This document shows positions 1 through 49,520 of a stretch of 49,520 bases of DNA, in pieces. Each line of letters opens with the position of its first letter. The stretch's first letter is position 1. Source of the stretch: Bifidobacterium breve (lineage in GTDB: Bacteria; Actinomycetota; Actinomycetes; Nanopelagicales; Nanopelagicaceae); contig CAMBGS010000003.1 of NCBI GenBank assembly GCA_945866305.1, forward strand, positions 1-49,520, in the 5' to 3' direction. The position numbers and the translations under genes are program-made. The notes under the pieces are model-generated. The model worked only from the letters and a program-made list of their open reading frames with translations, made no database searches and had not been told where the DNA came from.

Positions 1-23
1 GGGTTATGCGCCGCGTGCGTTAA
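1..23 (+). other. window edge, possible end of an upstream gene
   Basis: The first 23 bases can be read as the last codons of a gene ending in TAA at 21-23 (V-M-R-R-V-R-stop). Another frame also closes, at 25-27. Too little sequence is present to choose a frame or name a product. Confidence 0.2.
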
Positions 24-29
24 GTAATT

Positions 30-935
30 ATGACTGCGGTATTAGTAGAAGATGGCGTCGATAAGGGCGCTATTTGGCATTTTGGTGAACCCAATAAAGA
101 ACAGAAAGCAATGCTCGAAGGTAAAGCTTGGTCCGATCTTTCACACCTCAATATCATTGCGGTATCCGGTGCTGATCGCCTGAAATGGTTACACGATTTA
201 ACTACTCAACATTTATCTGAACTCGGCGTTGGTCATTGGATTTCAGCTTTGATCTTGGATCCACAAGGCCATGTTGAATACCAATTTAACTTGGTGGATG
301 ATGGCGAAACCACTTGGTTGGTTTTAGATCCGGGATATGCCGAAAATTTAATCGCATACCTGCAAAAGATGAAATTTATGTTGCGCGTTGATGTGCGCGA
401 TGCTTCAGGTGAATTTGTTGTATTACGTGCGCCGGGTGCCGCAACTGATATCGGTGGACCTTTTGCCTTGGTTCCACGTGCAGAATTAAATGAGATGAAA
501 GAAACCTTTGGCGCTACTGCAATGCAAGTTGGCACTTGGGCACTTGATGCAGAACGCGTTGCGGCTGGGCGCCCACGCATAGGTTTCGATACTGATCACA
601 AATCAATCCCTAACGAACTTGGTGTTTTAAATAAATCAGTGCATATGAACAAAGGTTGTTATCGCGGTCAAGAAACGGTGGCAAAGATCTTTAATCTCGG
701 CAACCCACCGCGTCGCTTGGTGCTGTTGCATTTAGACGGCAGCCAAGTTGTAATGCCGGCACCTGGGACGCCAATAATGAACGGCGAAGTAAAAGTTGGT
801 TTTCTCGGCACCGTTGCCCGTCACTTTGAACTTGGGCCAATTGCACTTGCCATCGTTAAGCGAACAACACCGGTTGATGCGCAGTTGATGGTGGAAAACG
901 TAGCCGCATCACAACAAGTGATTGTGCCCGCATAA
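30..935 (+). CDS. ygfZ: YgfZ/CAF17-type folate-binding iron-sulfur cluster repair protein
   Basis: The 301-aa product is a GcvT-like folate-binding protein of the YgfZ/CAF17 family, cytosolic proteins that help build or repair certain [4Fe-4S] enzymes with tetrahydrofolate. The family signature K-G-C-Y-x-G-Q-E is present at about residues 208-215 and includes the conserved cysteine. The N-terminal region has a typical aminomethyltransferase-like beginning (L-S-H-L-x-x-I-x-V-S-G-x-D). ATG at 30 gives the usual family length. There is no strong Shine-Dalgarno sequence upstream. The stop codon is followed at once by an ATG that opens a 24-codon ORF, so downstream translation may be coupled. Family assignment is firm; the target Fe-S enzymes are not known from the sequence. 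Confidence 0.9.
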   Translation: MTAVLVEDGVDKGAIWHFGEPNKEQKAMLEGKAWSDLSHLNIIAVSGADRLKWLHDLTTQHLSELGVGHWISALILDPQGHVEYQFNLVDDGETTWLVLDPGYAENLIAYLQKMKFMLRVDVRDASGEFVVLRAPGAATDIGGPFALVPRAELNEMKETFGATAMQVGTWALDAERVAAGRPRIGFDTDHKSIPNELGVLNKSVHMNKGCYRGQETVAKIFNLGNPPRRLVLLHLDGSQVVMPAPGTPIMNGEVKVGFLGTVARHFELGPIALAIVKRTTPVDAQLMVENVAASQQVIVPA

Positions 936-1010
936 ATGGAGACGATCGGACAAGGCTTAATTGTTCTGCTGGCGATGCTGGTCATAATGTGGACGGTGAA
1001 GAAGCTCTAA
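936..1010 (+). CDS. putative 24-aa single-span membrane miniprotein
   Basis: A 24-codon ORF starts on the ATG directly after the ygfZ stop (TAAATG). It encodes METIGQGLIVLLAMLVIMWT followed by V-K-K-L: one hydrophobic helix with a short basic tail, which would place the C-terminus in the cytoplasm. It has no recognisable family and no Shine-Dalgarno of its own, so it would rely on re-initiation after ygfZ. The hydrophobic and basic organisation, and a second small membrane ORF right after it, argue against pure chance, but an ORF this short remains uncertain. Confidence 0.4.
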   Translation: METIGQGLIVLLAMLVIMWTVKKL

Positions 1011-1027
1011 ACCCTTACTATTAAGGC

Positions 1028-1162
1028 GTGGAAATCGTTAGCGCAGTTCTCCTTGGAGTTATCTCACTGTTAATTGGTGTTGCGCTAGTGGTTTACGGTT
1101 TTCGTGGTCGTCGCCAATCTCAAGCACGCGATGCGCGCACATATCGAAGGGGCAGACTCTAA
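1028..1162 (+). CDS. putative 44-aa membrane protein with basic tail
   Basis: A GTG-initiated ORF of 44 codons fills the space before the nitrobindin gene, and its TAA abuts that gene's GTG start (TAAGTG). The product is one transmembrane helix at about residues 4-24 (V-S-A-V-L-L-G-V-I-S-L-L-I-G-V-A-L-V-V-Y), then a strongly basic soluble tail (R-G-R-R-Q and later R-R-G-R-L). I do not recognise a family. The exact junctions with both neighbours and the clean membrane-protein composition support translation. An AAGG lies only 1 nt before the GTG, too close to be a good ribosome site. Confidence 0.5.
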   Translation: MEIVSAVLLGVISLLIGVALVVYGFRGRRQSQARDARTYRRGRL

Positions 1163-1663
1163 GTGGTCTTTACTATTCCTGAAGGCCTGCACCCAGATTT
1201 AAATCCTTTGGCTTGGATGGTCGGTACTTGGCGCGGCAAAGGTCGTGGTGATTATCCGACTATTGAAAGTTTTGAATATGCGCATGAAGTTGTCTTTAAC
1301 CACGATGGCCGCCCCTTTTTAAATTATTACTCGCGATCTTGGATCATTGATAAAGATGGCGAAATCATTCGCCCTGCAGGTTCAGAAACCGGCTTCTGGC
1401 GGGTAAAGCCAAATAACGTTTTAGAGGTAGTGATCTCACACAACACTGGAATTTCTGAAGGATGGGTTGGACAGTTTGATGGTCCCAAGATTCAACTCGT
1501 TCTGGATCAAGGATATTCGGCGCCGACAGCGAAGATTGTTACAGCTGGAGTGCGTTTATATGGCCTTGTTGCCGGCGAACTATTTTTCGCATACGACATG
1601 GCTGCTGAAGGTCAAGAGTTACAAGCGCATATTTGGTCATCACTAGAACGCCAATCTGAGTAA
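1163..1663 (+). CDS. nitrobindin-like heme-binding beta-barrel protein (DUF1794)
   Basis: The 166-aa product belongs to the actinobacterial nitrobindin / FABP-like family (DUF1794, THAP4 C-terminal-like). These are ten-stranded beta barrels that bind ferric heme and isomerise peroxynitrite to nitrate. The hallmark G-x-W-x-G-x-G lies at residues 21-27 (GTWRGKG), and a histidine at about 156, in the C-terminal H-I-W-S-S-L-E-R motif, sits where the proximal heme ligand of the family is found. The start is GTG, abutting the stop of the preceding mini-ORF. The full barrel length is present. The gene lies in a run of same-strand genes (ygfZ, mini-ORFs, asparaginase) and is probably co-transcribed. 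Heme binding is family knowledge, not shown here. Confidence 0.9.
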   Translation: MVFTIPEGLHPDLNPLAWMVGTWRGKGRGDYPTIESFEYAHEVVFNHDGRPFLNYYSRSWIIDKDGEIIRPAGSETGFWRVKPNNVLEVVISHNTGISEGWVGQFDGPKIQLVLDQGYSAPTAKIVTAGVRLYGLVAGELFFAYDMAAEGQELQAHIWSSLERQSE

Positions 1664-1672
1664 AGGTAGAAA

Positions 1673-2614
1673 ATGTTTAAGGATGCGGTTTTAGCCGAAT
1701 ATGTTCGCGACGGCGTTGTCGAATCAGAACATCGCGGTTTTCTGGCAGCGCTAAATGCAGATGGTTCAATTTTTAAAGCACTTGGCGATGTGGAAACTAA
1801 GATCTTTCCGCGCTCAACAGTTAAATGCGCACAAGCATCGGCAATGGTGCGCAGTGGTTTAGATTTAGAACCACGCTTGCTGGCACTTGCCCAATCAAGT
1901 CATTCTGGTGGCGATATGCACATGGACGGTGCACGTGAGATTTTGGCATCGGTTGGATTATCTGAAAGCGCTTTGCAATGCGCGCTCGATCGCCCTCTTG
2001 GTGATGCCGAACGTCGTGCCTGGGGTGAAAAAGCGCCAACACAGATAGCGATGAATTGCAGCGGAAAACATGCCGCAATGTTGGCAACTTGTGTGAAAAA
2101 TGGTTGGCCAATCGAAAGTTATTTGGATGCGAGCCACCCATTGCAGTTGGCGATCAAGGCAGAGTTAGAGGAGCTAGCAGGAGAGAAGATCTCATTAACA
2201 TCTACCGATGGTTGCGGTGCACCGCTATATTTACTTTCGTTGATTGGTCTAGCTCGCGCAGTTCGTGAAATTACGATTTCAACCGATCCAGTTCATCAAC
2301 GCGTTATGAGCGCTGCGCGCGCCTTTCCTGAAATGGTTGGTGGAGTCGGTCGTCACAACACCGAGATGATGCAGCAAGTACCTGGGTTATTTATGAAAGA
2401 TGGGGCTGAAGCGGTAAATGTCTGCTCGCTATCTGATGGCCGCACGTTTGTATTTAAAGTTAGCGATGGATCACTTCGTGCTTTTCGCACCATTGTTCAC
2501 GCTTGTTTAAATGATTTTGGTATCGATACTGCGCTAACACCTGAAAAGGTAATGGGTGGACCCCGTGTAATTGGAACCATTCGCGCCACGATCGCAACTC
2601 GCGTAAATAAGTGA
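1673..2614 (+). CDS. AnsA-type (Rhizobium etli class) L-asparaginase
   Basis: The 313-aa product matches the thermolabile L-asparaginase family (PF06089), unrelated to the E. coli AnsA/AnsB fold, which hydrolyses L-asparagine to aspartate and ammonia. The key serine-lysine tandem is at S48 and K51 (R-S-T-V-K). S-S-H-S-G-G follows at about residue 75, then N-C-S-G-K-H-A-A-M (C129, K132) and T-D-G-C-G-A-P (C181); in characterised family members these cysteines and the lysine form the zinc-linked active site. All key residues appear intact. ATG at 1673 follows an AAAGGTAG ribosome site. The gene is 9 nt downstream of nitrobindin and 11 nt upstream of the YbjN gene, so it is part of one operon. 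It probably supports nitrogen salvage. Confidence 0.88.
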   Translation: MFKDAVLAEYVRDGVVESEHRGFLAALNADGSIFKALGDVETKIFPRSTVKCAQASAMVRSGLDLEPRLLALAQSSHSGGDMHMDGAREILASVGLSESALQCALDRPLGDAERRAWGEKAPTQIAMNCSGKHAAMLATCVKNGWPIESYLDASHPLQLAIKAELEELAGEKISLTSTDGCGAPLYLLSLIGLARAVREITISTDPVHQRVMSAARAFPEMVGGVGRHNTEMMQQVPGLFMKDGAEAVNVCSLSDGRTFVFKVSDGSLRAFRTIVHACLNDFGIDTALTPEKVMGGPRVIGTIRATIATRVNK

Positions 2615-2625
2615 TCGGTTAATCA

Positions 2626-3108
2626 ATGGCGGCAATAGATCCTCGGATCGTGATTGAAGAGTTCCTGGATTCGCATGACCTCGAATATGAACAGCAAAAT
2701 CCCAATACTTTTTTAATTACTCTACCTGGCGAGAAAAAACTACAAACCCATTGTGCCTTAATAGTTGGGGATCACTCTTTAAGTATCAACGCTTTTGTAA
2801 TTCGTAAACCTGATGAAAATGAAGGCGCTGTGCATGCTTGGTGCATGGCAAAGAATGCTGGAATGTACGGAATTGCTTTTGCCATTAATGATTTGGGCGA
2901 TATTTTTCTAGTTGGACGTTTGCCACTTGCGGCAGTCAATGATCGAGAGATAGATCGTTTAGTCGGGGCAGTTCTGCAATATTCAGATTCATCATTTAAT
3001 CCACTGCTAGAACTGGGATTTGCCAATTCAATACGTCGCGAATGGGCTTGGCGCGTTAACCGTGGAGAATCTCTAGCAAATCTTGATGCCTTTAAGCATT
3101 TGATTTAA
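2626..3108 (+). CDS. YbjN domain-containing protein
   Basis: The 160-aa product has the YbjN fold (PF10722), related to type III secretion chaperones. In actinobacteria it commonly lies beside gpmA, as here (31 nt upstream). The N-terminal half (E-E-F-L-D-S-H-D-L-E-Y) and the central V-R-K-P-D-E-N motif with the following small alpha/beta module fit the family. No catalytic residues or membrane segments are visible. A role as a cytosolic protein-binding or regulatory factor is only inferred; the family's biochemical function is poorly known. The gene follows the asparaginase by 11 nt. Confidence 0.75.
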   Translation: MAAIDPRIVIEEFLDSHDLEYEQQNPNTFLITLPGEKKLQTHCALIVGDHSLSINAFVIRKPDENEGAVHAWCMAKNAGMYGIAFAINDLGDIFLVGRLPLAAVNDREIDRLVGAVLQYSDSSFNPLLELGFANSIRREWAWRVNRGESLANLDAFKHLI

Positions 3109-3139
3109 TTAATCACCCTTCACATGGCAAGATAGGACT

Positions 3140-3889
3140 ATGTCCAACTACGAATTGATCTTGTTGCGCCACGGCGAATCAGAGTGGAATGCAAAGAATC
3201 TCTTTACTGGTTGGGTAGATGTTCGTCTTTCGGCTGCAGGTGAAGCAGAAGCAGCCCGTGGTGGAAAATTATTGGCCGAACGCAATTTATTACCTGATGT
3301 AGTTCATACATCTTTATTGCGCCGCGCAATTCATACGTCACAACTTGCGCTGGATTCGTGCGATCGTCATTGGATTCCGGTTCGCCGCTCTTGGCGCTTA
3401 AATGAACGTCACTACGGCGCTTTGCAAGGCAAGGATAAGAAAGAGACGCTGGCAAAGTACGGCGAAGAACAATTCAAATTGTGGCGCCGTTCTTACGATA
3501 CGCCGCCTCCACCAATTGATTCTGATGATCCTTACAGCCAAGCAAACGATGCGCGTTACGCTGATTTGGGATCAGATCTGCCAGCAACAGAGTGTTTAAA
3601 AGATGTTGTAACTCGGATGATGCCTTATTGGCAAGAGTCAATTATTCCGGATCTCAAGGCGGGTAAGCGCGTACTCGTCACGGCGCACGGAAACTCACTT
3701 CGTGCACTTGTGATGCATTTGGATGGAATTTCGCAGTCAGATATTGCAGAGCTGAATATTCCTACCGGAATTCCGTTGTTGTATAACTTGGATGCAGACT
3801 TTAAGCCGATTAAAAAAGGCGGAGAGTATTTAGATCCAGAAGCTGCAAAAGCTGCTATTCAGGCTGTGGCGAACCAGGGGAAGCGTTAG
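3140..3889 (+). CDS. gpmA: 2,3-bisphosphoglycerate-dependent phosphoglycerate mutase
   Basis: The 249-aa product is a cofactor-dependent phosphoglycerate mutase, which interconverts 3- and 2-phosphoglycerate in glycolysis and gluconeogenesis in the cytosol. The phospho-accepting histidine is H11 in L-R-H-G-E-S-E-W-N, followed by the diagnostic N-L-F-T-G-W-x-D. The second catalytic histidine is H183 in [11 protein letters not shown]. Length is typical (about 250 aa), and the motif E-R-H-Y-G-A-L-Q-G is complete. The last 35 bases overlap the 3' end of the convergent lipoprotein gene. Confidence 0.97.
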
Positions 3890-4376
3890 TCTCAGCCGGG
3901 GTCGAAACGATATCTTTGTAGTCATCGCGCTTATCGCGAATGATTACTTCAGCAGAAACCAAACCAGCGCGTGCAAAACCGAGATCAACTTTTACGTGAC
4001 GGCCAGCTACCGGTAGAACACCAGTAAATACTGCCTTCGCATTGGCGCTTTCGCCTTCGAAACGCAGTGGTGCATTTTGCTCCAAGATTGTCTTGCCAGT
4101 AATTGTTGCGCCTTTTCCATCAACGGCAATTCCGATCAATTGATCACGTTCGGCACCTTGATTGACAATGGTTCCAACAACAACTGCATCACCATTTTTG
4201 GTGGCAACCAGCAACAAGTTAACAATCTTTATCGCACTACCATTTTGAGTAATCTTGACTTCAACGCCATCAGTTACTTGCGTAATATTTCGAGTTGCTG
4301 CGTTTTGACCTGCTCCGCATGCCGTAAGTGATGTAGCGATTAATAGAGCAGAGATTATTGTGAAGATGCGACGCAT
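3855..4376 (-). CDS. putative lipoprotein, secreted, unknown function
   Basis: The 173-aa product starts M-R-R-I-F and has a short basic n-region, a hydrophobic core and a lipobox L-T-A-C at about residues 17-20, so it should be anchored to the outer face of the membrane by a lipidated cysteine. The mature part looks like a beta-rich domain (G-V-E-V-K-I-T and [11 protein letters not shown]), resembling copper-chaperone-like or DUF461-type extracytoplasmic folds, but no metal motif is visible. A longer in-frame reading to 4523 exists; the internal ATG at 4376 is chosen because it begins the signal peptide. A GAGAAT hexamer 7 nt upstream could make this a leaderless transcript. Its 3' end overlaps gpmA by 35 bp. 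Confidence 0.7.
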
Positions 4377-4412
4377 AGGACTTATTCTCTCACGCCTTTT
4401 AGCTCGGTTTAC

Positions 4413-4432
4413 CCCTTGTTTAATGGGGTTTT
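4413..4432 (+). repeat. 20-bp motif shared with the sugar-transport operon leader
   Basis: CCCTTGTTTAATGGGGTTTT differs by one base from the segment at 27785-27804. Outer CCCC and GGGG arms make it an inverted repeat with a 9-bp centre. It lies between divergent genes, where a terminator is not expected, and about 20 bp upstream of the predicted carD -10. Confidence 0.5.
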
Positions 4433-4449
4433 CGCGTTGGAAAATCGCT

Positions 4450-4457
4450 GGTAGAAT
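4450..4457 (+). promoter_or_regulatory. predicted carD promoter, extended -10
   Basis: TGGTAGAAT-type extended -10 (hexamer TAGAAT at 4452-4457). No good -35 is found at 17 bp, which is usual for extended -10 promoters. Transcription would start near 4464, ahead of a GAAGGG ribosome site that ends about 8 nt before the ATG. Confidence 0.45.
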
Positions 4458-4481
4458 TGTCTGTCTAGCGAAGGGCAACAC

Positions 4482-4964
4482 ATGACATTTAAGGTCGGCG
4501 AAACCGTTGTTTATCCTCATCACGGCGCAGCTCTAATCGAAGCCATTGAAACTCGCATCATCAAGGGCGAAGAGCGTACCTACCTAGTTTTGAAAGTTGC
4601 TCAAGGAGATCTCACAGTTCGCGTTCCTGCAGATAATGTAGATCTCGTCGGAGTTCGCGATGTTGTCGATAGCGCTGGGCTTGATCGCGTATTTAACGTA
4701 CTTCGCCAGCCATATACCGAAGAACCAACCAACTGGTCTCGTCGCTACAAAGCCAATCTTGAAAAACTTGCCTCAGGAGATGTTATTAAGGTCGCAGAAG
4801 TTGTGCGCGATCTATACCGTCGCGATCTAGATCGTGGTCTCTCTGCTGGTGAAAAGCGCATGCTCGCCAAGGCGAAGCAGATCCTTATCTCTGAGCTAGC
4901 TCTTGCTGAGCGCACAGATGAAGAAAAGGCTGCAACTCTCCTTGACGAGGTTCTCGCTTCTTAA
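4482..4964 (+). CDS. carD: CarD-family RNA polymerase-binding transcription regulator
   Basis: The 160-aa product is CarD, an essential actinobacterial regulator that binds the RNA polymerase beta subunit through its N-terminal Tudor-like domain and stabilises open promoter complexes, notably at rRNA promoters. The N-terminal [14 protein letters not shown] is the characteristic beginning of the RNAP-interacting domain. The C-terminal all-helical DNA-binding half includes [12 protein letters not shown] and a [13 protein letters not shown] segment. Length matches the family (about 160 aa). ispDF follows 16 nt downstream, an arrangement also common in mycobacteria. Confidence 0.96.
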
Positions 4965-4980
4965 TTAGCGCCCTTAACTC

Positions 4981-6102
4981 ATGATCGCCGCAATCATCGC
5001 TGCTGCAGGCAGTGGCGAAAGATTTGGCGCAGCAATTCCAAAAGCGCTAATCCAACTCGGTGATCGCACCTTAATTGAACACGCAGTTTCTTCTATCTCA
5101 TCAGTTGCTGATCAAATAATTGTCACCGCACCTGCTGGATATGAAAAACAAATTCAAGCTTTAGTCGGCGATGGCATCACAGTTGTGACGGGCGGAGCAA
5201 CTCGTTCAGAAAGCGTTCGAATCGCTCTCTCTAAAGTCTCAAGCAATGCGGAATATGTCTTAATTCATGATGCAGCTCGCGCACTTGCTTCCCCTGCGCT
5301 CGCACAGAGTGTTGTTGCCGCACTCAAATCTGGAGACGTTGCAGTTATTCCAGGCCTTGCTCAAACTGACACGGTAAAAATTGTAAACGCTGATGGACTG
5401 GTTACTGCAACTCCAGATCGCACTTTGATGCGCAAGATTCAAACACCGCAAGGATTTACTTACGGTGTGATAAATCAAGCGCACGCTGCATCAGGTGAGG
5501 CAACCGATGACGCTGCACTTGTGGAATCACTCGGAAAACCAGTCCGCGTTATCGCTGGCGAAGAACGCGCCTTGAAGATAACAACTGCTTCTGATCTAGC
5601 AACCGCGCTGCAATTCTTAGGTCAATCAACTTCCTTTAAGACCGGTGTGGGTGTTGATGCTCACCACTTCGAAGTAGGGCGACCACTTTGGTTGGCTGGT
5701 TTGTTGTGGCCTGACCAAGATGGAGTTGAAGGACATTCTGATGGTGACGTTGCAGCACATGCAATCTGCGATGCGCTCTTTGCAGCAAGTGGGTTAGGTG
5801 ATTTGGGTTCTAACTTCGGAACAAATAAACCGGAATATGCCGGTGCATCAGGCACAACGCTGTTAAAAGAAACGCTGGCATTAGTTGAAAAAGCAGGATT
5901 TAAAATTTCACATGTATCAGTGCAAGTAATTGGCAATCGCCCAAAAATTGGATCACGTCGCACTGAAGCGATCGCTGCGCTATCTCAGGCTTTAGGCGGA
6001 ACAGAAGTCGCGTTGCTTGCAACAACTACTGATGGAATGGGCTTAACTGGCGAAGGCAAGGGCATTGCCGCCATTGCATCAGCGCTGATTTATTCTAAAT
6101 AA
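4981..6102 (+). CDS. ispDF: bifunctional IspD/IspF isoprenoid enzyme
   Basis: The 373-aa protein fuses two steps of the non-mevalonate (MEP) isoprenoid pathway. Residues 1 to about 213 are IspD (MEP cytidylyltransferase), with the nucleotide-binding [10 protein letters not shown] and P-K motif, and H-D-A-A-R. Residues from about 218 are IspF (MECDP synthase), with metal ligands D226 and H228 in G-V-D-A-H-H-F, then G-H-S-D-G-D-V and the D-L-G-S-N-F-G loop. IspE, the intervening step, is not in the window. The start ATG at 4981 lies 16 nt after carD. Fusion proteins of this kind occur in several bacterial lineages; both halves look intact. Confidence 0.95.
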
Positions 6103-6113
6103 GAGTTGCAAGA

Positions 6114-6119
6114 TAGACT
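6114..6119 (+). promoter_or_regulatory. predicted -10 of a leaderless cysS transcript
   Basis: TAGACT ends exactly 6 nt before the cysS ATG, and no Shine-Dalgarno lies between. This is the geometry of a leaderless actinobacterial promoter (TAnnnT). The 15-mer from here through the ATG differs at only two positions from the equivalent serC segment. Confidence 0.4.
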
Positions 6120-6125
6120 TAGCCA

Positions 6126-7529
6126 ATGAGTTCGCTATCTTTATATGACACGCTAACGCGAACCACATCCCCATTTGTACCGCTCAAAGCTGGCGAAGTC
6201 GGAATCTATTTATGTGGCGCAACGGTCCAAGCACCGCCACATATTGGTCACGTTCGCTCAGGTGTAAATTTCGATATCTTGCGACGCTGGCTTACTAAAT
6301 CTGGCTATAACGTTACATTCATCCGCAACGTCACCGATATTGATGACAAGATTTTGCATAAGGCAGTTCATGAAAAGGCACCTTGGTGGGCTGTTGCAAT
6401 GAAATACGAACGCGCCTTCTCTGATGCTTATGCTGCTTTAAATGTGCAGCCTCCAACTTATGAACCACGCGCAACTGGGCACATCACCCAAATGATTGAA
6501 TTGATGGCAACTTTGATAGAACGCGGTGCGGCATATGCTCCAGGCAACGGTGATGTTTATCTAGAAGTTCGCAAATTAGATTCTTATTTAACGCTATCTC
6601 GACAGAGAGTTGATGATCTGCTTTCTGCAGCCGATGCAGATGAGACGTTTAAAAAAGATCCGCGTGATTTCGCACTTTGGAAAGCGGCGAAGCCGGGGGA
6701 TCCAGCTTGGCCAACTCCTTGGGGACCAGGTCGTCCGGGTTGGCACTTGGAATGTTCTGCGATGGCGCATGCTTATTTAGGCGAAGCCTTTGATATCCAC
6801 GGTGGCGGATTAGATTTAATCTTCCCGCATCACGAAAATGAGATCGCGCAATCAGAGGCTGCGGGTTACGCATTTTCTAAGCGATGGATGCATAACGCCT
6901 GGGTTACCGCATCTGGTGAAAAGATGAGTAAGTCACTGGGCAATTCACTACAAGTCGCTGAACTTTTAAAGACTGTCCGCGGAATTGAATTGCGTTGGTA
7001 TCTCGGCAGCGCTCACTACCGTTCGATGTTGGAGTTTTCTCATGAAGCACTTGCAGAATCGGCAACCGCCTTTCGTCGCATTGAAGGCTTCTTGACTCGC
7101 GCCACCGAAATTTTAGGTTCATCGCCAATTCCAGTTATTTCACAAGGATTTACCGATGCAATGAACGATGATTTAGCGGTACCAACTGCTTTAGCGGGAA
7201 TTTCAGAAGCGTTGCGCATTGGAAATAGCGCAATAACTTCTGGTGATAAAGCGGTAATCGCTGCATCTGCTAGCGAAATTCGGGGAGCGCTAGAAATACT
7301 TGGATGCGATCCACTTGATCCCGCCTTTGCAATTTCGGGCGGAGTGGATTTGACTGATGCCCTTGATGGCGTTATTCAACTAGCGCTTGCGCAACGCACA
7401 GCAGCACGCGAGCGAAAAGATTTTGCAGCATCTGATCAGATTCGTGATGGGCTTGCCGCACTTGGCATAATTATTGAAGACACAGCACAAGGGCCACGTT
7501 GGTCTATCTCACAGATAAGCGAGAAGTAA
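6126..7529 (+). CDS. cysS: cysteinyl-tRNA synthetase
   Basis: The 467-aa class I aminoacyl-tRNA synthetase charges tRNA-Cys. It has the zinc-site cysteine in Y-L-C-G-A-T-V-Q, the HIGH motif at residues 39-42 (H-I-G-H), the W-H-L-E-C-S-A-M-A and H-G-G-G-x-D-L-x-F-P-H-H-E-N-E zinc/active-site segments, and K-M-S-K-S at 266-270. The C-terminal anticodon-binding region is complete. The form Y-L-C-G-A-T-V-Q-A-P-P-H-I-G-H is characteristic of actinobacterial CysS rather than the mycothiol ligase MshC. rlmB begins on the very next base (TAAATG), an arrangement common in this phylum. Confidence 0.97.
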   Translation: MSSLSLYDTLTRTTSPFVPLKAGEVGIYLCGATVQAPPHIGHVRSGVNFDILRRWLTKSGYNVTFIRNVTDIDDKILHKAVHEKAPWWAVAMKYERAFSDAYAALNVQPPTYEPRATGHITQMIELMATLIERGAAYAPGNGDVYLEVRKLDSYLTLSRQRVDDLLSAADADETFKKDPRDFALWKAAKPGDPAWPTPWGPGRPGWHLECSAMAHAYLGEAFDIHGGGLDLIFPHHENEIAQSEAAGYAFSKRWMHNAWVTASGEKMSKSLGNSLQVAELLKTVRGIELRWYLGSAHYRSMLEFSHEALAESATAFRRIEGFLTRATEILGSSPIPVISQGFTDAMNDDLAVPTALAGISEALRIGNSAITSGDKAVIAASASEIRGALEILGCDPLDPAFAISGGVDLTDALDGVIQLALAQRTAARERKDFAASDQIRDGLAALGIIIEDTAQGPRWSISQISEK

Positions 7530-8468
7530 ATGGCCGGCACTGCAAAACCTCGTGGCGCAGCTCGATCTAGTTCTAAAAAAGGTCCAACTGGCGGAACCGG
7601 TGGAAAAAATAAACGTCGCTTAGAAGGAAAAGGTCCAACGCCAAAAGCGGAAGATCGTCCGTATCACGCAGCTGCAAAACGTAAGAAGGCTGCTGAAAAG
7701 AAAGCAGCACCGCGTGCTCGCACTGGGCGAAGTGAAAAACCTAAGGGCGAAATTGTTTCAGGTCGCAATGCTGTTTTGGAAGCACTGCGCGCCAGTGTTC
7801 CAGCAACGGAGTTAATTGTTGCGCGCAGTATCGACGTTGATGATCGCGTTGCTGAATCGTTGCAACTTGCACTTCATCACCAACTGCCAATTCGCGAAGT
7901 CCACCGTGCCGAAATTGAAGGCATCAGCGCTAATAGCCAAGGAATTATCTTGGCGATTAAGCCTTATCAATACTCTTCTTTCCAAGAGATAACTGAACGC
8001 GCTAACCACCCAATATTAATTGTGGCACTCGATGGCGTTACTGATCCACGTAACCTAGGTGCAATTGTGCGAAGTGCTGGGGCATTTGGCGTTGCCGGTG
8101 TTGTTATGACCGAACGTCGCGCCGCAGCGATGACCGCATCTGCTTGGAAATCATCTGCAGGAGCGGCTGCGCGCGTGCCAGTTGCGCAAGTAACTAATAT
8201 GGCGCGCACAATTGAAGATGCCAAGAAAATTGGCTGCTTTGTCATTGGTTTAGATGGTGAATCTGATCAGTCATTGAGCGGCATGAAAGTTGCTAAAGAG
8301 AATGTCATGATCGTCGTTGGCTCTGAAGGAAAAGGCTTATCTCGCTTGGTACGTGAAAAGTGCGACTTGGTTGTTTCAATTCCAATGCGCGCGAGTACTG
8401 AATCGCTAAATGCAAGTGTTGCTACATCAATCGCGTTGTTCTGGGTTGACGAGCAGCGCCGTAAATAA
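7530..8468 (+). CDS. rlmB: 23S rRNA 2'-O-ribose methyltransferase, TrmH/SpoU family
   Basis: The 312-aa SPOUT methyltransferase is predicted to methylate a ribose in 23S rRNA (the RlmB position, Gm2251 in E. coli numbering) with S-adenosylmethionine. Residues 1-75 form a low-complexity lysine- and arginine-rich extension typical of actinobacterial members. A substrate-binding domain (G-R-N-A-V-L-E-A-L) follows. The C-terminal SPOUT knot carries the three motifs: L-D-G-V-T-D-P-R-N-L-G-A-I-V-R-S-A, V-V-G-S-E-G-K-G-L, and S-I-P-M-R-A-S-T-E-S-L-N-A-S-V-A. It directly abuts cysS. RlmB versus another TrmH-type specificity cannot be separated by sequence alone. Confidence 0.9.
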   Translation: MAGTAKPRGAARSSSKKGPTGGTGGKNKRRLEGKGPTPKAEDRPYHAAAKRKKAAEKKAAPRARTGRSEKPKGEIVSGRNAVLEALRASVPATELIVARSIDVDDRVAESLQLALHHQLPIREVHRAEIEGISANSQGIILAIKPYQYSSFQEITERANHPILIVALDGVTDPRNLGAIVRSAGAFGVAGVVMTERRAAAMTASAWKSSAGAAARVPVAQVTNMARTIEDAKKIGCFVIGLDGESDQSLSGMKVAKENVMIVVGSEGKGLSRLVREKCDLVVSIPMRASTESLNASVATSIALFWVDEQRRK

Positions 8469-8489
8469 TTATCTAGAAAGAGCTAGGGA

Positions 8490-9266
8490 ATGAAATATAA
8501 GCGTCTAATAGTCTGTGGCGATTCGTACTCCGAAGGAATGTCCGATGTCGTTGTTAATGGGCAATACCGCGGCTGGGCTGATCGCATCGCAGATGTGATG
8601 GCGCAAGAAGAGCCAGGATTTACTTATGTTAATTTAGCGGTACGCGGAAAATTACTTAAGCAAGTAATCGATGACCAATTACCAGTCGCAATCGGATATA
8701 TAACTGGACCAGATACTTTGTTATCTTTTCACGCCGGCGCAAACGATGCCTTGCGACCAAGTTACAAACCCGAAGTTGCACAAGCACTTTATGCAGAAGC
8801 AGTACGTCGCGCTGCAGCAACCGGAGCAACGCTTATGTTATTTACAGTATTAGAGCGCACAGGAAACACTGGACGAGGATCTGATGTATGGGCAGCACGC
8901 TTTGGAGAATTTAACAAGATAGTGCGCAAAGTTGGTGCTGAAGTTGGCGCCATCATTGTCGATGCAAATAAAGAAACTTTCTTTAATGACAACAGGTTCC
9001 TAGCCTTTGATCGCTTACATTTAAATGCTGAAGGACATAACCGCGTAGCCCAAGCGTTATTAGAAAAGTTGGGATATCCATTTGATTCAAGCTGGCGTAT
9101 TCCACTTCCACCAGCACAACCAACTCCTTGGATTAAGAAACGTTTAATCTCAGCGATCTGGTTCTTCACATTTGCGCTACCGTGGATCTGGCGGCGCCTG
9201 CGCGGAAAATCATCTGGCGATGGGCGCTCTGCAAAGTATCCAACGCCTACAATCTGGCCTGTTTAG
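8490..9266 (+). CDS. SGNH/GDSL-family hydrolase with C-terminal hydrophobic segment
   Basis: The 258-aa product has a complete SGNH esterase/lipase set: block I G-D-S-Y-S-E-G with the nucleophile S12, block III with G-A-N-D-A, and block V with D174 and H177 (D-R-L-H-L-N). Substrates of this family are acyl or acetyl esters; the exact one cannot be told. There is no signal peptide, but a hydrophobic stretch near residues 224-236 (I-W-F-F-T-F-A-L-P-W-I-W), followed by basic residues, could tether the enzyme to the membrane. The start has a weak AGGGA ribosome site. The 3' end lies 55 nt before the ppk1 start. Confidence 0.85.
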   Translation: MKYKRLIVCGDSYSEGMSDVVVNGQYRGWADRIADVMAQEEPGFTYVNLAVRGKLLKQVIDDQLPVAIGYITGPDTLLSFHAGANDALRPSYKPEVAQALYAEAVRRAAATGATLMLFTVLERTGNTGRGSDVWAARFGEFNKIVRKVGAEVGAIIVDANKETFFNDNRFLAFDRLHLNAEGHNRVAQALLEKLGYPFDSSWRIPLPPAQPTPWIKKRLISAIWFFTFALPWIWRRLRGKSSGDGRSAKYPTPTIWPV

Positions 9267-9321
9267 CCGCTGTCCATATCGCGATTACGTGAAATTCACC
9301 AAAAAGAGAGATGATGAACCT

Positions 9322-11391
9322 ATGCCTGATTCAGCTCATCTGATTGATCGCGAGATCAGTTGGCTCTCCTTTAACGAGCGCGTCCTCGAATTAGCTGAAG
9401 ATGAGTCTATTCCTTTATTAGAACGCGTCCGATTTTTAACAATTTTTGCTTCCAACCTAGATGAGTTTTATATGGTGCGTGTGGCATCTGTTCTTGGAAA
9501 GATAGAGACAAATCCTAATTTGGTGAATTCCGCTGGCTTCACGCCTTCAGAATTGATAGAAGCAATCTCGGTTCGAGTGCGTGAGTTAACTCAAAGACAT
9601 GCGAAATTATTTAAGCAGAAAATCGCGCCTGAGCTAAAGCTTCACGACATTGAAATTATCCATTGGGATGATTTAAACGACGATGAACATAACTATGTAT
9701 CTAAAATATTTAGCGATCGCATCTTTCCGGTTTTAACTCCGCTGGCAGTTGATCCATCGCACCCATTTCCATATATTTCAGGGCTGTCTCTGAATTTAGC
9801 CGTGATAGTTAAGAACCCAAAGAGTTCAGAAGAATATTTCGCAAGAGTGAAAGTTCCACCAATTCTTTCTCGGTTGATTGCCGTTAGCCCCACACCGCAC
9901 AGCAAACGCTTTCTGCCGCTAGAAGAGTTGATTGCAATTCACTTACAAGAACTATTTCCGGGAATGTTGATTCAGGATCATTACACATTCCGCGTCACCA
10001 GAAATCAAGATATTGAACTTGAAGAAGAAGATTCTGAAGATTTGTTAAACTCACTAGAACAAGAGTTGGCCCGCAGACGTTTTGGGCCACCAGTTCGACT
10101 CGAAATTGAAGAAGGCATTGACGAACATCTCCTAAAAACGTTATGCGATGAGCTAGATATCAACCCAGCAAATGTTTTATCGTTGCCGGCACCACTTGAT
10201 CTCACCGACCTGACAAAGATCGCTGACTTGGATCTGCCAAAACTTAAATATCCGGCCTTTAGATCCCGCACTGTTGCCGCGCTTCGCGAAGTTGATTCAG
10301 AAGAGCCTGACTTGTTCTTTGCAGCCATCCGCCAAGGTGAGATCTTGCTTCACCATCCTTATGAGTCATTTACCTCATCAGTTGTGCAGTTTTTGCAGCA
10401 TGCCGCACAAGATCCAAATGTTTTGGCGATTAAACAAACTCTTTATCGCACCTCAGGTGATTCACCAATAGTTGAAGCGTTAATTGAAGCCGCGGAGGCT
10501 GGAAAACAGGTTCTTGCAGTAATTGAGATTCGCGCCCGATTTGATGAGCAAGCAAATGTGCGTTGGGCGCGCAAACTCGAAGCCGCTGGAGTTCACGTGG
10601 TCTACGGATTGATGGGCCTAAAAACACACGCCAAGATTTCGTTAGTAGTGCGCGATGAAGCGCAAGGTTTACGACTTTATTGTCATATGGGAACAGGTAA
10701 TTACAACCCAAAGACTGCGCGCTTCTATGAAGATTTAGGTTTGTTAAGTGCTGATCCGTTATTGACAGAGGATTTAACAAAGCTATTTAATCAACTCTCT
10801 GGATTTGCACCTCATTCGACTTATTCGCGTCTATTGGTTGCACCGCGCACATTGCGAACTGGGTTGCTCGAGAAAATAGCGCTAGAAACTTCAAATGCTA
10901 AAGCAGGCAAACCGGCAGGAATCCAAGTTAAATTGAATTCGCTGCTCGATGAAGAATTTGTGGAATCACTTTATGAAGCCTCACAAGCTGGGGTAAAAGT
11001 TGACTTAGTTATTCGCGGAATTTGTTCACTCAAGCCCGGCATACCCGGTCTATCTGAAAACATTGAAGTTCGGTCACTTCTAGGAAGATTCCTTGAACAC
11101 TCTCGCATTTACCATTTTGTAAATGGTGGAGATGATGAATATTGGGTGGGCAGCGCAGATTTAATGCACCGAAATCTAGATCGTCGGGTTGAAAGTTTGG
11201 TACGCATCGAGCGCCCCGCGCATAAAACCTCACTCCAAGAAGTATTTGATCTCTCGCTCAGCGATAAAACAACTAGTTGGCATCAATCTAAAGAGAAGTG
11301 GGTGCGCGTAGCAAAGAACGCAGCTGGTGAACCTCTGCAAGATCTGCAGAGCGTGTATATCAAGCGATATAAGAAAACAACTAATGTCTAA
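9322..11391 (+). CDS. ppk1: polyphosphate kinase 1
   Basis: PPK1 polymerises the gamma-phosphate of ATP into inorganic polyphosphate. The 689-aa product has the N-terminal I-D-R-E-I-S-W-L-S-F-N-E-R-V-L domain start, the phospholipase-D-like catalytic core with the autophosphorylated histidine at H436 (G-L-K-T-H-A-K), and the following Y-C-H-M-G-T-G-N-Y-N-P-K-T-A-R-F-Y-E-D. The size is typical. An in-frame reading extends back to 9172, but that would overlap the SGNH gene by about 95 bp and add non-homologous residues; ATG 9322 gives the canonical start. GTG 9289 is an alternative. Neighbours mutT1 and ppx make a polyphosphate cluster. Confidence 0.95.
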   Translation: MPDSAHLIDREISWLSFNERVLELAEDESIPLLERVRFLTIFASNLDEFYMVRVASVLGKIETNPNLVNSAGFTPSELIEAISVRVRELTQRHAKLFKQKIAPELKLHDIEIIHWDDLNDDEHNYVSKIFSDRIFPVLTPLAVDPSHPFPYISGLSLNLAVIVKNPKSSEEYFARVKVPPILSRLIAVSPTPHSKRFLPLEELIAIHLQELFPGMLIQDHYTFRVTRNQDIELEEEDSEDLLNSLEQELARRRFGPPVRLEIEEGIDEHLLKTLCDELDINPANVLSLPAPLDLTDLTKIADLDLPKLKYPAFRSRTVAALREVDSEEPDLFFAAIRQGEILLHHPYESFTSSVVQFLQHAAQDPNVLAIKQTLYRTSGDSPIVEALIEAAEAGKQVLAVIEIRARFDEQANVRWARKLEAAGVHVVYGLMGLKTHAKISLVVRDEAQGLRLYCHMGTGNYNPKTARFYEDLGLLSADPLLTEDLTKLFNQLSGFAPHSTYSRLLVAPRTLRTGLLEKIALETSNAKAGKPAGIQVKLNSLLDEEFVESLYEASQAGVKVDLVIRGICSLKPGIPGLSENIEVRSLLGRFLEHSRIYHFVNGGDDEYWVGSADLMHRNLDRRVESLVRIERPAHKTSLQEVFDLSLSDKTTSWHQSKEKWVRVAKNAAGEPLQDLQSVYIKRYKKTTNV

Positions 11392-12286
11392 AGACTCCGT
11401 AACGCCATTGATTCAAGCCGCGGGCGCAGTCCTATGGCGCAAAGCAAGTAACGGCGATCTTGAGATTGCGATAATCCATCGCCCAAGATATGACGACTGG
11501 TCACTTCCGAAAGGAAAGGTAGAACCAGGTGAATCGCATATTTCTGCTGGTTACCGTGAAATTCAAGAAGAGACTGGTTACGAATCTATTTTTGGTCCCG
11601 AAATCGGAACGGTTGTATATAAATTAGAAGGTGCACCGAAGGAAGTTCGTTACTGGGCTGCTGCAGCTACAACGCAAACTGGTAAACCAAATCCTGAAGA
11701 AGTAGATCTGGTCGAATGGTTAACGCCGAAGAAAGCAAAAGAGAAGCTAACTAATAAAGATGATCGTGCGATAGTAGATTTCTTCTTGGATTTTGGCGCT
11801 GATACTTTTCCAATTATTTTATTGCGCCACGCTAAAGCGCTAAAGCGCACAGAGTGGGACGGCGATGACGGTGATCGACCGTTAGAACACCGTGGTCAAT
11901 TGCAGGCAAAGCGGCTCTTACCTATTTATATGCCATATGCCGCAACAGAGATTCACACATCAGATGCCCTGCGCTGTATCGAGACAATCGATGTAATGGC
12001 ACGTTCTTTACAGAAGACGCCCATTTTTTCTAAAGATCTATCTGAATATGGCTTTGAAATAGATCGGGAAGCGCCTTTGGATTATGTGCAAGATTTAATG
12101 GATCGTGGAGTTCCGGCAATTGTATGTAGCCATAATCCAATTATTCCTAAGGTAGTTAAAAAGCTGGTTGGCAAGAAATACTTTAAATCAATGGACCGCG
12201 ATCTTGAACCAGCGCAAGCCATTGTTTTGCATTGTCGCGCAGGTGAAGTAATCGCTTGCGATTGGATTGACGAACCTTTAATTTAA
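11384..12286 (+). CDS. MutT1-like NUDIX hydrolase fused to histidine phosphatase domain
   Basis: The 300-aa product has two domains. Residues about 10-130 are a NUDIX hydrolase with the full box G-x5-E-x7-R-E-x2-E-E-x-G beginning at G44. Residues about 143-300 are a histidine phosphatase with the phospho-accepting H149 in L-R-H-A-K. This architecture matches mycobacterial MutT1, which removes 8-oxo-dGTP products and cleaves dinucleoside polyphosphates. ATG at 11384 lies inside the last codons of ppk1 (8-nt overlap), showing translational coupling; a longer reading from 11327 would add residues without homology. In mycobacteria the ppk1 and mutT1 genes are also neighbours. Confidence 0.9.
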   Translation: MSKDSVTPLIQAAGAVLWRKASNGDLEIAIIHRPRYDDWSLPKGKVEPGESHISAGYREIQEETGYESIFGPEIGTVVYKLEGAPKEVRYWAAAATTQTGKPNPEEVDLVEWLTPKKAKEKLTNKDDRAIVDFFLDFGADTFPIILLRHAKALKRTEWDGDDGDRPLEHRGQLQAKRLLPIYMPYAATEIHTSDALRCIETIDVMARSLQKTPIFSKDLSEYGFEIDREAPLDYVQDLMDRGVPAIVCSHNPIIPKVVKKLVGKKYFKSMDRDLEPAQAIVLHCRAGEVIACDWIDEPLI

Positions 12287-12301
12287 GGTAATTTGAAGGC
12301 C

Positions 12302-13219
12302 TTAACGCTCCATCCAGTCAAGCCAACGAAGCACAATTCCTTCACGTAGCGCCCAAGGGCAGATTTCAAGCTCATTGATATGCAACCGTTCCATTGCAGT
12401 GCGGGCGACAATTGCCCCCGCCACAATTTGGCGAGCCCGGCTTGGTGAAACGCCAGGCAGTTCGGCACGTTGTTTATTGGACATATCTTGCAATTTTGGG
12501 ATCATTTTTGTGAGTGAATTAATCTTTAAAAATTTTGGATTATCTTCAAACCAATGTTCTCCTAACCGAGCGAGAGTTCTAAATGTCTTACTGGTCGCAA
12601 CGAAGTGATCTGCAATGTGTTTGGAGATATCTTCAGGCAAAGATTGCTTTAAAGCATCGAAAACAAAAGTTTCTAAAGCTTTAATTTCTTTTGATGTATG
12701 CGGATCAGAATCAAGATATTCGCGCGTCAGGCGTGATGCGCCGAGCGGAAGTGAAACTGTGGCTTCTGCACGTTCGTCATCTCCAACTGCGACCTCAAGT
12801 GAGCCACCACCGATATCTAAGACAAGTAAGCGACCACTAGACCAACCCAGCCAGCGACGTACAGCCAGAAAAGTCATTTGCGCTTCATCATCGCCAGAGA
12901 GAACTTGCAGATCAATTTCAAATTTCTTATTTATTTGATCGAGGATATCTTTCCCATTTTTAGCATCACGAATCGCAGATGTTGCAAAAGCTAAAATCTC
13001 TTCGGTTTGAAAATCTTTGGCGTGCGAGATTGCATCGGCAATCGATTCTTCAAGAAGAGCAACACCCTCAGCAGTTATTTCACCTTCTTTATTTAAATAT
13101 TCGTGAAGACGTAGTTCAACTTTTTGATTTGTTGCGGGGCTGGGACGGGCACCGGGATGCGCATCTACGACTTGGAGGTGGACAGTGTTTGACCCCACAT
13201 CTAAAACGCCCAATCGCAT
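12302..13219 (-). CDS. ppx: exopolyphosphatase, Ppx/GppA family
   Basis: The 305-aa product belongs to the Ppx/GppA family of the ASKHA (actin-like) fold, which releases phosphate from polyphosphate ends or hydrolyses pppGpp. Visible motifs are L-D-V-G-S-N-T-V-H-L at the N-terminus (phosphate-1 loop) and L-D-I-G-G-G-S-L-E at about residue 140 (phosphate-2 loop). It has only the two-domain core, as in short actinobacterial members. It converges on mutT1 with a 15-bp gap, giving a ppk1-mutT1-ppx locus that can both make and degrade polyphosphate. The ATG at 13219 has no ribosome site but is preceded by a leaderless-type hexamer. Confidence 0.9.
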   Translation of the reverse strand: MRLGVLDVGSNTVHLQVVDAHPGARPSPATNQKVELRLHEYLNKEGEITAEGVALLEESIADAISHAKDFQTEEILAFATSAIRDAKNGKDILDQINKKFEIDLQVLSGDDEAQMTFLAVRRWLGWSSGRLLVLDIGGGSLEVAVGDDERAEATVSLPLGASRLTREYLDSDPHTSKEIKALETFVFDALKQSLPEDISKHIADHFVATSKTFRTLARLGEHWFEDNPKFLKINSLTKMIPKLQDMSNKQRAELPGVSPSRARQIVAGAIVARTAMERLHINELEICPWALREGIVLRWLDWMER

Positions 13220-13225
13220 GCGGCA

Positions 13226-13231
13226 AACCTA
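13226..13231 (-). promoter_or_regulatory. predicted -10 of a leaderless ppx transcript
   Basis: On the minus strand TAGGTT ends 6 nt before the ppx ATG, and no Shine-Dalgarno is present. It fits the TAnnnT form seen at other starts in this window. It is a short hexamer and could occur by chance. Confidence 0.3.
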
Positions 13232-13281
13232 CCCGTCTGCGCTGCAGAGATTGATGATTTTTAGATTACGCCGTTAACTGC

Positions 13282-13287
13282 CATAAT
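13282..13287 (+). promoter_or_regulatory. predicted -10 for tRNA-Thr
   Basis: CATAAT matches the -10 consensus in five of six positions, 28 bp upstream of the mature tRNA 5' end. The -35 at the usual spacing (TTTTAG) is poor, so the call is tentative. Confidence 0.3.
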
Positions 13288-13314
13288 TACGCCCGTTGCC
13301 TGCAAAGGCGGCAA

Positions 13315-13389
13315 GCCTCTCTAGCTCAGTGGTAGAGCAGCGCACTTGTAATGCGCAGGTCGTCAGTTCAATCCTGACGGGGGGCTCCA
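13315..13389 (+). tRNA. tRNA-Thr (anticodon UGU)
   Basis: A complete cloverleaf is visible. The 7-bp acceptor stem (GCCTCTC with GGGGGGC) contains two G-U pairs. The D-arm is GCTC/GAGC, the anticodon stem GCGCA/TGCGC with loop CTTGTAA (anticodon TGT), and the T-arm GTCAG/CTGAC with loop TTCAATC. The discriminator base is T and CCA is encoded. The carbonic anhydrase gene starts 30 nt downstream. Confidence 0.95.
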
Positions 13390-13418
13390 GGTTTTAACCC
13401 GATCGCGAAGGGGGAGAG

Positions 13419-13937
13419 ATGAAGAACTACTCGTTTCCTCATGAGCAATTTGACGATCTAATCGCGGCAAATGCCGAATATATAAAGTCATTTAAATACT
13501 CTGAACTAACCGGTCGCGCGGCTAAGGGTTTGGCAATCGTTACTTGTATGGATTCACGAATCAATCCACTTTCAGTTGTTGGCATGCAATCTGGCGATGC
13601 CAAGATTTTGCGTAATGCTGGAGCGCGCGTGACCGAAGATGTAATCCGCACCCTGGTTCTTGCAACTTATCTGCTGAACGTTGATCGTATTTTGGTAATG
13701 CCACACACTGATTGCGCTATGGCGCGCGGTGATGAAGCAGATATTCACGCGCTCATTGACGAGAAGTTTGGCGTTGACACTCGTTCACTCGAATTTCGCA
13801 CGACTCGTGATCAAAAAGGTGCGCTCGCAATTGACGTCAATCGAATTCGCGCTTACCCATTATTACCCAAAGGCGTAACCGTTGCGGGTGCTATTTATGA
13901 TGTGACAACCGGAACTATTCTTCCGGTTGATTGCTAA
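13419..13937 (+). CDS. beta-class carbonic anhydrase
   Basis: The 172-aa zinc enzyme interconverts CO2 and bicarbonate in the cytosol. The zinc ligands are C43 in T-C-M-D-S-R and H96 and C99 in M-P-H-T-D-C, with the D45/R47 catalytic dyad. This compact form resembles the short mycobacterial beta-carbonic anhydrases. The ATG at 13419 is preceded by a strong purine-rich ribosome site (GGGGGAGAG). The last 23 bases overlap the 3' end of the convergent alpha/beta hydrolase gene. The bicarbonate probably feeds carboxylases; no carboxylase gene is nearby. Confidence 0.93.
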   Translation: MKNYSFPHEQFDDLIAANAEYIKSFKYSELTGRAAKGLAIVTCMDSRINPLSVVGMQSGDAKILRNAGARVTEDVIRTLVLATYLLNVDRILVMPHTDCAMARGDEADIHALIDEKFGVDTRSLEFRTTRDQKGALAIDVNRIRAYPLLPKGVTVAGAIYDVTTGTILPVDC

Positions 13938-14694
13938 CTCGCCGAATCGGCATCTTGGTCATCGGATAATTTAAATCTGTTAAAAACTGCTGAACTAAAG
14001 CGCTAAACAAGCCCGGTTTTTCCTTCGGCGCAATATGAGATGTGCCAGGCATTATCGCCAACTGGCTTAACTCAATGGCGCGATACATAGCCAAGGTATG
14101 TTCATGAGAAATTACATCGTCATCGCCGGCAATAATTAGCGTCGGACATTGAATTCTAGCTAATTCGCTGAGTGCAATATCTGGTTCGGTATCCCAAATT
14201 TGCAACATCTTTTTAATTTTCTCATTTTGGGTGTGTGGAGCATCTGGTGATGTCGCCGCGTACTCAGCTTTATCTTCTTCACTTGGCTCAACAAATGGCA
14301 GATGAATCACGGTTCCGGAATGATGATAATTCGCCCCAATTAAAACAAGTGACTTAACAAGATCTGGGCGCGAAATTGCCACTGACATCGCGATGATTCC
14401 ACCATCAGACCAACCAACCAAATGCGCTGGTTCTTTAACAACATCTTCAAGATATGCGATTGCTTCCTCAATTTGAAACTTAAAGTGAAAAGAGTTGACT
14501 TGATCTGCGGTGTAACCGTGTCCGGTGCGATCGTAGGCAAATATATGAAAATCTGGTTCTAAATCTGGGGCCAAGACATAGTCCCAATGCGATGTCTGGC
14601 TTAAACCACCGTGTAGCAAAACAACTGCTTCGCCATTGTTATCCCATTCATATGAATAAATCTGCTGGCCACGCAGCTTTAAATAATCAGGCAC
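13915..14694 (-). CDS. alpha/beta-hydrolase fold protein
   Basis: The 259-aa product has the classical alpha/beta hydrolase architecture: an oxyanion-hole H-G-G at about residues 28-30, the nucleophile S96 in G-W-S-D-G-G, an acid-loop candidate in G-D-D-D at about 190, and the histidine in G-T-S-H-I-A-P. It has no signal peptide, so it is likely a cytosolic esterase, lactonase or hydrolase of unknown substrate. The gene is 3 nt downstream of ndh on the same strand and may be co-transcribed with it. Its tail overlaps the carbonic anhydrase by 23 bp. Confidence 0.85.
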   Translation of the reverse strand: MPDYLKLRGQQIYSYEWDNNGEAVVLLHGGLSQTSHWDYVLAPDLEPDFHIFAYDRTGHGYTADQVNSFHFKFQIEEAIAYLEDVVKEPAHLVGWSDGGIIAMSVAISRPDLVKSLVLIGANYHHSGTVIHLPFVEPSEEDKAEYAATSPDAPHTQNEKIKKMLQIWDTEPDIALSELARIQCPTLIIAGDDDVISHEHTLAMYRAIELSQLAIMPGTSHIAPKEKPGLFSALVQQFLTDLNYPMTKMPIRRVSNQPEE

Positions 14695-14697
14695 TTG

Positions 14698-15930
14698 TTA
14701 CTGGCTATCCATAATGTGGCGATTGCCGCGATCAAATGTTAAATAGTTCCAAGTCCAATCGGCTATTGTTCCAATTTTATTTCGGCCGCCAAGCAGGTAG
14801 AACAAATGAAGCCATAACCAGGCATACCAAGCAGGTATTCCAGCAATCTGAATTCCTTTAAATTGCACGACTGCTTTGTGGCGTCCGATAGTTGCCATTG
14901 AACCTTTATCGAGATACTTAAAGTCTTGCAGCGCCTGGCCGCTTGATGCACGAACGATCTGTTTTGCTACCCAGCGCCCTTGTTGCATTGCAACTGGTGC
15001 CACCATTGGTAAGAAGCTTCCTGCAGAATTTTTCGCACCAGATATATCGCCAATCGCCCAAATGTGTGGGTAGTGTCTTACTCGTAAATTCTGTTCCACG
15101 CTGATGCGTGTTCCTTCAAGTGGCAAATTAAGTAGCGCACCGGTTGGCTCACCTTTTACGCCGGCAGCCCAGATAGTTACCTCAGATGGAATCGAGCCCC
15201 CACCTTTAACCAAAATCTGGCGCGGCTTTACTTCTTGCACGGCGGTGTTAAGCAAAACTTTCACGCCAAGTTTTTCTAAATCTTTTTTGGCTCGAGCCGA
15301 TAGTTTCTCGCTAAACATTGGCAAGATACGTGGCCCTGCTTCAATTAAGTAGATATCAATATGTTTTGCAGCGTTGGACTCATCATTTTTCAATGGACCA
15401 TTCTTTAACTCAGCAAGTGCACCAGCCATCTCAACGCCAGTTGGTCCGCCACCAACAACGCTAAGTGAAAGTCGTGTTTGATCTTCAAAGCGGCAGAGAT
15501 CCTCAAAACGGCGCATTACTTCGGCGCGGATTCCAATCGCTTCATGAACACTCTTCATTCCTAGTGCGATCTCGGTAACACCTTTTACGCCGAAATCAGC
15601 AGTGGCCGAACCAAGTGCAACAACCAAGTGATCAAACTCCAGAGTTTCTGATGAATCTAACTTCACTGATTTATTTTTATGGTCAACCGCGATTGGTGAA
15701 CCCATTCGAAATTTAACGCCACTTTTGCGAAGCGTGCCGCGGACTGGGTGGGCCACGTGGTCTGCGGCGAGCCCTGCTGTGGCAACCTGATAGAGCAACG
15801 GCAGAAAGGTTTGGAAGTTATGGCGATCAACAACTGTGACATCGGCATCTTTTGCCAGCGCTTTAGCGGCGGTCAGCCCGCCAAAACCCGCACCAAGTAT
15901 TACGACCCGTGGTCGTGTGGAAGAAGCCAT
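14698..15930 (-). CDS. ndh: type II NADH:quinone oxidoreductase (NDH-2)
   Basis: The 410-aa flavoprotein is a non-proton-pumping NADH dehydrogenase that feeds electrons from NADH to quinone at the inner face of the membrane. An N-terminal FAD dinucleotide fold (V-I-L-G-A-G-F-G-G-L-T-A-A) is followed by F-L-P-L-L-Y-Q-V-A-T-A-G, the NADH-binding V-V-G-G-G-P-T-G-V-E-M-A-G-A-L, and the second FAD site A-I-G-D-I. The C-terminus has amphipathic segments typical of membrane attachment (W-Y-A-W-L-W-L-H-L-F-Y-L-L-G-G). It diverges from the DUF2867 reductase gene with a 23-bp gap that may hold a shared promoter. Confidence 0.93.
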   Translation of the reverse strand: MASSTRPRVVILGAGFGGLTAAKALAKDADVTVVDRHNFQTFLPLLYQVATAGLAADHVAHPVRGTLRKSGVKFRMGSPIAVDHKNKSVKLDSSETLEFDHLVVALGSATADFGVKGVTEIALGMKSVHEAIGIRAEVMRRFEDLCRFEDQTRLSLSVVGGGPTGVEMAGALAELKNGPLKNDESNAAKHIDIYLIEAGPRILPMFSEKLSARAKKDLEKLGVKVLLNTAVQEVKPRQILVKGGGSIPSEVTIWAAGVKGEPTGALLNLPLEGTRISVEQNLRVRHYPHIWAIGDISGAKNSAGSFLPMVAPVAMQQGRWVAKQIVRASSGQALQDFKYLDKGSMATIGRHKAVVQFKGIQIAGIPAWYAWLWLHLFYLLGGRNKIGTIADWTWNYLTFDRGNRHIMDSQ

Positions 15931-15936
15931 AGCCGC

Positions 15937-15946
15937 AGTCTAGGCT
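15937..15946. promoter_or_regulatory. shared bidirectional -10, ndh and DUF2867 gene
   Basis: Between the divergent starts the sequence AGTCTAGGCT reads TAGACT on the minus strand, ending 6 nt before the ndh ATG, and TAGGCT on the plus strand, ending 7 nt before the opposite ATG. One symmetric CTAG core could thus serve both leaderless transcripts. The gap is only 23 bp and has no ribosome site. Confidence 0.4.
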
Positions 15947-15953
15947 CTGAACT

Positions 15954-17441
15954 ATGAACTCGCAGCGCTTAATACTTGTCACCGGAGCATCTGGCTATGT
16001 GGGTGGACGTTTAGTGCGAGATCTCGTTGGTGATAAATGTAATGTTCGAATTTTGGTTCGTAGCCGAGAGAAGGTAGCTGAGCAATCTTGGGCTGCTGAT
16101 GTAAATACCGTTGAAGGAAATGCCAATAACCCTGCTGATTTAGATCGTGCGCTGGAAGGTGTTCACACCGCCTTTTATTTGCTGCACTCAATCAATTTAG
16201 GAAAAGATTTTGATGAGATTGAATCTGCAATGGCGCGTAACTTTGCGATCTCTGCGCAGAAGCAAGGGGTAAAACAGATTGTCTATCTTGGTGGAATCGC
16301 CAACGATAAAAATCGTAGTCAACATTTAGCCTCTCGCATGAACACTGGCGCTCAACTGGCATCAGGTACTGTCCCAGTTCTTGAATTACGCGCTGGAATT
16401 ATTATTGGATCTGGTTCAGCATCTTTTGAAATGCTGCGCCACCTAACCCATCGCTTGCCAATTATGACAACACCTAAATGGGTTTCGAATTTAACACAGC
16501 CAATTTCAATTCGTGATGCGCTTTACTATCTGCGTCAAGCCGCAGCACTTCCAGATCCCGTTGGAAAGATCTGCGATATTGGTGGTAAAGAAGTTCTTTC
16601 CTACGCTGACATGATGCAGAAGTTTGCCAAATTATCAGGGCTACGAAAGCGCTTAATTATTCAAGTACCAGTGCTCACCCCAAAACTATCTAGTTTGTGG
16701 ATTGGTTTTGTGACGCCAGTTCCAACATCGTTGGCTCGCCCACTTGTTGAATCTTTAATTAGTGAAGTAGTCGCTGATCCGAAGAAGAGCATTGACACAA
16801 TCATTCCACCACCACCTGAGGGTTTTATAGATGTAAACGGTGCAGTCTCGCTGGCTCTTTCCCGTATCGCTGATCGCGATGTCATAACTCGTTGGTCAGA
16901 TGCAGCATTTCCAACCGCGCCTTGGCAGAAAGCGCAAGGTGATCCATCTTGGGCTGGTGAAATGGTGTTGCACGATCGCCGTGAATCATTTACTAAAGCA
17001 TCTGCCGAATCTGTCTGGCAAGCGATTGAAAGCATTGGTGGCGAAAATGGTTACTACGGCGCTGATTTTCTCTGGTTCTTACGTGGTGCACTTGATCGAA
17101 TCTTTGGTGGTGTGGGACTTCGCCGCGGACGACGTGATCCGCTAAATCTTCGCGTTGGTGACAGTTTGGATTTTTGGCGAGTAGAAGAGTTAGATCGTGG
17201 CGTGCGTCTAAAGCTTTATGCCGAAATGCGTCTGCCTGGAAAAGCTTGGCTGGAATTTAGCGTAAAAGAGGTAAATGGTCGGCGCTTGGTCTCACAGAGC
17301 GCGAGCTTCTCGCCTCGAGGACTAGGCGGTCAGCTCTATTGGTATGCAGTTCTGCCTTTTCATATCTTCGTATTCCCGACAATGCTGCGAAATTTAATTC
17401 GAAAGGCTAATCGCACCGACTATGCCCATTCACGAATTTAG
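15954..17441 (+). CDS. NAD(P)-binding SDR-like protein fused to DUF2867 domain
   Basis: The 495-aa protein has an N-terminal NmrA/atypical short-chain dehydrogenase domain, with the G-A-S-G-Y-V-G-G-R-L-V nucleotide loop and a long Rossmann fold to about residue 280, joined to a C-terminal DUF2867 domain (START/SRPBCC-like) containing D-F-L-W-F-L-R-G-A-L-D-R-I-F-G-G-V-G. This fused arrangement is widespread in actinobacteria, but its substrate is unknown to me; the SRPBCC part suggests binding of a hydrophobic ligand. It has no signal peptide. The 3' end overlaps the PLP decarboxylase gene by 20 bp, implying an operon. Start is ATG, apparently leaderless. Confidence 0.8.
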   Translation: MNSQRLILVTGASGYVGGRLVRDLVGDKCNVRILVRSREKVAEQSWAADVNTVEGNANNPADLDRALEGVHTAFYLLHSINLGKDFDEIESAMARNFAISAQKQGVKQIVYLGGIANDKNRSQHLASRMNTGAQLASGTVPVLELRAGIIIGSGSASFEMLRHLTHRLPIMTTPKWVSNLTQPISIRDALYYLRQAAALPDPVGKICDIGGKEVLSYADMMQKFAKLSGLRKRLIIQVPVLTPKLSSLWIGFVTPVPTSLARPLVESLISEVVADPKKSIDTIIPPPPEGFIDVNGAVSLALSRIADRDVITRWSDAAFPTAPWQKAQGDPSWAGEMVLHDRRESFTKASAESVWQAIESIGGENGYYGADFLWFLRGALDRIFGGVGLRRGRRDPLNLRVGDSLDFWRVEELDRGVRLKLYAEMRLPGKAWLEFSVKEVNGRRLVSQSASFSPRGLGGQLYWYAVLPFHIFVFPTMLRNLIRKANRTDYAHSRI

Positions 17442-18774
17442 CGCTGAGGTTGAATCACTCGCAAAGGAAATTCTTGCGTATAGCTTGCATCGTTTGAAGG
17501 ACGATCCGCCACTGGATGGACCGCGCACCGCCGAAGATTTATTTAACGAAGTTGGCAACACCATCACCGCTAAAGGTTTAGGTGGCCACGAAGCACTTGA
17601 AGTGTTTACAAAAGTTTTAGCAAAAGCGTGCATATCAACTGATCATCCGCGCAACTTGGCATTTATTCCATCTGCACCAACTGAATATTCCAACTTATTT
17701 GATCTTGTCGTTGGCGCTAGCTCACTTTATGGTGGTTCTTGGCAAGAAGGTGCAGGTGCGGTCTTTGCTGAAAATCAAGCGCTGCGCTGGATTGCTGATT
17801 TAGCTGGTCTGCCACAATCTGCTGGCGGAGTATTTGTGCAAGGTGGAACTAATGGAAATCTCTCGGCTTTAGTTGCGGCCCGTGCAGATGCGCGAAAGAA
17901 ATATCCCAATACCTCCCGGTGGGCAATTGCCTGCAGCGCTGAAGCGCACTCATCGATTGCAAGCGCTGCACACATTATGGATGTTGAGTTATTGAGAATT
18001 GAACCAGGTGCTGATCGTAAAATTCATGGCGATGAAGTTAGCGCCGCTATTGATAAATTGCATGCCACATCAGAAACTCGTGTCTTCGTGGTGGTCGCAA
18101 CTGGCGGAACCACAAACCTGGGAATCATTGACGACCTAGAAACAGTTGGGGCAGCAACCCACGCACGAGATATCTGGTTCCACATAGATGGGGCCTACGG
18201 TTTGGCGGCGCTCTGCGCTCCATCTGTGCGGGCCAAATTTAGCGGTGTTGAAACCGCAGATTCGCTAATTGTTGACCCGCACAAGTGGCTCTTCGCGCCA
18301 TTTGATGCGTGCGCTCTTATTTATCGTAATCCCGAAATCGCCAAAGAGACGCATACTCAGCACGCCGCTTACTTAGAAACCTTGCACGATGATTCGTGGT
18401 CGCCATCAGATTATGCGATTCACTTAACCCGTCGTGTGCGCGGTTTACCATTCTGGTTCTCACTTGCGGCGCACGGGACCGATGCATATACCGAAGCAAT
18501 GGAAGAGACTTTAAATGTGGCACGCACCGCTGCTGACTTAGTGCGCGCCCATCCAAATTTAGAACTTGTTATGGAGCCAGAACTTTCTATCGTTGCTTTT
18601 AAACGCACGGGATGGTCAACTGACGATTATCAAAAGTGGAGTGACAAATTGTTAGCAGATCAAATTGGTTTTATTCCACCATCATCGGATAAAGGCCAAC
18701 CAATTTTGCGCTTTGCCATCGTAAATCCGTGGACCAAGGTTTCTGATATCTCAATGATTTTAGATACGCTCTAA
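17422..18774 (+). CDS. PLP-dependent decarboxylase (group II, aromatic or glutamate type)
   Basis: The 450-aa fold-type I PLP enzyme resembles aromatic-L-amino-acid and glutamate decarboxylases. The Schiff-base lysine is K288 in V-D-P-H-K-W-L-F, preceded by F-H-I-D-G-A-Y-G with the aspartate that holds the pyridine nitrogen, and the T-G-G-T-T-N segment. The substrate cannot be fixed; decarboxylation of an aromatic or acidic amino acid is inferred. ATG 17422 lies within the DUF2867 gene (20-bp overlap), so translation of the two is probably coupled. Length is a little short of typical 470-500 aa members but both ends look complete. Confidence 0.82.
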   Translation: MPIHEFSAEVESLAKEILAYSLHRLKDDPPLDGPRTAEDLFNEVGNTITAKGLGGHEALEVFTKVLAKACISTDHPRNLAFIPSAPTEYSNLFDLVVGASSLYGGSWQEGAGAVFAENQALRWIADLAGLPQSAGGVFVQGGTNGNLSALVAARADARKKYPNTSRWAIACSAEAHSSIASAAHIMDVELLRIEPGADRKIHGDEVSAAIDKLHATSETRVFVVVATGGTTNLGIIDDLETVGAATHARDIWFHIDGAYGLAALCAPSVRAKFSGVETADSLIVDPHKWLFAPFDACALIYRNPEIAKETHTQHAAYLETLHDDSWSPSDYAIHLTRRVRGLPFWFSLAAHGTDAYTEAMEETLNVARTAADLVRAHPNLELVMEPELSIVAFKRTGWSTDDYQKWSDKLLADQIGFIPPSSDKGQPILRFAIVNPWTKVSDISMILDTL

Positions 18775-18801
18775 ATCCCACAATTTGTGCGCTCCCTAGT
18801 T

Positions 18802-18807
18802 TAAGAT
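18802..18807 (+). promoter_or_regulatory. predicted -10 of a leaderless DUF3263 gene
   Basis: TAAGAT ends 7 nt before the ATG at 18815, and no Shine-Dalgarno sequence is present. The fit to TATAAT is four of six. Confidence 0.28.
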
Positions 18808-18814
18808 TTGCCAT

Positions 18815-19081
18815 ATGTCAGCGCTCGAAAATGATCAGCAAATGAGTAATTCGCTGAGCGACCTAGAAATTCGTATCTTGGATTTCGAATCTAATTGGTG
18901 GCGCTTTGCTGGTGCAAAAGAGTCGGCAATTAAAGAGCTATTTGATCTAAACGCACCACGTTATTACCAACTCCTTAACGACCTAATTGACCGGGATGAT
19001 GCCCTCGTTGCCTCTCCTATGCTGGTAAAGCGCCTGCGCCGCCTCCGTGAGGCCCGCATGCAGGCCCGCTCCGCGCGATAA
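18815..19081 (+). CDS. DUF3263 family small protein
   Basis: The 88-aa product belongs to DUF3263, a short actinobacterial family with a helix-rich N-terminal core (L-S-D-L-E-I-R-I-L-D-F-E-S-N-W-W-R). The W-W-R segment and the R-Y-Y-Q-L-L-N helix resemble a small helix-turn-helix DNA-binding domain, followed by a basic C-terminal tail (K-R-L-R-R-L-R-E-A-R). A role as a small transcription factor is often suggested for the family but is not shown by the sequence. It stands alone between the decarboxylase and the groL promoter. Confidence 0.8.
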   Translation: MSALENDQQMSNSLSDLEIRILDFESNWWRFAGAKESAIKELFDLNAPRYYQLLNDLIDRDDALVASPMLVKRLRRLREARMQARSAR

Positions 19082-19102
19082 CAAGCCAAAGCCACCCTCG
19101 TT

Positions 19103-19131
19103 TTGCACCTCTGAATAGAAGCCCGTAGATT
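19103..19131 (+). promoter_or_regulatory. groL promoter (-35 and -10)
   Basis: TTGCAC at 19103-19108 and TAGATT at 19126-19131 have an exact 17-bp spacer. Transcription is expected to start near 19138, at the left edge of the CIRCE element. It agrees with a housekeeping sigma-A promoter that is blocked by HrcA. Confidence 0.7.
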
Positions 19132-19136
19132 TGGCG

Positions 19137-19163
19137 TTAGCACTCTCGGGGTGTGAGTGATAA
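19137..19163. promoter_or_regulatory. CIRCE element, HrcA repressor binding site
   Basis: TTAGCACTC, a 9-bp spacer, and GAGTGATAA match the CIRCE consensus with a single mismatch (A for C in the right arm). It sits just downstream of the groL promoter, at the transcription start, as in classic HrcA-controlled chaperone operons. The hrcA gene is not in the window. Confidence 0.9.
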
Positions 19164-19181
19164 AACGCCCTCTAATGCTAG

Positions 19182-20825
<1,644 letters not shown>

Positions 20826-20829
20826 TTTA

Positions 20830-21501
20830 ATGAAAAAAGGATTTGACGCGCAAGAGATTGCAAGAGATGCCGCACTTGCGGGGGCTGAAAAGCCTTCGCA
20901 GGTCGGTGCTTTTATCTCCGTCGAATTCGAAGATGAAAATCGCGTCGCAAGTTATTTATTTGATGCAGATATTCAAGGTTATAAAGGTTGGCGCTGGTGT
21001 GTAACTGTTGCAAAGGTTGATGCATCAGCGGATCCAACTGTTTGTGATGTAGTAGTTCTTCCTGGCCCGGATTCACTTCTTGCGCCAGATTGGATTGAGT
21101 ATAAAGATCGTATTCAGCCAGAAGATATTCAACCCGGAATCATTGTGCCAAGTGTTTTAGATGACACACGTTTAGTTCCTGGTGTAAATGCTTTGATACA
21201 AGATGAAGGTTTAGATGCAACTGAAGCCTATGATCTAGGTTTGATGCGTCCGCGTGTACTTTCTATTGAAGGTCGCGATCAAGCAAGTAAGCGTTGGTAC
21301 ACCGGAGACCGTGGACCAAATACACCGCTGGCACAGAACGCACCAAAACCTTGCGCATCTTGCGGATTCTTTATTCCAATTGCAGGTTCACTTCGCGCAT
21401 CGTTCGGTGTTTGCGCCAATGCGATCGCACCAGATGATGCACGCGTGGTCTCAGTCGATCACGGCTGCGGTGCGCACTCGGAAGCTACGCTCAACAACTA
21501 G
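20830..21501 (+). CDS. DUF3027 family protein with C-terminal cysteine cluster
   Basis: The 223-aa product is the actinobacterial DUF3027 protein. The N-terminal half includes S-V-E-F-E-D-E-N-R-V-A-S-Y-L-F-D and the G-W-R-W-C-V-T-V-A segment, and the C-terminal quarter has a C-x2-C (C-A-S-C-G-F-F-I-P) followed by two more cysteines, one in F-G-V-C and one in H-G-C-G, which suggests a zinc site. The function is unknown. A reading from 20797 would overlap groL; ATG 20830 is chosen, 4 nt after the groL stop. In mycobacteria a DUF3027 gene is likewise near serC and citA (recalled). Co-transcription with groL would put it under heat-shock control. Confidence 0.8.
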   Translation: MKKGFDAQEIARDAALAGAEKPSQVGAFISVEFEDENRVASYLFDADIQGYKGWRWCVTVAKVDASADPTVCDVVVLPGPDSLLAPDWIEYKDRIQPEDIQPGIIVPSVLDDTRLVPGVNALIQDEGLDATEAYDLGLMRPRVLSIEGRDQASKRWYTGDRGPNTPLAQNAPKPCASCGFFIPIAGSLRASFGVCANAIAPDDARVVSVDHGCGAHSEATLNN

Positions 21502-21513
21502 CTTTTATTCGGG

Positions 21514-21542
21514 TTCACGCCCGCCTTTGCTTGCGATAAACT
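21514..21542 (+). promoter_or_regulatory. predicted promoter of the CspB-like gene
   Basis: TTCACG at 21514-21519 and TAAACT at 21537-21542 are 17 bp apart. The resulting 5' leader would be about 54 nt and carries an AAGGAG ribosome site 6 nt before the ATG. The two boxes are only partial matches. Confidence 0.35.
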
Positions 21543-21602
21543 TGGACCCTGCCCGCACCCCAGCGGCTACACGAGTACCGAAATTCTTATAAGGAGCACC
21601 CC

Positions 21603-21986
21603 ATGCCTTCAGGTCGCGTCAAATGGTTTAGCCTCGAAAAAGGTTTTGGATTTATCTCAAATGATGAAGGCGAAGATGTTTATCTCGCTGCATCATCACT
21701 TCCTGAAGGCGTAGCAACTGTTAAGCCTGGAACAAAGATTGAATTCAGCATTATCGATAGTCGTAAGGGTCCACAAGCGATGTCGGTACGAATTATTGAT
21801 GCACCAGTGTCACTTGCTGAAAATTCTCGCGTTAATAGCGATGACTTAGCCGCGATGATCGAAGACACAATTAAAATTTTAGATAAAGTCGGAAATGGCT
21901 TGCGCCATGGTCGCCATCCTTCAGGACCTGATGCAGAACGTTTAGGACGAGTTCTGCGCGGTATTGCTGGGCAGCTAGAAGCGTAA
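21603..21986 (+). CDS. CspB-like cold-shock domain protein with helical C-terminal extension
   Basis: The 127-aa product has an N-terminal cold-shock (OB-fold) domain with the RNP1-like K-G-F-G-F-I-S motif at about residues 13-19. The RNP2 strand reads D-V-Y-L-A-A-S instead of the usual D-V-F-V-H-F-S, so nucleic-acid contacts may differ; the mycobacterial CspB protein shows the same divergence (from memory). Residues from about 72 form an extra helical domain with D-D-L-A-A-M-I-E-D-T-I-K-I-L. Such long versions are an actinobacterial subtype. The likely role is single-stranded RNA/DNA binding. It has a good AAGGAG ribosome site. Confidence 0.88.
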   Translation: MPSGRVKWFSLEKGFGFISNDEGEDVYLAASSLPEGVATVKPGTKIEFSIIDSRKGPQAMSVRIIDAPVSLAENSRVNSDDLAAMIEDTIKILDKVGNGLRHGRHPSGPDAERLGRVLRGIAGQLEA

Positions 21987-21995
21987 TTACTTTAC

Positions 21996-22184
21996 TTAAA
22001 TACCACTTCGCGCTGCACGACGCTTTGAGTAACGAATTCCCCAAGCACCTAACACTGCTCCTGCAACACAGGTCCAGATGACCTTCGCCTCCGCTCCAGT
22101 AATTGCTAAAACTAATCCAGCAATAACCCATGCAGCGGTACCAAAAGAGATTAGAGTTACGACAGATTTAATCTCTGAACTCAT
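21996..22184 (-). CDS. small membrane protein, DUF2530-like
   Basis: The 62-aa product has two hydrophobic helices (about residues 8-28 and 33-48) and a very basic C-terminus (Y-S-K-R-R-A-A-R), so both ends should face the cytoplasm. This matches small actinobacterial DUF2530 proteins of unknown function. The ATG at 22184 is chosen; an upstream in-frame reading (to 22244) would run through the opposite gene's start and lacks a good initiation site. It diverges from the MFS gene with a gap of only 18 bp that may hold a shared promoter. Confidence 0.7.
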   Translation of the reverse strand: MSSEIKSVVTLISFGTAAWVIAGLVLAITGAEAKVIWTCVAGAVLGAWGIRYSKRRAARSGI

Positions 22185-22189
22185 GGAAG

Positions 22190-22196
22190 TAGCATA
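22190..22196. promoter_or_regulatory. shared bidirectional -10, DUF2530 and MFS genes
   Basis: TAGCATA in the 18-bp intergenic gap reads TATGCT on the minus strand, ending 6 nt before the DUF2530 ATG, and TAGCAT on the plus strand, ending 7 nt before the MFS ATG. Neither gene has a ribosome site. Confidence 0.4.
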
Positions 22197-22202
22197 CTCA
22201 TC

Positions 22203-23471
22203 ATGGCGGTAAAAGAAGATGGTAACTGGCGTTCTTTCCGCCATCGCAATTACCGGATTCTTTTTCCCGCAAATGCCGCATCAAATATTGGTACTTGGGC
22301 ACAACGTGTTGCCCAAGATTGGTTGATACTTCAACTCACCGACAACAGCGGTATCTATCTTGGTCTAGTAACCGCTGTTCAATTTGCACCTGTGCTTTTA
22401 TTTTCACTCCAAGGTGGAGCACTCGCTGATCGTGTAAATAAAAGAAAGTTATTAGTTTTCACTAACTTTATCGGTGCGCTCTCATCCCTAGGTCTTGGAC
22501 TCCTAGTCGTTACAGGCAACGTTCAGGTTTGGCACGTCTTTTTCTTTGCCTTAACGCTCGGAATCTCATCGGCAATTGATGCTCCTATTCGCCAATCATT
22601 TACCTCAGAAATTGTTGGACATTCAGATATTGCCAATGCGGTCAGCTTAAACTCAGCAAATTTCAACGCTGGTCGTTTAGTTGGCCCGGCTCTCTCCGGC
22701 TTTCTGATAGCCCGCTTTGATACTGGCCCATCATTTCTAATTAATTCATTCACATACCTTTTTGTAATTTTAGCGCTGCTGCGAATGCGTGAATCTGATT
22801 TCTTTATCCAAGAAAAGAAATTAACTCAAGGCACGGTGCGCGAAGGCTTGAATTACGCTCTTGCTCGCCCAGATTTATATGTTGTTATGTTAGTAGTCTT
22901 CTTCGTCGCGACATTCGGCCTAAATATGCAGATCTTTAATGCGCTAATGGCAACCAAGGAATTTGGCAAAGGACCTGCGTCCTACGGATTACTCGGAACC
23001 TATCTTGCGATTGGTTCCTTATCTGGAGCACTTATCTCTGCTCGACTTGAACGTTTTCGTCGAACCATATTTGTTATCAAAGGTGGAGTTGTCTTCTCAC
23101 TTTCAGTTGTCTTGCTCTCAATAGCACCTACATACACTTGGTATTCTCTCTGGTTACCATTATGCGGATTTAGCGCACTTACTATGTTAATTACTGCAAA
23201 TTCATTGATTCAAGTTAATTCTGATCCGGCAATCCGCGGGCGCGTTTCGGGAATCTACCTATTAATTTTTATGGGTGGCACACCATTTGGCGCACCACTG
23301 ATTGGTTGGCTAGTAGAAGTACTTGGAGTTCGCGAAACCATTGCTTTATGCGGGCTAATTTCACTAGGTGCCTGTTTAACCATTTGGTTTGTATTTCGAA
23401 ATAAAGTAAAACTGCCGCACGATATTACTGTAGAAGGTGTTTTACCAGCCACCTATGATGATCAGCGCTAA
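22203..23471 (+). CDS. MFS transporter, MFS_3 / EntS-like family
   Basis: The 422-aa membrane protein has about 12 predicted transmembrane segments. The N-terminal W-R-S-F-R-H-R-N-Y-R-I-L-F and the G-x-L-A-D-R-x-x-K-R-K motif A (G-A-L-A-D-R-V-N-K-R-K, about residues 74-84) are typical of MFS_3 exporters such as EntS. The substrate is not visible; export of a small molecule by proton antiport is inferred. The last 30 bases overlap a possible mini-ORF on the other strand. It has no ribosome site and is probably leaderless. Confidence 0.85.
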   Translation: MAVKEDGNWRSFRHRNYRILFPANAASNIGTWAQRVAQDWLILQLTDNSGIYLGLVTAVQFAPVLLFSLQGGALADRVNKRKLLVFTNFIGALSSLGLGLLVVTGNVQVWHVFFFALTLGISSAIDAPIRQSFTSEIVGHSDIANAVSLNSANFNAGRLVGPALSGFLIARFDTGPSFLINSFTYLFVILALLRMRESDFFIQEKKLTQGTVREGLNYALARPDLYVVMLVVFFVATFGLNMQIFNALMATKEFGKGPASYGLLGTYLAIGSLSGALISARLERFRRTIFVIKGGVVFSLSVVLLSIAPTYTWYSLWLPLCGFSALTMLITANSLIQVNSDPAIRGRVSGIYLLIFMGGTPFGAPLIGWLVEVLGVRETIALCGLISLGACLTIWFVFRNKVKLPHDITVEGVLPATYDDQR

Positions 23472-23522
23472 GAGCCCAATCAAAGTAATTATTGTGACAA
23501 TACGTCGAGTGCGGTAACTCAT
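23442..23522 (-). CDS. putative 26-aa membrane miniprotein
   Basis: A 26-codon ORF begins on the ATG directly after the stop of the downstream-strand MFS gene (TAAATG on the minus strand). It encodes M-S-Y-R-T-R-R-I-V-T-I-I-T-L-I-G-L-L-A-L and ends I-I-I-G-G-W: a basic N-terminus followed by one transmembrane helix. It ends within the last 30 bases of the opposite MFS gene. The clean positive-inside membrane design and direct stop-start contact suggest it is translated by re-initiation, but no homologue is known to me. Confidence 0.35.
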   Translation of the reverse strand: MSYRTRRIVTIITLIGLLALIIIGGW

Positions 23523-24686
23523 TTAAATATTATTCGCGCCTAGATGTTTAGAAGGCGATAGCAGAACCATCGTAAGGCAGCCTGCAATTAAGACCGGAAC
23601 CATTATGTAAGCCCTTGATATTCCGAATTCATCTCCCAAAATGCCCAGCAGAAGTGGTGAGCTGGCGATTGCTATACCTGCGGCGATTGAACTCTTACCG
23701 ATCGCTAAATCAGGGCGTCCTTCACTAAATGCCACCATCCGAAGAGTAAAAAGTGGGAATTGAACTGAGATACCAAGACCAACAAAAAACAAAGTAATCA
23801 AACACAACACCAAAATATGAGAGGACCAGAAAAGTCCAAAGGCAATAAATTGCAAGCACAGCGCAAGCTTTAACTGTTCATCGGCATGGAATCGCTTTAA
23901 CAAACGTCCGGCATACCAACGTCCGGTACCAACACCGGTACCAAAAGCGATTACCGCAAGAGTTGAAATCGCTGCGCTGGCTTCAGTGCGATCACTGATT
24001 AAAGATGCGGCCCAGAAAGAAGTCGCGAACTCACCGCAAATAGAGAGGAAGAATCCAAAGAAAGATAACCAGAATCCTTTAGAAAGTTTTCCGCGCTGGG
24101 GACCATCTTCATCTGGGATGTGCGAGTCAGGTTCAAATTTACGACCTTTGATAAATAGCGCCAAAATAAATGGCAAAGTAATGAGCAGCCCTAGTCGCCA
24201 CTGGTCACGAACAATATTTGCGGTTGTCCCGATAACGAAATTGCCAATCACAAATCCTGCGATGGCAACTGCATTTATTTGTGCAACAGCGGTGTGAGAG
24301 CGCTCTGCAAATGCGTGAGATCCGGCGGTATTAACGTTATTAATAACCACCGAAATTCCGAAGCCGGCGATCAGAGTTGCAAGAAGAGTAAGTTGCACGG
24401 GCGGTGAGAATACAAAGCAGACAATTCCTAATGAGAATATCGTTAAACCAATCCAGGTTGTATTGGAACGTCCATAACGATGTACTAATTTCGAGTTAAA
24501 TCCGCCTGCAATAATCGCAGCAACACCCATTGCAGTTCCGTGAAGCCCGGCGATACCGAGTGAGGTGCCTTGATCTTCGCGCAATAGCGCCTGTGATGGA
24601 CCAAATCCGCCAGTGAAGAAATTTACTGTGGCAACTTGCAAAGCAAGCAGCCAGAACTGCCCGTTACGCTGAAAAGTTTTTGGCAT
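23523..24686 (-). CDS. MFS transporter
   Basis: The 387-aa product is a second MFS permease with roughly 12 membrane segments, typical of the small drug/metabolite or sugar branch (motif A variant N-S-K-L-V-H-R-Y-G-R-S-N after TM2). It is unrelated in detail to the neighbouring MFS_3 protein. The start is ATG 24686, 7 nt downstream of the serC stop, so it is translated with serC from the same operon. Substrate unknown. Confidence 0.82.
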   Translation of the reverse strand: MPKTFQRNGQFWLLALQVATVNFFTGGFGPSQALLREDQGTSLGIAGLHGTAMGVAAIIAGGFNSKLVHRYGRSNTTWIGLTIFSLGIVCFVFSPPVQLTLLATLIAGFGISVVINNVNTAGSHAFAERSHTAVAQINAVAIAGFVIGNFVIGTTANIVRDQWRLGLLITLPFILALFIKGRKFEPDSHIPDEDGPQRGKLSKGFWLSFFGFFLSICGEFATSFWAASLISDRTEASAAISTLAVIAFGTGVGTGRWYAGRLLKRFHADEQLKLALCLQFIAFGLFWSSHILVLCLITLFFVGLGISVQFPLFTLRMVAFSEGRPDLAIGKSSIAAGIAIASSPLLLGILGDEFGISRAYIMVPVLIAGCLTMVLLSPSKHLGANNI

Positions 24687-24693
24687 CGATTTT

Positions 24694-25815
<1,122 letters not shown>

Positions 25816-25818
25816 CTA

Positions 25819-25824
25819 AGACTA
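25819..25824 (-). promoter_or_regulatory. predicted internal -10 ahead of serC
   Basis: TAGTCT on the minus strand ends 6 nt before the serC ATG, and its first three bases are the pdxH stop codon TAG. The 15-mer through the ATG is nearly the same as at cysS. An internal leaderless promoter could let serC be expressed apart from pdxH. Confidence 0.35.
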
Positions 25825-26481
25825 CGGGTAGTAGCGAGTGATCTCCCACTCAGCGTTGCTGTTAGCCCGCTCATAGCGCAGGCGATCGTGGAGCCTTGAA
25901 TAACGTCCTTGCCAAAATTCAATACTGATTGGCATTACGCGATAGCCGCCCCAATGTGGTGGCTTCGGTACCAGTGTTCCTTCTGGCCACTTCTCGGATG
26001 CGTCGACAAATCTTTGTTCCAACTCTTCACGCGATGAGAGCGGTGCAGATTGTGCGCTCGCCCATGCGCCGATCTGACTAGCCCAAGGCCTGGTTGCAAA
26101 ATAATCTGCTGACTCAGCTTCGCTGATTTTTTCTGTAAATCCGCTAATAGAAACTTGCCGCTCCATTGCAAACCACGGAAAAAGAAGCGTGACTTGTGAA
26201 TTCAATTCAATTTCCTGGGCTTTGCGCGATGAGTAATTTGTAAAGAATGTAAATCCGCCTTCAGAAATATCTTTTAATAAAACAGTGCGTGTAGAAATAT
26301 GTTCTTTAGCGCCCAGACTCGAAAGCACCATGGCATTTGGTTCGACGATAAAGGAATTTTCAGCTGCCTCTTTCAACCAGTTTGTGAAAGCAGCAAGAGG
26401 ATTGGCAGGTAAATTCTCTAGCCCGACCTCACCGTAAGAACGGCGCATGGCACGGATGGCTTCACGGTCGAGTTCGCTCAT
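25822..26481 (-). CDS. pdxH: pyridoxamine/pyridoxine 5'-phosphate oxidase
   Basis: The 219-aa FMN enzyme oxidises pyridoxamine or pyridoxine phosphate to pyridoxal 5'-phosphate, the final or salvage step of vitamin B6 metabolism. The C-terminal W-G-G-Y-R-V-M-P and E-F-W-Q-G-R-x-x-R-L-H-D-R signature is complete, and the FMN-contacting segments S-T-R-T-V-L-L-K and F-F-T-N-Y-S-S-R-K are visible. ATG 26481 is chosen because it begins M-S-E-L-D-R-E-A-I and fits the family length; a GTG at 26499 is an in-frame alternative. It heads a pdxH-serC-MFS operon and diverges from citA. Confidence 0.92.
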   Translation of the reverse strand: MSELDREAIRAMRRSYGEVGLENLPANPLAAFTNWLKEAAENSFIVEPNAMVLSSLGAKEHISTRTVLLKDISEGGFTFFTNYSSRKAQEIELNSQVTLLFPWFAMERQVSISGFTEKISEAESADYFATRPWASQIGAWASAQSAPLSSREELEQRFVDASEKWPEGTLVPKPPHWGGYRVMPISIEFWQGRYSRLHDRLRYERANSNAEWEITRYYP

Positions 26482-26532
26482 AGATGTATCGAACCTCACT
26501 TTCCTACCCGCGTCATCTTTAACCCAAAGTGG

Positions 26533-26561
26533 TGGTCAGCACCTCTCAAAAGGTGCAGAAT
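26533..26561 (+). promoter_or_regulatory. predicted citA promoter (leaderless)
   Basis: TGGTCA at 26533-26538 and CAGAAT at 26556-26561 are 17 bp apart, and the -10 ends exactly 6 nt before the citA ATG at 26568. Transcription would begin at the start codon itself. The spacer is filled by the palindrome described separately. Confidence 0.45.
26539..26556. promoter_or_regulatory. palindromic operator candidate in the citA promoter spacer
   Basis: GCACCT and AGGTGC form a perfect 6-bp inverted repeat with a 6-bp centre. It fills the predicted -35/-10 spacer, so a bound protein would block polymerase. If citA were instead translated from the GTG at 26529, this segment would be coding. Confidence 0.45.
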
Positions 26562-26567
26562 TGGAGT

Positions 26568-27683
26568 ATGTCAGATGATTTCAGACCCGGCCTGGAAGGC
26601 GTTATCGCCTTCGAATCACAAATTGCAGAACCAGATAAAGAAGGCAGTGCGCTTCGCTATCGCGGTGTAGATATCGACGATTTAGTCGGTCGCGTTACCT
26701 TCGGCAATGTGTGGGGTTTGCTCGTTGATGATCAATTTAATCCCGGACTACCAAATGCAGAACCGTTCCCACTTCCAGTGCACTCAGGTGATGTTCGCGT
26801 AGATGTGCAATCAGCGATCGCGATGTTGGCACCAGCTTGGGGATTCCAACCACTCTTAGATATTTCTGATGAAGTAGCGCGCAGTAATTTAGCCCGCACA
26901 TCAGTAATGGTTCTTTCATATGTTGCGCAAGCAGCTCGTGGTACTTGGCAACCGATGGTTCCACAATCTGAAGTTGATAAAGCACACACAGTTGTTGAGC
27001 GCATGATGATTCGTTGGCGCGGTGAACCAGATCCACTACACGTGCGCGCAATCGATGCCTACTTTGTTTCAGCGGCAGAACACGGAATGAACGCCTCAAC
27101 ATTTACCGCTCGTGTAATTGCATCAACTGGTGCAGATTGTGCAGCTGCGTTATCAGGAGCTATCGGCGCAATGTCAGGTCCGTTGCACGGTGGCGCACCG
27201 TCTCGCGTATTACACATGATCGAAGAAGTAGAAAAGACTGGCGATGCCACAACATATGTAAAAGGTTTGCTAGATCGCAAAGAACGTTTAATGGGATTTG
27301 GTCACCGCGTTTATCGCGCCGAAGACCCACGCGCTCGCACACTTCGCCGCACGGCAAAAGAACTCAATGCACCGCGTTATGAAATTGCTGAAGCGTTAGA
27401 ACAAGCAGCGCTTAAAGAGCTACGCGAACGCCAACCAGATCGTGTCCTAGAAACAAATGTTGAATTCTGGGCGGCAATTATTTTGGACTTCGCACAAGTT
27501 CCAGCACCGCTTTTTACTTCAATGTTTACTGCAGCTCGCACTGCTGGTTGGTCGGCACATATTCTTGAGCAGAAGCGCACCGGACGTTTAATTCGCCCAT
27601 CTGCGCGCTATATTGGAAAAGGCCCGCGCAAACCTGAAGATGTCGAGGGCTGGGATGACTCCGTCGGCATGTTGCACAACTAA
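26568..27683 (+). CDS. citA: citrate synthase, mycobacterial CitA type
   Basis: The 371-aa enzyme condenses oxaloacetate and acetyl-CoA to citrate, the entry to the TCA cycle. It aligns closely, from memory, with M. tuberculosis CitA (Rv0889c), sharing the start F-x-P-G-L-x-G-V-x-A-F and A-L-R-Y-R-G-V-D-I. Catalytic histidines are visible in G-P-L-H-G-G-A-P and G-F-G-H-R-V-Y, with the aspartate in the later F-W-A-A-I-I-L-D segment. The start ATG 26568 is taken from this alignment; GTG 26529 would add 13 residues without homology. It diverges from pdxH. Confidence 0.94.
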   Translation: MSDDFRPGLEGVIAFESQIAEPDKEGSALRYRGVDIDDLVGRVTFGNVWGLLVDDQFNPGLPNAEPFPLPVHSGDVRVDVQSAIAMLAPAWGFQPLLDISDEVARSNLARTSVMVLSYVAQAARGTWQPMVPQSEVDKAHTVVERMMIRWRGEPDPLHVRAIDAYFVSAAEHGMNASTFTARVIASTGADCAAALSGAIGAMSGPLHGGAPSRVLHMIEEVEKTGDATTYVKGLLDRKERLMGFGHRVYRAEDPRARTLRRTAKELNAPRYEIAEALEQAALKELRERQPDRVLETNVEFWAAIILDFAQVPAPLFTSMFTAARTAGWSAHILEQKRTGRLIRPSARYIGKGPRKPEDVEGWDDSVGMLHN

Positions 27684-27697
27684 GCCAGACCGAATTC

Positions 27698-27804
27698 AGC
27701 CCCACAAAGGGCTATTCCAAGGGGTTGTGAAAGCCCCTTTGCAACGAAGAGGGTTTATAACAATTCTATAAATCCGTGCTTAAGCCCTTGTTTAAAGGGG
27801 TTTT
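27698..27804 (+). promoter_or_regulatory. citA-to-binding-protein intergenic region with competing hairpins
   Basis: The 206-bp gap has three stem-loops: AGCCC/GGGCT at 27698-27713; AAGGGGTT/AAGCCCCTT at 27719-27739; and AAGCCCTT/AAAGGGG at 27782-27800, followed by TTTT. The segment 27730-27740 can instead pair with 27794-27804 over 11 bp with one G-U, which would break the second and third hairpins. It may be a terminator pair or an attenuator for the sugar operon. A strong GGAGGAA ribosome site follows just before 27890. Confidence 0.5.
27785..27804 (+). repeat. 20-bp motif shared with the carD upstream region
   Basis: CCCTTGTTTAAAGGGGTTTT matches the segment at 4413-4432 in 19 of 20 positions. 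Here it also forms the third hairpin of the leader region. Confidence 0.5.
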
Positions 27805-27889
27805 GGTTTGATCTTGACCCCCAAATGTTATGGAATTAGCGCACTAGAGATCCATACCCTCGTGAGTTCTCAATATATTTGGAGGAAAT

Positions 27890-29131
27890 ATGAATAAAAA
27901 GCGAATTGGTGTTGTCGGCGCAATCGCCGCCGCAGCTCTCGCAGTATCAGCACTTGCAGTTCCATCTGCATTTGCTGCAAAGAAGTCAATCGTAATCTGG
28001 GCTGATGAAACAAAGGGTCCAGCACTTCTCAAGCTCGTCAAGGACATGGGTAAATCCGTTCCTGGATACACAGTTGATGTGAAATCTTTTGCTTCCTATA
28101 CAGCTCTACAAGATGCTTGGGATAAGGCAACATCTGCAACTGGTCCAGATCTACTTCTTGGCGATGGTGCATTCGCAACTAAGGGTGCTAAGGCCGGAAA
28201 CATCCAGTCACTTATTATCTCTTCTGCCACACGTCAGGCGTTCTCAAAGGGTGCATTTGAAGCACTTTCTGTCAACGGACGTATCTACGGTATTCCAACA
28301 GATGTTGATACAACAGCCATGATCTACAACACTGCAATGTTTGCAACAGCGCCAAAGACAATTGGTGATATCTACGATTACTACATCAAGAACAAGGCAA
28401 CACTCACAAATGGTGTTTGCTCATTTAACGGTTCATGGGGTGCACAGCCAATGTTGACTGCTCTCGGTGGCGGTGCTTGGGGTTACAAGAATGGCAAACC
28501 AGACTTCACAGATGTTGTCTTCAACTCAGCAGCATTTAAGGCAAACGTTGCGAAGTACCTAATCGGTGCCGATGGCAAGACAAATAACTTCTTCTCATAC
28601 GATGGATGCGATACTGCGTTCAAAGCTGGCAAGACTCCTATTGCACTAGTTGGTGCTTGGAACATGTCCAGCATCGAAGCAACCAGCGTTAAGTTTGCCT
28701 GGGGTGCACTCCCTGGTACAACTGCTGGAACATTCGGCAAGCAATGGGGTGGCGTTTCAGGAGTTTACCTAACTTCATATGCAACAACTCACGGAGTAAA
28801 GACTGGTGCAAACCAGCTGCTCAACAAGTTCTTTGCAACCGAAGCTGGTCAACTTTCATTCAATGAAGCTCAGAAAGATCAGCGCCCACTAGCGCACATC
28901 ACAGCTGCTGCGAAGACAAAAGATAAGAACGCAGCAGGAATTGGCGCAGCATCTGTAAATTCAATTGGCCAAATCAATGGTGCGCTTGGAAACAAGACTG
29001 GCGGATCAGACTGGTATGCAGTTCTGGGCGATGCAATGACAGATATCTTTGCAGGTAAAGATGTCAGCACCACTTTAGATAAGGGAGCAGCAGTTCTGAA
29101 GCAGAACTTTGCTAACCACGCTAAAGGATAA
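27890..29131 (+). CDS. ABC transporter sugar-binding protein, maltose/maltodextrin type
   Basis: The 413-aa extracellular protein has a Sec signal peptide (N-K-K-R, then a hydrophobic core, then S-A-F-A cleavage before A-K-K-S) and the K-S-I-V-I-W-A-D start typical of MalE-like substrate-binding proteins. The mature body has the repeated lobes of cluster I (oligosaccharide) binding proteins. There is no lipobox cysteine near the cleavage site, unlike most Gram-positive binding proteins, so the form of surface attachment is unclear. It heads the operon of two permeases and a GH13 amylase, which suggests alpha-glucan or maltodextrin uptake. Confidence 0.88.
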   Translation: MNKKRIGVVGAIAAAALAVSALAVPSAFAAKKSIVIWADETKGPALLKLVKDMGKSVPGYTVDVKSFASYTALQDAWDKATSATGPDLLLGDGAFATKGAKAGNIQSLIISSATRQAFSKGAFEALSVNGRIYGIPTDVDTTAMIYNTAMFATAPKTIGDIYDYYIKNKATLTNGVCSFNGSWGAQPMLTALGGGAWGYKNGKPDFTDVVFNSAAFKANVAKYLIGADGKTNNFFSYDGCDTAFKAGKTPIALVGAWNMSSIEATSVKFAWGALPGTTAGTFGKQWGGVSGVYLTSYATTHGVKTGANQLLNKFFATEAGQLSFNEAQKDQRPLAHITAAAKTKDKNAAGIGAASVNSIGQINGALGNKTGGSDWYAVLGDAMTDIFAGKDVSTTLDKGAAVLKQNFANHAKG

Positions 29132-29158
29132 GCAATAAAAAAATAGATATGTAGTAAA

Positions 29159-29201
29159 AAAGGTGGGAGATGTACGAAATTCTCGTACATCTCCCACCTT
29201 T
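29159..29201. terminator. 19-bp perfect hairpin between binding protein and permease
   Basis: AAAGGTGGGAGATGTACGA and its exact complement enclose a 5-nt loop (AATTC). It has A-rich sequence before and a T/A-rich tail after. Because the permease start lies only 41 nt further, it probably acts as a partial terminator or an mRNA-stabilising stem that keeps the binding protein more abundant than the permeases. Confidence 0.75.
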
Positions 29202-29241
29202 ATAATTTAAGTGCGTAAACTAAGAGATTCAAAGGGGCGAA

Positions 29242-30789
29242 ATGTTTTATAAGCTGGTCGGGTTGCGCGGACCACTAGCCCTCTTTTTAAAGTTGGGTAT
29301 TTTGGGCGGGGCAGATGCCTTCATGATTTGGCTGATTTCTGCAGCGATAAATAAGAGCTCATTCATCATCGCCGGCGTTGTTACCGCCGCTCTTGTATTT
29401 ATCAATTACTCATTTATTACAAAAGGCTCGATCCCCTTAAAGTTTCTTGCAGTCGGATTGGTATTTTTCTCAATTTTCGTTGTGACCCCAACAGGTTACA
29501 CAATCCTCATGTCTACTTATAACTTTAAAACCGGAAATGAAATTGCTAAAGCTGCTGCAATAAATGAGCTAATCAATAACGGAATTGTGTCGGATTCAGA
29601 AGGGACGGCTTACGATCTCTTTCTTGGTAAGACCAGCAACGGCAACTACGCCGGAATATTAGAGAATCAAGTCACCAAGGAAGTCTTATACGCTGATGAA
29701 AAGGGTGTAAGACCAGTCGGTGATTCTGAAATATCTCGAGATATTTCTGGCTACATAACCGGTGCTGATGGAATCAAAACGCTAACCGATGAAGAATTTG
29801 CAAATGAGGATGCCGTCATCACCGCGCTTCGTTTCCCACTTGGAGATGGTTCTTATGCTGCGCCGCAAGGATCTAATGTGGCCGCACGACTCATTCAAAG
29901 CGTTGTTTATGACCCTGTGACTGATCAACTAGAAAATAAAGAACTCGGGATTACTTACGTAGACAATGGCAACGGTAACTTCGTCGTGAAGGATGACCCA
30001 TCAACTCGTCTGGAGCCAGGCTGGAGAACTTACTCTGGTTTTGACAACTTTAGATCTCTCTTCCTCGACGAAAAGCTACGCAATCCATTTATTAAGGTCT
30101 TTATCTGGACAATCGCTTTTGCATTTCTTTCCGTAGGTACCACCTTCGCAGTCGGTATGGCTCTAGCTCTTGCACTAGAAGCCCCAATTAAGTTCCGCAG
30201 GTTCTATCGTGGCTTTTTAATCTTGCCTTATGCAATTCCAAGTTTTATGAGCATCCTTATTTGGCGCGGATTATTTAATAAGGAGTTTGGTGCAATAAAT
30301 ACTTTGCTGGGATTAGATATTGCTTGGTTCGATAGCCCGTGGCTTGCCCGATTTGCCGTGTTACTTGTGAACCTTTGGTTGGGCTTCCCGTACATGTACT
30401 TAATCGGAAGCGGTGCTTTGCAATCAATTCCAAAAGAACTTGAAGAAGCGGCATCAATTGATGGCGCATCTGAGAAACAGACTTTTTACACAATTAAACT
30501 ACCGCTGCTGCTGCAGATACTTGGCCCGCTATTAATTGCTAGTTTTGCTTTCAATTTTAATAATTTTAATATCATTTATTTGTTAACTGGTGGTGGACCC
30601 ACGAATGCGATTGATGGCGAAGTCGCAGGCGCCACTGACATTTTGATTTCCTATGCCTATAAAACTGCATTCGGATCAAACTTCCAAGATCTTGGACTTT
30701 CAAGTGCAATTTCAATGGTTATGTTTGTCATTGTAGGAACTATGTCCATGTACACCTTGAAAAAGTCAAAGATAATGGACACGCTATGA
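29242..30789 (+). CDS. sugar ABC transporter permease, MalF type
   Basis: The 515-aa inner-membrane protein has the MalF plan: several N-terminal helices, a large extracytoplasmic domain at about residues 90-270, and a C-terminal block of helices with the EAA loop E-E-A-A-S-I-D-G-A-S-E-K-Q-T-F that docks on the ATPase. Start is ATG 29242 with an AAGGGGC ribosome site. It overlaps the next permease by 4 nt (ATGA). The ATP-binding subunit is not in the window, so a shared MsiK-type ATPase encoded elsewhere is inferred. Confidence 0.92.
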   Translation: MFYKLVGLRGPLALFLKLGILGGADAFMIWLISAAINKSSFIIAGVVTAALVFINYSFITKGSIPLKFLAVGLVFFSIFVVTPTGYTILMSTYNFKTGNEIAKAAAINELINNGIVSDSEGTAYDLFLGKTSNGNYAGILENQVTKEVLYADEKGVRPVGDSEISRDISGYITGADGIKTLTDEEFANEDAVITALRFPLGDGSYAAPQGSNVAARLIQSVVYDPVTDQLENKELGITYVDNGNGNFVVKDDPSTRLEPGWRTYSGFDNFRSLFLDEKLRNPFIKVFIWTIAFAFLSVGTTFAVGMALALALEAPIKFRRFYRGFLILPYAIPSFMSILIWRGLFNKEFGAINTLLGLDIAWFDSPWLARFAVLLVNLWLGFPYMYLIGSGALQSIPKELEEAASIDGASEKQTFYTIKLPLLLQILGPLLIASFAFNFNNFNIIYLLTGGGPTNAIDGEVAGATDILISYAYKTAFGSNFQDLGLSSAISMVMFVIVGTMSMYTLKKSKIMDTL

Positions 30790-31640
30790 GTAAGAAATTA
30801 GGAACGAATCATGTTTGGAAGCATGCACTAGCCATATCCTTGGTACTTTTCACCGCATTCCCAATCTACGTTGTAATTGTTACTTCATTTGATCCAACGG
30901 GTGGAATATCCACTAATTCGCTCTTGCCAGTTAAATTCTCATTTGATAACTACACGCTTTTGTTCACTGATCCAAGAGTCCCGTACTGGGCGTGGATGAA
31001 AAATTCATTTATTATTGCCACCGCAACAGCAGTAACCTCCGTGGCTATCGGCGCCGCCGCCGCCTTTGCCTTCAGCCGTTTAAGATTTAAGGGAAGAAAA
31101 GTCGGTCTAAAAGCTCTGCTATTGATCCAAGTCTTCCCAAGCTTCCTTTCTCTCTCTGCAATTTATGTAATGATGGAGCAAGTATTTTTAATTACTCCAA
31201 CTTTTGGACTCGGTAGCATCTGGGGTCTTTATTTGATTTATATCGGTGGATCACTCGGAGTTAACGTTTGGCTCCTAAAGGGATTCCTCGACTCGATTCC
31301 GCTTGAGCTAGATGAATCAGCTCGTTTAGACGGCGCATCAGTCCCACAGGTTTTCTGGTTGATATTTTTGCCACTTGCCGCACCGGTACTTGCGGTAATA
31401 GGAGTACTTTCATTTATCGGAACCTTCAACGAATTCGTACTTGCCTCGCTCTTTTTACAAGATGTCGAAAATCGAACCGTTGCGGTAGGACTTCAACAAT
31501 TTGTTGGCGGTCAATACGTTGACACTTGGGGTCCATTTGCCGCCGGGTCAATCATCGCCTCGGTTCCATTGGTGATTATCTTCTTATCAATGCAACGCTT
31601 CATTATCGGCGGCTTAACCGCAGGCGCAACAAAGGGTTGA
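30786..31640 (+). CDS. sugar ABC transporter permease, MalG type
   Basis: The 284-aa product is the second permease, with six membrane segments and the EAA loop L-D-E-S-A-R-L-D-G-A-S-V-P-Q-V-F-W. The MalG-like C-terminus (F-I-I-G-G-L-T-A-G-A-T-K-G) is complete. It overlaps the MalF-type gene by 4 nt, so the two are made in equal amounts. The GH13 gene follows after 1 nt. Confidence 0.92.
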   Translation: MSKKLGTNHVWKHALAISLVLFTAFPIYVVIVTSFDPTGGISTNSLLPVKFSFDNYTLLFTDPRVPYWAWMKNSFIIATATAVTSVAIGAAAAFAFSRLRFKGRKVGLKALLLIQVFPSFLSLSAIYVMMEQVFLITPTFGLGSIWGLYLIYIGGSLGVNVWLLKGFLDSIPLELDESARLDGASVPQVFWLIFLPLAAPVLAVIGVLSFIGTFNEFVLASLFLQDVENRTVAVGLQQFVGGQYVDTWGPFAAGSIIASVPLVIIFLSMQRFIIGGLTAGATKG

Positions 31641-31641
31641 G

Positions 31642-33615
31642 TTGAGAAAAGTAAGTCTCTTCACAGCAATAACAATCTCTTTAGCCTTGGCAACTGCCTC
31701 AAATTCATACGCTCAAGTTAACTCCGAATTTATCAAGGCAATGGTTCGTGGACCACAGAGCGATGAGTCTGTCTACTTCATAATGACTGATCGCTTTGAA
31801 AATGGCGATAAGAATAATGATTATGGTGGGACCGAAAAGTCATTGGCGATTAGTGGATACGCACCAGAAGATATTGGTTGGTGGCACGGCGGTGATTTCA
31901 AAGGAATTACCAAGCGCTTGGATTACATCAAATCTATGGGCTTTACTTCAATCTGGATCACGCCACCAGTAGTTCAAAAATCTGTTCAAGGAAATTCTGC
32001 CGCCTATCACGGCTATTGGGGCGTTGATTTTACAACTGTCGATCCGCATCTGGGCAGTGAAGCAGATTTTACAGAGTTAGTTTCGCAGGCACATAAATTA
32101 AATATGAAGGTGATCATCGATGTCGTGGTAAATCACACTGCAGATGTAATTTATTACGATAACAGTGGGAGACCACAAGTAAGCGCAGCCGAAGCAAATA
32201 TCAAGAAACCGGATTGGCTTAATTTAATTAGCAATTATCACAATCTTGGAAATAATCCGAGAGTAGGAAATTCAGTTTTAGATGGCGATTTCTTTGGTCT
32301 AGATGATCTAGAGACTGAGAACCCAAAAGTAATCAGCGGTTGGATTGATGTCTGGTCCAACTGGATTACCAAGTTTAATATTGACGGCATGCGAATAGAT
32401 ACTTTTAAGCACGTAAATCCAGAATTTTGGAGAGTATTTATCCCGAAGATTCAAGCAGCCGCAGTTGCAGCAGGCAAGAAAGATTTTCCAATTTTTGGTG
32501 AGGCCGCAGATACCGATGCAGATTCCTTATCAACTTACGTAGCAGGCGGAGAAGTCCCAAGTGTGTTGGACTTTGATTTTCAAAAGCAAGTAAAGAGTTT
32601 TGTGCAATTTGGTGCTTCTGCAGAAGCTTTAGCAGAACTATTTAACCGAGATGATCTTTATACAACGTCGACCACGAGCGCTTATGGGCTTGCAACCTTT
32701 CTTGGAAATCACGATATGGGACGCATTGGATATTTCTTGAGCAACGCAGTCGCGGTTGGCGAAAACCAATCTTTGCTTGAACGTGCCAAACTCGCCAATG
32801 CTGCGCTATTTCTACTTCGTGGCGGACCAGTTCTTTACTACGGAGATGAAAAAGGTATGACAGGCACTGGGGGAGATAAGAAGGCGCGGCAGGATATGTT
32901 CGCCACCCAAGTGGTTGATTGGCAAAGTGAGTTAAGAATTGGATCAACTCCCATAAAGAGCGCGAGTGCTTATGAGGTGAAGAATCCTTTAGAAGAGCAA
33001 ATTACCGAACTGCAGAAAGTTATTGCTGCTAATCCATCTTTGCGAAATGGAACGCAAGAAGTTCGTTACGCAAAAAAGGGCCTATTTGTTGTTTCGCGTT
33101 ACCAAAATGGAGTTGAGTACGTCGTTGCTTTAAATGGCGCGGATACACCGGCTCAGGCTCAGTTTAAAGTTAGTGCTAGCAAGAGTGAGTGGGAAGTCTT
33201 ATTTGGTAACTGCACTATTTCAGGAGATAACCAGATTGCACTTGCAATTTCGCAACGAAGTTACTGTGTGGCGAAGGCTAAAACTGCAGTAGCCAATAAC
33301 AGCGCGGTAAAGCTTTCGGCTTTAAAGATCACTAAAACCGCCTTACCTTCAGGCTGGAGAGAAGTCTCAGCACAATTGTCGGGAGCCAATTACGCGGAAG
33401 TTACCTTTAGCGTCAGAGTTAAAGGTGGCAAATGGAAGACAATCGGCACAGCAGATCGCCGCACTTTTGCAACCGATGCAACTAAAGGTGGCCTATACCG
33501 CGTTTACTTACACCCAGAAGATTTTAAAAAGGGAAGTACTGTCGAAGTGATAGCCGCAACCGTTGATGGCAAGAAGAAAGTGCAACTGTCACAAATTGTT
33601 AAAGTTAAAATCTAA
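31642..33615 (+). CDS. secreted GH13-family alpha-amylase-like enzyme
   Basis: The 657-aa glycoside hydrolase has a signal peptide (hydrophobic core, then N-S-Y-A-Q) and an alpha-amylase barrel. The four GH13 conserved regions are present: D-V-V-V-N-H at about 160-165; G-M-R-I-D with the nucleophile D253; F-G-E-A with the acid/base E287; and G-N-H-D with H357 and D358. About 110 C-terminal residues form a beta-rich domain of unknown role. It probably cleaves alpha-1,4-glucans outside the cell for uptake by the adjoining transporter. The start is TTG, chosen because it yields the signal peptide and has an AAAGGG site; later starts would lose it. Confidence 0.9.
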   Translation: MRKVSLFTAITISLALATASNSYAQVNSEFIKAMVRGPQSDESVYFIMTDRFENGDKNNDYGGTEKSLAISGYAPEDIGWWHGGDFKGITKRLDYIKSMGFTSIWITPPVVQKSVQGNSAAYHGYWGVDFTTVDPHLGSEADFTELVSQAHKLNMKVIIDVVVNHTADVIYYDNSGRPQVSAAEANIKKPDWLNLISNYHNLGNNPRVGNSVLDGDFFGLDDLETENPKVISGWIDVWSNWITKFNIDGMRIDTFKHVNPEFWRVFIPKIQAAAVAAGKKDFPIFGEAADTDADSLSTYVAGGEVPSVLDFDFQKQVKSFVQFGASAEALAELFNRDDLYTTSTTSAYGLATFLGNHDMGRIGYFLSNAVAVGENQSLLERAKLANAALFLLRGGPVLYYGDEKGMTGTGGDKKARQDMFATQVVDWQSELRIGSTPIKSASAYEVKNPLEEQITELQKVIAANPSLRNGTQEVRYAKKGLFVVSRYQNGVEYVVALNGADTPAQAQFKVSASKSEWEVLFGNCTISGDNQIALAISQRSYCVAKAKTAVANNSAVKLSALKITKTALPSGWREVSAQLSGANYAEVTFSVRVKGGKWKTIGTADRRTFATDATKGGLYRVYLHPEDFKKGSTVEVIAATVDGKKKVQLSQIVKVKI

Positions 33616-34436
33616 CCTTTTAGCCAGAAACGCAGCGGTTGATCTAGGTAACTAGCCCAAGATGTCTCATTGTGTCCAGTTTTTTTGTAGACCTTGCTTA
33701 CGAAATCTACTTCCGCACGATATCCCTTTTGCAACATCAACTCATCTGCCAAATTTTGAAACGGCTCGTATTGTTCATCTAGCCCCTTTGTCCCGCGACT
33801 CATCCAAATTTTGTGAGTACCGGGGAGTGGAAGTTCTTTGACAGTTCTATGAACTAGTTCATCGCCACCAATAATCCAGTGAGGTGAAAGAGCAAGAGCA
33901 GTCTTGAATTTATCTGGTTGTTTATAGGCAGCATAAAGAGTGGAAAGTCCTCCCATACTGGAGCCGATCAAAGCAGTGTTATCTGGAGAAATCTCTAATT
34001 GCAGCGATTCAAGTATTTGTGGAATATATGTCTCAAAAATATTTTCTAAATATTGATCTCCGCGCAAATGTACCAAGTCAGATTTAGAAACATTGGGGTG
34101 ATTAACAGGCACACCTTCTTGGAAGAATTGTTGAGGGGAAAGATCTTTTGATCGGCCCAGTGGATCGCTCTTTGAGTTACTGTGCCAAACAGCGATGATT
34201 ACTGGAGGAACGATTCCGGATTCGTAACTAACTTTGAAAGCGTGTTGCGCCATCTCCCAGGTCTTGCCGCGAAAAGTAGATGTCTTGCCATCAAAGACAT
34301 TCTGCCCATCGTGAGCGATTAATAAGTGGCTACTTGGCTCTTGCGGTGCCCACAATTCAACGGTGCGACCCGCAAAATCAAAGCGTGAAACCTCACCTGG
34401 CACCCCGCGAATCTGATATCTCTTAACTAACTCCAT
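33612..34436 (-). CDS. alpha/beta-hydrolase esterase (PF00756-like)
   Basis: The 274-aa product resembles putative esterases of the PF00756 group (antigen 85/enterochelin-esterase-like). The nucleophile is in G-S-S-M-G-G-L-S, and the catalytic histidine in K-T-G-H-N-E-T-S-W. It has no signal peptide, so it is cytosolic. Convergent to the GH13 gene, it shares the last 4 bases, CTAA serving as stop on both strands. ATG 34436 is chosen; an in-frame start at 34454 would overlap the photolyase start. It diverges from phr with a 17-bp gap. Confidence 0.8.
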   Translation of the reverse strand: MELVKRYQIRGVPGEVSRFDFAGRTVELWAPQEPSSHLLIAHDGQNVFDGKTSTFRGKTWEMAQHAFKVSYESGIVPPVIIAVWHSNSKSDPLGRSKDLSPQQFFQEGVPVNHPNVSKSDLVHLRGDQYLENIFETYIPQILESLQLEISPDNTALIGSSMGGLSTLYAAYKQPDKFKTALALSPHWIIGGDELVHRTVKELPLPGTHKIWMSRGTKGLDEQYEPFQNLADELMLQKGYRAEVDFVSKVYKKTGHNETSWASYLDQPLRFWLKG

Positions 34437-34441
34437 AGTGA

Positions 34442-34448
34442 GACAATA
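34442..34448. promoter_or_regulatory. shared bidirectional -10, esterase and photolyase
   Basis: Only 17 bp separate the two ATGs. GACAAT on the plus strand ends 6 nt before the photolyase ATG, and TATTGT on the minus strand ends 6 nt before the esterase ATG; both are read from the same 7 bp. Neither gene has a ribosome site, so both could be leaderless. Confidence 0.45.
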
Positions 34449-34453
34449 GTGCA

Positions 34454-35821
34454 ATGTCCGCTCCGCGCCGAAACATTATGTGGTTTCGCAGGGATCTTCG
34501 TATCGGTGATAACCCTGCGCTCCTAGCTGCGATTGAAACTAGCGATGAAGTCATTCCACTATTTATTTTAGATAAATCCCAAATCACCGAAGCTGGCGAA
34601 AAACTTTTAGCGTACATGGGCCAATCTTTACGGGCTCTTGATCAATCACTCGGAAATAAGTTACATATTATTGAAGGTGACCAAGTAGAAGTTCTGCGAG
34701 AACTAATTGATTTATACGAAGTTAATGAAGTCCATATCTCAGATGAATATGAAAGATACGGTGCAGCGCGAGATGCCAGAGTTGAAGCCGCCGGAATAAA
34801 TCTAATCAGAACCGGAAGTCCTTATGCGGTCAAGCCAGGTCGAGTTTTAAAACCAAGTGATTCAACTCCTTATCGCGTATACACACCTTTTTATCGTGCA
34901 TGGTTAACGCACGGATGGCGTGCACCAGCAAAAACTCCAAGCAAAATTAGCTCACCAACTCCACCTGATAAATATCGCGCCTTTCCTGACTTTCCGATGC
35001 CCACTAATGTGCAGGTTATTCAAGCTGGTGAAAGATCGGCACTTGAAAGATTTAAGAGCTTTTCCAAGAATGGCTTAGATTCGTATGATGAAAATAGAAA
35101 TCTTGCAGCCATCGATGGCACTTCAAAGATGAGTACATACCTCAAGTTTGGGGAAATTCATCCACGAACCCTCTTGGCAAATCTTGGAGAAAGCAAAGCT
35201 CACGATACTTTCCGAAAAGAGATTGCTTGGCGTGAATTTTACGCTGATGTGCTATTTAATAATCCAAATACCGATACGGAATATTACGCACCCCGCTTTG
35301 ATCAGATGAGATACGACAAGCCTGGTGCTCAGTTTAAAGCGTGGTGCGATGGCAAGACGGGCTATCCATTTGTAGATGCCGCAATGCGCCAATTAATTGT
35401 TGAAGGCTGGATGCACAATCGCACTCGTATGGTTGTTGCATCGTTTCTAGTTAAAGACTTGCATCTGGAATGGCAGCTAGGTGAGCGCTTCTTTGCAGAT
35501 CATTTAGTTGATTACGACGTAGCATCCAATGCTCATGGCTGGCAGTGGACTGCTGGGTGTGGCACAGACGCCTCACCGTATTACCGCGTTTTCAATCCCA
35601 TTGAACAAGGTAAACGTTTTGATGAAAATGGTGACTACATCCGCCGATATGTTCCAGAACTTGCACATCTATCGGCCGGTGAAATTCACGAACCTTGGTT
35701 ATATCTAGACGGGTATTCAAAAGGATATTGCGAACGCATTGTCGATCATGCGGTTGAAAGGCTGGAATCTTTGGCGCGCTTGCAAGAGATTAAGGCTGAT
35801 AAGCCTGAACTTCCGCATTAA
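34454..35821 (+). CDS. phr: deoxyribodipyrimidine photolyase, class I CPD type
   Basis: The 455-aa flavoprotein uses blue/near-UV light to split cyclobutane pyrimidine dimers. An N-terminal photolyase antenna domain (M-W-F-R-R-D-L-R-I-G-D-N-P-A-L) is followed by the FAD domain with K-M-S-T-Y-L-K-F-G, W-R-E-F-Y and the W-T-A-G-C-G-T-D-A-S-P-Y-Y-R segment. The FAD and substrate tryptophans look present. This suits life in sunlit water. Its last 32 bases overlap the GGDEF gene, which is convergent. Confidence 0.95.
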   Translation: MSAPRRNIMWFRRDLRIGDNPALLAAIETSDEVIPLFILDKSQITEAGEKLLAYMGQSLRALDQSLGNKLHIIEGDQVEVLRELIDLYEVNEVHISDEYERYGAARDARVEAAGINLIRTGSPYAVKPGRVLKPSDSTPYRVYTPFYRAWLTHGWRAPAKTPSKISSPTPPDKYRAFPDFPMPTNVQVIQAGERSALERFKSFSKNGLDSYDENRNLAAIDGTSKMSTYLKFGEIHPRTLLANLGESKAHDTFRKEIAWREFYADVLFNNPNTDTEYYAPRFDQMRYDKPGAQFKAWCDGKTGYPFVDAAMRQLIVEGWMHNRTRMVVASFLVKDLHLEWQLGERFFADHLVDYDVASNAHGWQWTAGCGTDASPYYRVFNPIEQGKRFDENGDYIRRYVPELAHLSAGEIHEPWLYLDGYSKGYCERIVDHAVERLESLARLQEIKADKPELPH

Positions 35822-37157
35822 TTCGCTTAGCCTCATACATCGCTAAATCTGCGCGATGCAATAAATCTCCATTACCGTCGTTGCGAACATGTCCGATGCT
35901 GACACCGATAGAAATAGATTTGCCATCAATGAAGAATGGATAACTTAATGTTGCTTTCAAAGCACTTGCTAACTCTAAAGTTGCTTCATCATTGCCTCTA
36001 GCAATTACTCCAAACTCATCACCGCCTAGTCTGGCTAAGATCGCGCCGCTCGGAAGAGAACGGCTAAAACGTTGGGATACTTGTCGCAAAATGCGATCAC
36101 CCATTTCGTGCCCATAGAGATCATTCACGGGTTTAAATCCATCTAGGTCCAACAGAAGCAAGGCCCCTTCAAGATCATTGAAAGAATCGATTTCAGCGAT
36201 TAACCTGCGGCGATTTGGCAGACCGGTTAGATCATCGGTACGCGCCAACACCTTTTCTTCACCAAGATTATTAGCTTGGCGAATAACTAAAGTCATTCGA
36301 ATAAAGGCCAATAAGAGCGTAGTAATTGTTGGAATGACCACATAGGTAGGGAAATAATCAGGTCTAAGTGCGATTGCAGATAAGAGCGCAGGGCTAATGA
36401 AAATCGAGATTGCAATCAGCGCAGGGTGAATTTTGACTTGAGAGTTGCCTTCATTGGATTGATACCAAAAAGAGAGCGAAATTAAAGTTAAGCCAATCAA
36501 CCAACCTTCATCGCTAAATTGACCAAATTGATAAGCACCTTGAATCTGATCCCATAAGTAATAGAAGTCAGTGAGTGTGAATGCGAGAATTCCGGTGATC
36601 ATTAGAGCCAACCTCATTGAAATTTTGGAGAGAGCGGCACTAGCAATAACAATCACGATTAACGCGATATCGCAGATCGCATAGAGGACTGAAAAGAAGT
36701 AGCCCAAGTCAGAATCTCCAACCAGTTGTTTGAGGACTAGTGCGGCGATAATTGAGGTAAACCCCAGTCCAAAAATCGCAGAATCCAATAGTTCAATCGC
36801 TCGCAATTTCTTGCCTCTGCCAATCGCTCTTGGAATTGCGATGAAAGCAAATGGATAGAACGCCGAGTAAGCAATATTGGATACTAATTGCTGGTGACCG
36901 CTAAAGCTAAAAAACTGATTCAAGCTCGACGTAACTGATCCAATACCCCAAGATGCAGTAGCAAGTGCAAGAAATGCAACAGCCAAAGGATCATTATGCA
37001 GCGGTGCTTGAAAGATTCCGATAACAAAAAGTAGAACGATTGCGTTATACAAGATTAAGTCTCTCGCAATTGTTGGTTGAGAAAAGAACAACCGGAGCAG
37101 TATATGCAACACCACTAATGCAGCAGGAAGCCATTTAGCGATGTGGTGAATTCTCAC
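35790..37157 (-). CDS. membrane-bound GGDEF diguanylate cyclase
   Basis: The product (455 aa from GTG 37157) has about 8-9 transmembrane helices in the first two thirds and a C-terminal GGDEF domain with an intact G-G-D-E-F motif about 75 residues before the C-terminus. It should make cyclic di-GMP from GTP. The RxxD inhibitory site that usually precedes GGDEF by five residues is not seen (S-G-A-I-L-A-R-L precedes the motif), so product inhibition may be absent. The membrane part could be a sensor. A TTG at 37163 is an alternative start; neither has a ribosome site. It overlaps phr by 32 bp at the 3' end. Confidence 0.85.
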   Translation of the reverse strand: MRIHHIAKWLPAALVVLHILLRLFFSQPTIARDLILYNAIVLLFVIGIFQAPLHNDPLAVAFLALATASWGIGSVTSSLNQFFSFSGHQQLVSNIAYSAFYPFAFIAIPRAIGRGKKLRAIELLDSAIFGLGFTSIIAALVLKQLVGDSDLGYFFSVLYAICDIALIVIVIASAALSKISMRLALMITGILAFTLTDFYYLWDQIQGAYQFGQFSDEGWLIGLTLISLSFWYQSNEGNSQVKIHPALIAISIFISPALLSAIALRPDYFPTYVVIPTITTLLLAFIRMTLVIRQANNLGEEKVLARTDDLTGLPNRRRLIAEIDSFNDLEGALLLLDLDGFKPVNDLYGHEMGDRILRQVSQRFSRSLPSGAILARLGGDEFGVIARGNDEATLELASALKATLSYPFFIDGKSISIGVSIGHVRNDGNGDLLHRADLAMYEAKRINAEVQAYQP

Positions 37158-37177
37158 CAACAAAAGTTAGAGTAGTT

Positions 37178-37209
37178 AAGCCTCAGAGATTAATAGGGGA
37201 AGCCTCAGA
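37178..37209. repeat. 10-bp direct repeat pair upstream of the GGDEF gene
   Basis: AAGCCTCAGA occurs at 37178-37187 and again at 37200-37209, 22 bp apart (about two helical turns), in the 57-bp gap between the GGDEF start and the secreted-protein stop. It may be a regulator site, or part of the weak AAGCC/GGCTT stem at 37200-37221. Confidence 0.3.
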
Positions 37210-37220
37210 CTAATTCGGCT

Positions 37221-37844
37221 TTAAAATCCTTTGGTACAGATTAACTTAGCCATACTCAGTGTGGAATCAATTTCAGATTTCGAATTCGTGTACTGGGCAA
37301 GTGCTTGCTCTCTAGCTTTCTTGCTGCGTTCAATCTGCTTACCTACGGTTGCGTAAGCCTTAATTGCAGCTTCGTAATTACGAACAGCAGAAGCAAAGCT
37401 ATCAATTGTCTTCTTGTTCTTAACCAGATTTACAGTATCTGCTCTTAAGACTACTAGGCGCGCAGTAATTGTATCGATCTTGGATTGAAACTCAGGAATA
37501 CTTTTATTTGCTTTTTCTACCTGTACAGCTTGCTTGGCAATATCGGCATCTAGTTTGGCAACTGCTGCATCGGTCGCTGTCTTAATTTTTGGCAAATTTG
37601 CGAGAGCCTTAACGTAAGTATTTGCAGTGTTGAGGCAGTCGAGAGATAACCAAGTCAATTTAGAGTTTTTCACGAGTGGATTCTTGGCACACTTGTAGGA
37701 GGAACCACTGACTTTGGTCGTGGCACCAGATTTACTGCACGATACGCCATTACTGATTTTGGTCGCAGCGCTTGCTGGCACGGCAGTGATTGAGGCAGCA
37801 ACTAGAACTGCGGTGCCGAGTACGACGAGAATCTTGCGAAACAT
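37221..37844 (-). CDS. secreted coiled-coil protein, unknown function
   Basis: The 207-aa product has a signal peptide (F-R-K-I-L-V-V-L-G-T-A-V-L-V-A-A, cleavage after P-A-S-A-A). The mature N-terminus has a short cysteine module (G-V-S-C-S-K-S-G-A, then S-Y-K-C, then L-D-C), suggesting disulfides. A long helical coiled coil follows at about residues 95-195. Start ATG 37844 has an optimal GGAGG site. No family recognised; a cell-surface or wall-associated role is inferred. Confidence 0.75.
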   Translation of the reverse strand: MFRKILVVLGTAVLVAASITAVPASAATKISNGVSCSKSGATTKVSGSSYKCAKNPLVKNSKLTWLSLDCLNTANTYVKALANLPKIKTATDAAVAKLDADIAKQAVQVEKANKSIPEFQSKIDTITARLVVLRADTVNLVKNKKTIDSFASAVRNYEAAIKAYATVGKQIERSKKAREQALAQYTNSKSEIDSTLSMAKLICTKGF

Positions 37845-37925
37845 GAAAACCTCCGTTGATGATGGGTCAATATTAGCGAACTGCAAGGTCCATATTGAGG
37901 AGGCAAGCAGAGAAAATCGTGTGAA

Positions 37926-38690
37926 TTATCGCTGCTTAACTCGTAGGTTCATCCCTACGCGCCTGACTAAAGATCTTGGCGCAAGAGAAATAATTCCAAC
38001 TAAGAGTTTATATTGCCAACCAGGTATGGATACCGGTTTGCCAGCAAGGGCATCTTTCCAAGCTTTTGCAACTAGTACATCAGAATTTAGCCACATGAAT
38101 TGTGGGAGTCCGGCCATCTTCATCCTGCCTCGTTGATGAAATTCGGTTCTGGTAAATCCTGGCGACAGCGCCGAGATTTTTATATTTGTTGCAGAAAGTT
38201 CGGTATGTAAAGATTCAGAGAGAACTGTTAAATATGATTTTGAAGCGCTGTAAGCCCCACCCGCAATAAAACTAGCGACCGATGAAACGTTAATAACTAC
38301 TCCTGAATTACGCTCTTTCATCTTAGGAAGTGCAACGTGCATCAGCCTCATTGGAGTGCGAACCAGAACCTTTAAGACCTCTTCTTCCTTCGCAAGGTCA
38401 CTCATCGTGAATGGCTTATTGATTCCGAATCCAGCGTTATTAATCAAGACTTCAACTTCATTACTTGCAATGAAATCTTCTACCTTAGAACAGCCTGACT
38501 CGGTTGCTAAATCTGCAACAAGCACAATCGAATCCGCTCCATATTTTTCTTTCAATCCAGCAGCGCGCTCGTTTAGCCTGACTTCATCTCGCGCAACCAA
38601 AACCAGATTAAACCCTTCAGCAGCTAGTAATCGCGTGAAACTCTCACCGATTCCAGATGACGCACCCGTGACTAAGGCCCACTTCTTCAT
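37926..38690 (-). CDS. short-chain dehydrogenase/reductase
   Basis: The 254-aa classical SDR has the T-G-A-S-S-G-I-G NAD(P) loop at residues 9-16, the N-N-A-G-F-G segment at 84-89 and the catalytic S-Y-x-x-x-K set (S137, Y147, K151). Substrate unknown. ATG 38690 is chosen, with a GGAGGCGGG ribosome site; an upstream in-frame ATG lies inside the GMC gene. It is 10 nt downstream of the GMC oxidoreductase, on the same strand, so the two are likely co-transcribed. Confidence 0.88.
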   Translation of the reverse strand: MKKWALVTGASSGIGESFTRLLAAEGFNLVLVARDEVRLNERAAGLKEKYGADSIVLVADLATESGCSKVEDFIASNEVEVLINNAGFGINKPFTMSDLAKEEEVLKVLVRTPMRLMHVALPKMKERNSGVVINVSSVASFIAGGAYSASKSYLTVLSESLHTELSATNIKISALSPGFTRTEFHQRGRMKMAGLPQFMWLNSDVLVAKAWKDALAGKPVSIPGWQYKLLVGIISLAPRSLVRRVGMNLRVKQR

Positions 38691-38700
38691 CCCGCCTCCG

Positions 38701-40374
38701 CTATCTAAGTTCGCCAGGTGCACCTACTGGTACAACGGGATCGTTAGGTTTAATAGGTTGAAGATACTTGTATGGCTCACCTTGTGAGGGACGTTGGTCC
38801 GATTCACCTTTATTTGGCCAGAGCGACATTGCGCGTTCTGCTTGTGCGGTAATTGTCAGCGAAGGATTTACTCCCAAGTTGGCGGTAATGGTTGAACCGT
38901 CGACGATATGTAAAGTCGGATAGTTAAAGACGCGATGGTAAGCATCGATCACGCCAGATTTAACATCACTACCGATTACACATCCGCCAACAAAGTGTGC
39001 GGTAAATGGGGCGCTGATTAGATCTCCAATATGTCCGCCCGCAATTCCGCCATATTCATTCGCAACATGCCGAACTGCCTCGTTGGCTGCAGGAATATAA
39101 GTCGCATTTGGGTGATCGCTGTTGTTCTTTGACGTTAACTTAAAGCCAAAGAGCCCCCGCTTACCTTTGACAGTTACCGAAGAATCCACATCTTGCATCA
39201 CAAGTGCGATAACTGTCTTTTCACTCCAGTGGCGCACATTTATGATGCGTGCCAATAAAGATGGTTTGGCAATAAATTGCTTCAACCAATGTCTGCGCCG
39301 TTCTTTTCCGGTGAAACCGTCGGTCATTATTGTTTGCAGCAGCCCCATAAAGTTACTGCCTTTGCCATAACGGACCGGCTCTACGTGGGTATTTTCATCG
39401 GGGAAGAAAGAAGATGTGATCGCAGCGCCACGGCTGAAATCTATTTCGCGGCTATTCATTAGCGCACCCGTAAGCGCTTCGCTATTTGTTCGCGACAATT
39501 CGCCCAAACGATCTGAAAGTTTTGGCAAATTCTTCCGCTTCATCTTATGCAGAAGTTTCTGGGTATTAAATGTGCCAGCCGCAACAACCAAATCAGTTGC
39601 AATAAATGTGGTGCCGCGGGATCCATCCCAGCTATCAGTCTTAACGGTTATGACTTCCCATTTGCCGTCTCTTCGTTCTGAAAATTCTGTAACAGTTGTC
39701 ATTGGAAATACTTCTGCACCCGCACCTTCAGCCAATCCCAGATAATTCTTTGGCAAGGTGTTCTTTGCGTTGTGGCGGCAACCAGTCATACATTCACCGC
39801 AATTTGTGCAGCCCACTCGATCTGGACCTTTGCCTCCGAAATAGGGATCACTCGCAAGTTTGCCTTCACCTGCTCCAAAGTAAATTCCGAGTGGTGCCAT
39901 TTTAAATGTGTTGGAAACTCCCATTTTCTCTGCGGCGACTTTCATTGCTGCATCACTCGGAGAAAAGTAGGGATTTTCTTCTACTCCCAGCATGCGGCGC
40001 GCTTGGTCATACCAAGGCTCAAGTTCGCGCTTCCAATCAGTAATCTGCGCCCATTGCGGATCCTGAAAATACTTGTCGCCAGGTTGGTACAAAGTATTTG
40101 CATAAACCAAAGAACCACCACCAACACCTGCACCAGAAAGTACTAAAACATCTGGCAGAAAATGAATTCGCTGAATACCGTAACACCCAAGTTGTGGCGC
40201 AAAGAGAAACTTATTTACCCGCCAGGAAGTCTTCGGAAAGTCCTTATCTGCAAATCTCTTTCCAGCCTCCAACACCGCAACGGAATAGCCTTTTTCGCGC
40301 AATCTCAGCGCCGTAACCGAGCCACCAAAGCCAGATCCAATTACTACGACATCGAATTGCAGTTCCTTGGCCAT
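38701..40374 (-). CDS. GMC-family FAD oxidoreductase with four-cysteine cluster
   Basis: The 557-aa flavoprotein has the N-terminal FAD fold V-V-I-G-S-G-F-G-G-S-V and the GMC S-G-A-G-V-G-G-G-S-L-V segment. It resembles the cholesterol-oxidase-like actinobacterial branch. At residues 189-199 C-x2-C-x2-C-x3-C occurs (C-T-N-C-G-E-C-M-T-G-C), a ferredoxin-like pattern that suggests an Fe-S cluster next to the flavin and hence electron transfer to a carrier instead of oxygen. The C-terminal catalytic block (H-F-V-G-G-C-V-I-G-S-D and V-N-P-S-L-T-I) looks intact. The substrate, perhaps a sterol, alcohol or aldehyde, is not determined. Confidence 0.85.
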   Translation of the reverse strand: MAKELQFDVVVIGSGFGGSVTALRLREKGYSVAVLEAGKRFADKDFPKTSWRVNKFLFAPQLGCYGIQRIHFLPDVLVLSGAGVGGGSLVYANTLYQPGDKYFQDPQWAQITDWKRELEPWYDQARRMLGVEENPYFSPSDAAMKVAAEKMGVSNTFKMAPLGIYFGAGEGKLASDPYFGGKGPDRVGCTNCGECMTGCRHNAKNTLPKNYLGLAEGAGAEVFPMTTVTEFSERRDGKWEVITVKTDSWDGSRGTTFIATDLVVAAGTFNTQKLLHKMKRKNLPKLSDRLGELSRTNSEALTGALMNSREIDFSRGAAITSSFFPDENTHVEPVRYGKGSNFMGLLQTIMTDGFTGKERRRHWLKQFIAKPSLLARIINVRHWSEKTVIALVMQDVDSSVTVKGKRGLFGFKLTSKNNSDHPNATYIPAANEAVRHVANEYGGIAGGHIGDLISAPFTAHFVGGCVIGSDVKSGVIDAYHRVFNYPTLHIVDGSTITANLGVNPSLTITAQAERAMSLWPNKGESDQRPSQGEPYKYLQPIKPNDPVVPVGAPGELR

Positions 40375-40390
40375 TTGGAATCACCATTTA

Positions 40391-41632
40391 TTAAATGGCT
40401 AACTCCTCAACTGAGATACCTGTGCTTGATTCTTCACGGATATGCCAGCTGGTTCCGTATTGCTCCAGAAGATCCAGGAAAGGCTTAGCTGCAAACCATT
40501 CCGGACCGCTTACGCCCTCGGGTTTCCAAGTGCCGTTATGTAAGAGTTCCATCGCAATTACTGGATTGATTGCGGTCTGCCAAACAACTGCTTGATCTCC
40601 ATAATTTGCCATAGACCATTGATTGTCAACAACGTTGTATATGTAACAAGCGTAAGGCTTACCGTTCTTGTCCAAACCTTTTACCAGCGTTCCTGCGCAA
40701 GTCTTACCTTTCATGCGCGAACCAAGCGTTGCTGGATCAGGTAGTGATGCCGCCAACAAATCTCGTGGTGATACTGAGTGACCTTGAACTTCAACAGTCT
40801 CTTTACGATCTAATCCGAGCATATGAATTGTCTTTAAAGTTGTGATGAATTGTGCGCCAAGTCCGTACTTGAAATTTACTTTCTTAGCATCAACTTTCTG
40901 TGGAATCAGAACAACTTCTTCGTGCTCAACGTTCACACACTCAACCGGCCCAATTCCTTCTGGAAAGTCAAAGACTTCAAGTTCACTAAAAGGTTCAGTA
41001 GTGAACCAGCCGCGGCCATCTTCCCAAACTAAAGGTGGATTTAAACACTCTTCAATTGTTGTCCAGATAGAAAAAGATGGTGCGAAATCAGCCCCTTCAA
41101 CAACAAGATTGGATCCATCCAAAACGGTAATTTCATCGATACGTGAGAAGAGATGCTCTGATGCGTATTTTGCAAAAACATCGCTCATCCCAGGCTCTAT
41201 GCCCATACCGACTAGCGCATAAATACCTCGCTCGCACCAGTTCCAATCGCGCGCAAATTGTTCATCTCCAAGCTTTACTCCTGTTTCGGAATTTGGGTAA
41301 TGCGGATGTGGACGAGATAACGACATCGCCATATCCATGTAATTCTTATTTTCAATTTCACATGCCAAGAAGATCGGCATAACAAAGCGAGGATCCACCG
41401 CATTAATCACGATATCGGGATTGGCTTTACGAATTAAGGAACGGATATCTTCCAGCTCTGCAGCATTAACCTCAGCCGCTGAAAAACGAGGGTCTTTAAC
41501 TCTTGCTACTGCTTCTTCTGCGCGTGACAGGTTGCGATCTGCGATCACCATCGAGGTTATAAATGGACGACGTGATGCGATATTTGCAATCGCCCTGCCA
41601 ACTCCGCCTGCGCCGATAACGAGCGCTTTCAT
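40391..41632 (-). CDS. saccharopine-dehydrogenase-like oxidoreductase
   Basis: The 413-aa product has an NAD(P)-binding Rossmann start (L-V-I-G-A-G-G-V-G-R-A-I-A-N) and the family fold of saccharopine dehydrogenase and carboxynorspermidine synthase. The length and G-I-E-P-G-M-S-D segment fit carboxynorspermidine-dehydrogenase-like members. It could act in polyamine or lysine metabolism; the partner decarboxylase nspC is not in the window. ATG 41632 is preceded by GAAAGG with a 6-nt spacer. It ends 16 nt before the GMC gene start and may be in the same operon. Confidence 0.78.
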   Translation of the reverse strand: MKALVIGAGGVGRAIANIASRRPFITSMVIADRNLSRAEEAVARVKDPRFSAAEVNAAELEDIRSLIRKANPDIVINAVDPRFVMPIFLACEIENKNYMDMAMSLSRPHPHYPNSETGVKLGDEQFARDWNWCERGIYALVGMGIEPGMSDVFAKYASEHLFSRIDEITVLDGSNLVVEGADFAPSFSIWTTIEECLNPPLVWEDGRGWFTTEPFSELEVFDFPEGIGPVECVNVEHEEVVLIPQKVDAKKVNFKYGLGAQFITTLKTIHMLGLDRKETVEVQGHSVSPRDLLAASLPDPATLGSRMKGKTCAGTLVKGLDKNGKPYACYIYNVVDNQWSMANYGDQAVVWQTAINPVIAMELLHNGTWKPEGVSGPEWFAAKPFLDLLEQYGTSWHIREESSTGISVEELAI

Positions 41633-41677
41633 GGGTGGCCTTTCATTTTCTAATCCGCACGACCGATATTGAGCGTG

Positions 41678-41705
41678 TTACACCTAGGTTAGCGATAGAG
41701 ATAAC
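41678..41705 (+). promoter_or_regulatory. predicted tRNA-Arg promoter
   Basis: TTACAC at 41678-41683 and GATAAC at 41700-41705 are 16 bp apart, 30 bp upstream of the tRNA. Match is moderate. Confidence 0.3.
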
Positions 41706-41735
41706 CTTTGCCAAGTTAAATTGTTTTCCCCGTAA

Positions 41736-41808
41736 GTCCCCGTAGCTCAGTGGATAGAGCAACCGCCTCCTAAGCGGTAGGTCGCAGGTTCAACTCCCGC
41801 CGGGGACA
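41736..41808 (+). tRNA. tRNA-Arg (anticodon CCU)
   Basis: The 7-bp acceptor GTCCCCG/CGGGGAC is perfect; the D-arm is GCTC/GAGC; the anticodon stem ACCGC/GCGGT has loop CTCCTAA (anticodon CCT); the discriminator base is A. The T-stem GCAGG/CCCGC has an A-C mismatch at the third pair. CCA is not encoded (CAA follows), unlike tRNA-Thr above. An imperfect CACAATTA/TAATTGTG stem (41807-41814 with 41833-41840) lies at the tRNA-purU junction. Confidence 0.92.
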
Positions 41809-41821
41809 CAATTACGTAAAA

Positions 41822-42661
41822 CTAACTAAAAATAATTGTGCGTTGTCCAACAATGAAGATGCGATCTTCGGCATAAAGCTTTACCGCTTTGGCAAGAACT
41901 CGTCTTTCAATATCTCGACCAAGGGCGATTAACTCATCGGGCGTTGATGAATGAGTCACGTGAGCAACATCTTGTTCAATAATTGGGCCCTCATCTAAAT
42001 CAGCGGTAACAAAGTGTGCAGTTGCCCCAATTATCTTTACGCCGCGATCGTGTGCTTGGTGATAAGGCTTTGCACCTTTGAATCCAGGCAAGAAAGAGTG
42101 GTGAATGTTGATGATCTTTCCTGGCATAGCGTTGCAAAAGTCAGCCGAAAGAATCTGCATGTAACGCGCCAAGACTACAAAGTCGATTTTGAGTTCTTTT
42201 ACCTTTGCGATCAAAACTTTCTCTTGTGCAGCCTTATTTGCTGAATCAATCGGCAGGTACATAAATGGAATGCCGTGTGATTCAACAAGTTGCTTTAGGT
42301 CTTCACGGTTGGAAACAACTAGTGGGATTTCAATTGGAAGCTCACCGAGTTCAAGCAAATACATAAGATCGCGCAAGCAATGGCTCTCTTTGGTTACCAA
42401 TATCAGGGCGCGTGGTTTATTAGCGGTCTCACGGATGTGCAGAGCAGGAGAGAACTTTCCTAACTCGCCGTTGAGGCTGGTTTGTGCCGCTGTCATCCCT
42501 TGTGATGTCTCAAAGCGGGTACGCATTACAAAAGTGTTTGTGGTGTGATCGGTGTATTGCTGATTCTCAATAATATTTCCACCGCAATTGAGAACCGCGC
42601 TCGTCATCGCATGAACAATGCCAGGTTGATCCGCACATTGCAGAGTAGCGATGAGATCCAT
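41822..42661 (-). CDS. purU: formyltetrahydrofolate deformylase
   Basis: The 279-aa enzyme hydrolyses 10-formyl-tetrahydrofolate to formate and tetrahydrofolate, balancing one-carbon pools and supplying formate for PurT. Residues 1-80 are an ACT regulatory domain (L-Q-C-A-D-Q-P-G-I-V). The C-terminal formyltransferase-like domain contains N-I-H-H-S-F-L-P and the D-E-G-P-I-I-E-Q-D-V segment with the catalytic histidine and aspartate. The ATG at 42661 has no ribosome site but a leaderless-type hexamer. Confidence 0.94.
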   Translation of the reverse strand: MDLIATLQCADQPGIVHAMTSAVLNCGGNIIENQQYTDHTTNTFVMRTRFETSQGMTAAQTSLNGELGKFSPALHIRETANKPRALILVTKESHCLRDLMYLLELGELPIEIPLVVSNREDLKQLVESHGIPFMYLPIDSANKAAQEKVLIAKVKELKIDFVVLARYMQILSADFCNAMPGKIINIHHSFLPGFKGAKPYHQAHDRGVKIIGATAHFVTADLDEGPIIEQDVAHVTHSSTPDELIALGRDIERRVLAKAVKLYAEDRIFIVGQRTIIFS

Positions 42662-42667
42662 GCCTAA

Positions 42668-42673
42668 AGGATA
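42668..42673 (-). promoter_or_regulatory. predicted -10 of a leaderless purU transcript
   Basis: TATCCT on the minus strand ends 6 nt before the purU ATG and matches TATAAT in four of six positions. No Shine-Dalgarno sequence is seen. Confidence 0.35.
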
Positions 42674-42697
42674 GAGGCAGCGTCCTTTATATAGAAA

Positions 42698-44806
42698 TTA
42701 ATGCGTAATAGTGAAGCGACGTAGCGGCTTAGGAGCCCACCAATTACTTTCACCAAACAAGCGCATTAACGCCGGCACCAACAAGGCACGAATCAGCGTT
42801 GCATCGAGAAGGACTGCGAAAGAAACACCAAAGCCCATCATCTTGATTGATGTAACTCCGCTGATCATGAAAGCAGCGAACACGACCGCTAACAGCAGAG
42901 CGGCTGCAGTAATAATGCGCGCAGAGCGTTGTAGGCCAACTGCAACAGATTCGATATTGCTCTTACCTGCCATATGTTCTTCGCGAATACGTGAGAGTAA
43001 GAAGAGTTCGTAGTCCATGGAAAGTCCGAAGACGACAACCGCAACGAGAATTACTGTGCCGGTATCTAGCGCGCCAGTGACCGTGAAATCACCAAGCAGC
43101 CACTTTAAATTTCCGTCTATAAAAACCCAGGTGATCGCACCAAGAGTTGCAATTAAAGAAAGTCCATTGAGAAGCACAGCTTTAATTGGAAGAATTATTG
43201 AGCCGGTAAATATAAATACGAGAATCATTACCCAGAGTGCGATCCAGCCCAGCGCCCAAGGCAGAGTCTTCGCGATACCGTCTTGGGAATCAGTGAAGTC
43301 TGCTGCTGCGCCACCGATTAAAGTTCCATCAGGTTTTGGAATGTCGCGAATATCGTGAATAATTTTTTCTGCAGCGAGGGTGCGCGATCCCTTTGATGGG
43401 ATTACTTGAATTCGTAGATCGCTTCCGTAAGTTTCAATTGGTGCGATGCGAGCGATTCCATCAACTTTTTGAACCTGTGCGAGATAAGCACTTACTTCTG
43501 ACTCACGACCAACCCCATTCGGAATAACAACTTCTATGGGACTTCCTTCAAAGCCATCGAATCGCTCCAGTATTTTTGCGGCACCAATAGCAGCAGGATC
43601 ACTCTTTGGCAGAACTCGGGAATCTACTTGGGCAAATGCAATATTAGTAATTGGAGCGGCCAAAATTCCCAAAACTAGAAGCGAACCAATAACAACCGGA
43701 ACCGGACGGCGCATTACATTTCGCGCGGTGTGTGCCCAACGGCCATCTTCTTTCGGAGTAATTCCTGATTTGCGAACTACTCCTTTATCTATCTTGTGTC
43801 CCAAGAGAGCCATGATTGCAGGGAGTGGAACTAGCGCACCGATTACAGCAAGTGAAACAACACTAACTCCGGCATAACCAAATGACTTTAAGAAGTCGAG
43901 CGGGAAGAAGATAAGCGCGCTTAGAGTTACCAGAACGGTAAGGCCGGAATAGAAGACTGTTTTTCCTGCCGAATTTACCGTTGCTACAACAGAATCCTCA
44001 ACGCTCTTTCCGGCATGCAGTTCTTCGCGGAAGCGATTAACCATCAGAAGTGCATAATCGATACCGAGCCCTAAACCAAGGCCAGTAATTAAGTTAAGTG
44101 CAAATATGCTGACGTTGGTGAAGAGAGTGAAGATATAGATAATGAGAAATGCGCCAAGTATCGCGCTTACGCCAACGACCAGCGGCATCGCCGAAGCAAC
44201 GAGTGCGCCAAAGACAAATGCGAGTAATAGAAAGGTTAAAGGAATAGCGATTGATTCAGCCAGCAGTAAATCTTTCTCGATCTTATGGTTGATGGCATAA
44301 GTAATAACACCAGAACCAGATGCGTAAACGGTTAGATCTCCGTTTTCTCCATCAAACTCTTCTTGAATCTTCTTGCCAATTTTCCCAAGTTGATCAAAAT
44401 CATTTGAACTTAAACTTGCATAGGCAAAGAGGAAGGCGGCCTTTCCATCGGTTGATTTCATAGTTGGAGCGCCGCCAGTTGACCAGAAAGAAAGTGTTTT
44501 AGAAACGCCCGGCACTTGTGAAAGCTTCTTCTCTAATGCGATTGCGGCCTGTGAAATTTCTGTATCTTCGACTGCTTTATCACCGGTGTCGACCACAAGA
44601 ACAGCAACCGGTTCAACTACGCCAAATTTTTCTGTTAGATAAGTTGCGGCTTTTGCTGACTCGCTAGAAAGGTCTGAATATCCGCCTGAATCGAGTTTGC
44701 CGAAGGCAAGGGAGCCAATTCCGCCTGCAGCTAAAATCGTGATCGTAAAGACAATCAATACAACTTTACTGCGACGAACTAGTAGATGGCCCAGGCGTTC
44801 AAACAC
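42698..44806 (-). CDS. MMPL/RND-family transporter
   Basis: The 702-aa membrane protein has the MMPL plan: 11-12 transmembrane helices in two halves, each with a large extracytoplasmic loop. D-Y-A-L-L-M-V-N-R-F-R-E-E in the first half and D-Y-E-L-F-L-L-S-R-I-R-E-E in the second are the paired signature segments, and the aspartates are candidate proton relays. Such proteins export lipids or other hydrophobic compounds in actinobacteria; the cargo is unknown. Start is GTG 44806 with no ribosome site. Confidence 0.9.
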   Translation of the reverse strand: MFERLGHLLVRRSKVVLIVFTITILAAGGIGSLAFGKLDSGGYSDLSSESAKAATYLTEKFGVVEPVAVLVVDTGDKAVEDTEISQAAIALEKKLSQVPGVSKTLSFWSTGGAPTMKSTDGKAAFLFAYASLSSNDFDQLGKIGKKIQEEFDGENGDLTVYASGSGVITYAINHKIEKDLLLAESIAIPLTFLLLAFVFGALVASAMPLVVGVSAILGAFLIIYIFTLFTNVSIFALNLITGLGLGLGIDYALLMVNRFREELHAGKSVEDSVVATVNSAGKTVFYSGLTVLVTLSALIFFPLDFLKSFGYAGVSVVSLAVIGALVPLPAIMALLGHKIDKGVVRKSGITPKEDGRWAHTARNVMRRPVPVVIGSLLVLGILAAPITNIAFAQVDSRVLPKSDPAAIGAAKILERFDGFEGSPIEVVIPNGVGRESEVSAYLAQVQKVDGIARIAPIETYGSDLRIQVIPSKGSRTLAAEKIIHDIRDIPKPDGTLIGGAAADFTDSQDGIAKTLPWALGWIALWVMILVFIFTGSIILPIKAVLLNGLSLIATLGAITWVFIDGNLKWLLGDFTVTGALDTGTVILVAVVVFGLSMDYELFLLSRIREEHMAGKSNIESVAVGLQRSARIITAAALLLAVVFAAFMISGVTSIKMMGFGVSFAVLLDATLIRALLVPALMRLFGESNWWAPKPLRRFTITH

Positions 44807-44874
44807 AGATTAACTATGTAGGATCATCCTTAGTTAGGCAAATCGCTGTTTAAGATTGAGGGGTAAAGTCGATC

Positions 44875-44994
44875 GTGAGTGAACTTTTCCCAGCAACAAC
44901 TGATGACGAACGCGATCCACGTGAAGATCAAAGCGATGCGCGCCGACGAGAAGATGAAATTAAAGGCGATAAACCGCCACATCACGACGATTAA
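44875..44994 (+). CDS. putative 39-aa acidic protein
   Basis: A GTG-initiated 39-codon ORF encodes a highly charged, acidic product (M-S-E-L-F-P-A-T-T-D-D-E-R-D-P-R-E-D-Q, ending P-P-H-H-D-D) that should be disordered. A GAGGGG lies upstream at a slightly long spacing (11 nt). Its TAA abuts the convergent fmdB stop. No family recognised; translation is plausible. Confidence 0.45.
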   Translation: MSELFPATTDDERDPREDQSDARRREDEIKGDKPPHHDD

Positions 44995-45210
44995 TTAATC
45001 AGATTTTGCAGGAGTAACTGGTGTTGCAGGTTTTGCCACTGAATCTGTTTTATAAAAACCAGATCCCTTAAACACAACTCCGACCGCTGAATAAACTTTA
45101 CGAACTTCGCCCTTACATTCTGGGCAGACAGTCAGGGGATCCTCGGAAAAGCTTTGAAAGGCTTCGAAGGCGTGTTCACAGGCAGAACATTGGTATTGAT
45201 ATGTAGGCAC
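44995..45210 (-). CDS. FmdB-type zinc-ribbon protein
   Basis: The 71-aa product is a small CxxC zinc-ribbon regulator-like protein (FmdB/CxxC_CXXC_SSSS). The cysteines are C8 and C11 (Q-C-S-A-C) and C29 and C32 (V-C-P-E-C). The GTG at 45210 is chosen because it gives the canonical M-P-T-Y-Q-Y-x-C start and has AAAGGAG 8 nt upstream; another in-frame GTG at 45219 would overlap that ribosome site. The function of the family is uncertain. Confidence 0.88.
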   Translation of the reverse strand: MPTYQYQCSACEHAFEAFQSFSEDPLTVCPECKGEVRKVYSAVGVVFKGSGFYKTDSVAKPATPVTPAKSD

Positions 45211-45320
45211 TGTGCTCACTCCTTTCTTAAATCACATCCCTAGGGGCTAGTGGATAAGTCTAAGGAAGTGAGACTATAGAGGCGAATTGAGACCACTCTC
45301 GCAGCGAAGGCAGGTTTAAA

Positions 45321-45836
45321 GTGAAGCGTATTGCGGCACTTATTGGCGCAATTGGTATATCTGTATTTATGACAGGTCCGGCCTTGGCTAATTCACTTGT
45401 TGCAACATCTCCAATTGCGGGGGCAACGCTAAAGGTTGCGCCAAGTGCAGTCACAATTACAGTTGAAATTACGCCAATGGACATGGGAAATGAAATAACG
45501 GTGACTGACCCAGCCGGACGACGTGTTGATGATGGAACTCTCACTGTTGCCGGCAATGACATCATTATTGGAATGAAGCCAATCACCGAATCCGGTGCAT
45601 ATAAAGTTAGTTACAACATACTTTCTGAAATGGATGTTCCGCTAGTTGGTTCATTTAATTTTAATTTTTCTACACCTTCGATTTCTACGCCAGAGGAAGT
45701 TGTGCCCTCAACGCCAGCGAAGGCACAAGGTAGCGATTTCGGAACCAATCTCTTCGTAATCGGATTACTAGTGGTTTCTTTTGCAGTACTAGTTACCTTG
45801 GCGCTATACGCTCGAAAGATATTTAAAGAGCGATGA
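45321..45836 (+). CDS. CopC-domain protein with altered copper ligands
   Basis: The 171-aa product has a signal peptide (M-K-R-I-A-A-L-I-G-A, cleavage after A-L-A), a CopC-like beta-barrel domain and a C-terminal membrane helix (L-F-V-I-G-L-L-V-V). The classical Cu(II) site uses the mature N-terminal histidine and the D and H of an S-x-D-G-H-P motif. Here the first mature residue is N24, and the loop reads S-E-M-D-V-P, with M104 and V106 in place of D and H. The fold is kept but the Cu(II) site is lost. It overlaps the CopD-CtaG gene by 4 nt. Start is GTG. Confidence 0.85.
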   Translation: MKRIAALIGAIGISVFMTGPALANSLVATSPIAGATLKVAPSAVTITVEITPMDMGNEITVTDPAGRRVDDGTLTVAGNDIIIGMKPITESGAYKVSYNILSEMDVPLVGSFNFNFSTPSISTPEEVVPSTPAKAQGSDFGTNLFVIGLLVVSFAVLVTLALYARKIFKER

Positions 45837-47725
45837 CCTTTCTGGCAGCAGATCTAAATTCTGCTGGTCCACTGATTTCTTCGTTGACCACAGTTGGTAA
45901 GTTCATCTCGCTTACCGCCAGTTTCGCAACGGTTGGCCTTTTATTGGCGATGGCATTCTTTCTCCTTGATGACGCTGGCAAGTTATCTAAATCTGCAAAG
46001 GCTCTGCGAAATTTTGCGGCGATAACTTCACTTGTTTGGGTGCTGGGACAGAGCTTAAATATATTGACAACGCTGGCAAATATTTTAGACACATCTCTAA
46101 CAGGTGCCCTTGATCCAAACTCGCTACGTTCTTTTGTTTCGCAGATCGACCTCGGAAAATATATGTTCATTCAGCTTTGTTTGGCGCTGATTGTCTGCGT
46201 TCTAGTCACACGTATACGTACCGTCGCAGCCACTAACGCCCTGCTGCTCTTATCTTTGATTGCTGTGATTGCGCCGATATTTGCTAGCCACTCCGCCTCT
46301 AGCGGCTCACACGCACTAGCGATCGGTTCCTTAATTGTGCACGTTGTCGGACTGACTTTTTGGGTTGGTGGGCTAATTGCAATAACTGTTCTGTCTGCAG
46401 CGGATCGCGCTATCGCGTTGCCGCGCTTTAGCGCACTGGCTCTTTGGTCAGTTATTGCAGTTGTTTTAAGCGGTAGTGCAAATGCTTGGGCCAGACTTAA
46501 CTTTCAGAGCGCTTGGGACTCAAACTATGCCCGCTTGGTCATTCTCAAAGTAGTTATCACTGCTGTGTTGGTTTATCTTGGATATCTAAACCGTAAACAT
46601 TTAAGTGGCAATTGGCAGATCACCTTAAAAAATCTCAGCCGACTGTTGATTGTTGAAGTGGGCATCATGTTGGTTGCTGTGTTAATTGGATCGCGTCTTT
46701 CTAATATGCAGCCACCATTGCGCGCAGAGAGTAATGTTTTAGATCCTGGTTTGGCGATCGCAGGAATTGCTACTCCACCACCACCAAATCTATGGCGCTT
46801 AATTTCACTTTATGACCCCGATGCTTTAATGATCGGCGTCTTGATAACAGCAGTCGCGTTGTATATAAAAGGTGTAGTTATCTTGTCGCGCCGTGGTGAT
46901 AAATGGCCAGTAGGTCGCACTGTCGCATTCGCACTTGGAATTAGTTTTATTGATTATGCAACAAGTGGTGGTTTAGGCGTTTATGCCAAATTCTCATTTG
47001 AATATCACATGATTGCTCATATGGCTTTAGGCATGATTGCACCAATCGGAATTGTTTTAGGAGCACCAATTACTTTGGCGTTACGCACACTGCCACAAGG
47101 GAGAAATAAAGAAGAACGTGGTGTGCGTGGAACGTTGATCGCACTTTTACATTCCAAGCCTGCTGGAATTTTTACAAATCCAGTTGTTATCTTGGCGCTA
47201 TTTGATGGTTCACTATTTGCACTTTACATGACACCGTTATTTGGAAATATGATGCAATCACACCTTGGTCACTTGGTAATGAGCGTCCACTTTCTATTGG
47301 CAGGCATTCTCTTCTTCCACGTAATTATTGGCATAGATCCCAACCCAAGAAAAGTGCCGCACATTGTTCGCATTGTTATTCTCTTTGCAGCGATGAGTAT
47401 CCATGCCTTCTTCGCGGTGGCGTTGATATCAACCTCAACTGTGATTGATCAAGGATATTTTGCATCTCTTCAAACACCGTGGAATCTAGATGTACTCGCA
47501 GATCAGCAGGCAGGCGGCTCAATTGCGTGGGCAATGGGGGAAATTCCAATTTTGTTGGCGCTGATTGCAACCTTTATTCAGTGGATGCGTGAAGATAAGC
47601 GGGAAACCAAACGTATAGATCGCAATGAAGCACGCTTGGCTGCGATGGGTGAACCTGATGAACTTGCTCAATATAATGCCTACCTAACTTCTTTAGCGGC
47701 GAAGGATACGGAGCGAGATAAATGA
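45833..47725 (+). CDS. CopD domain fused to CtaG-like cytochrome oxidase assembly domain
   Basis: The 630-aa membrane protein combines an N-terminal CopD copper-import domain (about residues 1-290) with a C-terminal caa3-type CtaG domain (about 320-600; for example F-E-Y-H-M-I-A-H-M-A-L-G-M-I-A-P). This fusion is common in actinobacteria and is thought to supply copper to the cytochrome oxidase CuA or CuB centre. Histidines in H-M-I-A-H-M and S-V-H-F-L are candidate ligands. It starts inside the CopC gene (4-nt overlap) and its stop overlaps the acyl-CoA dehydrogenase start by 4 nt, so all three are translationally coupled. Confidence 0.9.
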   Translation: MTFLAADLNSAGPLISSLTTVGKFISLTASFATVGLLLAMAFFLLDDAGKLSKSAKALRNFAAITSLVWVLGQSLNILTTLANILDTSLTGALDPNSLRSFVSQIDLGKYMFIQLCLALIVCVLVTRIRTVAATNALLLLSLIAVIAPIFASHSASSGSHALAIGSLIVHVVGLTFWVGGLIAITVLSAADRAIALPRFSALALWSVIAVVLSGSANAWARLNFQSAWDSNYARLVILKVVITAVLVYLGYLNRKHLSGNWQITLKNLSRLLIVEVGIMLVAVLIGSRLSNMQPPLRAESNVLDPGLAIAGIATPPPPNLWRLISLYDPDALMIGVLITAVALYIKGVVILSRRGDKWPVGRTVAFALGISFIDYATSGGLGVYAKFSFEYHMIAHMALGMIAPIGIVLGAPITLALRTLPQGRNKEERGVRGTLIALLHSKPAGIFTNPVVILALFDGSLFALYMTPLFGNMMQSHLGHLVMSVHFLLAGILFFHVIIGIDPNPRKVPHIVRIVILFAAMSIHAFFAVALISTSTVIDQGYFASLQTPWNLDVLADQQAGGSIAWAMGEIPILLALIATFIQWMREDKRETKRIDRNEARLAAMGEPDELAQYNAYLTSLAAKDTERDK

Positions 47726-48873
47726 CAACCAACGATCTGTATGCGCTGCCGTCTGAATACAACGACTTACGCGCAAGTGTTCGCGCGCTAGCCGAAAAAG
47801 AAATCGCACCGCATGCAGCGGCAGTTGATGAAGACCATCGCTATCCGCAAGAAGCTGCCGATGCTTTACTAAAAGCAGGGTTAAGCGCGGCACATGTTCC
47901 AACAGAATTTAGTGGAGAAGGCGCAGACGCACTAGCTGTCGTAATCATTATTGAAGAAGTAGCGCGCATCTGTGCATCATCGTCGTTAATCCCCGCAGTA
48001 AATAAACTGGGATCACTGCCGCTAATTTTAGGTGGAAGCAAGGAACAGAAAGAACGCTGGCTGCCACAATTAGCAAAGGGAAGTGGATTTTCATATTGCC
48101 TCTCAGAATCAGAAGCAGGCTCAGATGCTTCTGCGCTAAAAACGAAGGCAGAGCGCAGTGGCGATAACTGGGTGATCAATGGAAGTAAGAAGTGGATTTC
48201 AAATGCCGGAATCTCAGAGTTCTACACCGTAATTGCACAAACAGATCCAAGTAAAAAATCTAAAGGTATTACAGCATTTATAGTTGAAAAATCTGATGCA
48301 GGAGTCTCATTTGGAGCAGCGGAGAAGAAGATGGGATTTCGGGGATCTCCAACTCGTGAAGTTTATTTCGATAATGTAACTATTGGTGATGATCGCCGAA
48401 TAAGTGAAGTGGGTGAAGGTTTTGCGCTCGCTATGGATACTCTCGATCACACCCGAATCACAATTGCCGCACAGGCGTTAGGAATTGCACAAGGCGCACT
48501 CGATGTCGCCGCTAAATATTCGCACGAGCGCAAGCAATTCGGCAAAGAAATATTTGAATTCCAAGGCGTGCAATTTATGTTGGCCGATATGGCTATGAAT
48601 ATTGAAGCAGCACGTCAATTAACTTATGCCGCCGCCGCCCGCAGTGAACGTGGCGATAAAGACCTCAAATTCTTCTCGGCAGCAAGTAAAACCTTTGCTA
48701 GTGATGTGGCGATGAAAGTAACCCAAGATGCGGTACAAGTTTTAGGTGGCTATGGATATGTTTCTGATTATCCAGTAGAACGTATGATGCGCGATGCCAA
48801 ACTTACGCAGATTTATGAAGGAACTAATCAAATTCAAAGAATTGTGATGGCCCGAAATCTTCCCGGAAATTAA
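47722..48873 (+). CDS. acyl-CoA dehydrogenase
   Basis: The 383-aa FAD enzyme oxidises acyl-CoA thioesters to trans-2-enoyl-CoA. Family segments include Y-C-L-S-E-S-E-A-G-S-D-A-S and S-N-A-G-I-S-E; the catalytic base is E366 in Y-E-G-T-N-Q-I-Q. Chain-length specificity is undetermined. It is coupled to CopD-CtaG by 4 nt, though no functional link is obvious. Its 3' end shares the tetramer TTAA with the stop of the convergent cyclo-ligase gene. Confidence 0.93.
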   Translation: MTTNDLYALPSEYNDLRASVRALAEKEIAPHAAAVDEDHRYPQEAADALLKAGLSAAHVPTEFSGEGADALAVVIIIEEVARICASSSLIPAVNKLGSLPLILGGSKEQKERWLPQLAKGSGFSYCLSESEAGSDASALKTKAERSGDNWVINGSKKWISNAGISEFYTVIAQTDPSKKSKGITAFIVEKSDAGVSFGAAEKKMGFRGSPTREVYFDNVTIGDDRRISEVGEGFALAMDTLDHTRITIAAQALGIAQGALDVAAKYSHERKQFGKEIFEFQGVQFMLADMAMNIEAARQLTYAAAARSERGDKDLKFFSAASKTFASDVAMKVTQDAVQVLGGYGYVSDYPVERMMRDAKLTQIYEGTNQIQRIVMARNLPGN

Positions 48874-49427
48874 TTTTTAAAGCGCAGCAATAAATCAGGT
48901 GTAGCGGCAGCCTTAAGTGGAATATCAAAACTTTCACGCGGTAAGTCTTCGCTAGAAATTTCATCAGGATGAATCAACCCAATGCTCCAAGCGCTTAACT
49001 TTGTCAGAGCGCGATCATAAAAACCGCCACCTTGTCCCAATCGATAACCAGATCTATCTATTCGAAGCGCTGGAACGATCACCAATTCAATTTTTGATAG
49101 TTCGGGAATAGCCGGTCCAATAGGTTCTAAAATATTTTTAGATAATTTGCTGGGAATTAGCTGGCTCGCATCACCATTCCACTGCACCCATTCAAGTTCG
49201 TTAACAACAATCCTCGGCAGATATAGCGATTGACCATTCTTTAGAATTACAGCGTTTAAATCTGTGGTGCTGGGTTCATCCCCGAAAGAGATATAACTCG
49301 CAATATTCGATGCCTTTGTAAATTCAAGTGAGGTCGCAAGATATGCAAATGAGTGATCTAGATATCTTTCGCGCCGTTCAAAACGATAGCGATTGCGAAG
49401 ATCGGCTTTCTCACTCGATGCGCTCAC
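48870..49427 (-). CDS. 5-formyltetrahydrofolate cyclo-ligase
   Basis: The 185-aa ATP-dependent enzyme converts 5-formyl-THF to 5,10-methenyl-THF. The C-terminal G-Q-G-G-G-F-Y-D-R-A-L motif, which holds the nucleotide, and the preceding L-V-I-V-P-A-L-x-x-D are present. The start is taken as GTG 49427 with a GGGGA site 5 nt upstream; a TTG at 49454 would add nine residues without homology. Another folate enzyme (purU) is in the window, but far away. Confidence 0.9.
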   Translation of the reverse strand: MSASSEKADLRNRYRFERRERYLDHSFAYLATSLEFTKASNIASYISFGDEPSTTDLNAVILKNGQSLYLPRIVVNELEWVQWNGDASQLIPSKLSKNILEPIGPAIPELSKIELVIVPALRIDRSGYRLGQGGGFYDRALTKLSAWSIGLIHPDEISSEDLPRESFDIPLKAAATPDLLLRFKN

Positions 49428-49472
49428 GTAAATCCCCAATATTTGGTTACCCAAGAAGTATTGTTGCTGATT

Positions 49473-49520
49473 ATGTCAGACCGTATGCGCGTAGATGAGT
49501 TCCTCTCCTCTCTTATAGCA
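49473..49520 (+). CDS. start of a gene cut by the window edge
   Basis: Sixteen codons from the ATG at 49473 (M-S-D-R-M-R-V-D-E-F-L-S-S-L-I-A) run off the window. It diverges from the cyclo-ligase gene. The beginning would suit a MoeA-like molybdopterin enzyme, a usual neighbour in actinobacteria, but 16 residues are not enough to be sure. Confidence 0.4.
   Translation, partial: MSDRMRVDEFLSSLIA

What the first reader, a model, noticed from the sequence alone, without database searches (positions are those of the whole stretch)
34437..34453. 17-bp bidirectional leaderless promoter between an esterase and a photolyase
The two divergent ATGs are separated by only 17 bp and neither gene has a ribosome site. 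One 7-bp element reads GACAAT towards the photolyase and TATTGT towards the esterase, each ending exactly 6 nt before its ATG. A single symmetric -10 could therefore fire both leaderless mRNAs. Bidirectional promoters with shared -10 symmetry are known in bacteria; this extreme compactness, with both mRNAs leaderless, looks unusual.
Basis: partly seen in the sequence, partly recalled or inferred. Interest (0 to 1): 0.55.

Follow-up and report, generated by a model that had tools for sequence, protein, structure and literature searches.

The report
Shared promoter between two back-to-back genes
In a freshwater bacterium, two genes that point away from each other are separated by only 17 DNA letters, which most likely hold one start signal read in both directions; most relatives that have the pair keep this exact spacing, and similarly tight pairs recur in this group of streamlined bacteria.

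Summary
The ATGs at 34436 (-, esterase) and 34454 (+, photolyase) lie 17 bp apart. The 7-bp element GACAATA (34442-34448) reads TATTGT towards the esterase and GACAAT towards the photolyase, each ending 6 nt before an ATG. If both A's are +1, the starts are 18 bp apart, with -7T, -11A and -18T met both ways. That is the commonest published geometry of bacterial bidirectional promoters. In this genome TAnnnT peaks at exactly 6 nt before starts.

Of 80 distinct esterase/photolyase pairs from the family, 69 have exactly 17 bp. TGN-NNNNAT-N6-ATG is nearly invariant and often survives loss of the esterase, so the photolyase promoter is well supported. The 7-bp element itself is confined to the window's close relatives. 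Most others have TTnAAT, and 34 of the 69 lack a recognisable esterase-facing -10. The esterase direction is therefore likely in the window but not shown family-wide.

The arrangement is not unique. A 2.45-Mb sample of six family genomes gave 58 double-TAnnnT divergent pairs (controls 0-6), clustering at gaps 18 and 22-24. A second one lies in this window (15930/15954). No transcript data were available.

The parts
33612..34436 (-). putative alpha/beta-hydrolase esterase (PF00756), ATG at 34436, predicted leaderless
   Evidence: no NCBIfam cut-off reached; start region conserved in relatives
34437..34453 (.). 17-bp start-to-start gap, predicted bidirectional leaderless promoter
   Evidence: exactly 17 bp in 69 of 80 distinct pairs
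34439..34440 (+). TG of an extended -10 towards the photolyase
   Evidence: gap position 3 T in 67 of 69 and position 4 G in 69 of 69 pairs; kept in 24 of 52 photolyase loci without a detected esterase (less two contig-cut loci)
34442..34447 (+). photolyase-facing -10 hexamer GACAAT, 6 nt before ATG (-11A 34443, -7T 34447)
   Evidence: A and T at gap positions 10-11 in 69 of 69; TG.GA..AT at 6 nt 13 seen against 0.70 expected
34443..34448 (-). esterase-facing -10 hexamer TATTGT, 6 nt before ATG (-11A opposite 34447, -7T opposite 34443)
   Evidence: TAnnnT at 6 nt is the leaderless signature; when the other strand reads nAnnnT this reads TAnnnT in 14 of 14 pairs
34436..34436 (-). predicted +1 of the esterase mRNA (A of ATG); its complement is -18T for the photolyase
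   Evidence: geometry; rule from PMC10268837 passages
34454..34454 (+). predicted +1 of the photolyase mRNA (A of ATG); its complement is -18T for the esterase
   Evidence: geometry; rule from PMC10268837 passages
34454..35821 (+). DNA photolyase (PF00875, PF03441), predicted leaderless
   Evidence: (best NCBIfam models deoxyribodipyrimidine photo-lyase, below their cut-offs)

Best explanation
The 17 bp are a compact bidirectional leaderless promoter. RNA polymerase with the housekeeping sigma factor binds one near-symmetric -10 in either of two opposite orientations. Bound one way it starts the photolyase mRNA at the A of its ATG; bound the other way it starts the esterase mRNA at the A of its ATG. 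The two A's are 18 bp apart, so -7T of one promoter pairs with -11A of the other, and each start codon supplies the -18T of the opposite promoter. Only one polymerase fits at a time, so the two genes compete. Shown here: the sequence geometry, its conserved length, the genome-wide 6-nt rule, and conservation of the photolyase-side TGN-NNNNAT. Inferred: transcription starts, activity in both directions, the sigma factor, leaderless translation, and competition. Confidence by step: photolyase direction about 0.88, esterase direction from this hexamer in the window clade about 0.7, both together about 0.65.
For: Geometry. Known rule of 18-bp start spacing with reciprocal -7T/-11A and -18T: PMC10268837 passages and PMC12825309 passages and Introduction. 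Leaderless signature TAnnnT at 6 nt. Gap exactly 17 bp in 69 of 80 distinct pairs with 29 different gap sequences, while the photolyase N-terminus beside it varies in length. When the photolyase-facing hexamer is nAnnnT, gap position 12, needed only by the esterase-facing TAnnnT, is A in 14 of 14; with TTnAAT it is A in 3 of 55. In loci of the first type without a detected esterase it is A in 4 of 6 (L185-187, L246) and T in L239 and L251. The photolyase-side signature survives in 24 of 52 loci without a detected esterase; of the other 28, at least 23 read as lying just behind another gene's stop codon (by eye, frame untested). In L009, L011 and L217 the old esterase start reads CCT, in L185-187 CTT. 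Double-TAnnnT divergent pairs: 58 against 0-6 in displaced controls.
Against: No transcript data. GACAAT lacks the T of TAnnnT. GACAATA is limited to the window clade; its sister IMCC26103 (L181) has TTGAATA and no detected esterase within the 2 kb held, yet keeps CAT at 17 bp. In 55 of 69 pairs the photolyase-facing hexamer is TTnAAT without -11A, and in 34 of these no TAnnnT lies 6-8 nt before the esterase; in 21 it lies at 8 nt, an offset only weakly enriched (38 against 25.6). Given gap 17 and a photolyase-side nAnnnT, the esterase side gets nAnnnT automatically, so only one further base (position 12) is independent evidence. The pairs are related by descent, so counts are not independent events. 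No gap of exactly 17 appears in the strict double-TAnnnT spectrum, whose highest counts are at 18, 23 and 32 (5 pairs each).
Confidence: 0.65

Rival explanations
1. Only the photolyase has a promoter here (leaderless, extended -10). The esterase is transcribed from elsewhere, or weakly, and the gap length is kept by the photolyase promoter plus genome streamlining.
For: TGN-NNNNAT-N6-ATG is kept with or without the esterase; 34 of 69 pairs show no TAnnnT 6-8 nt before the esterase.
Against: A photolyase-only promoter does not fix the esterase ATG at exactly 17 bp. In the window clade TATTGT sits at the modal 6-nt position. The gap has no Shine-Dalgarno site for a leadered esterase mRNA. Of 11 esterase loci without a photolyase hit, 2 have one (L102, L103), 3 have TAnnnT at 8 nt (L050, L055, L118), 1 at 9 nt, 5 neither; L050 keeps TAGATT at 8 nt while the photolyase-side TG is gone.
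Confidence: 0.21
2. The gap is mainly an operator: the common form TGATTnAATCA is near-palindromic and could bind a dimeric regulator that governs both genes.
For: Near-palindromes in many relatives, e.g. TGATTTAATCA (L007), CATGATTGAATCATG (L088); kept when the esterase is absent. The relaxed pattern TGNTTNAATCNNNNNATG has 19 matches in 6 of 7 genomes against 2 for the reversed control; one, in G000 and G001, precedes a PD-(D/E)XK nuclease gene in G000, though by reading it lies in the last codons of an upstream frame.
Against: It ends at the -7 position in 69 of 69 17-bp pairs and interchanges with non-palindromic -10-like hexamers across the tree. The stricter TGRTTNAATCNNNCCATG is found only at this locus, once in 3 of 7 genomes. 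The excess is also expected if TG.TT..AT is simply a -10 form. The window's own GACAATA is not palindromic.
Confidence: 0.1
3. Two independent promoters with longer leaders start inside the opposite gene, and the 7-bp symmetry is coincidence.
For: The bare geometry is expected 1.41 times per window by chance; a sigma-70 consensus scan finds no site in the gap.
Against: No ribosome site in the gap; positions 4, 10 and 11 invariant in 69 of 69 pairs; strong genome-wide 6-nt peak.
Confidence: 0.04

Closest known systems
Bidirectional promoters with a shared -10 (Warman, Grainger and colleagues; PMC10268837 passages; PMC12825309 passages and Introduction; the 2021 original is not held)
   Same: 18-bp start spacing, reciprocal -7T/-11A, -18T on both strands, one short element for both directions; the window's second pair (predicted 24 bp) is close to their 23-bp type.
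   Different: Here both start codons would be the transcription starts, so the geometry fixes the distance between two reading frames. 'Leaderless' has 0 occurrences in the main text of both papers.
Leaderless genes of Actinobacteria with TANNNT about 12 bp upstream (PMC3160421 passages)
   Same: TAnnnT ending 6 nt before the ATG (esterase side), no Shine-Dalgarno.
   Different: Two of them face away and share the hexamer; the photolyase side uses TG-extended non-TA hexamers.
Divergent leaderless pairs in M. tuberculosis such as prpD/Rv1129c (PMC3898074 passages)
   Same: Divergent neighbours both leaderless; closely juxtaposed divergent promoters reported as common.
   Different: A shared -10 or a fixed start-to-start gap is not described in the passages seen ('bidirectional' 0 occurrences).

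Membership tests
Bidirectional promoter (shared -10 type) | two mapped starts on opposite strands 7-25 bp apart | not testable with these tools
   predicted 18 bp from the two ATGs; no RNA data
Bidirectional promoter (shared -10 type) | -7T and -11A of each direction reciprocally paired | tested here: met
   34443 A and 34447 T; met in 14 of 69 17-bp pairs, not in 55
Bidirectional promoter (shared -10 type) | T at -18 in both directions (usual, not obligatory) | tested here: met
   34436 T and complement of 34454 A
Bidirectional promoter (shared -10 type) | transcription in both directions lost together on -10 mutation | not testable with these tools
   needs reporter or in vitro transcription
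Leaderless gene (esterase) | TANNNT ending about 6 nt before the start codon | tested here: met
   TATTGT at 6 nt; genome peak at 6 nt
Leaderless gene (photolyase) | TANNNT ending about 6 nt before the start codon | tested here: not met
   GACAAT, not TAnnnT; but TG.GA..AT at 6 nt is 13 seen against 0.70 expected over 2155 genes, so it may work like one
Leaderless gene (both) | no Shine-Dalgarno site | tested here: met
   none in either strand of 34437-34453, by reading
Leaderless gene (both) | transcription start within 5 nt of the start codon | not testable with these tools
   no 5'-end data

The most novel reading that the evidence does not exclude
In leaderless lineages the distance between back-to-back start codons is set by bidirectional-promoter geometry (17-18 bp for a 7-bp nAnnnTA core, 22-24 bp for the 10-bp AnnnTAnnnT core). 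Shared promoters could then be read straight from genome sequence, and selection holds two reading frames at fixed spacing so that one polymerase site acts as a one-or-the-other switch, here between DNA repair by light and an esterase.
Probability: 0.4. Interest if true: 0.62.

Novelty: new variant of a known kind. Interest (0 to 1): 0.5.

Why it matters
Bidirectional promoters are usually found by mapping RNA ends. If leaderless genes put the transcription start on the start codon, the DNA alone shows the geometry, and it can be surveyed across many uncultured genomes and its evolution followed. It also makes a testable case of two protein-coding genes that must compete for one polymerase site.

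Tried and rejected
Sigma-70 consensus scan: 3 sites in 2 kb (3.9 expected), none in the gap; uninformative for promoters without a -35.

A TTnAATC regulon: the strict patterns are found only at this locus, in 3 of 7 genomes and 4 of 5. On checking, one copy with CACATG instead of CCATG turned up in the own genome, so I ran a relaxed pattern: 19 matches in 6 of 7 genomes, control 2.

Esterase remnants in 17 chosen loci: none found in 13; L193 gave only a non-significant hit (E 0.21); L208 is a contig-cut copy of the esterase's first 21 residues; L050 and L055 (esterase present) served as positive controls. Old start-region sequence can be read by eye in L009, L011, L217 and L185-187.

L050/L055 as a new gene captured by the promoter: the frame after the ATG stops after 28 codons in L055; L050 was not translated; dropped.

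Limits of my scripts: of 122 loci with both genes, none was skipped for a late alignment start; 2 (L117, L252) got no start and are outside the 80; by eye L117 reads CAT, 17 bp, GTG. Five rows where the script took an in-gap TTG and one where it took an in-gap ATG were re-read as 17 bp; without that the count is 63 of 80. One search printed 25 of 54; I leave out L208 (hit) and L222 (miss), whose contigs leave only 82 and 30 bases upstream, giving 24 of 52; three further sequences from outside the family were left out by the script. In the tree (quick method, 43 of 130 inner branches drawn open) the start shown is wrong for some rows (e.g. L073, L090, L119, L016-L022, L252); this affects labels, not topology. 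Of the seven TG.TT..AT cases at 6 nt two are this very locus (G110, G161). Of the esterase matches, 30 came as loci and 60 more were fetched; lower-scoring paralogues and fragments were not.

Not in print: searches (20 of 70 listed; 15 of 15; 4 of 4; 20 of 1,070 listed; 6 of 6), seen as listings with the starts of abstracts, showed no paper on leaderless-leaderless promoters sharing a -10. This covers only that open-licence library and those terms.

Full report
What is there. On the - strand an alpha/beta-hydrolase esterase (PF00756) starts at 34436; on the + strand a DNA photolyase (PF00875, PF03441) starts at 34454. The 17 bp between are AGTGAGACAATAGTGCA. GACAAT (34442-34447) precedes the photolyase ATG by 6 nt and carries TG at 34439-34440, an extended -10. 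TATTGT (34448-34443) precedes the esterase ATG by 6 nt. Neither side has a ribosome site, by reading. If both A's are +1, the starts are 18 bp apart; -7T and -11A coincide reciprocally at 34443 and 34447, and each A of ATG faces the -18T of the other direction. This is the commonest layout of known bidirectional promoters (PMC10268837 passages; PMC12825309 passages and Introduction).

Is 6 nt meaningful here? In 449,520 bases of the own genome (20 stretches plus the window; my own simple gene finder) TAnnnT ends exactly 6 nt before the start in 44 of 378 genes and 7 nt before in 24, against about 4 at background offsets. Over six family genomes (2155 genes) it is 269 at 6 nt against a mean of 25.6 per background offset. 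The photolyase-side type, TG.GA..AT, is 13 against 0.70 at 6 nt, none of them this locus. TG.TT..AT, the form of most relatives, is 7 against 0.97, two of the seven being this locus in other genomes. So both hexamers of the window sit where this lineage puts leaderless -10s, although the photolyase-side one is not a TAnnnT.

Conservation. The window's genus is Candidatus Planktophila and its family Nanopelagicaceae, judged by near relatives in named genomes. Esterase homologues occur in 98 of 251 family genomes searched. Of the loci in hand 122 carry both genes, in all on opposite strands; 2 got no start from the script and the other 120 reduce to 80 distinct pairs. As scripted 63 of 80 have 17 bp; after re-reading six rows 69 of 80, the rest having 16 (2), 21 (2), 28 (6) and 39 (1). 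The 69 carry 29 different gap sequences. G at position 4, A at 10 and T at 11 are invariant; T at 3 holds in 67. The photolyase itself gains and loses codons right beside the gap, so the constancy is not due to lack of indels nearby.

Two forms. In 14 of 69 (including the window clade) the photolyase-facing hexamer is nAnnnT, and in all 14 the esterase-facing one is TAnnnT at 6 nt. In 55 of 69 it is TTnAAT; there no TAnnnT faces the esterase at 6 nt, 21 have TAGATT at 8 nt, and 34 have none at 6-8 nt. The photolyase tree (quick method, many weak forks) places the window clade beside IMCC26103, which has TTGAATA, and shows the nAnnnTA form in several separate places, so the core seems to have switched form while the spacing stayed.

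Natural experiments. Of 52 distinct family photolyase loci without a detected esterase (two contig-cut loci left out), 24 still carry TGN-NNNNAT followed by 5-6 nt and the start; at least 23 of the other 28 read as lying just behind another gene's stop codon (by eye). In six loci the old esterase ATG reads CCT or CTT. This ties the element to the photolyase. For the esterase, of 11 loci without a photolyase hit 2 have a Shine-Dalgarno site, 3 have TAnnnT at 8 nt, 1 at 9 nt and 5 neither; L050 keeps TAGATT at 8 nt while the photolyase-side TG is gone. The esterase direction is thus supported for the window clade and other nAnnnTA clades, and open elsewhere.

Is it unusual? Not in this family. 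Motif-blind calling gave 265 divergent pairs in six genomes, 16 with gaps of 16-25 bp (the window pair was called at 41 bp because of the start error). A scan for starts with TAnnnT at 6-8 nt both ways and coding support on both sides gave 58 pairs with gaps of 10-80, against 0-6 with displaced offsets. Gaps cluster at 18 (5, all with a 7-bp TAnnnTA core), 22-24 (8) and 31-32 (8). Numbers are small and some loci look orthologous across genomes, for instance two of the five at 18. The window holds a second case: 15930(-)/15954(+), an NDH-2-like oxidoreductase and an NmrA-like/DUF2867 protein, gap 23, core AGTCTAGGCT. In 30 of 30 loci fetched with it (the window's own included; 30 best of 116 genomes with a match) AGTCTAnnnT ends 7 nt before a start codon of the + gene, and in 22 of 30 a CAT or CAC lies 6-7 nt on its other side.

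Mechanism and standing. I take the gap as a promoter that one RNA polymerase can bind in either orientation, giving two leaderless mRNAs and hence competition. The literature seen says opposing polymerases exclude each other sterically at such promoters (PMC12825309 Introduction). Each ingredient is known: bidirectional promoters, leaderless genes (PMC3160421 passages), and divergent leaderless pairs (PMC3898074 passages). The variant is that both start codons are the predicted transcription starts, so that promoter geometry fixes the gene spacing, and that this spacing is kept across much of a family. A regulator site is a smaller rival: a relaxed form of the common motif also occurs elsewhere in these genomes (19 matches, reversed control 2). 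Direct proof needs 5'-end mapping, which I could not do.

Noticed in passing
window 15931-15953: Second compact leaderless divergent pair (NDH-2-like / NmrA-DUF2867), gap 23 bp, core AGTCTAGGCT; AGTCTAnnnT 7 nt before the + gene's start in 30 of 30 loci.
   Followed up: yes
L101, L104, L105, L113, L115: Gap 28, yet a CAT remains 17 bp from the photolyase ATG, out of frame with the esterase; the esterase would have an 11-nt leader with GGAG or GAGG and a 5-7-codon mini-ORF starting at the predicted +1 (by reading).
   Followed up: partly
L156 2520-2537 (G000:C17), also G001:C16: TGATTTAATCATCACATG, close to the photolyase promoter form of other Planktophila, directly before a PD-(D/E)XK nuclease-like gene in G000; by reading it lies in the last codons of an upstream frame ending ATGA.
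   Followed up: partly
L017, L022 upstream of the photolyase (L016, L020 with a mismatch): Inverted repeat CTGATTCAA-N5-TTGAATCAG just before the photolyase start, no esterase detected.
   Followed up: no
L184, L197, L201, L213, L238: Planktophila-like loci in public MAG records labelled Bifidobacterium breve or Streptomyces griseus; likely mislabelled records.
   Followed up: no
window 33612-33615 and 35790-35821: Both genes overlap convergent neighbouring ORFs at the 3' ends (4 bp with an amylase-like ORF, 32 bp with an ORF that reads GGDEF), so this stretch is compact on both sides (names by reading).
   Followed up: no
L141-L160, L121-L140, L161-L180, L297-L356: A further cluster of double-TAnnnT gaps at 31-32 bp (8 of 58), where the two hexamers would not overlap.
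   Followed up: no
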